The notes under the pieces were generated by a model. It saw only the letters and a program-made list of their open reading frames with translations. It ran no database searches and was not told the origin of the DNA. DNA of 32,478 nucleotides from a virus. Position 1 is the first letter of the stretch. The number at the start of each line of letters is the position of its first letter. The stretch spans positions 1 through 32,478 of the IMG/VR virus record IMGVR_UViG_3300021961_000357, one strand, 5' to 3'. Below, one piece after another: positions 1-32,478 of this stretch. Made by a program: the position numbers and the translations under genes.

Positions 1-25
1 TTAGTGCGGTTTAGCGGGAGTTAAC

Positions 26-586
26 TTGGCACTAGTTTCACTTAACTCTGTGCTTATCACGTTCGCTGAGCTAGCGGCGATCAAAGGTTGCACAAAGGCA
101 GCTGTTACCCATGCAAGCAAGAGTCGGATTGCCGCTGCTGTCGTTGAGAAGGATGGCAAGCGATGGCTAGACCGCGACTATGCCTTGGAGCTGTGGAACA
201 AGAACACGCTTAAAAACAGCAACGCGAAGGTGAGCGAGCCGGATCCGATTGAGACGCCTGCGCCAAAGGATGCCAAGGAGTTAAAGCAACGGGTGAACCG
301 TTTGCCTGATGATGCGATCCCCGATTTGAATGAAAGCCGCGCTAGGCGCGAGCATTACCAAGCGGAGCTGGCAAAGCTACAGGTGACACAGCAGCGTGGC
401 GAGTTGATTGCGGCTGATGAGGCCAAGAAAGAAGCGTTCAAGCTTGGCCGCAGTGTGCGTGAGGCGCTGGCGAATTTGGCTGATCGGTTAAGTCATCAGC
501 TGGCAGGCGAGACGGACCCGGCCAGGATTCATCAGGCATTGACGCAAGAGCATCGGGCTGCGCTTGTGGAGCTGTGCAATGAGTAA
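26..586 (+). CDS. Terminase small subunit (Nu1-like)
   Basis: Probable DNA-recognition subunit of the packaging terminase, which binds the phage end or cos site and recruits the large subunit. The N-terminus (about residues 8-55) looks like a helix-turn-helix domain (TFAELAAIKGCTKAAVTHA) with a following WLDRDYALELW segment. The rest is helical and charged, with the YQAELAKLQVTQQRGELI stretch typical of Nu1/terminase-small-subunit relatives. The TTG start is chosen because a GGGAG ribosome site lies 5 nt upstream; the next start candidate (GTG at 50) would cut into the HTH. The gene overlaps the large-subunit start by 8 nt. The length of 186 aa is normal for the family. Function rests on position plus the weak motif match. 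Confidence 0.8.
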   Translation: MALVSLNSVLITFAELAAIKGCTKAAVTHASKSRIAAAVVEKDGKRWLDRDYALELWNKNTLKNSNAKVSEPDPIETPAPKDAKELKQRVNRLPDDAIPDLNESRARREHYQAELAKLQVTQQRGELIAADEAKKEAFKLGRSVREALANLADRLSHQLAGETDPARIHQALTQEHRAALVELCNE

Positions 587-2435
587 TGCGTGGCGCGCTG
601 GGTTTCTTGAGGGTTTGCGGCCTGAGGAGCCGTTGACGGTTTCTGAGTGGGCGGATAAGTATCGAAAGCTCAGCAGCAAGGCAAGCGCTGAGCCTGGGCC
701 TTGGCGGACGAGCAGGACGCCTTACCTACAGGAGCCGATGGACTGCCTGAGCAGCGAGAGCGCTGTGCAACGGGTGGTGATGATGTTCGCGGCGCAGACC
801 GGCAAAACCGAAGCGGGGTCTAACTGGTTGGGCTATGTGATCGACCACGCGCCTGGGCCGATGTTGTGCGTTCAACCGACGGTCGATATGGCCAAGCGCT
901 TGAGCAAACAGCGATTGGAGTCAATGATCACCGATACGCCTTGCCTGTCAGAAAAGATTGCGCCGGCCAGGGCGAGGGATTCTGGAAACACGATGTTTAG
1001 CAAAGAGTTCAGCGGCGGAATCATGCTGCTGACTGGCGCTAACTCTGCAACGGGTTTGCGGTCGGCGCCATGCCGGTATTTGTTTTGCGATGAGGTTGAT
1101 GCCTTTCCTGCTGATGTGGATGGCGAGGGCGACCCTGTAGCGCTGGCGGAGCGGAGAACGACGACGTTTGCGCGGCGCAAGATTTTGCTGACTAGCACGC
1201 CAACGGTGAAGGATTTCAGTCGGATCGAGGCGGAATATGAGCGCTCAGATCAGCGGCGTTTTTATGTGCCGTGTCCATCGTGCGGGGTAATGGAGTGGCT
1301 CAAGTGGGGCCAGTTGAAATGGGACGACGGCAGACCGGAAACGGCGCGCTATCAATGTGAGCATTGCGGCGAGCGTTTTGAAGAGACGCACAAGCCGCGG
1401 ATCTTGAGTGCGGGCGAGTGGCGCGCGACGGCACCTGCAGGCAATGGCAAAACGGCGGGGTTCCATTTGTCGGGTTTGTATAGCCCGCTGGGATGGTGCA
1501 GCTGGGAGCAGCTGGTTGATGATTTCTTGCGCGCCAAGGGTGATGCACCTGCGCTTAAGGCATTTGTCAACACTCGTCTTGCTGAGGTTTGGGCCGAAGA
1601 CTATGCCGCGGCCGTTAGTGCTGATGGATTGATGGCGAAGCGGTTGGCGTATGAGCCAGGCACCTGCCCTGAGGGCGTGGTGCTGCTGACTGCTGGCGTT
1701 GACGTTCAAGACAATCGTTTGGCCTGCAGTGTCTGGGGCTGGGGTGAAGGCGAGACGGCGTGGCTGATTTGGCATCAGGAGCTGATGAACGACCCGACTC
1801 AAAACGAGGTGTGGGGTCAGCTGGATCAGGTGCTGGCAACCCAGTGGGCAACTGCTGGGGGCAAGGAATTGAAGATTGTGCAGATGGCGATCGATACCGG
1901 CGGCCATTGCACTCATGAAACCTATCGATATGTGCGTGAGCGATTGGCGCAGGGCCTAGTAGCGATTAAGGGCAGCAGCCGAAGAAATAGCCCGGCAGTG
2001 GGCAAAGGCAGCAAGGTTGACGTGAATTGGCGCGGCCGTGTGATCAGAAAAGGCGTGACCTTGTATCAGCTAGGGACCGACACGATTAAGACGACACTGT
2101 TTGGGCGGTTGCGTCATAACGAAACAACAGGCGGGTTGAACTTTGGCATGGCCGCTGATGATGAATATTTCAAGCAGCTAACGAGTGAGCGCCAGGCGTT
2201 GCGGTATCACCGGGGGTTTCCGATTCGGGAATGGGTGAAGAAAGCAGGGGATCGAAATGAGGCGCTGGATTGTGCGGTTTATGCCTACGCGGCGATGTTG
2301 ATATTTAGCCGGCGGATGAATCGCACAACGATGTGGGAACAGCTGCGGCAGGAACTGGAGGAAGGCAAGAAACCGAAGCTAAGATCGAAGCAGAAGCCGC
2401 AAGCCGCGGCCAGCAGCTTTGCGACTAACTGGTAG
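579..2435 (+). CDS. Terminase large subunit, GpA family
   Basis: ATP-driven packaging motor and nuclease, 618 aa, of the lambda GpA type. Visible in order: a Walker A-like AAQTGKTE (about residues 71-78), a Walker B LFCDEVDAFP (about 168-177), an LLTSTPTVKDFS coupling motif, a four-cysteine zinc-ribbon-like element (CPSCG near 231 and CEHCG near 260), and a C-terminal nuclease half with acidic residues in GVDVQD (about 372) and the closing NEALDCAVYAYAA. The ATG at 579 is chosen over an in-frame TTG at 564 because it gives the usual short overlap with the small subunit and the normal MSNAWRAGF N-terminus. Its pairing with a lambda-type portal downstream is the expected head module. Confidence 0.95.
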   Translation: MSNAWRAGFLEGLRPEEPLTVSEWADKYRKLSSKASAEPGPWRTSRTPYLQEPMDCLSSESAVQRVVMMFAAQTGKTEAGSNWLGYVIDHAPGPMLCVQPTVDMAKRLSKQRLESMITDTPCLSEKIAPARARDSGNTMFSKEFSGGIMLLTGANSATGLRSAPCRYLFCDEVDAFPADVDGEGDPVALAERRTTTFARRKILLTSTPTVKDFSRIEAEYERSDQRRFYVPCPSCGVMEWLKWGQLKWDDGRPETARYQCEHCGERFEETHKPRILSAGEWRATAPAGNGKTAGFHLSGLYSPLGWCSWEQLVDDFLRAKGDAPALKAFVNTRLAEVWAEDYAAAVSADGLMAKRLAYEPGTCPEGVVLLTAGVDVQDNRLACSVWGWGEGETAWLIWHQELMNDPTQNEVWGQLDQVLATQWATAGGKELKIVQMAIDTGGHCTHETYRYVRERLAQGLVAIKGSSRRNSPAVGKGSKVDVNWRGRVIRKGVTLYQLGTDTIKTTLFGRLRHNETTGGLNFGMAADDEYFKQLTSERQALRYHRGFPIREWVKKAGDRNEALDCAVYAYAAMLIFSRRMNRTTMWEQLRQELEEGKKPKLRSKQKPQAAASSFATNW

Positions 2436-2437
2436 CC

Positions 2438-3010
2438 GTGGCGATTCCAATTCCAGCGCAAATCAGAGCCGGCGACACGGTGAAGTGGCGCGTTGATGCG
2501 ACGCAGGACAATCTGGGCAACGCTGTTGATAGCGGCACCTGGACGCTGACTTGGTATTTGCGGACCAATACAGCAAGCGAAGGCGCGACGGTTGTTGGCA
2601 GTGCCTATGGCACCGGCTGGGAGTTCACGCTGAGCGCTGCTGTCAGTGCTGCGCTTGCTGCTGGTGATTACTACTGGCAGTCGATCGCTACTTATGGGAG
2701 CGAAAGCCTGACGGTCGGCGCTGGGCAGCTTGAGGTGCTGGCAGCACTTAGCTATTCGGGCACGCCGGGAGCGTATGACGGCCGCAGCCAAGCTGAGATT
2801 GATCTGGACGCGGTGCAGGCTGCGATCCGCACGCTGATCAGCGGTGGGGCTAAGCAGTACAGCATCGGCAGCCGGAGTTTCACAAAGATGGACTTGGGCG
2901 AATTGATGCAGAGGGAAAGTATGTTGAAGGCTGAAATCAAGCGTGCGCAGAAGGCGGACATGATTGCGAACGGTCTTGGCAATCCGCACAACCTGTTCGT
3001 GAGGTTCTGA
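2438..3010 (+). CDS. gpW-like head-tail connector with extra N-terminal beta domain
   Basis: This 190-aa protein sits exactly where lambda places gene W, between the terminase and the portal. Residues about 118-175 match the gpW pattern: a helix (DAVQAAIRTLISG), a short beta hairpin (KQYSIGSRSFTKMD) and a second helix (LGELMQRESMLKAEIKRAQ). gpW closes the portal vertex and joins head to tail. Residues 1-105 are unlike gpW. They are rich in beta strands and small residues, and look like an immunoglobulin-like or jelly-roll domain. The start is GTG, 2 nt after the terminase stop, and the stop overlaps the portal ATG (TGATG). The gpW part is recognised by pattern only; the first domain is unidentified. 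Confidence 0.7.
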   Translation: MAIPIPAQIRAGDTVKWRVDATQDNLGNAVDSGTWTLTWYLRTNTASEGATVVGSAYGTGWEFTLSAAVSAALAAGDYYWQSIATYGSESLTVGAGQLEVLAALSYSGTPGAYDGRSQAEIDLDAVQAAIRTLISGGAKQYSIGSRSFTKMDLGELMQRESMLKAEIKRAQKADMIANGLGNPHNLFVRF

Positions 3011-4572
3011 TGGGCGTCCGTTCTGCGATTCGGGAATTGTTCCGCCGTGAATCGGCGCCCGTTGAAACCGGCACCCCACGCCGTCGCATGTTTGAGGGCG
3101 CCAGGGTCAATCGCCTGACAAGCGATTGGGTAACGACTGGAACTAGCGCAGACGCTGAAATCAGGGCAAGTCTTGCGGCTTTGCGCAACCGTGCGCGGCA
3201 ACTGGTCCGTGATTCGGACTATGCGCGCCAAGCGTTGCGTGCTATTTCGCAGAACGTCGTTGGCACCGGGATTGGGTTCCAATCGCAAGTCAAACGGCAA
3301 CGCGGCAACCGTCTCGATGTTGCGATCAATGATTCAATCGAGGGCGCATGGCGCGAGTGGAGCCGGGGCAAGTATTGCCACTGCGCGGGAAAGCTGAGCT
3401 TTGCGGAAATTCAATCGCTTGCGATCCGCAGCGTTGCTGAAAGCGGCGAGGTTCTGATTCGCATGGTCAAGCAGAGCTTTGGCGGTTCTGCTGTACCTCT
3501 GGGGCTTGAGGTGATCGAAGCGGACCTGCTTGACGACACCTACAACGGCATTGCGCCGGGTTCTGGCAACAACGTCCGCATGGGCGTGGAAATTGACCGC
3601 TGGCAGCGTCCTGTTGCTTATTGGTTTCTGGATAAGCATCCGGGCGATTATCAATACCCGCAGGCGACGGTTACCAACGCACAGAACCGCACCCGTGTGC
3701 CGGCTGATGAAATCATCCATCTCTTTTTGATGGATCGGCCAATGCAGACCCGTGGGGTCAGCTGGTTTGCGTCTGCCATCAAACGGCTGCATCACTTGGC
3801 CGGATATGAGGAGGCCGAGATTGTCCGCGCCCGCGCTAGCAGCGCATTGATGGGATTCATCACTAGCCCTGAGGGTGAGCTGGTTGGAGATGATGTTTAT
3901 GACGGCGAGCGCGTTTCAACGTTCGAGCCTGGCGTGTGGAAGTACCTGCAACCTGGCGAATCCGTTTCGGTGCCCAGCTTGGATGCGCCCGATGGCCAGT
4001 TTGAGCCGTTCTTGCGTTCAATGCTCCGCGCTGTAAGTGCTGGCATGGGTGTGAGTTATGAAAACTTGTCGCACGATTTCAGCCAAACCAACTACAGCAG
4101 CAGCCGTTTGAGCTTGCTTGAGGAACGCGAGCACTGGCGCACTCTGCAGCGTTGGTTGATTGAAAACTTGAATCAGCGCGTGTTTGAGCAATGGCTGGAC
4201 TTGGCAGTTCTGAGCGGTGTTTTGAATCTGCCGATTTATGAGGTGGACCCTGAGCGTTACCGCAAAGTGCGTTGGATGCCTAGGGGCTGGGGCTGGGTTG
4301 ATCCGCAGAAGGAAGTGGCGGCCTACAAGGAAGCAATCCGTTGCGGGTTCAAAACTTTGGGCCAAGTCGTTGGCGAGCAGGGCGGTGATTTGGATGAGCT
4401 GTTGGCTGCTCGCAAATCTGAGCTTGAGAAGCTAGAGGAGCTTGGCATTGCTGTTGATACCGATGCCAACGTCATGCAGGCATCTGGCACTATCCAGCCA
4501 ATTGTTGCGCCGGATGCCCTCGACATGCCTAGCCCTGAATCCAACAGTGATACTGAAGATGAGAACGGATAA
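3010..4572 (+). CDS. Portal protein, lambda family
   Basis: Forms the dodecameric ring at the capsid vertex through which DNA enters and leaves. At 520 aa it has normal length. It carries family hallmarks: an N-terminal helical region with ARQALRAISQNVVGTGIGFQ, a WREWSRGK-x-C-HCAG segment, LAIRSVAESGEVLIRM, the PADEIIHLFLMDRP core and VSWFASAIKRLHHL, then an acidic, disordered-looking C-terminus. Translation is probably coupled to the upstream gpW-like gene through TGATG. Its 3' end overlaps the protease/capsid gene by 14 nt. The family assignment (phage portal, lambda type) is confident. Confidence 0.93.
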   Translation: MGVRSAIRELFRRESAPVETGTPRRRMFEGARVNRLTSDWVTTGTSADAEIRASLAALRNRARQLVRDSDYARQALRAISQNVVGTGIGFQSQVKRQRGNRLDVAINDSIEGAWREWSRGKYCHCAGKLSFAEIQSLAIRSVAESGEVLIRMVKQSFGGSAVPLGLEVIEADLLDDTYNGIAPGSGNNVRMGVEIDRWQRPVAYWFLDKHPGDYQYPQATVTNAQNRTRVPADEIIHLFLMDRPMQTRGVSWFASAIKRLHHLAGYEEAEIVRARASSALMGFITSPEGELVGDDVYDGERVSTFEPGVWKYLQPGESVSVPSLDAPDGQFEPFLRSMLRAVSAGMGVSYENLSHDFSQTNYSSSRLSLLEEREHWRTLQRWLIENLNQRVFEQWLDLAVLSGVLNLPIYEVDPERYRKVRWMPRGWGWVDPQKEVAAYKEAIRCGFKTLGQVVGEQGGDLDELLAARKSELEKLEELGIAVDTDANVMQASGTIQPIVAPDALDMPSPESNSDTEDENG

Positions 4573-6496
4573 GATTGGAGAAATAGCAGCGTTGCCGATG
4601 GAAACTGCAGAAGCTCTAGAAATTGAGCAGGAAGTGACTGCAGAACCTGCAGAGGAGGCCCCTGCGGCGGAATTGAACTTGCGCGATCTAGAAGGCCAGT
4701 ACAAGCGGGCCGAAGTCACCACCTTTGACGATGTAGACGAGCGGACTTTTGAGTTCCCGTTTAGTTCTGAGTACCCCGTGGCCCGGTATTTCGGAAACGA
4801 AATTCTGAGCCACGACAGAGGCGCTGCTGACCTCAGTCGCCTGAACGACGGCGCTCCGCTGTTGTTCAACCACGACCCCGATCGCGTGATCGGAGTTGTA
4901 GAGCGTGCGTACATCGACGACAAATCTCGTCGGGGTTACGCCCGCGTGCGGTTCAGCCGCAATGAGTTTGCGCAAGAAATCTTGCGTGATGTCCAAGATG
5001 GAATCCTTCGCAACGTCAGTTTTGGCTACTCCATCGAAAAGATGGAAGAGCGAAGCAGCGGCGATTTCGTCGCAACGTCTTGGAAAAGTTTGGAACTGAG
5101 CGTCGTCGCGATCCCAGCTGATCCGTCAGTTGGGTTCGGGCGTTCGCTCGATTCCAAAACCCAACCTGCTGCTCCGGCAGCACCTCAACCTGATCCCATT
5201 CCTGCAATGGAAAACACCACCCCTGATCTGGCAGTGGTGCGGGCCGAAGCCGCCGAGGCTGAGCGCTCCCGCATCTCTGGTATTTCTTCCCTGTGCGATA
5301 AGCACAACCTGAGCGATCTGGCCGGCGAACTGGTTCGCGGTGGCAAGTCCATCGACGAAGCTCGCGCCGCTGTTCTTGAGCGCCTGGGTTCTACCCAAAA
5401 GCCCGTCAGCGAAAAGGCCGCCGAGATTGGCCTGACCGAAAAAGAAGTTCGCAACTTCTCTTTCATTCGCGCAATCAACGCTCTTGCCCACCCCACCGAT
5501 CGGAAGGCCCAAGAGGCTGCCCGTTTCGAGTATGAGGTGAGCGAGGCCGCTGCTGCTGCCATGGGCAAAGAGTCCCGCGGCATCATGGTTCCCGCTGAGG
5601 TTCTCAAGCGCGACCTGAACGTTGGCACTAACAGCGCTGGTGGTTACACCGTCGCCACCGATCTGCTGTCGGCCAACTTCATTGACCTGCTGCGCAATAA
5701 AGCAGTGGTCATGGGCCTTGGCACTCAGATGCTGACCGGCCTGCAAGGCAACATTGCAATCCCCCGGGCTACCGGCGGTGCCACTGCTTATTGGGTTGCC
5801 GAGTCCGGCTCGCCTACCGAAAGCCAAGCTGCTTTCGATCAGGTGACGATGAGCGGCAAGACCGTTGGCGCGTTCAGCGACATCAGCCGCAAGCTGCTGC
5901 TGCAAAGCTCCATCGACATTGAAGGCTACGTCCGCAACGACCTTGCCACCGTTCTTGCACTGGCTATCGACAGTGCTGCCATCAATGGCACTGGTTCTTC
6001 CAACCAGCCCACCGGCATCCTGAACACCTCCGGCATTGGCTCCATCGCTGGTGGAACCAACGGCGCGGCTCCCAGCTACGCCAACATCGTCGGCCTTGAG
6101 ACCGAAGTGGCTCAAGACAACGCTGACATCGGCAGCCTGAGCTATCTGACCAACACGAAAGTGCGCGGCAAGCTCAAGCAGACCTACACCAACTCGACTT
6201 ACGGCGAGATCCCGGTGTTTGGTGCTGATGGTTCCATGAACGGCTACAACGTGGCCGTGACCAACCAAGTTCCCTCCAACTTGGACAAAGGAACCAGCAC
6301 TGGCGTGTGTTCCGCGATCATCTTCGGCAACTTTGCTGATCTGATCATCGGCATGTGGGGCAGCCTCGACCTGATGGTTGACCCATACACCGCAAGCACC
6401 TCCGGCACCGTCCGCGTGGTGGCTCTGCAGGATCTCGACATTGCCGTTCGGCACGCCGAATCCTTCGCCGCCATGAAGGACGCTCTGACCACCTGA
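4559..6496 (+). CDS. Prohead protease-major capsid protein fusion (HK97 fold)
   Basis: One 645-aa reading frame encodes both the maturation protease and the shell protein. Residues about 40-200 are an S78-type prohead protease: the PLLFNHD motif supplies a candidate catalytic His105, RNVSFGYS supplies Ser154, and LELSVVAIPADP is the usual closing strand. A Pro/Ala linker (about 200-216) and a charged helical delta-like region (about 220-340) follow. From about 342 the HK97 capsid fold begins, with GGYTVATDLL, RNKAVVMGLGTQML, AYWVAESG and NGTGSSNQPTGIL. The ATG at 4559 overlaps the portal end by 14 nt. The same frame is open upstream to 4442, but that part overlaps portal coding and is not protease-like. 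A hairpin terminator follows directly. Confidence 0.92.
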   Translation: MRTDKIGEIAALPMETAEALEIEQEVTAEPAEEAPAAELNLRDLEGQYKRAEVTTFDDVDERTFEFPFSSEYPVARYFGNEILSHDRGAADLSRLNDGAPLLFNHDPDRVIGVVERAYIDDKSRRGYARVRFSRNEFAQEILRDVQDGILRNVSFGYSIEKMEERSSGDFVATSWKSLELSVVAIPADPSVGFGRSLDSKTQPAAPAAPQPDPIPAMENTTPDLAVVRAEAAEAERSRISGISSLCDKHNLSDLAGELVRGGKSIDEARAAVLERLGSTQKPVSEKAAEIGLTEKEVRNFSFIRAINALAHPTDRKAQEAARFEYEVSEAAAAAMGKESRGIMVPAEVLKRDLNVGTNSAGGYTVATDLLSANFIDLLRNKAVVMGLGTQMLTGLQGNIAIPRATGGATAYWVAESGSPTESQAAFDQVTMSGKTVGAFSDISRKLLLQSSIDIEGYVRNDLATVLALAIDSAAINGTGSSNQPTGILNTSGIGSIAGGTNGAAPSYANIVGLETEVAQDNADIGSLSYLTNTKVRGKLKQTYTNSTYGEIPVFGADGSMNGYNVAVTNQVPSNLDKGTSTGVCSAIIFGNFADLIIGMWGSLDLMVDPYTASTSGTVRVVALQDLDIAVRHAESFAAMKDALTT

Positions 6497-6504
6497 TAAG
6501 GAGC

Positions 6505-6529
6505 GGGGGCGGGCAACCGTCCCCTTTTT
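6505..6529 (+). terminator. Rho-independent terminator after the capsid gene
   Basis: An 8-bp stem, GGGGGCGG (6505-6512) with CCGTCCCC (6517-6524) containing one G-U pair, closes a GCAA tetraloop (GNRA class) and is followed by five Ts (6525-6529). It begins 8 nt after the capsid stop and lies before the next start at 6534. It probably lowers expression of downstream head-tail genes relative to the capsid protein, as partial terminators often do in phage structural operons. Read directly from sequence; efficiency is unknown. Confidence 0.85.
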
Positions 6530-6533
6530 CATC

Positions 6534-6710
6534 ATGAAAGTTTTAATCCTTCGCAGCACCGTTGCCGATGGCAACGACGTTGAAGCCGGCCAGGTTGTTG
6601 ATGTGCGTGACGAGACTGCGCGCTATCTGATGCAACTGGGCAAGGCTTCTGATCAGCTGCCTGCTCCAAAACCAGCCGCCAAGAAAACAAAGGCCAATGG
6701 CGCTGACTGA
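6534..6710 (+). CDS. Small head protein after major capsid, 58 aa
   Basis: The frame runs from ATG 6534 to TGA 6708-6710 and encodes 58 residues, beginning MKVLILRSTVADGNDVEAGQ and ending in a Lys/Ala-rich tail (PAAKKTKANGAD). Short proteins of this pattern (a hydrophobic MKVxxLR start, a GxxVEAGQVVDV beta segment, then an ARYLMQLGKA helix) are common right after major capsid genes in siphophages. They are usually annotated as hypothetical head proteins. It lies 4 nt after the T-run of the terminator and overlaps the next start by 14 nt. Role in capsid decoration or head completion is inferred from position only. Confidence 0.75.
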   Translation: MKVLILRSTVADGNDVEAGQVVDVRDETARYLMQLGKASDQLPAPKPAAKKTKANGAD

Positions 6711-7134
6711 TCTGCCTGATACCTACTTGGCTGATTTCGGCGTTGATTGTGTCGCCGGCAGCGTTACTGGCAAAGGCATCCTTGATATGCCTAGCCAGGT
6801 TGTTGCTGGCGATATGGTCTTGACGACTGATTATGCGCTGACAGCTAAGGCGGCAGATTTTGGTAATTTGGTCTATGGGTCTGAGATAACTGTGAACGGC
6901 GCGGCCTATACGGTGCGCGAAACACGGTTGTTAGACGACGGCATTTTCTGCGAGCTGGCATTGCAGCGCAGCGTTGCAACTAGCGTGATAACAGCCGTGA
7001 CCGCCCTAGATGCTGGGGACAGCGATGATTCTGTTGACAGCTTGGGTATTGCTGAGCTTAATCCTGAAGTAGACGGCGGCACCGCTGGGACTAGCTACCT
7101 TGAGGGCAATGATTTGGACGGCGGAGCGGCATGA
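6697..7134 (+). CDS. Head-tail joining protein (gpFII-like position)
   Basis: 145 aa. It occupies the slot of lambda FII between the capsid and the tail terminator. The N-terminal half (MALTDLPDTYLADFGVDCVA) and the strand-rich middle ending GAAYTVRETRLLDDGIFCELAL resemble phage head-tail attachment proteins of the FII/ATP-binding-sugar-transporter-like group. These form the ring between portal and tail. The last 40 residues are acidic and low in complexity (DAGDSDDSVDSLG), so probably flexible. It overlaps the preceding gene by 14 nt and the following one by 4 nt (ATGA). Placement and the conserved LLDDG turn give moderate confidence. Confidence 0.7.
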   Translation: MALTDLPDTYLADFGVDCVAGSVTGKGILDMPSQVVAGDMVLTTDYALTAKAADFGNLVYGSEITVNGAAYTVRETRLLDDGIFCELALQRSVATSVITAVTALDAGDSDDSVDSLGIAELNPEVDGGTAGTSYLEGNDLDGGAA

Positions 7135-7739
7135 GCAGCATTGCGAGGATCCGGCTGCGGCGCGACACCGAAGCAAATTGGACAGCTGAAAATCCCATCC
7201 TGCTTGCGGGTGAGATCGGCGTCGAGACAGACACCCGCCGCTTCAAGGTGGGGGATAGCTCTACGGCATGGAGCAGCCTGAGCTATTACATCGAAGGTGT
7301 GCTGGCACGGGGTCAGGCCAGCAAGATGACCAGCGGAACGATTGCAATTGCAACCGCTGGCACTTATCAGAGCACTGGACTGGCGGCGACCTTTGATAGC
7401 AGCACTGACTATCAGACCGTGCTGGGCACGTCTGACACTTTTGCGATTAAGAACGACAGCGGCGCTACCAAGCTGTTTCAGGTGCAGGCCAGCATGGATG
7501 CTTATGCCGGCAACAACCATACGCTTGGCATCGGCTTGGCAAAGAATGGCAGCGTGATTACTCAATCTGAGTGCCGGGCGTTTTCTGGTTCGACTGGTCA
7601 GGTTGCAAAGCTGTTTTGCTTCTGGATGGTTGAACTGGCTGATGGTGATGAGGTGGCTATGTATGTGGCCAATCACAGCGACACCGACAGCATCAGCTTC
7701 CAACGCGGCCGGATCTCAGCTATTGAGGTGAAGGCATGA
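7131..7739 (+). CDS. Virion protein: fibre-type N-terminal domain plus C1q/TNF-like jelly roll
   Basis: This 202-aa protein combines two parts. Residues 1-50 (RIRLRRDTEANWTAENPIL, then LAGEIGVETDTRRFKVGD and STAWSSLSYY) match the N-terminal domain repeated in many phage fibres and major tropism determinants. Residues about 60-202 are beta-rich with GNNHTLGIGLAKNG and a closing ADGDEVAMYVANHSDTDS, as in C1q/TNF-like jelly-roll domains. It is encoded inside the head-tail completion cluster, overlapping both neighbours by 4 nt. It could be a capsid decoration fibre or a collar/neck appendage. It shares its N-terminal domain with the tail fibre at 15206. Role inferred; the domain resemblance is good. 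Confidence 0.65.
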   Translation: MSSIARIRLRRDTEANWTAENPILLAGEIGVETDTRRFKVGDSSTAWSSLSYYIEGVLARGQASKMTSGTIAIATAGTYQSTGLAATFDSSTDYQTVLGTSDTFAIKNDSGATKLFQVQASMDAYAGNNHTLGIGLAKNGSVITQSECRAFSGSTGQVAKLFCFWMVELADGDEVAMYVANHSDTDSISFQRGRISAIEVKA

Positions 7740-8164
7740 CGACCAAGCGCGAGTCGATTCTGGCCGCGATCAAAACCACGCTGGCGGGAACCACTGGAGT
7801 CGGCACGCGCATTTGGCGCAGTCGAGTGCAGGCACTGGCTAGGCAGGAAAGCCCGGCGATTGTGGTTGAACCAATCAGCGACAACGCGGAGCAGAACACC
7901 AGCCTCCCAACGCTTGATTGGAGCTTGACGGTGCGGGTTGCTGTGATCGTTCGCGGCGACGTGCCGGACCAGCAGGCTGATGCAACCGTTGAGAGTCTGC
8001 ACAGCAAGATGATGGCCGACCTGACTTTGGGCGGTTATGCCATCGACGTGCAGCCGCAAGGTGTCAGCTTTGATTTAGTAGAAGCTGACCAGCCTGCGGG
8101 TGTGATTGCTTGTGACTATCTAGTGCGTTATCGAACGTCTTTGACTGATCTGACCAGTAGCTAA
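7736..8164 (+). CDS. Tail terminator / minor tail protein U-like
   Basis: 142 aa, starting 4 nt inside the previous gene and placed just before the tail tube gene, as in lambda U. The pattern fits tail terminators: an N-terminal helix (RESILAAIKTTLAGTTGVG), an acidic Asn-Ala turn (PISDNAEQN), two long central strands (LDWSLTVRVAVIVRG), a helix with DATVESLHSKMMADLTLGG and a final strand CDYLVRYRT. Such proteins cap the growing tail tube and bind the head connector. Assignment is by order and secondary-structure pattern, not a diagnostic motif. Confidence 0.65.
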   Translation: MTTKRESILAAIKTTLAGTTGVGTRIWRSRVQALARQESPAIVVEPISDNAEQNTSLPTLDWSLTVRVAVIVRGDVPDQQADATVESLHSKMMADLTLGGYAIDVQPQGVSFDLVEADQPAGVIACDYLVRYRTSLTDLTSS

Positions 8165-8176
8165 TACGGCTACCAT
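8141..8176 (+). promoter_or_regulatory. Candidate promoter upstream of the tail tube gene
   Basis: TTGACT (8141-8146) is followed after 15 nt by TAATAC (8162-8167). The exact 9-mer ACGGCTACC (8166-8174), containing TACCAT, overlaps it. The same 9-mer occurs in two other intergenic regions. The 44-nt gap before 8209 is the largest in the head-tail cluster apart from the terminator gap, so extra transcription of the abundant tube protein would make sense. The spacing is short for a sigma-70 promoter, so this is tentative. Confidence 0.3.
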
Positions 8177-8208
8177 TGGACAAAGACTGATGTTATTCAG
8201 GCCAAGCC

Positions 8209-9147
8209 ATGCCGCTGCTATCTCGCCGCCAGTTGCTGCTGGCTGAAGCCGAAGTGAGCTATGGGGTTGACCCGACCCCTAGCGCCTCAAGCAACGCGAT
8301 TTTGGTTCGCAATATTGAGGTGACGCCGCTTGAAGCCGATACCGTCAACCGCGAACTGATCCGGCCTTATCTTGGCCAATCCGAGCAGCTGCTGGCACAG
8401 ACCAGGGTGCTGATCAACTTTGAGGTGGAGCTGGCCGGCTCCGGCACTGCTGGCACGGCACCGGCTTATGGCCCGCTGCTTGAAGCCTGCGCCATGACTG
8501 AGACAGTGGTTGCAAGCACAAGCGTGACCTATGCGCCGAATAGCGACGCAGCGCCTGGCTCGGCCACCATTTACTTCAATAACGATGGCGTGCTGCACAA
8601 GGCCACCGGCTGCCGCGGCACGTTCACGCTGAATGGCGCTGTGGGCGAAATCCCGACGATCGCCTTTGAATTCACCGGCATTTACAACACGCCAAGCGAC
8701 GTTTCGCTGACCACCCCGACCTACAGCAACCAAGCTGACCCGGTGGTGTTCAAGAACGGCAATACCACTGGCTTCCAAGTGTTCAGCTATGCAGGCGCGC
8801 TGCAGAGTTTCAGCCTTGAGATGGCCAATGAGATTGTCTACCGCGAGCTGGTCGGCGGCACTAAAGAGGCGATCATCAGCAACCGCGCCCCTGCTGGTGA
8901 GGTCATGATTGAAGCTGTGGCCATTGGCACCCATAACTTCTTTAACGATGCAACCGGCAGCAGCAACGGAAACCTGACCTTCCAGCATGGCCAGACGGCC
9001 GGCAACATCGTCACGTTCACGGCCAGCCAGATCGATTTGGGCAACCCGTCCTATAGCGATGAGGATGGCATCCAAATGCTTACGCTGCCATACATTGCCA
9101 CTCCGACCGATTCGGGCAATGATGAGCTGGAATTGGTCTACACCTAA
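8209..9147 (+). CDS. Major tail tube protein
   Basis: 312 aa, in the position of lambda V. It carries the pattern of siphophage tail tube proteins: MPLLSRRQLLLAEAEVSYGV, then TPSASSNAILVRNIEVTPLE and REL-IRPYLG near the N-terminus, an internal LEACAMTETVV, and a long beta-rich body (GTFTLNGAVGEIPTIAFEFT). It polymerises into the rings that form the tube around the tape measure. Its size and position before the frameshifted chaperone pair support the call. The preceding 44-nt gap contains a possible promoter. Confidence 0.85.
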   Translation: MPLLSRRQLLLAEAEVSYGVDPTPSASSNAILVRNIEVTPLEADTVNRELIRPYLGQSEQLLAQTRVLINFEVELAGSGTAGTAPAYGPLLEACAMTETVVASTSVTYAPNSDAAPGSATIYFNNDGVLHKATGCRGTFTLNGAVGEIPTIAFEFTGIYNTPSDVSLTTPTYSNQADPVVFKNGNTTGFQVFSYAGALQSFSLEMANEIVYRELVGGTKEAIISNRAPAGEVMIEAVAIGTHNFFNDATGSSNGNLTFQHGQTAGNIVTFTASQIDLGNPSYSDEDGIQMLTLPYIATPTDSGNDELELVYT

Positions 9148-9150
9148 AGC

Positions 9151-9531
9151 GTGGCGTTTGTCCTAAAAACCTCGGACACCTTCCGTTGGCCGGTCAGTTT
9201 TAAGCAACCGGCTGACGGTGGGAAACGAGAAAAGCAGACGTTTGAGGCTGAATTTAAGCGTCTGCCACAAAGCCGAATCAACCAGATTCAACTCTTAGCG
9301 CAGCAGCGGATCAAAGCTGCAGAGCGCGGCGAGGATCTGGAAAACGGCGTTTCAGATCAAAGCATTGCCGATGAGATCCTGGTCGGCTGGGATGGCATCG
9401 TCGATGGCGATGGCGAGCCCGTGCCTTTTACTAAGGGCACAAAAGCGCAGCTGCTTGACGTGCCGATGCTGGCTGGCGCTTTGATCGAAGCTTATTTCGA
9501 GTCTTTGGTTGAGGAAAAAAGAAAAAACTAA
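9151..9531 (+). CDS. Tail assembly chaperone, G-like
   Basis: 126 aa with a GTG start 3 nt after the tube gene stop. It lies between tail tube and tape measure, the fixed position of the G/GT chaperones that coat the tape measure during assembly. It begins with a beta part (MAFVLKTSDTFRWPVSFKQP) and continues with helices including INQIQLLAQQRIKAAERGED and ADEILVGWDGIVDGDGEPVP. The end, VEEKRKN, is encoded by an A-rich run holding the slippery heptamer AAAAAAC just before the TAA stop. Most ribosomes should stop here; a fraction should shift into the T-like frame. Confidence 0.85.
   Translation: MAFVLKTSDTFRWPVSFKQPADGGKREKQTFEAEFKRLPQSRINQIQLLAQQRIKAAERGEDLENGVSDQSIADEILVGWDGIVDGDGEPVPFTKGTKAQLLDVPMLAGALIEAYFESLVEEKRKN
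9522..9528 (+). other. Programmed -1 frameshift site (A_AAA_AAC)
   Basis: In the G-like frame the codons are AAA (9523-9525) and AAC (9526-9528), preceded by A at 9522, with the stop TAA at 9529-9531. A_AAA_AAC is one of the classical -1 slippery heptamers. The -1 frame is open from 9513, just upstream, to 9851, so a shift yields a fused protein of about 233 aa. This matches the conserved G/GT strategy of long-tailed phages. A stimulatory RNA structure was not identified. Confidence 0.85.
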
Positions 9532-9851
9532 CTGAGGCCGCTGAGCATTGGCTCGGTGGCATGGAGGTAGACGACACGGCTACAGACGCAGCCGTTTTGG
9601 GTATTGAACCGCCACCATCAAAGAAGCCAAAGGATTTTGAGGTTTTGCCTGATGCCTGGCCAGCGGTCGCAGTATTTCTAAGAGTCCAAACCCAATGGCG
9701 CACAAGTGCGGGCGGCGTTGTTGGATTGGACTATGGACCAGTGCGGTGGGTGTTTGACTTGCTGCAGATAAAAGACCCGGTGACCACGCTTGCAGACTTG
9801 CAGATCATCGAGGCTACAGTGGTTGCAGGCATGAACAAGCGCAGCAAGTAG
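9528..9851 (+). CDS. Tail assembly chaperone, T-like frameshift extension
   Basis: The frame is entered from the G-like gene by -1 slippage at 9522-9528. It first reads LTEAEHWLGG, then MEVDDTATDAAVLGIEPPPS. About 107 residues are added to the G-like protein. The body (FEVLPDAWPAVAVFLRVQTQ, then GVVGLDYGPVRWVFDLL) is Trp/Val-rich and resembles short T-type or DUF1799-like tail proteins. An ATG at 9561 could allow a separate 96-aa product, but it has no good ribosome site, so the fusion is preferred. The T domain would recruit tail tube subunits to the G-coated tape measure. The next gene starts 2 nt later. Confidence 0.8.
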   Translation, partial: LTEAAEHWLGGMEVDDTATDAAVLGIEPPPSKKPKDFEVLPDAWPAVAVFLRVQTQWRTSAGGVVGLDYGPVRWVFDLLQIKDPVTTLADLQIIEATVVAGMNKRSK

Positions 9852-9853
9852 CC

Positions 9854-11581
9854 ATGGCCCTTGACATGACAACTGCCCTGACGATCAGGGCCAATGTCAC
9901 GGGCTTGCAGCAGATTGGCGGGCTTCAGAACGGCCTTAAAGGCGTCACAAATCAATCAAACAAAGCGGCAACCGCAATGGGCCGCCTGAAGGGCGCAGCT
10001 GCTGGCGCCTTGGGTGCAATGCGCGCCGTGCTGCCTGTGATTGGCGTTGCAGCCATAGGCAAATTCGCCAAAGACAACTTGGACGCTGCCGATGCAATGT
10101 CCAAAATGTCGCAACGGACAGGGGTTGCAGCTCCGACGCTTGATAAGTTCCGCAAGGTTGCAGAGCTAAGCGACACCAGCATCGAAGGGTTAGGCAAAGG
10201 CTTCAAGACACTGGCTAGCAATATGTACGATGCGCAAACGCGCGGCACTGGTCCAGCTGCCGATGCGTTCAACAAATTAGGTATTCAGGTTGCAGACGCC
10301 AATGGCAAATTGCGCGCCAGTGATGAGGTCATGCTGGATGTGGCCGATCGGTTTAAGGCGATGCAAGATGGCCCAGAAAAAGCGGCGCTTGCAGCTGACA
10401 TTTTTGGCGCAAAACTCGGTGATGAGTTGATTCCGCTTTTGAATAATGGCGGCGATGCTGTGCGCAATATGGGCACAAGCTTGACGCAGGATTTTGCGGA
10501 TAAGGCGGCAGCGTTCAACGATCGTTTAGAAACGATGCAGGAGAAATTCGGTGATCTTGCGTTGCGGATCACTGAAGCATTGCTGCCTGCATTTGAAGCC
10601 TTGGTTGCGGGTATTGAAAAGTTTGCGGAATTGCCAGAACCAATACAAAACATTGCGATAGCATTTGGAGGCATAGCGACTGCGGCGCTAATACTTGGGC
10701 CAATTCTCACTCCAATATTTGCAGGATTTAAGCTGCTTGCGGGCCTGAAGATTGGCGCAACCATAGCGGGCTGGTTGCCTGTTTTTGCGCAAATCGGTCC
10801 AGCCATTGCAACTGTAGGCAAGATCCTGATTGGCGTGTTCTCCGGCCCTGTCGGCTGGATTGCCTTGGCTGTTGCGGCTGGTGTCGCTATTTACGCATTC
10901 CGCGATCAGATCGGGCAAGCGTTCCAAGCGATCGGCCAGATTTTCATGGATGCCGCCAAGTGGTACAAAAACACTTTTATTGATCCGGTGCTTAATCTTG
11001 GCAGAGGATTGCTTCAAGGTTTAGGCGAAATTTTCAACAGGATTGGCGAGGCAATCAAGGCGCCAATTCAAACCGCAATTGGGTTTATTAGAGGCATTGT
11101 TAATGGCATGCTGCAAGGCATTGCTGGTGCAATCAATGGGGTAGTCAACAGCATCAATCGCATCATCAATGCGGCCAATGCTGCCTTAAGGCGCCTCAGA
11201 CTTCCAACAATTCCAAACCTGCCAAACGTTTCGATTCCTCAGTTTGCAGAGGGTGGCGTCGTCAATGGGCCGACATTGGCGATGGTGGGTGAAGGCGGAG
11301 AGCCTGAATACATCATCCCTGCATCCAAGATGGGCAAAGCATCGGCAGCTTATTTGTCAGGCGTTCGCGGCCCTGGAGTTATTCCACGCTTTGCCGAGGG
11401 CGGCTTTGTTGCTCCGGCAAATGCAAACGTGAACATTCAGACCGGGCCAGTCACTCAGATGAACGGCCAGAATTTTGTCACCACGCAAGACATGACGGCA
11501 GCAGTTCGGGCTGGTGTGCAGCAAACGCTTGACCTGATCCGCCGCGATGGAAACGTGCGCACTCAGCTGGGGCTCGCCTGA
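9854..11581 (+). CDS. Tape measure protein
   Basis: 575 aa; sets tail length and is ejected with the DNA. Typical features are an Ala/Gly-rich amphipathic N-terminus (ANVTGLQQIGGLQNGLKG), helical repeats (AADAMSKMSQRTGVAAPTLD, LETMQEKFGDLALRITEALL), a long hydrophobic centre (about residues 270-350) that could insert in the membrane, and a C-terminus with two copies of a FAEGG motif (FAEGGVVNGP and FAEGGFVAPA). At roughly 0.15 nm per residue the tail would be near 85 nm, short for a siphovirus; that is an estimate from the general rule. It follows the chaperone frames, as expected. Its stop overlaps the next start (TGATG). Confidence 0.92.
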   Translation: MALDMTTALTIRANVTGLQQIGGLQNGLKGVTNQSNKAATAMGRLKGAAAGALGAMRAVLPVIGVAAIGKFAKDNLDAADAMSKMSQRTGVAAPTLDKFRKVAELSDTSIEGLGKGFKTLASNMYDAQTRGTGPAADAFNKLGIQVADANGKLRASDEVMLDVADRFKAMQDGPEKAALAADIFGAKLGDELIPLLNNGGDAVRNMGTSLTQDFADKAAAFNDRLETMQEKFGDLALRITEALLPAFEALVAGIEKFAELPEPIQNIAIAFGGIATAALILGPILTPIFAGFKLLAGLKIGATIAGWLPVFAQIGPAIATVGKILIGVFSGPVGWIALAVAAGVAIYAFRDQIGQAFQAIGQIFMDAAKWYKNTFIDPVLNLGRGLLQGLGEIFNRIGEAIKAPIQTAIGFIRGIVNGMLQGIAGAINGVVNSINRIINAANAALRRLRLPTIPNLPNVSIPQFAEGGVVNGPTLAMVGEGGEPEYIIPASKMGKASAAYLSGVRGPGVIPRFAEGGFVAPANANVNIQTGPVTQMNGQNFVTTQDMTAAVRAGVQQTLDLIRRDGNVRTQLGLA

Positions 11582-12084
11582 TGGCCAATTACGACATCAT
11601 GTGTTTTCTGGAGTATTACGCCGACCGCACAAGTGTGGTCGATGGTTCCGGCAATCGCACGCCTACCAGGCAGTGGCAAAATTTCTACCAAGTAGCGCAG
11701 ACTCTTAGTGTTGATGCCAATGCGACTGGCGTCTACGTTTATCTGCCGTTTGATGCTGACGGGTTTGGCTCCACGTTGGCCGCAAGCATTAACGATTTGA
11801 GCATTACAGCCGCGGCCACTGGTGACCTTGTGGACGTTACCGACGCAGCAATTGCAGCCGACAACCTTGTCATCGCATCGCTTTACATTCAAGACGCTGG
11901 TGAGGATGCTTTCCATGCGGCAAGCGCCCAGCTGATCAGTCGCTACATCGGCAGCATTGAAGGCGCGAGCGTTAGTGATGAAACGGTCAGCTGGACCATC
12001 AACCCAGCGATCAATAAATTGAAGCCGCAGGTTCCAACCCGTAAAATTGCGGCAGACATGCTGATCAGGAATATTGGCGTATGA
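11581..12084 (+). CDS. Minor tail protein, lambda M/L region
   Basis: 167 aa, immediately after the tape measure with a TGATG overlap and before a J-like hub. It is beta-rich (QNFYQVAQTLSVDANATGVY, LPFDADGFGSTLAASINDLS) and ends with NPAINKLKPQVPTRKIAADM. That end resembles the PxRxxxxx closing segment of L-like or DUF1833-like tail-tip proteins. It lacks the cysteines of the Fe-S-binding lambda L. It is most likely a distal tail or tip-plug protein. Placement is strong evidence for a tail-tip role; the exact family is uncertain. Confidence 0.6.
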   Translation: MANYDIMCFLEYYADRTSVVDGSGNRTPTRQWQNFYQVAQTLSVDANATGVYVYLPFDADGFGSTLAASINDLSITAAATGDLVDVTDAAIAADNLVIASLYIQDAGEDAFHAASAQLISRYIGSIEGASVSDETVSWTINPAINKLKPQVPTRKIAADMLIRNIGV

Positions 12085-12305
12085 GCGAACGATGTATTGG
12101 CATCAATCTGAAGGTCACATGCGCCGACCATGGGACGCATGAGGGCGTGACCATGAAGATCGTTGATGATGTTGTGGTTTGCGAAACGGCTGACGGCGAA
12201 AGTTTGCAGGGTGATTGTTGCGTGACCCTTTTTGACGGTGGGACTTTTGTGGTTTCTCCTATTGAATTTGCCGAAGCATTGGCGAAATATCGGAGGCAAA
12301 ACTGA
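12081..12305 (+). CDS. Small tail-tip region protein, 74 aa
   Basis: Encoded between two tail genes, with a 4-nt overlap upstream (ATGA) and a 1-nt overlap downstream, so clearly part of the tail operon. The sequence (ERCIGINLKVTCADHGTHEG, then VVVCETADGESLQGDCCVTL) has five cysteines in 74 residues and alternating short strands. This suggests a small beta barrel, possibly metal-binding, since lambda L and K also use cysteines or metal. I do not recognise the family. It could be a tip assembly factor rather than a virion part. Confidence 0.65.
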   Translation: MSERCIGINLKVTCADHGTHEGVTMKIVDDVVVCETADGESLQGDCCVTLFDGGTFVVSPIEFAEALAKYRRQN

Positions 12306-14335
12306 TGGCCATTGGTTCTACAAGCGGCATTGCCCTTAACGATTTCCTGCCTCGCAGTGGGCGTGGTATTGGCAGCCCTATTGCCAGCCCTAAGCCTGCC
12401 GCGCAACCGCAGCAAAAAGCAGAAGTCGGCACAACTGCGGTTCGCAATGACGCGACACCAGCAAAAAGCAAAAAGCCGCAAACTGACTTAGGCAAGCAGC
12501 AGACCGTTGCCACTGCTGGCGATACAGTGCCGGTTGTGTTTTGCAAGCGTAGCGCAGGCATTGGCGGCGCATGGGTACAACCCGCGCTCATTAAAACAGG
12601 ATCGAATGATTTTGTTGGAAGTTTTCTATATGTGATTTCACAGGGACAAATGGTTAGCAGCCCCGCCAAGGTTTCGACGTGGGTTGGCACACGCTCGGTA
12701 ATGCTGCTGGCTGACGCCTCAAGCATTTCCCTGACGCATTACTATGCCAGCGCCGCAGCCTTGGCATCATCGCCCAACACCTGCCCAATTAGCGGCGGCA
12801 AAGTCTTCTGCGGCGTTGATAGCTATTCGTATTTGGCACCGCTAAACGGCACAGGGGCAAGCGTTCTGGTTACCCCTGATGGGGTCAACTATTACTGGAA
12901 AAAAAATACAATTACAAGAGGATCTGGCGACACAACAAATACAATCATCAACGTCAATTGGGCGGACATTACCTTTTTGAATACTGCAACTGGTGCTGAT
13001 GTGACTAGCACTGTCAACGCTTATCTAGGCATTACAACTCCAAGCGCCTTCAACCTTGTGCTAAATGGAGTTATCTCGGGAGGTACTCTTGTCGGGGGCA
13101 ATGCTGTTGGGACGATTGAGCGTCTTCCTGCCTCAGGATATACTGCGCCAAGCGCTACTTATTGGACAGACAATTTTGGGGCTAACGGACCGATTGTTTA
13201 TAGCTACACCTCTGGAACTGTTGACAATCAGGCAAACCTATCCAATCCCGCAACTGATACCACGTTGGATGGAGTGCAAGATGAAATCCATTTGACACCG
13301 TATGCGGACCCCACAAGTCCGCCCGTTTCGGCTGATTTCACCGTTTTTTCTGATATCACTTTCCTTGAAATAGATGGCAACATTTACGACCCGCCAAGTC
13401 AAGGTTCCTATCCCGCAACTACGCGGCAAATTTCCACTTACTACCAAAATGGTATCAGCGTTGACCTTTACAGCGGCGGCTTAGTCAGCGGCAGCTACGG
13501 AACCGGAGCAAGCAATCAGTTCGTGGACTTGGCGATGTACCTGTTCACGCAAATTAAGCGAGTCAGTGGCGCGACGACTGCTGATCTTGCTGCGCCTATC
13601 GACGTAAGTAACCTTGAAGCGCTGGCGACGTTCTGCACAAACACAGGGCTGTTCTTCAATGGTGTGATTGATCAGTCGGTCAATATCATTGACTACATCA
13701 GCAAGACTGCGCCGTTTTTCCTGCTGTCCTTTGTCTCAAGCAATGGGCGCTACAGTTTGCAGCCGTTGCTTCCCATTACTGGGGCGAATCAAGTAGACGT
13801 AACGGCGCTGACGCCTGCTGCGACCTTTACTGAGGCGAACATTCTGCCTGGCAGCTTTAGCAAGCAGTATGACGATGCGGACGAACGCAGGGCAATCAAT
13901 GTGTCGCTGCTATGGCGCGAAGCAGATCCGACGATCATTGGTATGCAGCGGACAACGACCGTTCGCTATGCAGCCACCGACAACAATGCGCCGACCGTTC
14001 AGTTTGATATGACTGACTTCTGCACAAGCGCAGCTCATGCGACGGTCTACGGCAAATATGAATTGGCGCGCCGTAAGTACTCAACGCACAGCATCAGCTT
14101 TGCAACGCCGCTGCTCACTACGGCACTAATTCCAACGCAGATCATTCGCGTCACCCGGCAGCGCATCAGCAGCAAAGGCGATAACCGTACTGAAACCGAG
14201 TGGTATCAGGTAACGAACGTCAAGCATGAAAGCGATGGCACAAGCACCATCAGCGCCATGCACTTCCCCGTTGACGGCAGCAACATCGCCAGAATTAGTG
14301 ATGAGGTTGTGAACGGAACGTTTGAGGTGATCTGA
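12305..14335 (+). CDS. Tail tip / baseplate hub protein, J-like
   Basis: 676 aa. The N-terminal 75 residues are low-complexity (PIASPKPAAQPQQKAE) and probably flexible. The rest has the layout of TipJ/gpJ-like hubs: a beta domain (KQQTVATAGDTVPVVFCKRS), a variable Thr/Ser/Gly-rich insert of about 250 residues, and a conserved C-terminal part (DVSNLEALATFCTNTGLFFN, FFLLSFVSSNGRYSLQPLLP, YELARRKYSTHSISFATPLL, TEWYQVTNVKHESDG). This part is the four-fold hub core found in J proteins. It closes the tail tube and contacts the host surface. It is shorter than lambda J (1132 aa) and lacks its fibronectin-type C-terminus, so receptor binding is probably left to the fibre at 15206. Confidence 0.75.
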   Translation: MAIGSTSGIALNDFLPRSGRGIGSPIASPKPAAQPQQKAEVGTTAVRNDATPAKSKKPQTDLGKQQTVATAGDTVPVVFCKRSAGIGGAWVQPALIKTGSNDFVGSFLYVISQGQMVSSPAKVSTWVGTRSVMLLADASSISLTHYYASAAALASSPNTCPISGGKVFCGVDSYSYLAPLNGTGASVLVTPDGVNYYWKKNTITRGSGDTTNTIINVNWADITFLNTATGADVTSTVNAYLGITTPSAFNLVLNGVISGGTLVGGNAVGTIERLPASGYTAPSATYWTDNFGANGPIVYSYTSGTVDNQANLSNPATDTTLDGVQDEIHLTPYADPTSPPVSADFTVFSDITFLEIDGNIYDPPSQGSYPATTRQISTYYQNGISVDLYSGGLVSGSYGTGASNQFVDLAMYLFTQIKRVSGATTADLAAPIDVSNLEALATFCTNTGLFFNGVIDQSVNIIDYISKTAPFFLLSFVSSNGRYSLQPLLPITGANQVDVTALTPAATFTEANILPGSFSKQYDDADERRAINVSLLWREADPTIIGMQRTTTVRYAATDNNAPTVQFDMTDFCTSAAHATVYGKYELARRKYSTHSISFATPLLTTALIPTQIIRVTRQRISSKGDNRTETEWYQVTNVKHESDGTSTISAMHFPVDGSNIARISDEVVNGTFEVI

Positions 14336-14706
14336 TGGCAACGTTTCCAGCGCTAGAGCCAAGCACCCGAGCATTGACCTACGGCGACTATCCACAGCTG
14401 GTTCATGAAGGTGCTAGCGGTGGCCAGGTGCGATTCAAAACCGGCAGCGATCGCGTCAGTCAGCGGCTAACCATAACCTTTGAGTATTTGACTGAGGCTC
14501 AGGCCAAACTGCTGCTTGATCACTACGAAGAACAGCAAGGCAGCCTGATCGCTTTTGATCTCTCGGCTCAGGTTTGGTCTGGCTATGCAACGGTGCCAAT
14601 ACCGGCGGCAGACTACCAATGGCGCTATGCCGGCCCATTTGAGGTCGGGATCGGTGCGCCGCTGCGATACAACCTCAGCGTGGAACTAGAAACGGTGCCG
14701 ATCTGA
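14335..14706 (+). CDS. Minor tail protein, tandem paralogue 1
   Basis: 123 aa. It starts in the stop of the hub gene (TGATG). It shares a backbone with the next gene: FPAL-P-S-R near the start, PQ, a Gln-rich strand, LTEAQ, an HYxxxQG turn, LSAxVWSGYAT, PIP, and WRYAG near the end. The fold appears all-beta with one helix, compatible with a distal tail (Dit/M-like) protein. Its neighbours (hub before, fibre after) suggest it joins fibres to the tip. The family is not one I can name with certainty. Confidence 0.7.
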   Translation: MATFPALEPSTRALTYGDYPQLVHEGASGGQVRFKTGSDRVSQRLTITFEYLTEAQAKLLLDHYEEQQGSLIAFDLSAQVWSGYATVPIPAADYQWRYAGPFEVGIGAPLRYNLSVELETVPI

Positions 14707-14708
14707 CC

Positions 14709-15209
14709 ATGACTTTTCCCGCGCTAGTCCCATCAGCCCGCACCTTTTCACCGGGCAACATCCCGCAATCAAGTCAGATCACGCTGTCTGGCTTGGTAAC
14801 AGGTTTCCGCCGTGGCAACCGGCGCGATGGTCAGACGTTATCGCTGAGCTTCACAAACCTGACTGAGGCGCAGGTTGATGAGATTAAGGCGCACTACATA
14901 GACCGCCAAGGCACGTTTGATATTTTCTTTCTGTCTGCGGAAGTGTGGAGTGGGTACGCAACGCCGCCCATTCCACTGCTTAGTGATTACGCCTGGCGCT
15001 ACGCAGGCGCGCCAACCGTTACCGATGGGATTGTTGGCCGCTGGGGTGTTGACGTTGAGTTGGTCACCTATGCAATCGACACTGGCGACCTTGTATTTGA
15101 TGGCGAGTTAGCACCGGCAAGCCCTGCAAGGACGTATATCCTTGAAGCAGGTGGAGCAGCGGCAACCCCTGCCCGAGATTATTTAATCATCCCGACCGGA
15201 GCAGCATGA
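14709..15209 (+). CDS. Minor tail protein, tandem paralogue 2 with extension
   Basis: 166 aa, 2 nt after its paralogue. Residues 1-120 align with the preceding protein (FPALVPSARTFSPGNIPQSS, LTEAQVDEIKAHY, LSAEVWSGYATPPIP, WRYAG). About 45 extra C-terminal residues (DLVFDGELAPASPARTYILE, then ATPARDYLIIPTGAA) contain a short internal echo: SPARTYILEAGGAA and TPARDYLIIPTGAA. The extension overlaps the fibre gene start by 4 nt and may serve as the fibre attachment point; that is inference. Gene duplication with divergence is visible directly from the shared motifs. Confidence 0.7.
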   Translation: MTFPALVPSARTFSPGNIPQSSQITLSGLVTGFRRGNRRDGQTLSLSFTNLTEAQVDEIKAHYIDRQGTFDIFFLSAEVWSGYATPPIPLLSDYAWRYAGAPTVTDGIVGRWGVDVELVTYAIDTGDLVFDGELAPASPARTYILEAGGAAATPARDYLIIPTGAA

Positions 15210-17086
15210 GCATCACACTTTCGGCACTGCAAAAGCAGCGCACCGATACCGCTGCAAGCTGGACTGCAGAAAACCCGACGCTGTTGGCGGGTGAGCTTGG
15301 GTTTGAATCTGATACGGGCAAGGCAAAGCTAGGCACGGGCAGCACGGCGTGGAACAGCCTGGGTTATTTAGGTTTGATTCCATCTAGCGGCATTTATCCG
15401 CTTAGTCAGCTGTTGATGCCTTTGGGTAGCCAATCTGCGCCATCACTTGCATTTACTGGTGACGTTAATACCGGACTTTATTCGCCTGGAGCGGACCAAC
15501 TAGCCCTCGCCACTAATGGCCAGGGGAGGTTGTTTGTTAATAGCAGTGGGAATGTTGGAATCCAGAGAAGTGCTCCTGACAATAATTTGTCGATTGGATC
15601 TACTGGTTCGCTCGCACAAGACTCTAATAGTTTTTACTTAGGCTCAAACTTTACTGGAACCGGAGCAAACTTTATTGGTTCCTCCAAGCACGCTCAGCGT
15701 TTGTTTTTTAACAATGCTAGCGGCAATGGTTTCTTGTCTTATTCAAACACAAGCTCTGCGGGAACAGCGGGCAATCCAATTACTTGGGAAGAACGCTTCC
15801 GTGTCACGTCCGACGGCAAAGTAGGTGTGGGGACTAGTAGCCCTGGCAGTTTCAACTCTTCAGGTAACAACTTAGTTGTATCTAGCTCTGGCGCAGCTGG
15901 AATCACAATCAACGCAGGAGCAACCGATAGTTCAAACATCTTCTTTGCCGACAGCGGCAACAACACTCAAGGTCAAATACGGTACTTCCATAGTAGTGAT
16001 TCACTCTCATTTGGTGTTAATGGGGGCGACGCTGTTCGGATTAATAGCTCAGGCAACGTAGGGATTGGCACTACGAGTCCCGGCTTTAGTAACGGCGACG
16101 GGCTTGAAATCCAACGAGATGGTACTGCTTGCTTGCGATTAGATGACAACACAAACTCAAAGGCGGGTGAAATTTATGCTGATTCCACAGGGTTAAACAT
16201 AGATGCTCGGGGCACAAGCGCAGTTCTTAATTTTGATATTGGCGGAAGCACTAAGGCAACGCTAGATAATAGCGGCAGGCTGTTAGTGGGCACGTCTAGT
16301 GACTTTAGTGGCAGCACAAACGGCTTGCTTCAGGCGACATCTGGAGGTGGCGCAGAGCTGGCACTCGGCAGAACAAGCACATCAGCACTTGGTGCCGGAT
16401 CTGGACTTGGGCGAATCAAGTTCTATAGCAACTCAGGTTCTGTTTATGAGCCCTCTGCCGAGATAGCTTGCTTAACTGATGCAACCCAGGGTTCGGGTGA
16501 CAAACCTGGCCGTCTAGTGTTCAGCACTACGGCGGATGGGGCGTCTTCTCCGACGGAGAGGATGAGGATTGTTAATGACGGCCGTACAGATGTTTTTGCA
16601 ACCGCAGAAACATTGCGAGTCAGGACAGCGGCTACCACTGCTGCAGCTTCTATAGCAATACGCCTGCAAGCGGCAGCCACGACGATGACCTCAGGAGGAA
16701 CTACCGAATTTCAAGTTACAAGCAATGGGAACGTCGCCAACACCAACAATGCCTACGGCGCCATCTCCGACATTAAACTGAAGGAGAACATCGTTGATGC
16801 CAATTCCCAATGGGATGACCTGAAAGCCCTTCAGGTTCGCAACTATAATTTCAAGGAAGGTCAGACCCACACCCAAATCGGTCTTGTCGCCCAGGAAGCC
16901 GAACTTGTCTCCCCTGGTCTCGTCAGTGAATCCCCTGACCGCGACGAAGACGGCAACGACCTTGGCACCGTTACCAAGTCGGTGAACTACTCCGTGCTTT
17001 ATATGAAGTCCGTCAAGGCGCTGCAGGAAGCAATGGAGCGGATCGAGCAACTGGAAGCCAAAGTTGCAGCCCTTGAGGCGTCGTAG
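15206..17086 (+). CDS. Tail fibre with S74 autoproteolytic chaperone domain
   Basis: 626 aa, probable receptor-binding fibre. Residues 1-50 carry the fibre/tropism-determinant N-terminal domain (TASWTAENPTLLAGELGFES). The shaft is Ser/Gly/Asn-rich with repeats around SSGNVGIQ, SDGKVGVGTSSPG, SSGNVGIGTTSPG and SGRLLVGTSS. The C-terminus is a peptidase S74 intramolecular chaperone: SDIKLKENI begins at about residue 521, GLVAQEAEL follows, and a coiled coil (MERIEQLEAKVAALEAS) ends the protein. Ser521 and Lys526 have the spacing of the known Ser-Lys dyad, so cleavage before Ser521 should release a chaperone of about 106 residues after trimerisation. The start overlaps the previous gene by 4 nt (ATGA). 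Confidence 0.88.
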   Translation: MSITLSALQKQRTDTAASWTAENPTLLAGELGFESDTGKAKLGTGSTAWNSLGYLGLIPSSGIYPLSQLLMPLGSQSAPSLAFTGDVNTGLYSPGADQLALATNGQGRLFVNSSGNVGIQRSAPDNNLSIGSTGSLAQDSNSFYLGSNFTGTGANFIGSSKHAQRLFFNNASGNGFLSYSNTSSAGTAGNPITWEERFRVTSDGKVGVGTSSPGSFNSSGNNLVVSSSGAAGITINAGATDSSNIFFADSGNNTQGQIRYFHSSDSLSFGVNGGDAVRINSSGNVGIGTTSPGFSNGDGLEIQRDGTACLRLDDNTNSKAGEIYADSTGLNIDARGTSAVLNFDIGGSTKATLDNSGRLLVGTSSDFSGSTNGLLQATSGGGAELALGRTSTSALGAGSGLGRIKFYSNSGSVYEPSAEIACLTDATQGSGDKPGRLVFSTTADGASSPTERMRIVNDGRTDVFATAETLRVRTAATTAAASIAIRLQAAATTMTSGGTTEFQVTSNGNVANTNNAYGAISDIKLKENIVDANSQWDDLKALQVRNYNFKEGQTHTQIGLVAQEAELVSPGLVSESPDRDEDGNDLGTVTKSVNYSVLYMKSVKALQEAMERIEQLEAKVAALEAS

Positions 17087-17104
17087 TCCTACTCGCTAAT
17101 CACC

Positions 17105-17110
17105 TACCCA
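17105..17110 (+). promoter_or_regulatory. TACC element 8 nt before the start at 17119
   Basis: The intergenic sequence contains CACCTACCC (17101-17109), a 9-mer found exactly at 17694, 24084 and 31542 as well. TACCCA ends 8 nt before the ATG, with no purine-rich ribosome site in between. It may be a -10-like element of a near-leaderless transcript or a regulator site; see findings. Confidence 0.35.
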
Positions 17111-17118
17111 CCACCACG

Positions 17119-17301
17119 ATGACTGAACGACCCTACAAACTCAAAGGCTTCACCCACCACACGCCTTGGGTTGAAGACGGCAAAGTCTTCCTCTGCAATG
17201 ACGAAGACGGTGAGTATCTCGAAGAGTTCAGCACTCGGGAAGAGCTTGAAGCCTTTATTGAGAAGCTGTGCGCAAAGGCTGATGAAGCCTGGCTTAGCTG
17301 A
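17119..17301 (+). CDS. Small acidic hypothetical protein, 60 aa
   Basis: Sequence MTERPYKLKGFTHHTPWVED is followed by a Glu/Asp-rich body (LCNDEDGEYLEEFSTREELE) and a helix ending in EAWLS. It lies between the fibre and the GLPW-ending protein. No membrane segment or known motif is visible. A TACC element lies upstream instead of a Shine-Dalgarno site. Coding is supported by its well-formed alpha/beta pattern and clean position; the function is unknown. Confidence 0.6.
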   Translation: MTERPYKLKGFTHHTPWVEDGKVFLCNDEDGEYLEEFSTREELEAFIEKLCAKADEAWLS

Positions 17302-17383
17302 TTAGTCACCTTCACCAGGCGGGCAACCGGCTATTCCCAACAGGTTGCACCACCCTTAAAGTTTCTCTAAGCATGATCCGCTA

Positions 17384-17728
17384 ATGGCTGACACCGCACC
17401 CGCTCCCGGCATCGACTTCCCCTTCACTGTTTGGGGCATCGCCAACATGGAGCGCAAACTGGATGACCTTGGCACGGTCTATACCGTCCACTACACCGTC
17501 ACCCGCTTCAAGGATGGCGAACAGGCTGGCGCCTACGGCAGCTTGGGTTTTGAAGCACCCGAAGCCGGCACTGGTACGCCTTACGCCCAACTGACCAAGG
17601 ATGAGGTGATTGGCTGGGTTACTACTCAATTTGGTGATGAGAAGGTTGCCGAAATTGAGACTGCCCTGGACGCCCAGATTGACGAAAAGCTGGCACCTAC
17701 CCATAGCAGCGGACTGCCGTGGCAGTAA
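17384..17728 (+). CDS. GLPW-type virion-associated protein (DUF7936-like)
   Basis: 114 aa. The pattern, VWGIANMERKLDDLGTVYTV and VHYTVT near the start, a GAYGSLGF turn, TPYAQLTKDEVIGWVTTQFG, a helix with IETALDAQIDEKL, and the ending GLPWQ, matches a small family often found beside fibre genes in marine and freshwater phages. Its Trp-rich beta half suggests it packs on another virion protein. The 82-nt gap upstream holds an inverted repeat GCAACC/GGTTGC and no clear ribosome site. Function is unproven; a tail-associated role is inferred from context. Confidence 0.75.
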   Translation: MADTAPAPGIDFPFTVWGIANMERKLDDLGTVYTVHYTVTRFKDGEQAGAYGSLGFEAPEAGTGTPYAQLTKDEVIGWVTTQFGDEKVAEIETALDAQIDEKLAPTHSSGLPWQ

Positions 17729-17856
17729 AAAGCAAAACAGCACTGGGGCGGTTAGAGCACAAAGCCGGTCGCCCCAAAACCACATCCCAAGGTTACGGGC
17801 AACATTCCCGCCCTCGCCGTCGCGGTAAGAAACCCCTGCGCGGTCAGGGTCGTTAG
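17719..17856 (+). CDS. Small basic protein ending RGQGR, 45 aa
   Basis: From GTG 17719 to TAG 17854-17856, overlapping the end of the previous gene by 10 nt. The protein reads MAVKSKTALGRLEHKAGRPK, then a Ser/Gln/Gly stretch, and finishes with RPRRRGKKPLRGQGR. About a third of the residues are Lys or Arg. Similar short basic proteins starting AVKSKT and ending RGQG(R/K) occur in cyanophages, as I recall them. Nucleic-acid binding or DNA packing is plausible but only inferred. The exact 9-mer CACCTACCC lies 16 nt upstream of the GTG, inside the previous gene. Confidence 0.65.
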   Translation: MAVKSKTALGRLEHKAGRPKTTSQGYGQHSRPRRRGKKPLRGQGR

Positions 17857-17880
17857 CGTTAGGGCAGCGTCAGAGCGCCC

Positions 17881-18162
17881 GTGGATCGCCTAAACCTTGA
17901 GCTGATCGGCGGCATCTTGGCTATCGCCGTGCAGGCTGGTATCGCTGTCTGGTGGGCAAGCGGAATCAACTCAAAGCTTTATCACGTCGAGCATGAAGTG
18001 ATGAAGATGGGCATGAACGTCGAGCAAAACACCGAGTTTCGTATCCTTTGGCCGCGTGGAGAAATGGGCGCGTTGCCGGATGACGTTAAACAGGATTCCG
18101 CAATTCAGGTATTGCAGGCAGAGGTTGAAAGACTTAGACAGCAAACACGCTGCTCTAAATAG
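17881..18162 (+). CDS. Membrane protein with coiled-coil tail (lysis candidate)
   Basis: 93 aa from a GTG start. Residues about 7-28 form one transmembrane helix (ELIGGILAIAVQAGIAVWWA). A soluble part follows, whose C-terminus (IQVLQAEVERLRQQT) is a coiled coil. It opens the run of small genes in front of the endolysin. One N-terminal membrane helix plus a coiled coil fits an inner-membrane spanin or a holin partner. No lipoprotein motif is present. The assignment rests on topology and gene order. Confidence 0.6.
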   Translation: MDRLNLELIGGILAIAVQAGIAVWWASGINSKLYHVEHEVMKMGMNVEQNTEFRILWPRGEMGALPDDVKQDSAIQVLQAEVERLRQQTRCSK

Positions 18163-18306
18163 ATGGATGCTGAAACTTTAGAAAACTGGCGCAAGATCAA
18201 GGCAGCACTGGAAAAAGCAGGCAAAACCGATTGTGACTATTACCGCCGAGCGGTAGTGATTCTGCAGGGCCGCAGGGATCCATGGCGGCCACCTTCGATA
18301 GACTGA
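18163..18306 (+). CDS. Small hypothetical protein, 47 aa
   Basis: The ATG follows the preceding stop codon directly. The protein is MDAETLENWRKIKAALEKAG, then KTDCDYYRRAVVILQGRRDP, ending WRPPSID. It is helical and basic with no membrane segment. A 47-residue frame immediately adjacent to two lysis-module genes is likely to be translated by coupling, but it could also be non-functional spacer. No family recognised. Confidence 0.5.
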   Translation: MDAETLENWRKIKAALEKAGKTDCDYYRRAVVILQGRRDPWRPPSID

Positions 18307-18324
18307 TTCCATCAGGCAGTTGCT

Positions 18325-18525
18325 GTGGATCCATTTCTGACGCCACTGGTGACGGCCGCGATCATCGCTGGTGTCAGTGCGCTTTGGCGTATCGACAAGC
18401 GTGCCAGCGTCATGGATACCCGCATGGTGCTGATCTTGGAGCAGATCACGGCATTGCGAAGCGATCACAAAGAACGCCTAGACGATCATGAGCGCCGGTT
18501 GCGTCAACTAGAAATCCGCCGCTAA
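18325..18525 (+). CDS. Small membrane protein with coiled coil (holin/spanin candidate)
   Basis: 66 aa, GTG start. One membrane helix (TPLVTAAIIAGVSALWRI) is followed by a long charged helix (TALRSDHKERLDDHERRLRQ). The topology is N-terminal membrane anchor, C-terminal coiled coil. Together with the proteins at 17881 and 18550 it makes a set of three small membrane proteins before the endolysin, so at least one is likely the holin. No known motif distinguishes them. Confidence 0.6.
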   Translation: MDPFLTPLVTAAIIAGVSALWRIDKRASVMDTRMVLILEQITALRSDHKERLDDHERRLRQLEIRR

Positions 18526-18549
18526 TTTCAAGGCAATCACCCAACGTCA

Positions 18550-18690
18550 ATGGATCCCACTACCCTCGCCGCTATTGCAATTCTTGCCGCAGCCGGATCT
18601 GAAATCCTTACCCTGCTTCCCATTCGCAGCAATAGCTGGGTGCAGCTGGCAATCAGCATCCTTAACGCCATTTCCAGAAAAAAGTCCTGA
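18550..18690 (+). CDS. 46-aa hydrophobic protein (holin candidate)
   Basis: ATG 18550 to TGA 18688-18690. It starts MDPTTLAAIAILAAAGSEIL and continues through LLPIRSNSWVQLAISILNAI to a basic tail ISRKKS. There are two hydrophobic helices separated by a PIRSNS turn, and a positive C-terminus, as in small class II holins. I recall closely similar sequences in cyanophages with the same IRSNS turn. It has no upstream ribosome site of note. Its position just before the endolysin supports a lysis role. Confidence 0.65.
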   Translation: MDPTTLAAIAILAAAGSEILTLLPIRSNSWVQLAISILNAISRKKS

Positions 18691-18713
18691 GCGGCAGCTC
18701 TACAACTTGGCTC

Positions 18714-18929
18714 TTGCGCTTTGGCGATAAGGACTGGCGGCACCACGTCCACAAAGCAGCGCAGGATTGGAAATTTGAAGCGACCCTCAAACCGCGGCTA
18801 GACCGCGAGATTGAGGACTGGCATAAAACCCAACCTGCTGCGGTGCCGCCGCCAATCATCAGCAGCGATGAGCTGCGCATAACTGCACCTTGGGCCACCG
18901 ATGAGCAACCCGGCACCGATCAGCCTTGA
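18714..18929 (+). CDS. Hypothetical soluble protein before the endolysin, 71 aa
   Basis: The frame is open from 18666 without an ATG; the best start is TTG 18714. It is Trp- and charge-rich (MRFGDKDWRHHVHKAAQDWK, then KPRLDREIEDWHKTQP) and ends with a Pro-rich segment. It overlaps the endolysin start by 29 nt. The lack of a standard start and ribosome site keeps confidence low. It could instead be a remnant. No family recognised. Confidence 0.45.
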   Translation: MRFGDKDWRHHVHKAAQDWKFEATLKPRLDREIEDWHKTQPAAVPPPIISSDELRITAPWATDEQPGTDQP

Positions 18930-19986
18930 GCAGCTGTTTCGCTACTACAAGGCGCTGCCCCATCAGGCTGCGGCGATCAAAGAGCTAGAAGCCGACCTGG
19001 CCAACAACGGCTACGAAACGGCGATGCGCCGTGATCGCGGCTGGTTCAAGACTTGGAGCCAAGACGGCAAGCAAGCCGATCTGGCTGCTGCCATCGCGCT
19101 GATTAAAGAGTTTGAGGGCGTGCACCTGAGCGCATACCCGGACCCGTTAAGCGGCGATGAGCCTTGGACCATTGGCTACGGGACCACGCGCTACAGCGGC
19201 GGCGTGCCAGTCAAGCGCGGCGATCGGATCACGATCATCGAAGCCGACATGCTGCTGCGGCTTGAGGTGGACCGCATCGCTGAGAAGCTCCGAACCAGCG
19301 TGCCGTTCTGGAAAGAAATGGCCGACGCGCAAAAATCGGCCTTGGTCTCCTTCGCCTACAACCTTGGCAGTGGTTTTTACGGTTCGCAAGGTTTTGAGAC
19401 GATCAGCCGCTGCCTGAAAGACAAAGACTGGGTTAAAGTGCCCGCTGCTCTGGAGCTGTACCGCAACCCAGGGACGCCGGTTGAAGCGGGATTGCTACGG
19501 CGGCGGCAAGCGGAGGGCAAGTGTTGGGGCAGCTTCCGGCCGGCTTATCAGCAGGAAACGGCCAAACTCAGCATTGATGCGCCTTTCACCGCCAGGATCA
19601 CGCCCCACATCACGCTGGGCGAATTTGCGCTGAATCAAGAGGCGCGCAGATTTGACCGTTCCGATCAGCTAGAGATCGCAGCCGAACTGGCGGCATTTCT
19701 TGAGCGGGTGCGCGTTGCATTTGGCGGCAAACCCGTGGTGATCACGTCGGGCTATAGACCGCCCGCAGTCAATGCCGCAATCGGTGGAGCCAGCAACAGT
19801 GAGCACCTCTACAAACTTGGTTGCGGTGCGGTTGATTTCTACATCGACGGCGCCGACACCTACGCGGTCCAAGATTGGTGCGACAAAAACTGGCCCTACT
19901 CGGTCGGCTATGGCGCGCCCAAGGGGTTCATTCATCTAGGGAAACGAGGCGGCACGGCTGCGACTAAGGTCCGGTGGAATTATTAG
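18901..19986 (+). CDS. Bifunctional endolysin: GH24 muramidase plus M15 peptidase
   Basis: 361 aa peptidoglycan hydrolase. Residues 1-58 form a helical module ([20 protein letters not shown]) that may bind the wall. Residues about 60-220 are a T4/P22-type lysozyme: Glu72 in [11 protein letters not shown], Asp81 nine residues later and Thr90 in TIGYGTT form the expected E-D-T triad, followed by SFAYNLGSG and [12 protein letters not shown]. Residues about 230-361 are an M15-type peptidase: [27 protein letters not shown] supplying zinc ligands His302 and Asp312, and FIHLG supplying His345. It has no signal peptide, so it needs a holin. It follows the small membrane genes; its 3' end overlaps the minus-strand HNH gene by 23 nt. 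Confidence 0.9.
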
Positions 19987-20332
19987 AAAAACGCCGCAAG
20001 GTCTTTGCGTGTGCTTTGTTTTCTAAATCGGTAACCCATTCCAAGTTGTCAACGCGATTGTTTGTCGGGTCGCCGTCTATGTGGTTGACCTGTGGTTTCC
20101 CTTGAGGATTGGCGATAAAAGCTTCGGCCACAAGCCGATGCACCTTGATGAGTTTCTGTTGCATTGGTGCCGGCTTGAGGTTGTAGACCAAATAACGGCG
20201 GTCATGACCAGCTTTGCAACGTGATGGTTTTAGAAGCCTTGGGTTTTTCCTTGCATAGCTGATGCAACGGCCCCAGTTGCTGATCATGTAAAAACCTTGG
20301 AAGCCAGGAATGGGCTGCCATACTTCCTGCAT
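19964..20332 (-). CDS. NUMOD4-HNH homing endonuclease
   Basis: 122 aa, encoded opposite to its neighbours. The N-terminus ([20 protein letters not shown]) is a NUMOD4 module. The C-terminal half is an HNH nuclease: [14 protein letters not shown] then [20 protein letters not shown], with the His and Asn residues of the active site. It is a free-standing mobile nuclease inserted between the endolysin and the dCTP deaminase genes. Its last codons overlap the end of the endolysin gene on the other strand, so insertion was precise or the end was recruited. The TACC element lies 6 nt before its start. Confidence 0.88.
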
Positions 20333-20338
20333 CGCCTA

Positions 20339-20352
20339 TCGGTAGTAGGTGG
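20339..20352 (-). promoter_or_regulatory. TACC element before the HNH gene
   Basis: On the minus strand the sequence reads CCACCTACTACCGA and its TACCGA ends 6 nt before the ATG at 20332. The 12-mer CCACCTACTACC also occurs on the minus strand at 27779-27790. A candidate promoter or operator; see findings. Confidence 0.35.
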
Positions 20353-20405
20353 TCACGCTTCAGGGGCTGCAACCCGCTGGAGCGCCTTAATTTTACGCGC
20401 TGCAG

Positions 20406-20921
20406 ATGCTGCTACCAGACCATGAGATCCGCCGGCTATGCCAGCGCAATTCGCTGCTGTCGCCGTTTAATGAGGAACAGCTAAACCCAGCCAGTTATGA
20501 CGTGACGCTGGGCACGCAGATCATGGTCGAGGTGGCGCAGACCTCGGAGTTGCAGAAAATCCAGCTGCACGGCCACACGCCTGAGGATCCGTTTTGGATC
20601 CAGCCGGGGGAGTTTTTCCTGGCCGAGACGATGGAGATTTTTAATCTCCCCGATCACGTCGGCGCTCAGTTCGTGCTTAAGTCCAGCCGCGCCCGCGAAG
20701 GTTGGGACCACGCTGAGGCTGGCTGGGCAGATCCGGGCTGGTTTGGCAGCAGGCTGACCATGGAGCTGTGCAACCAGCGCCGGCTCCATCCGCTGCCGAT
20801 CTGGCCTGGCCTGCGCATCGGCCAGATGAAGTTCCTGCTGGTTAGCGGCCGCGTTGAGAAGAGCTACGCGCAGACTGGCCGCTATAACGCCGACCTAGGC
20901 GTGACCGCTAGCAAGGGCTAA
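20406..20921 (+). CDS. dcd: dCTP deaminase
   Basis: 171 aa. Converts dCTP to dUTP, feeding thymidylate synthesis; some relatives also hydrolyse dUTP. Family motifs are present in order: LNPASYDVTLG (26-36), GEFFLAETMEIFNLPDHVGA (68-87), KSSRAREGW (92-100), AGWADPGWFG (105-114), the catalytic Glu120 in TMELCNQ, PGLRIGQMKF (134-143) and the C-terminal Tyr pair around YAQTGRYN. The length is near the usual 170-190. No ribosome site precedes the ATG. A strong terminator follows. Whether it makes dUMP directly (bifunctional type) cannot be told by eye. Confidence 0.9.
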   Translation: MLLPDHEIRRLCQRNSLLSPFNEEQLNPASYDVTLGTQIMVEVAQTSELQKIQLHGHTPEDPFWIQPGEFFLAETMEIFNLPDHVGAQFVLKSSRAREGWDHAEAGWADPGWFGSRLTMELCNQRRLHPLPIWPGLRIGQMKFLLVSGRVEKSYAQTGRYNADLGVTASKG

Positions 20922-20944
20922 CGTCCGACTGGCGGAGGAGACAT

Positions 20945-20972
20945 GCCCCGGCCTAGCCAACCGGGGCTTTTT
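20945..20972 (+). terminator. Rho-independent terminator after dcd
   Basis: A 7-bp GC stem, GCCCCGG (20945-20951) with CCGGGGC (20961-20967), encloses a 9-nt loop and is followed by five Ts (20968-20972). It lies 24 nt after the dcd stop and runs to the first base of the stop codon of the convergent gene. Upstream of the stem there is no matching A-run, so it acts mainly on the plus strand. Confidence 0.85.
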
Positions 20973-21166
20973 CACGGCAGCATGATCGCCGGGTTTTTCA
21001 GCGGTGCCAGGCGTTGACGCAGCACCTTGCCAGGCGCCTCTGCTGGATCGTCCAGCTGCAGCATGGTGAAGCCATCGACGCCGTGGCTTTCAGCCCACCA
21101 GCTGGCTGCCTTGTGGGTGGTGAAGGGGCCGACATGCCACGGCCCGACCTTGAGGATGTATTGCAT
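20972..21166 (-). CDS. Small hypothetical protein, 64 aa
   Basis: MQYILKVGPWHVGPFTTHKA is followed by a helix with ASWWAESHGV, a strand FTMLQLDDPAEAP and a Pro-rich end. The compact alpha/beta layout, with VGPF near the start and LDDP in the middle, resembles a class of very small phage proteins often annotated as hypothetical. It is transcribed towards the dcd terminator. A TAATGT hexamer on the minus strand ends 6-7 nt before the ATG and there is no ribosome site, hinting at a leaderless message. Function unknown. Confidence 0.65.
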   Translation of the reverse strand: MQYILKVGPWHVGPFTTHKAASWWAESHGVDGFTMLQLDDPAEAPGKVLRQRLAPLKNPAIMLP

Positions 21167-21278
21167 TGCGGGACATTAGGCGCAATCACCTGCAGGATCC
21201 GCCCTGATCCCAAAGAAATTTAGGAGTCCCGTAAGTCTCAGTGACGACGGCTACCGTATGCCAAGCGGCGGTTTGCCC

Positions 21279-21464
21279 ATGCGGGCGTTCTACTTAGAGA
21301 TCACCGCAAAACTGATTTATAGGTCTGAGTCGGACCCGGACGATTTACCGGCTGACATCTACAGCCATCTGAGCGAGTTCATACCCAACGACGAAGACGT
21401 GATCGACATTGAAGTGCAAGCGGTCCCCCTTTCGCTTGATATAGGTGGAACGGCATCACATTGA
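21279..21464 (+). CDS. Small acidic hypothetical protein, 61 aa
   Basis: The ATG at 21279 gives MRAFYLEITAKLIYRSESDP, DDLPADIYSHLSEFIPNDED, VIDIEVQAVPLSL and a short tail. An in-frame ATG at 21258 adds seven residues but lies directly after the TACCGT element. It looks like a ferredoxin-like beta-alpha-beta mini-domain with an acidic surface. DNA-mimic or anti-host roles are possible for such proteins, but nothing specific is visible. It overlaps the HNH gene by 20 nt. Confidence 0.6.
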   Translation: MRAFYLEITAKLIYRSESDPDDLPADIYSHLSEFIPNDEDVIDIEVQAVPLSLDIGGTASH

Positions 21465-21750
21465 CGAGACCCGCTTGGTCACCAGGCGGTCGGCAAGAGA
21501 TCAGATCCACCTCGCTTGGAGCTACCGCTGCGCCTATTGCGATGATGCGCTGGGCCGATCGCCAACGCTCGATCACGTCATTCCAAAGGTCCATGGCGGC
21601 CTAACCGTCCGCGAAAACCTCATTAGCTGCTGCCTCGCTTGCAACTCATCAAAGGGCCATAAGGATTGGACAACTTGGTTCCGTGCTCAGGAGTTTTGGT
21701 CAGCGCTCCGTGAGTGGGCAATCGCGCGCTGGCTGAACGGCGAGCATTAA
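21445..21750 (+). CDS. HNH endonuclease, 101 aa
   Basis: Small zinc-type HNH nuclease: CAYCDD and CCLACNSSKG give two Cys pairs, and TLDHVIPKVHGGLTVRENLI holds the catalytic His and Asn. The domain occupies about residues 29-80. The GTG start lies inside the preceding gene, so the two are coupled. Free-standing HNH proteins of this kind are either homing nucleases or packaging helpers; here, away from the terminase, homing is more likely. Confidence 0.85.
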   Translation: MERHHIDETRLVTRRSARDQIHLAWSYRCAYCDDALGRSPTLDHVIPKVHGGLTVRENLISCCLACNSSKGHKDWTTWFRAQEFWSALREWAIARWLNGEH

Positions 21751-21848
21751 ACTGTGGGCTCGAAATTCTATTGAGGAATCTCGAAGCGTCCGTAGACAGC
21801 AGGCTGCGGTGAGGTGGGGACTGCTCCGGCAAGCCCACCACCTGCTAA

Positions 21849-22019
21849 CTATTTGGCCAGCAGATGGTCCAAGTACAGCTCCGCCTGCCACATATCGGAG
21901 CTATAGCGGCAGATACCTCCCACACAGCTGCGGTAGTAGATCTCAAAGCCCGGCCGGTCCAGCGTTTCAATCACGCCGCCGTCGCGTTCATAGCGGCCGA
22001 TCACCTCAGGCTCGCTCAT
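21849..22019 (-). CDS. Small hypothetical protein, 56 aa
   Basis: Last gene of the minus-strand block. The ATG at 22019 gives MSEPEVIGRYERDGGVIETL, a DRPGFEIYYRSCVGGICRYS beta segment and a helix MWQAELYLDHLLAK. The frame is open further upstream, but that part overlaps the well-supported zinc-ribbon-like gene, so the short form with a 14-nt overlap is preferred. Two cysteines (CVGGIC) might bind a metal or form a disulfide. Function unknown. Confidence 0.6.
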   Translation of the reverse strand: MSEPEVIGRYERDGGVIETLDRPGFEIYYRSCVGGICRYSSDMWQAELYLDHLLAK

Positions 22020-22329
22020 ACAACTCACACCTCGCCGCATAGCGGCCGCCGCTTCTCTTCGATTCTGGCAAGCCCATCTCGCAGCGTTGCGCTCCCATGT
22101 CCCAATATCCGCAGTCCCAACATTTGCGCGGTTCACCTTCAGGCCGCAGCTTTCGCCTAGTTGCAACGTAGATCCGTTGCGCTCGAATAAACGCCTCGCG
22201 CAGATCCACTGAGCCGGTGTCAATTTCCAGCTGATGCTCAGGCTTTGGGCCAAGAATCACTCGCGCGTGCCAAGTCCGGTCGGCGCGATCGCATACCAGC
22301 AGCAAACGGCCGGCGTGCAAGCGGATCAT
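22006..22329 (-). CDS. Hypothetical protein with zinc-ribbon-like C-terminus, 107 aa
   Basis: The N-terminal half is beta-rich (MIRLHAGRLLLVCDRADRTW). The C-terminal part has CWDCGYWD, a further Cys in MGAQRCEMGLPE and a last Cys in YAARCELYE: a four-cysteine layout that probably binds one zinc. Comparable CxxC...C...C ends are seen in small phage proteins of unknown role. It starts in the stop of the upstream gene (ATGA), so it is translated within the block. Confidence 0.7.
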   Translation of the reverse strand: MIRLHAGRLLLVCDRADRTWHARVILGPKPEHQLEIDTGSVDLREAFIRAQRIYVATRRKLRPEGEPRKCWDCGYWDMGAQRCEMGLPESKRSGGRYAARCELYERA

Positions 22330-22550
22330 TCGTCTTCGCCGTAGCTTGGCGCGTGATACAACCGCTCAAGCTGCATTGATGGCGGTTCATCGCTTGCAGG
22401 TTCAGCCAGCATTGGATCGTCAGTGTTGGCGGCAACGAAAATGCCAGGCCAGCCCAGTTCCTTCACGATGACCAAGCTAGTCCGCGGACTCTTGACCAGA
22501 ATCCGCAGCGCCAAGCGCTCTAGCAGGTTCAGCCCAGGTAGGTGCATCAT
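22326..22550 (-). CDS. Hypothetical protein, 74 aa
   Basis: Begins MMHLPGLNLLERLALRILVK and continues PGIFVAANTDDPMLAEPASD to an acidic end YGEDE. The start at 22550 is chosen because ATGATG overlaps the upstream stop codon (TGA at 22547-22549); the frame is open further but overlaps the DUF3310 gene. The N-terminus is amphipathic rather than a clear membrane helix. No family recognised; coding is supported by tight overlaps on both sides. Confidence 0.6.
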   Translation of the reverse strand: MMHLPGLNLLERLALRILVKSPRTSLVIVKELGWPGIFVAANTDDPMLAEPASDEPPSMQLERLYHAPSYGEDE

Positions 22551-22771
22551 GCGCCCAGTTTGGCGATGAGTCGATCTAAATACCAGCGGCATTTCTGGGC
22601 GTTTTCTAAAGGGTCGCCCTTAAGCCACAACCGCAGCAGATATTTGATCGCGTTGCCGTGGCAATAGGCGGTTGGCATGTCTGGGGCGTCTTGGATGGCG
22701 CTTTCGATGATCTCGATTGTCTCCACCGGCCCGCGGGTGTAGTGGGCCGGATGGTTCACGTTGTCAGGCAT
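22547..22771 (-). CDS. DUF3310 family protein, 74 aa
   Basis: VNHPAHYTRGPVETIEIIE near the start, then AYCHGNAIKYLLRLWLKGDP and a C-terminal KCRWYLDRLIAKL are the hallmarks of DUF3310, a small phage protein common beside nucleotide-metabolism genes and sometimes labelled nucleotide kinase-like without proof. The ATG at 22771 is selected because a GGGGA ribosome site precedes it and it overlaps the upstream stop by 8 nt; upstream in-frame ATGs lie inside the previous gene. The true biochemical role is unknown. Confidence 0.85.
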   Translation of the reverse strand: MPDNVNHPAHYTRGPVETIEIIESAIQDAPDMPTAYCHGNAIKYLLRLWLKGDPLENAQKCRWYLDRLIAKLGA

Positions 22772-23063
22772 CAAGCCATCCCCATGCGACTCGCTTGCAA
22801 ATTCGCCATGCGTGTTTTTCATCAACGTCAAACTCTGATGCAAGTTGGCGATAGGTCCAACCCTCATCACGGAGCCGGCGCATTTTGCGGACCAACTCCG
22901 GCGTGAGGATTGCGGCAATGTTGTGCTCGCCGCGTTTGTATCTGCTTGGGTCTGGCAGTGCCAGCAGCTCGCGCGCCTTGAGCACCATTGGCTCGCTAGA
23001 ACCGGAGCACGATTCGAGCTTATCTACCAGCTCAAAGCAAAGCGCCCGATAATTCACGCCCAT
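22764..23063 (-). CDS. Helix-turn-helix protein, 99 aa
   Basis: The C-terminal half (LTPELVRKMRRLRDEGWTYR, then QLASEFDVDEKHAWRICKR) is a resolvase-type helix-turn-helix: a first helix, a turn around EG-W, and a recognition helix starting at DEKHAW. The N-terminal half is helical (ALCFELVDKLESC). It may be a transcription regulator for the phage, the only such candidate in this block. It starts 10 nt inside the upstream gene. Its target could be the CTACC sites found between divergent genes, but that is a guess. Confidence 0.7.
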   Translation of the reverse strand: MGVNYRALCFELVDKLESCSGSSEPMVLKARELLALPDPSRYKRGEHNIAAILTPELVRKMRRLRDEGWTYRQLASEFDVDEKHAWRICKRVAWGWLDA

Positions 23064-23341
23064 TTGCCAAGCAACTCGGCGCGGCAAACCTGTATGGCCT
23101 GCTGGGCTTGCTTATGGGTGAACACCGATTGGCACTCATCCATCGCCATGCAGACCTTGGCGTGGAGCTCGGCGTAGTCCGTGTCGCGGAAGTTGGCCGC
23201 AATGTCGGCGCAAAACTCATCCCACAGGCCGGTGTAAGTCTTGCGGCGTGCATCGCCAACGGGCAGATCATCGCGGCCGCTACGCCGATAAAGCGACTCC
23301 ATGAAATCGGCGCGTTGTTGGTCCAGCTGTTGCTCGGTCAT
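23054..23341 (-). CDS. Hypothetical helical protein, 95 aa
   Basis: MTEQQLDQQRADFMESLYRR is followed by TYTGLWDEFCADIAANFRDT and a long helix with KVCMAMDECQSVFTHKQAQQ. It is almost entirely helical with three cysteines. It overlaps the upstream stop by 4 nt (ATGA) and the downstream start by 10 nt. No motif recognised; it is probably a soluble host-takeover or regulatory protein. Confidence 0.65.
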   Translation of the reverse strand: MTEQQLDQQRADFMESLYRRSGRDDLPVGDARRKTYTGLWDEFCADIAANFRDTDYAELHAKVCMAMDECQSVFTHKQAQQAIQVCRAELLGKWA

Positions 23342-23538
23342 GGTTCGATCAGATTTTTGAGACGGTGCAGTTCAGCGCAAAGCTGCTCACGGTTGCGGAT
23401 GCCATGTGTGCCGCGTAGTTGGTCCACACGCACGTCAATCAGCAAGCGCAGGCGGTCGCGTTCACGTTGCTGGCCAGCCCTGAAAGTGTTGCTGCCTTCC
23501 AGCAGTCTGTAAAGCCTGGCGCGGGCGGGATCGGTCAT
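23338..23538 (-). CDS. Hypothetical protein, 66 aa, coiled-coil-like
   Basis: MTDPARARLYRLLEGSNTFR and RAGQQRERDRLRLLIDVRVD give a long, strongly basic and charged helix ending AELHRLKNLIEP. A coiled-coil dimer is likely. Both ends overlap neighbours by 4 nt (ATGA), typical of a polycistronic message. No family recognised. Confidence 0.65.
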   Translation of the reverse strand: MTDPARARLYRLLEGSNTFRAGQQRERDRLRLLIDVRVDQLRGTHGIRNREQLCAELHRLKNLIEP

Positions 23539-23762
23539 GCCACTTCAACCTCACAGGATGGCCAACGGTTTTTGGCGTATTTGATGGCCGCGGCCTTGCT
23601 TTCGGCGCGCGTGATCCATGTGAGCGGTTTAGCGCCTTTGGGGTAGACGATCAGCCGATATTCCTTGGTTCGGCTGCCAGCCTTTGGCCGGCTGACGCCT
23701 TCCCCATAAACGCCTTGGGCCTCTTCTGCCCATTGGAGCAATGCGCCCTTGATATCAGCCAT
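23535..23762 (-). CDS. Hypothetical protein, 75 aa
   Basis: An N-terminal helix (MADIKGALLQWAEEAQGVYG) is followed by a Lys/Arg-rich beta segment (SRTKEYRLIVYPKGAKPLTW) and a helix with ESKAAAIKYAKNRWPSCEVE. The beta-alpha arrangement resembles small DNA- or RNA-binding proteins, but no motif is diagnostic. The start overlaps the upstream gene by 8 nt, the end overlaps downstream by 4 nt. Confidence 0.65.
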   Translation of the reverse strand: MADIKGALLQWAEEAQGVYGEGVSRPKAGSRTKEYRLIVYPKGAKPLTWITRAESKAAAIKYAKNRWPSCEVEVA

Positions 23763-23928
23763 TAGTGATTAGGTGGTTGTCTTTGTCGGGGTTCAGCCAG
23801 CGGATTTCGTCCCAATACTGAATCCAGCCATCGAACGCCTCAGCCTTGGCTTGCTGGAAATTCTCAGCCCGGATGCACTCGCGCACCGCTGCGCTCTCTA
23901 TATAGAAGTAATAGGACTTCTCAGTCAT
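23755..23928 (-). CDS. Hypothetical protein, 57 aa
   Basis: The ATG at 23928 gives MTEKSYYFYIESAAVRECIR, then AENFQQAKAEAFDGWIQYWD and a short tail. It is aromatic-rich with a likely beta-alpha-beta fold. A GGAG ribosome site lies about 10 nt before this start; in-frame starts further upstream fall inside the preceding gene. It overlaps that gene by 8 nt. Function unknown. Confidence 0.6.
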   Translation of the reverse strand: MTEKSYYFYIESAAVRECIRAENFQQAKAEAFDGWIQYWDEIRWLNPDKDNHLITNG

Positions 23929-24052
23929 GCCGCACATACTCCTGAGTTCCTGAATGGGTCGAGCCGTGATGGGCGGTGGCGTCAAGGCCGATCATCGCGA
24001 AGGCGCTGGCAGCGATGACAAAGCAGAGCAGGTTCCCGAGTTTGGCGGACAT
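23921..24052 (-). CDS. Small membrane or secreted peptide, 43 aa
   Basis: First gene of the minus-strand block. MSAKLGNLLCFVIAASAFAM starts a single hydrophobic helix that runs on to IGLDATAHHGST, ending in a polar His-containing tail (EYVRHD). It could be a membrane peptide or carry a signal peptide cleaved after TAHHG. A TACC element lies 7 nt before the ATG on the minus strand. Very short, so coding status is less certain than for its neighbours. Confidence 0.5.
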   Translation of the reverse strand: MSAKLGNLLCFVIAASAFAMIGLDATAHHGSTHSGTQEYVRHD

Positions 24053-24170
24053 GGCGCAGGTGGTAGACGTGCAAATGATGCCGCACCTACCCGCAACCTG
24101 CAACGTCTACCCGCACATCGCTACAGACTGTCGCAATGTCGGTAGCGTAGGAGTTGTCCGCGCTCATACC
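24053..24170. promoter_or_regulatory. Divergent regulatory region with CTACC repeats
   Basis: Lies between the minus-strand small-gene block and the plus-strand gene at 24171/24189. It contains direct repeats CTACCCGCA at 24087-24095 and 24107-24115, exactly 20 nt apart, an inverted pair GGTAGACGT (24062-24070) and ACGTCTACC (24103-24111), another minus-strand CTACC at 24141-24145, and TACCAT at 24167-24172. The layout is that of a multi-site operator or divergent promoter. See findings. Confidence 0.5.
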
Positions 24171-24368
24171 ATGAATTTCGGGGACTGGATGGCGGTGGAC
24201 ATATCCACCGAACAAAAATTCGAGATCGAAAAACAAGCCCGGTCATTGCTCGAAAGCGAAGACGCGGGCGTGATGGCCGCGGCTCTGCTGAAACAGTGCT
24301 GCTACCAGCAGCAACTGCTTCAACAGGCCGTCAATGAAATTGCTCGGCTTGAGTGCCAGCTGATGTGA
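24171..24368 (+). CDS. Hypothetical helical protein, 59-65 aa
   Basis: Reads MNFGDWMAVDISTEQKFEIE, then KQARSLLESEDAGVMAAALL and CCYQQQLLQQAVNEIARLEC. A second ATG at 24189 (MAVDIS) has GGGGA 4 nt upstream and may be the real start. The ISTEQKFEIE beginning and the YQQQLLQQAV helix resemble a small helical family I have seen in cyanophage genomes, without a known role. It is isolated on the plus strand between two minus-strand blocks. Its TGA and the convergent gene's stop abut in one TGATCA palindrome (24366-24371). Confidence 0.65.
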   Translation: MNFGDWMAVDISTEQKFEIEKQARSLLESEDAGVMAAALLKQCCYQQQLLQQAVNEIARLECQLM

Positions 24369-24683
24369 TCAGAAGAGATCCCCATCCATCTCAACAACCA
24401 CCCCATCGGTGGCCTTTGCCAAGCTCTGGGCAGCATCACCAGGATCCACCCAGTCGCGCGGAGGTTGGCCCACTGCGCTGATGTAGTTCAGTCCCGACTT
24501 GGCCTGTTTCTTCCAGCCGCTGATTGGCACCTGCACCGCACCGTATTGGTCCGGCGCTTGGCTCATCACAAAGCGGCAGAGCGCGTCCAGCTCTTCCACC
24601 TTGATATTCATCATCCCCGAAAAGTCAATTTTGCTGTCGGGTTTTGTGCTCTTGAAGATGCTCAGGTTCAGCTTGAAGCTCAT
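24369..24683 (-). CDS. Putative single-strand DNA-binding protein, 104 aa
   Basis: Starts MSFKLNLSIFKSTKPDSKID and continues with NIKVEELDALCRFVMSQ, VQVPISGWKKQAKSGLNYIS, ending in VVVEMDGDLF. The beta-rich body with Trp and Lys, its place at the end of a RecE-RecT operon, and the acidic tail ending in a hydrophobic-Phe pair like the SSB tip all suggest ssDNA binding. No SSB motif is certain, so this is inference. It starts in the stop of the HTH gene (ATGA). Confidence 0.6.
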   Translation of the reverse strand: MSFKLNLSIFKSTKPDSKIDFSGMMNIKVEELDALCRFVMSQAPDQYGAVQVPISGWKKQAKSGLNYISAVGQPPRDWVDPGDAAQSLAKATDGVVVEMDGDLF

Positions 24684-24874
24684 GGTTCGTTGTGGGTGAT
24701 GGTGTTGGCCTTTTCGTATTGCTCCACCTCGGCCAGTGGGTAGAGCACAACGCCGGGCGTCTTGAAATACGCCGGCCCCTTCTCAGCCTTGCGCCAACGC
24801 ATCAGCGTGTCAGGGTGTAACCCCCAACGCTTGGCCAGCTGAGTTGCTGTCAAATACTCAGAAGAGTTCGTCAT
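24680..24874 (-). CDS. Excisionase/MerR-type helix-turn-helix protein, 64 aa
   Basis: EYLTATQLAKRWGLHPDTL is the winged-helix start, WRKAEKGPAYFKTPG the wing, and VLYPLAEVEQYEKANTI the closing helix, as in the HTH_17/excisionase family. It binds DNA and could be a regulator of the recombination operon or an architectural factor. The ATG at 24874 lies inside the RecT gene end (17-nt overlap); a TTG at 24880 behind a GGAG site is an alternative start. No integrase is present for it to serve as Xis, so a regulatory role is more likely. Confidence 0.75.
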   Translation of the reverse strand: MTNSSEYLTATQLAKRWGLHPDTLMRWRKAEKGPAYFKTPGVVLYPLAEVEQYEKANTITHNEP

Positions 24875-25520
24875 CCTCAACCGGCTCCGGCTTGGGTTGT
24901 TCCGCCACCTTGGCGTTTAGATCAGACACTGCTGAAACGGTGACCTCCTCAATGTCAATCGCTTCCTCCTGGGTGTGCATACCCAGCAAAATGTCGCTGG
25001 CGTAGAGACGGCTCCAAAACGATGCCGCCCTGAACCTGATCATTTGCTCAGGCATTGTGCGCCACTTGCTGCCGCCCTTTGTCAACCATCCTTCAGCCTT
25101 GGCCATTGCCATTGTGATGGTTGGCCCTTTTAAAGGTTCGCCGTCTGACAGATCCTTGGCTATGGCATAACAAGCCATGCTGTCGCCTTCGCCAGTCAAT
25201 ACAAATCTCAGAGGGCTAAAGCGTCCACAGCTGTTGATGATGCCAATCATGAACGGCGTAGATAAGACCAGGCGCCCTTGAATGAAATAGCTGTTCTGCA
25301 TCAAATCAGATGCATCTACGCCAAGGCGTAACGCCCTACTGCAGGCGATGATTGCATTGCCAAATCCGGCTTGGCCCTGATATTCGCGGGGCACATGACT
25401 TGCAGAGCAATAGACCTTGGCTATTCGCTGGATGTGCTCTAACGCAATGATGCTGTCGATTCCTCGCCATACATCAGGCACGCTTGCATTGCTTTTGGCC
25501 AAGGCTGAGTTTTCTTCCAT
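24858..25520 (-). CDS. RecT-like single-strand annealing protein
   Basis: 220 aa. The pattern LMQNSYFIQGRLVLSTPFMI, INSCGRFSPLRFVLTGEGDS, MAMAKAEGWLTKGGSKWRTM and PEQMIRFRAASFWSRLYASD, then GMHTQEEAIDIEE matches the RecT family, which anneals complementary strands after exonuclease resection. The end EPVEDDELF is acidic and may contact partners as SSB tails do. It starts 2 nt after the RecE-like gene, with AGGAG (9 nt spacing) inside the end of that gene. Together they form a RecE/RecT homologous-recombination pair. Confidence 0.8.
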   Translation of the reverse strand: MEENSALAKSNASVPDVWRGIDSIIALEHIQRIAKVYCSASHVPREYQGQAGFGNAIIACSRALRLGVDASDLMQNSYFIQGRLVLSTPFMIGIINSCGRFSPLRFVLTGEGDSMACYAIAKDLSDGEPLKGPTITMAMAKAEGWLTKGGSKWRTMPEQMIRFRAASFWSRLYASDILLGMHTQEEAIDIEEVTVSAVSDLNAKVAEQPKPEPVEDDELF

Positions 25521-25522
25521 CT

Positions 25523-26359
25523 TTAGAACTCCTGGATTTCAGTGATTTCAGGTGCCGCCCCACCCTTCTTTGCCCAGTCGGGCAGGGTGAGCGTTTCGAT
25601 GGCGTCGCTATAGCTGGGCCATTTGTCGGCCTCGCGGCAATCGGCGATCCTCTGCAGATCGCGCTGGCATAGTCGCCAACCGTGTTCGATCAGCTCTTCA
25701 TCTGCGGCGTAGACCCCGACGCCATAGGGCGCCTCAGTCTCAACGGCTATAAAGATGAACGCTTCAGGCCGGATGCCCGTGGCCTGTTCAATTCCGTGCA
25801 GATACCAAGCCGCCTGCACGCCGTAGCGATAGGTCATCACGCTTTGCCGGAAACCACGCGGGCTGGCGTCGCGCGTGCTCTTTAGATCAACGGCGATCTT
25901 GCCATCGTCGCTGAGCCAGTCCGGCCTGCATTTGCACTGCAACCCGGTCGCAGCATCGCGCCACATGTGGGTGGTTTCAGGCTCGCCGTTCATCGCCAGC
26001 AGCATTGCCGCCGCTGGGTGCTTCCACACAGATCGGCCCATGTGCTGGACTTTTTCGCCTTCCTCGGCAGTGAGCACCTGCTTGCCTTGTGCGATCACTT
26101 GGAACTGCGCCCAGGCTTCCTTGCCGGCCTTAGTGCGCCGATCAATGCCAGCCGGTGCAACGGCCCACTCGTCATCCCATTTGCTCAGCTCAAGCGTGTG
26201 CGTGTGGAACGCACTGCCAAGCCGCATGGATGGGGTCGGTTCTGGCGCCACCCGTTTTGGGTCCACATACCGCGCCCAGTAATGCAGCGGACTGCGGGCG
26301 ATTTTGTCGAGGTGGCTTTTGCTGATCGCCGGATGCGCGTGATATTGCGCGTTGTCCAT
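25523..26359 (-). CDS. RecE-like PD-(D/E)XK exonuclease
   Basis: 278 aa from ATG 26359. YHAHPAISKSHLDKIARSP near the start, SMRLGSAFHTHTLE, CKCRPDWLSDDGKIAVDLKS with the D...(D/E)xK metal-binding core, and VMTYRYGVQAAWYLHGI follow the RecE/DUF3799/RecB-like nuclease pattern. It would resect double-strand ends to give single strands for the RecT-like partner. The frame is open past 26359 but runs into the divergent helicase gene, and homologues begin near YHAHPA. The operon order is nuclease, RecT, HTH, SSB-like. Confidence 0.85.
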   Translation of the reverse strand: MDNAQYHAHPAISKSHLDKIARSPLHYWARYVDPKRVAPEPTPSMRLGSAFHTHTLELSKWDDEWAVAPAGIDRRTKAGKEAWAQFQVIAQGKQVLTAEEGEKVQHMGRSVWKHPAAAMLLAMNGEPETTHMWRDAATGLQCKCRPDWLSDDGKIAVDLKSTRDASPRGFRQSVMTYRYGVQAAWYLHGIEQATGIRPEAFIFIAVETEAPYGVGVYAADEELIEHGWRLCQRDLQRIADCREADKWPSYSDAIETLTLPDWAKKGGAAPEITEIQEF

Positions 26360-26397
26360 GACTTGTGGCAACTTGCGGCAGGCTATAGCCTGTTGCC
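26360..26397. promoter_or_regulatory. Operator-like divergent promoter between recE-like and helicase genes
   Basis: The whole 38-nt gap is patterned. CAGGCTATAGCCTG (26379-26392) is a perfect 14-bp palindrome, and ACTTGTGGCA-ACTTGCGGCA (26361-26380) is a tandem 10-bp repeat with one mismatch. TATAGC in the palindrome centre could serve as -10 on both strands. On the plus strand it ends 8 nt before the helicase ATG, and no ribosome site is present. Confidence 0.6.
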
Positions 26398-27783
26398 ATG
26401 CAATGCAACCCTGTGCAGCTGCGGCCATATCAGAACCGCGCAATCGGTGACCTACGCCATGCCTATCGATCAGGTAGCCGTTCACCTCTCCTATGCCTAC
26501 CGACCGGCGGCGGCAAAACAATCATCTTTACCGCCATTGCCCAAGCGACAGCAGCCAAGGGCCTGAACGTCCTGATCTTGGTCCATCGCCGTGAGCTGCT
26601 GCGCCAAGCATCCGCCAAGCTCCGCAACGTAGGTCTGCAGCACGGAACCATTGCAGCAGGCTTGCCCTTCACCAGCGATCAGGTCCAAATCGCCTCAGTC
26701 CAAACCCTCGTGCGCCGCTTGTCGCGCATCGACTGGCAGCCGGCGCTGATCATCATCGATGAGGCCCATCACGCTGTAGCCGGATCCTGGGACCGCGTGC
26801 TCAGCCATTGGCCCAGCGCCTACCGGCTCGGCGTATCAGCCACGCCATGCCGCCTAGACGGCCGCGGCCTTGGCAATGCCTTTGACGCACTGGTCCTAGG
26901 TCCATCGGTCGCTGATCTGACCTGCCAGGGTTTCCTGGCTGAGGCTCGGATCTATGCCCCGCCCGTAATCGCAGACCTCGGCAAGCTTCACACTCGCGCA
27001 GGTGATTACGCCACCGATGAGGCCGCCGACGCCATGGATCGGCCCACGGTCACTGGCGACGCCGTGGCCCACTATCAACGGCTCGCAGTAGGCCAGCCCG
27101 CTATCGCCTTCTGCTGCAATACCAAGCACGCCGCATCAGTCGCCGCTCAATTCCAAGCCGCAGGCATCAACGCCGCCACACTGCTTGGCACAAACAAGCC
27201 AGAAGAACGCGACCAGCTGGTGGCCGACCTGGCCCGTGGCCGCCTGCAGGTGCTGGTCACCGTTGACGTGGTTTCTGAGGGTTTCGATTGCCCAGGCGCA
27301 TCGGTCGCGATCTTGCTGCGGCCCACAAAATCCGAATCGCTCTATCTGCAGCAAGTTGGCCGCGTACTCAGACCCAAGCCCGACGACAGCAAGGCGCTGA
27401 TCCTTGATCACGTCGGCAACGTCATGCGCCACGGATTCCCAGACGATGCCCGCGCATGGTCCCTAGCTGATGGCCTGCGCCGTAACCGGGCCACCTCAGC
27501 AGCGCCCACCGTGCGCACATGCCCCAGCTGTTATGCAGCGTTTAAGCCCCAGCCGCTATGCCCCGTCTGTGGCACTGACTGCGCACCTAAGGCCAAGCGC
27601 GGCATGGCCCAGGTCGATGGTGAGCTGCAAGAACTGCGCCGCGAATCCGTACAGCAGCGGACCAGCCACCGCCGCGAACAGGGCAAGGCGCGCTCACTGC
27701 AGCAGCTGCTGGCGCTGGCCAAAGAGCGCGGTTACTCGCCAGGCTGGGCATACAAGGTGTTTGCGGCAAGAAGTGGCAGGTAG
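26398..27783 (+). CDS. Superfamily 2 DNA helicase with zinc-ribbon C-terminus
   Basis: 461 aa. Motifs: Q-like LRPYQNRAIGDLR (residues 8-20), Walker A LPTGGGKT (about 34-41), DEAHH (about 121-125), SATPCR (about 147), a second RecA domain with VTVDVVSEGFDCPGASVAIL, and motif VI QQVGRVLRP (about 318). The C-terminus (CPSCYAAFKPQPLCPVCGTD) has two CxxC pairs. ATP-driven unwinding in phage replication or recombination fits its neighbours. No Shine-Dalgarno site precedes the ATG, so the message may be leaderless, starting from the palindromic promoter. The last codon, TAG, lies in a repeated 12-mer shared with 20341. Confidence 0.9.
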   Translation: MQCNPVQLRPYQNRAIGDLRHAYRSGSRSPLLCLPTGGGKTIIFTAIAQATAAKGLNVLILVHRRELLRQASAKLRNVGLQHGTIAAGLPFTSDQVQIASVQTLVRRLSRIDWQPALIIIDEAHHAVAGSWDRVLSHWPSAYRLGVSATPCRLDGRGLGNAFDALVLGPSVADLTCQGFLAEARIYAPPVIADLGKLHTRAGDYATDEAADAMDRPTVTGDAVAHYQRLAVGQPAIAFCCNTKHAASVAAQFQAAGINAATLLGTNKPEERDQLVADLARGRLQVLVTVDVVSEGFDCPGASVAILLRPTKSESLYLQQVGRVLRPKPDDSKALILDHVGNVMRHGFPDDARAWSLADGLRRNRATSAAPTVRTCPSCYAAFKPQPLCPVCGTDCAPKAKRGMAQVDGELQELRRESVQQRTSHRREQGKARSLQQLLALAKERGYSPGWAYKVFAARSGR

Positions 27784-27796
27784 TAGGTGGATGTGG

Positions 27797-27802
27797 TATA
27801 TT
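27797..27802 (+). promoter_or_regulatory. Extended -10 promoter (TGGTATATT)
   Basis: TATATT (27797-27802) preceded by TGG gives an extended -10 element. It lies in the 56-nt gap before the gene at 27840, with a short GGGG-AGA-CCCC hairpin (27814-27824) in the leader. No good -35 at 17 nt. The gap also carries the 12-mer shared with 20341. Confidence 0.5.
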
Positions 27803-27839
27803 TGAGAAGTCAGGGGGAGACCCCACCACTCACAGACAA

Positions 27840-28049
27840 ATGACCAACTTCGTTCAGATCCAGTCCGTCGGCCGCGTTGCAGGCAAGCCCGCTGGTGAAC
27901 TTCAGCCCGGCGACGTGACCATTTGGAACTTCGGTTACAAGCACGCCGTGGCTCGCATCGTTCGCGAAACCAAGGCTCAAGTCATTGTTGAGTTTGACGA
28001 CGGCTGGCAAAAGCGCATGGCCAAGACTCGCTTGGTGGCGGTTGTCTGA
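27840..28049 (+). CDS. Small beta-rich protein, 69 aa
   Basis: MTNFVQIQSVGRVAGKPAGE, then LQPGDVTIWNFGYKHAVARI, VRETKAQVIVEFDDGWQKRM and a closing AKTRLVAVV. It has five short strands with a PGD turn, like an OB- or SH3-type barrel. It sits between replication helicase and nuclease genes, so a nucleic-acid role is plausible. Similar PGDVTxWNFG proteins occur in phages as hypothetical. It is preceded by a probable promoter and a small leader hairpin. Confidence 0.7.
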   Translation: MTNFVQIQSVGRVAGKPAGELQPGDVTIWNFGYKHAVARIVRETKAQVIVEFDDGWQKRMAKTRLVAVV

Positions 28050-28054
28050 TCTCT

Positions 28055-28130
28055 CGCCGGGGAGCCTGCAATACAACAGCGGCCGAGCCGTAAATACAGG
28101 GCGCGTAGTGGCGCGATCCATACCCCGGCG
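28055..28130 (+). other. Inverted-repeat intergenic element
   Basis: CGCCGGGG (28055-28062) is exactly complementary to CCCCGGCG (28123-28130), 60 nt apart. Inside lies a GCGCG-TAGTG-GCGCG direct repeat (28101-28105 and 28111-28115). The element could fold into a long hairpin-like RNA in the leader of the VRR-NUC gene, or be a binding site. A tRNA was considered and rejected because no T-arm or anticodon arm forms. Confidence 0.4.
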
Positions 28131-28138
28131 TCACCCTT

Positions 28139-28150
28139 TACCCTGCAGGG
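28139..28150 (+). promoter_or_regulatory. TACCCT element and palindrome before the VRR-NUC gene
   Basis: TACCCT (28139-28144) ends 6 nt before the GTG start, the same spacing as before 30809. It overlaps a 10-bp perfect palindrome CCCTGCAGGG (28141-28150) that abuts the start codon and also supplies a possible but very close AGGG. A candidate -10 or regulator site. Confidence 0.4.
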
Positions 28151-28504
28151 GTGGCAAACGATGAGACCACAATCCAGCAGCAGATACGCCTAGCACTAGG
28201 CACACGTTCGGACCTGCGCCTGTTCCGCAACAACACAGGCACACTTCCAGATCCGCGCACCGGCCGGCCCGTGCAGTTCGGCCTCGCCCGTGGTTCCGCT
28301 GATCTCATCGGCCTGCGCACCGTCACGATCACGCCCGAGATGGTGGGTCAACAGGTAGCCGTCTTCACTTCAATCGAAGTCAAGACCCCGAAAGGCCGCC
28401 CAACTGCCGAGCAGCAGAACTGGCTCCATATGGTCCGCTCTCTCGGAGGCATCGCAGGGATCGCTCGCTCAGTGCGAGACGCTCAAAACCTATTGGATTC
28501 TTGA
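28151..28504 (+). CDS. VRR-NUC domain nuclease
   Basis: 117 aa with a GTG start. The single-domain pattern is clear: LRLFRNNTGTLPDPRTGRPV, FGLARGSADLIGL holding the first acidic residue, VFTSIEVKTPKGRPTAEQQN with the ExK core, and WLHMVRSLGGIAGIARSVRD. VRR-NUC proteins are PD-(D/E)XK nucleases that act on branched or flapped DNA. Standalone phage versions sit by replication genes, as here, and probably resolve replication or recombination intermediates. Confidence 0.9.
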   Translation: MANDETTIQQQIRLALGTRSDLRLFRNNTGTLPDPRTGRPVQFGLARGSADLIGLRTVTITPEMVGQQVAVFTSIEVKTPKGRPTAEQQNWLHMVRSLGGIAGIARSVRDAQNLLDS

Positions 28505-28553
28505 GACTCCTCCTGATTTTCTTCCCAACCTCCTAACCCTGCGCCACACTCTG

Positions 28554-28564
28554 ACGGCTACCAT
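28554..28564 (+). promoter_or_regulatory. ACGGCTACCAT element before the primase gene
   Basis: The 9-mer ACGGCTACC (28554-28562), also at 8166 and 21247, is followed by AT to give TACCAT, which ends 10 nt before the ATG at 28575. No ribosome site lies between. Possible -10 of a short-leader transcript. Confidence 0.4.
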
Positions 28565-28574
28565 CCGCCGTCCA

Positions 28575-30617
28575 ATGTCCCCCATCGTCGATCAGCTCTG
28601 CGCCATTCCTGATTCTTGGGCGCTAGTTGCTGTCGGTAACGACAAACGCCCCTATCAGCCTGAATGGCAGAAACATCCGCTCACAAAGCGCCAAGTTGAA
28701 GCCGAACTATCAGCAGGCCGTGCCGTAGCTGTTGGCGTCCTAGCTGGCCCACCCTCTGGCGGTCTCCTGTTCGTTGATCACGATGGCCTCGGCGCCTCTG
28801 AGGTGCTCGAATCCATCGGCACATCCCTGCGCGACCTGCCCAAATCCTGGGCCGTAACCTCCGGCCGTGATGGCCGTCTCCAAATCATCTACCGCGTCCC
28901 TGAACCCTTCTGGGATCAGATCAAGACGACCAAGCTCAAGTCCAGCATCAAAGGCGAACAACTCGAACTCCGCTGGACCGGCTGCCAGTCCGTCGTCATC
29001 GGCAAACACCCCATGACTGGCGCCTATCGCTGGCTCAAGGATCGCTCGCCTGATGACCTGCCTCTAGCTGAGGCTCCATCAGTGCTGCTGCAGCAGATGC
29101 AGCGCCCAATCGAAACGCCACCTCTCTTGGCCGCGGCCAATCCAATCGAAGACGCCGAACGCGCTCGCACCTACCTCAGCAATATCCCCAGCTCGATCGC
29201 TGATGACTACGACGAATGGGTCAAGGTCGGCATGGCACTCCATAGCGTCGGTGACGATTCTCTCTTGGCCGACTGGTGTCAATGGTCCGCTGCATCCGGC
29301 AAATACAAGGCCGGCGAATGTGAGACCAAATGGAAATCCTTTAAGTCTGATTCCGGTGGCGTTGGCCTTGGCACTCTCTACCACTTGGCTGGTGGAATCT
29401 CCCCGCGTGATCAAGCCATCAAAGCCATCAAATCTGCCCTTGGTACAAACAACCCAAAGGCGCAAACGATTGGCGCTGGATCTAAAGCCATCAAGCTTGA
29501 AACCGATGAGCTGATCCAACTCATCCAACAGCAAATGTCGGAGCGCCTGCGCTTCAACACCTACACCCAGAAAGTAGAACTCGACGAAAAACCCATCACT
29601 GATATCGAGCACCGCTACCTGGAATTTGCCCAGATGGGCGTCAAGGTTGCCAAGGAACTTGCCGCTGACTCCATGGTGTACGTCGCGCGCAAAAACCCTT
29701 ATGACCCCGTGCGCGAATACCTGGACCGCGTAGCAGATGAGGTGGCCCCTGCACCTATCGACCACCTAGCAAGCGCCTACCTGCGCCCAGGAGACGCTCC
29801 AGGGAGCCTTTACGACGCCATGCTGCGCTGCACCCTGATCGCCGCTGTACGGCGCGTCTACGACCCCGGCAGCAAGCACGACAGCGCCTGTGTGCTCATG
29901 GGACCCCAAGGCTGCGGCAAATCCACCTTCTGGCGCAACCTCGGCGGCGCGTTCTTCTCAGATGCCCTCCGCGACATCAACAGCAAGGACGACCTGATGG
30001 TGCTCCATTCCAGCTGGGTCATGGAGTGGGCTGAACTCGACCACATCACCGGCCGCCGTCACGCTGGCCAGGTCAAGGCGTTCCTGTCCCAGCAGACCGA
30101 CAAATTCCGCGTGCCCTACGGCAAGGCCGCTGAGGACTTTCCAAGGCGCTGCATCATCGTCGGCTCTACCAACCGCGACAGCGGGTTCCTGGTGGACGAC
30201 ACCGGCAACCGGCGCTTCTGGGTCATACCCGTCACCGTGGCGCCCCATATCCCCGTCGATGGCCTGCTGCTTGAGCGTGATGCCATCTGGTCCGCAGCAG
30301 TGGCCGCATATCGCGCCGGAGAGGCCAACCACCTGCCCCGTGAGCTTGCGCGCCAGGTGGAGGTGGAGAACGAGACCTACCTGGTTTCCAACCCGTGGCA
30401 ATCCGCCATTGAGACCTATCTCACAAATCGCAGATCGGTCTCAGCTTTGACATCAGAGGAGATTTTGACCAACGCAATTGAGAAGCCTCTGGAGCGCCAA
30501 ACCAAGGGAGATCAGATGCAGGTCGCATCCATTCTCAAGGATCTCGGATGGGTCAAGTATCGAGACTGTCAAAACGGTAGGCGCCAGTATGCGTGGCGTC
30601 TGCCCAACCTTGCCTGA
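28575..30617 (+). CDS. Primase-polymerase with PriCT and VirE/SF3-like helicase domain
   Basis: 680 aa replication protein. Residues about 1-190 form the bifunctional primase/polymerase N-domain: GNDKRPYQPEW, LAGPPSGGLLFVDHDG with the acidic metal site, and ELRWTGCQSVVIGKHPMTG. About 205-275 is a PriCT-2 domain (DYDEWVKVGMALHSVGD, WKSFKSD). From about 370 the VirE-type ATPase begins: Walker A GPQGCGKST (443-451), EWAELDHITGRRHAGQVKAF (about 482 on), PRRCIIVGSTNRDSGFLVDD and TGNRRFWVIPV. It would prime and unwind at the origin. The nearby low-complexity region after its stop is a candidate origin. Confidence 0.92.
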   Translation: MSPIVDQLCAIPDSWALVAVGNDKRPYQPEWQKHPLTKRQVEAELSAGRAVAVGVLAGPPSGGLLFVDHDGLGASEVLESIGTSLRDLPKSWAVTSGRDGRLQIIYRVPEPFWDQIKTTKLKSSIKGEQLELRWTGCQSVVIGKHPMTGAYRWLKDRSPDDLPLAEAPSVLLQQMQRPIETPPLLAAANPIEDAERARTYLSNIPSSIADDYDEWVKVGMALHSVGDDSLLADWCQWSAASGKYKAGECETKWKSFKSDSGGVGLGTLYHLAGGISPRDQAIKAIKSALGTNNPKAQTIGAGSKAIKLETDELIQLIQQQMSERLRFNTYTQKVELDEKPITDIEHRYLEFAQMGVKVAKELAADSMVYVARKNPYDPVREYLDRVADEVAPAPIDHLASAYLRPGDAPGSLYDAMLRCTLIAAVRRVYDPGSKHDSACVLMGPQGCGKSTFWRNLGGAFFSDALRDINSKDDLMVLHSSWVMEWAELDHITGRRHAGQVKAFLSQQTDKFRVPYGKAAEDFPRRCIIVGSTNRDSGFLVDDTGNRRFWVIPVTVAPHIPVDGLLLERDAIWSAAVAAYRAGEANHLPRELARQVEVENETYLVSNPWQSAIETYLTNRRSVSALTSEEILTNAIEKPLERQTKGDQMQVASILKDLGWVKYRDCQNGRRQYAWRLPNLA

Positions 30618-30690
30618 CCAGGTTGGGAGCTGAGATCCACGGCCCCTATTGCCTTCTCCCTATCTCCTTACCTCCTAACCTCTTAGAAAG

Positions 30691-30774
30691 AATATAAATA
30701 AAGAGAGAGAGAGGGGGGTATAGGGGGCTAAATACCTAAGTGTTAGGGGGGGGGTCGGGTTGGGTTGGGTTGGG
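30691..30774. repeat. Low-complexity tract: AT-rich patch, GA repeat and telomere-like G tracts
   Basis: The 191-nt gap between the primase and the gpZ-like gene has no ORF of merit. It contains an AT-rich patch (AATATAAATAAAG around 30691-30703), a (GA)n run, G6 and G5 tracts (30713-30718 and 30723-30727), a run of nine Gs (30746-30754), then GGG at 30757, 30762, 30767 and 30772 separated by TC, TT, TT. It meets the G-quadruplex pattern with very short loops. Possible origin, pause site or regulatory element; see findings. Confidence 0.8.
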
Positions 30775-30796
30775 CACGAGCTTGGGCTGACGCCCT

Positions 30797-30802
30797 TACC
30801 CT
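30797..30802 (+). promoter_or_regulatory. TACCCT element 6 nt before the gpZ-like gene
   Basis: TACCCT (30797-30802) ends exactly 6 nt before the ATG at 30809, the same as before the VRR-NUC gene. The flanks are also alike (CCCTT before and a G-rich run after). No -35 match was seen. Confidence 0.4.
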
Positions 30803-30808
30803 TGGGGC

Positions 30809-31501
30809 ATGGCAATCGACCTGACAATTGATCAGAAAGGGCTGGTAGCCCTCTCAAGGCGCAGCAAGGCCATCGCAAAGCAGCTGCCCTTTGCCACCAG
30901 CCTGGCCCTGAACGCCCTAGCAGGCGGCTCAAGCAAGATTCCGCAGTCCAAGAGCCAAAACATCCGCAGTGCCCTTGCAGGGGCTTCTAGGGGCTACTTT
31001 GACCAGCCGACCAAGTTCGTACAGAACGCTTGGCGTCAGACCTACGCAAAGCGCGCAGACCTGCAGGTCACCATCTACGCCGAAGAGCGACGGGTCAAAT
31101 ACCTCAAGGCGCACATCCAAGGCGGGGCCCGTACCTACAAGGGCTATGAAGCCAAGCTGCTTGGCTTAGGCAATCAAAGAACGCAAGCGCTCATACCGAC
31201 CTTTGTGAAGCGCAATGGCGCAGGCAACGTCACACGCGGAACCATTGGCAAAATCATCAACGCGCAAAAAGCGTCTGGCGCTGGTTCGGTCTTTGTCGGC
31301 AAGCCTCTGGGCGGCAACCGACCGACTGGCATTTATGAACGAACCAAGGCAGGCACCTTGAAGCCTTTGTTTGTGGCTCAACCACGCGCGTATTACAGGG
31401 CTGGTTTCCCGCTGCAGCAGACAGCTTGGACAGTTCAAAGCCGCAGATTCAGCACATACCTGCAGGCAGCTCTTGAGCAGGCTTTGGCAACTGCTCGCTA
31501 A
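30809..31501 (+). CDS. Putative minor tail/virion protein, gpZ-like
   Basis: 230 aa. The pattern, LPFATSLALNALA near residue 26, FDQPTKFVQNAW, KAHIQGGARTYKGYEAKLL, NVTRGTIGKIINAQKASG, TGIYERTKAG and a C-terminal helix LQAALEQALATAR, fits a phage protein family annotated as minor tail protein Z or hypothetical virion protein. gpZ helps connect tail to head in lambda. It is encoded away from the structural genes, after the replication genes and before the HNH gene; if the genome is circular it lies upstream of the terminase. No other gpZ candidate exists in the head-tail cluster. The identification is moderate. Confidence 0.6.
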   Translation: MAIDLTIDQKGLVALSRRSKAIAKQLPFATSLALNALAGGSSKIPQSKSQNIRSALAGASRGYFDQPTKFVQNAWRQTYAKRADLQVTIYAEERRVKYLKAHIQGGARTYKGYEAKLLGLGNQRTQALIPTFVKRNGAGNVTRGTIGKIINAQKASGAGSVFVGKPLGGNRPTGIYERTKAGTLKPLFVAQPRAYYRAGFPLQQTAWTVQSRRFSTYLQAALEQALATAR

Positions 31502-31507
31502 TGTTGT

Positions 31508-31560
31508 GGCTCAGCGGGGCGGCAACCCCCTGAGCCGTGATCACCTACCCCATGTAGGCA
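31508..31560 (+). promoter_or_regulatory. Stacked hairpin, palindrome and TACC element before the HNH gene
   Basis: GGCTCAG (31508-31514) pairs with CTGAGCC (31530-31536), extended by GGGG/CCCC (31516-31519 with 31526-31529) around a bulged C, loop CGGCAA. GTGATCAC (31537-31544) is an 8-bp palindrome. CACCTACCC (31542-31550) overlaps it, and CCTAC/GTAGG (31544-31548 and 31554-31558) form another inverted pair ending 2 nt before the ATG. No T-run follows the hairpin, so it is not a standard terminator. Confidence 0.5.
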
Positions 31561-32397
31561 ATGCCCAAAGCTTACGAACTCCCAGCCCCTGGCCAGCCGT
31601 TTGATGCTGCGCTGTTCAAGCTTGGCGTGCCTTGCAAGCGCAATCACATACACGCTGATGGGTTGACCTTGCGATGGCGCAAGCACAAGACCTGCTGTAT
31701 TTGCTCGCGCATTGATTCCTATGAACACCAGCAGCGCTTAAGGCAAGATCCTGAATACAATCGACGGCGCGCAGCTGCTGTTGCTGAGAAACGCAAAAGA
31801 GAGGGCAGGCCATCGCGTTCAAAGCATGGCCTTCCATATACGCCATTGGCAGACAAAGAGACAAGAGACATGCGCGCTGCAATCAAGCGTGCTGGTCGCT
31901 TGCCTTCTGTTAAGCAGTTGATCTATGAGCAACAGCAAAAGCATTGGCTAGAGCATCCAAGCGATCGCTTGAACTATGTGCGTGAGCGTGCCAGATGCAA
32001 TGCACGTTGGCGGTTTTTGACTGATCCGAGCTATCGCCTATATCACCGAGCAAAGAGCAAAGCACGCAAGGTTGCACAACGGGGGGGCAGCCCTGTTCAC
32101 TTATCTGCTCAAGAGCTATGGCATAGGTGGGGGGAGTTCAGCCACACCTGCGCCTACTGCGGATGTGGCGGGGATCTTCAAGTCGAGCATGTTGTGCCAA
32201 TCAGCAAGGGTGGCGAGCACCATCTGGGCAACATTGTCCCCGCCTGCCATCAATGCAACAGCTCTAAGCGCAGCAGTGATGCGCTGTCTTGGTATGTCAA
32301 GCAGACCTTCTATGAGCCATGGCGCTGGCAAAACATTCAATTCATTCTCAATAAGAGCAAGCAAGCTGCGCGTCAGTTTGATTTGTTCGCCTGTTAA
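31561..32397 (+). CDS. HNH endonuclease with N-terminal zinc finger, 278 aa
   Basis: Residues about 20-55 hold a zinc-finger-like PCKRNHIH then CCICSR. A long basic helical middle (YNRRRAAAVAEKRKREGRPS) could bind DNA. The C-terminal HNH domain has HTCAYCGCGGDLQVEHVVPI, SKGGEHHLGNIVPACHQCNS and SKRSSDALSWYV, giving two Cys pairs and the active His/Asn. In circular or permuted genomes it would precede the terminase genes, the position where HNH proteins help packaging in HK97-like phages. It could also be a homing nuclease; the length and extra zinc finger fit either. Confidence 0.85.
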   Translation: MPKAYELPAPGQPFDAALFKLGVPCKRNHIHADGLTLRWRKHKTCCICSRIDSYEHQQRLRQDPEYNRRRAAAVAEKRKREGRPSRSKHGLPYTPLADKETRDMRAAIKRAGRLPSVKQLIYEQQQKHWLEHPSDRLNYVRERARCNARWRFLTDPSYRLYHRAKSKARKVAQRGGSPVHLSAQELWHRWGEFSHTCAYCGCGGDLQVEHVVPISKGGEHHLGNIVPACHQCNSSKRSSDALSWYVKQTFYEPWRWQNIQFILNKSKQAARQFDLFAC

Positions 32398-32428
32398 CTC
32401 AACGATTAAACGCTGAGATCCATTGCGC

Positions 32429-32450
32429 CCCAAGGGATTGGGTCCCTTTT
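32429..32450 (+). terminator. Possible terminator/attenuator after the HNH gene
   Basis: AAGGGA (32432-32437) pairs with TCCCTT (32443-32448), loop TTGGG, followed by two more Ts. The overlapping CCCAA (32429-32433) can instead pair with TTGGG (32438-32442) around a GGGA tetraloop. The two hairpins exclude each other, as in attenuators. The T-run is only four, so strength is doubtful. The rest of 32398-32478 shows nothing else identifiable. Confidence 0.4.
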
Positions 32451-32478
32451 ACGAAAAAGCAAACGGGTAATCGCAGAG

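Follow-up and report, generated by a model that had tools for sequence, protein, structure and literature searches.

Positions 30603–30774 of the 32,478-nucleotide viral DNA analysed here (the whole stretch, hereafter the window) most probably constitute an iteron-containing replication origin bound by the phage's own primase-helicase, a reading to which we assign a probability of about 0.85. The conserved feature of this region is a pair of opposed arrays of short iterons, not a G-quadruplex. According to the mechanism that we propose, the winged helix of the upstream-encoded primase-helicase would bind physically to short iterons with the core GGTNRG, here (A/G)GGTTGGG, in two opposed arrays that flank an AT-rich core. 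Helicase rings formed on both arrays would melt this core and, once loaded, unwind the DNA in outward directions; primers for the two forks would come from the attached primase, making initiation bidirectional. For a large and mostly uncultured group of phages that has received little study, such an element provides a candidate origin defined by sequence. These are probably cyanophages, a host assignment that comes from one named close relative, S-LBS1, which infects Synechococcus. It would also extend to tailed phage genomes the SaPI-type order in which an initiator gene is followed by its own iterons.

The proposed initiator is a protein of 680 amino acids (28575–30617, plus strand) with the domain order PrimPol, PriCT_2 and VapE-like AAA+, for which the Pfam matches were 2.9e-18, 4.7e-24 and 7.3e-64, respectively. 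Its best relative of solved structure by sequence was 7pds. An AlphaFold model of residues 330–680, for which the S-LBS1 row was left out of the input sequences, had a pLDDT of 85 and carried at its C-terminal end a winged helix (residues about 609–675; 30399–30599, plus strand) built as helix-helix-helix-strand-strand, with block pLDDT values of about 83–91. The best structural match of the model was PriRep1 with dsDNA (7pds, Z 25.8), followed by the C-terminal region of the phage NrS-1 PrimPol-helicase (Z 13.5–14.1), with which sequence identity is about 11%, and by the SaPI5 primase-helicase (Z 13.2). From this model and from the coupling to the iterons described below, the winged helix is the putative iteron reader.

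The repeats begin within the gene itself, where one iteron, AGGTTGGG, lies on the minus strand in the last codons (30603–30610), and a plus-strand copy of AGGTTGGG follows at 30620–30627, right behind the stop codon (30615–30617). The left array (30651–30681, minus strand) is composed of AGGTTAGG, AGGTAAGG and AGATAGGG, detected by TRF with a period of 8 bp, and adjoins an AT-rich core at about 30681–30704 (A+T 20/24) that is a candidate DNA-unwinding element. On the plus strand there follow a GA repeat (about 30702–30718) and two shorter G tracts (30713–30718 and 30723–30727), this purine-rich stretch (30702–30727) being found in most relatives. Next comes a run of nine G (30746–30754), which comprises 9 to 11 G in the close relatives of the window. 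The right array (30757–30774, plus strand) reads GGGTTGGG-TT-GGGTTGGG and corresponds, when aligned with two relatives (L014 and L079), to two iterons 10 bp apart. In total, 191 nt of the window contain 8 copies of the word RGGTNRG, against 0.36 expected. The short iterons lie directly downstream of the initiator gene, and it is a VapE-like AAA+ helicase gene that adjoins them, as in elements of the SaPI/VapE type. The only other run of at least seven G in the window is a seven-G run at 32081–32087, inside an HNH endonuclease gene.

The primase was used to scan viral contigs, and 187 distinct regions downstream of it were obtained, falling into 56 clusters (<85% identity). The same layout recurred throughout this set, the cultured phage S-LBS1 included: left-pointing repeats, an AT-rich core, a GA/G stretch and right-pointing copies of the same repeats. 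Left arms are pyrimidine-rich, with repeats such as CCTAACCT, and right arms are reversed, with repeats such as AGGTTGGC. The repeat words vary between phages (GGTTGGCA, GGTAGGAAA, GGTAGGGCA, GGAACAAG and others) and are common to both arms of one phage. The reverse-complemented left arm shared 6.18 8-mers with the right arm of its own genome vs 1.51 when arms were swapped (z 12.4, 0/5000), with values of 0.55 for dinucleotide-shuffled arms and about 0.4–0.5 for coding and downstream control regions. These exact k-mers replaced a Smith-Waterman comparison of the arms that reached a z of only 2.5, because of the purine/pyrimidine bias common to all arms. Orientation followed the same scheme, as GGTNRG was found on the minus strand 113 times and on the plus strand 34 times in left arms, and 162 times on plus and 48 times on minus in right arms, at a density of 24.7 per kb vs 5.7 in the background. 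The mean A+T content of the core per cluster was 18.7/24 vs 13.3 for the best stretch elsewhere, taken as background. An automatic core finder recovered two opposed arms around an AT-rich core in 38 of the 56 clusters and did not in the other 18.

The layout is plain in S-LBS1 (MG271909), whose homologous primase is 49% identical to that of the window. Here the order is CCTAACCTACCTAACCTACCTAACCT, AT-rich core and four copies of the iteron AGGTTGGGCA, with the repeats at 34.2–34.6 kb and the arms farther downstream than in the window. The text of the S-LBS1 paper, in which the origin and repeats were looked for, does not mention the iteron element, and a literature search found no paper on iteron origins in cyanophages or VapE phages. 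A distant DNA search among named phages gave no match, and a scan of genome contigs gave three loci only, all in metagenome-assembled genomes with no isolate host. The last part of the S-LBS1 record contains two copies of an iteron-bearing stretch of about 117 bp (L082, 8190–8309 and 8443–8559), the second copy ending the record; this may come from assembly or from terminal redundancy. Five other loci (L045, L049, L050, L051 and L060) have, shortly past the first right arm, an additional array made of three iterons (e.g. GGTTGGAAGGTTGGAAGGTTGGAAGG), and one clade (L020–L031 and L124) has an inverted repeat, GTCTCA...TGAGAC, just past the right arm, about 150–220 nt after the primase stop codon.

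The original prediction had described the G-rich side of this element as a telomere-like tract with a strong G-quadruplex pattern directly behind the primase/helicase gene, and the direct read bore out that description. The nine-G run is followed by TC and then by GGG-TT-GGG-TT-GGG-TT-GGG at 30757–30774, with loops of 2 nt. The GA repeat, the two G tracts and the AT-rich patch said to precede it are all present, and the tract begins 74 nt behind the stop codon. It is the only G-quadruplex-pattern site on either strand of the window. First-order Markov copies of the window contained on average 0.73 ordinary patterns and 0.04 with loops of 1–2 nt, which places the tight pattern above chance. Moreover, contigs from three further metagenomes (L086/L002, L087/L003 and L089/L005) carried near-identical tracts, and therefore the assembly error against which the prediction had cautioned is dismissed.

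The distribution of the pattern rules against a conserved G-quadruplex or telomere-like element. A G-quadruplex pattern on the plus strand was found in just 25/187 related regions and 7/56 primase clusters, and GGGTTGGGTTGGG was confined to the window and three near relatives when the 187 regions were scanned. Where the window reads GGTC-GGGTTGGG-TT-GGGTTGGG-CAC, L014 and L079 read GGTC-AGGTTGGG-TC-AGGTTGGG-CAC, a difference of three bases (30757, 30766 and 30767). On this comparison the telomere look, a 5-bp repeat, is best described as a pair of iterons, 10 bp apart, in a local variant form, and the nine-G run and (GGGTT)n look would stem from the G-rich iteron sequence of the lineage, making G-quadruplex folding unnecessary. 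Despite the strength of the pattern, with 0.04 expected per genome, and the maintenance of the nine-G run in close relatives, we thus regard it as quite improbable that the tract acts as a G-quadruplex or telomere-like structure in fork pausing, priming or initiation. Of the original reading, the part that stands is the origin: replication very probably starts in this region, which combines an AT-rich unwinding patch with an asymmetric G-rich side. The G-quadruplex working principle, whose pattern is absent in most relatives, is not supported. A telomere-like or G-quadruplex pattern can, as a caution, be a by-product of G-rich iterons.

The sequence of the repeats tracks the C-terminal winged helix of the primase, not its primase or ATPase parts. 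Iteron similarity correlated with the identity of the C-terminus (residues 606–680) with r 0.45, and the partial correlation given the other domains was 0.42 (0/2000 permutations), whereas r was 0.11 for the PrimPol part and 0.20 for the AAA+ part. In a scan per position the correlation climbed toward the gene end, with residue 661 foremost and 627 second. Residue 661, in the first wing strand, is Lys in the window (codon 30555–30557, plus strand) and K/R in relatives, and residue 627, with which the second helix of the domain begins, is Ser (30453–30455, plus strand) and S/T in relatives. Arg661 goes with a purine at the fourth iteron base (GGTAGG/GGTGGG) in 194 of 215 sites, and Lys or Gln661 with a pyrimidine, GGT(T/C)GG, in 202 of 271; the two classes agree in 49/52 clusters. 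Among 1462 residue features R661 was the best predictor of base 4 (MCC 0.88, with a maximum of 0.65 over 500 label shuffles), followed by residue 627 (MCC 0.64). In a tree from which the C-terminus was left out, position 661 switched residue class 14 times, and 13 of the 14 independent contrasts were concordant (p 0.0009). New clusters (<85% identity to the first set) fitted in six cases of six, four K with pyrimidine and two R with purine, a seventh later-fetched cluster with Ala661 and pyrimidine being left out of the count. As site 661 was chosen from the first set, these later clusters are the cleaner, if small, test, and the shuffles and contrasts act as correctives.

These data point, somewhat better than evenly, to a recognition code in which wing residue 661, together with 627, sets base 4, Arg specifying a purine and Lys or Gln a pyrimidine, with many switches that would keep the origins of related phages separate and non-interchangeable. 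Residue 661 would then presumably touch the DNA. With its 14 natural switches, the residue-base coupling makes a joint change of initiator and origin specificity directly testable. The part of the gene encoding the winged helix adjoins the origin, and recombination linkage could contribute to the correlation. The gene end and the origin, about 60–220 bp apart, could even have moved together by recombination to the point that the coupling at a genuine origin is mere hitchhiking, as the climb of the correlation toward the gene end would also suggest. We consider this unlikely, given that the coupling peaks at the single residues 661 and 627, after which the best feature within the last 75 residues reached 0.44, the best outside the C-terminus being 0.54. 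Unaligned single nucleotides near the stop codon likewise reached 0.53 at most, and the concordance of 13 out of 14 separate switches argues in the same direction.

The position of the repeats just ahead of late-type genes, the first of which starts with a conserved TACCCTT..ATG motif, would suit a role in regulating the following structural genes, as an operator, a site for a late-promoter activator or an RNA element, and a similar iteron pair ahead of the primase could be taken in the same sense. This reading is nonetheless very improbable, for no tail-gene homologue was detected behind the repeats in 100/187 regions, where the arm match was at least as strong (z 11.8), and the TACCCTT motif leaves with the tail gene (e.g. 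in L035, L059 and L074) while the iterons remain behind the primase. The suggested effect on the next gene's RNA is accordingly unlikely, since that gene is exchanged between phages and the repeats remain with the primase. Scans of the region against Rfam and for promoters and terminators found no family or site of these kinds, and a pattern scan with the tail gene as query gave no relatives. Terminase subunits of some phages read repeated sites, and in gene order the terminase genes come after the repeat region, the small terminase gene lying about 1.7 kb onward if the window ends join. That the repeats are its packaging (pac) site is still extremely improbable, given their coupling to the primase C-terminus and their persistence with the primase when the following genes differ. 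In S-LBS1, moreover, the terminus was located by PhageTerm at 25,643, about 9 kb off the repeats (PMC6157547).

The closest known systems to the proposed iteron origin are, by analogy, SaPI Rep (PriRep1) and SCCmec Cch2, with origins downstream of their own genes. Likeness to PriRep1 and SaPI5 Rep extends from the VapE/D5-type self-loading helicase and the downstream iterons to the best structural match, 7pds; the present case differs in its freshwater/marine cyanophage-type genomes, fused primase-helicase chain, own domain order and G-rich iterons. SaPIbov1 reportedly has two sets of iterons, one on either side of an AT-rich region, as attributed to Ubeda 2012, and the alpha-type origin of phage P4 comprises type I iterons and a second site, crr. 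The iterons of SaPI Rep lie directly downstream of its gene and are read by its C-terminal domain, and the SCCmec Cch2 helicase likewise binds, through its C-terminal domain, a repeat-bearing site just downstream of its gene (PMC7581432). In contrast to our system, Cch2/CCPol-MP involves a separate polymerase-primase and a 23-bp direct-repeat site with AAGTG iterons, and has no opposed arrays like the present ones. Plasmid pRN1 is similar in the domain logic of ORF904 (PrimPol, SF3 helicase and winged helix) and in origin position, its origin being 3' of the PrimPol-helicase gene, an arrangement that the authors note in some phages too (PMC4234260). However, pRN1 needs a 100-nt stem-loop, whereas here the iterons are the conserved feature. 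An origin of that stem-loop type was rejected, as strand folding was no better than chance (z −1.5, with 20/200 shuffles as stable).

The detrended GC skew, whose inspection had also been proposed, had its minimum at 31765 in the window, no more than about 1 kb from the element, and at 34063 in S-LBS1, within about 0.5 kb. Both minima are consistent with an origin, and both are confounded by gene direction, which the skew also follows. A tandem iteron pair is located 36–51 bp upstream of the primase start (28524–28539, minus strand). Comparable pairs were found at −43 to −56 in 13/53 clusters; the R661 cluster L128 has the variant that matches, GGTGAGGC. When the own-versus-swapped comparison was applied to the stretch ahead of the primase, it did not reach significance across all clusters; the iteron pair there is restricted to part of the tree. 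This pair is a possible autoregulatory operator, that is, a self-repression site.

At 30797–30811, the next gene, for a minor tail protein, has a TACCCT motif six bases ahead of its ATG; the motif resembles a TANNNT-like −10 box and would be positioned for a leaderless transcript. The sequence TACCCTTGGNNCATG was present in 127/438 fetched loci, one per locus, many of these loci being overlapping copies of the same contig, and it moves with the tail gene. Another tail protein of the window (15206–17086) combines an Mtd_N domain (major tropism determinant) with a C-terminal Peptidase_S74 chaperone domain.
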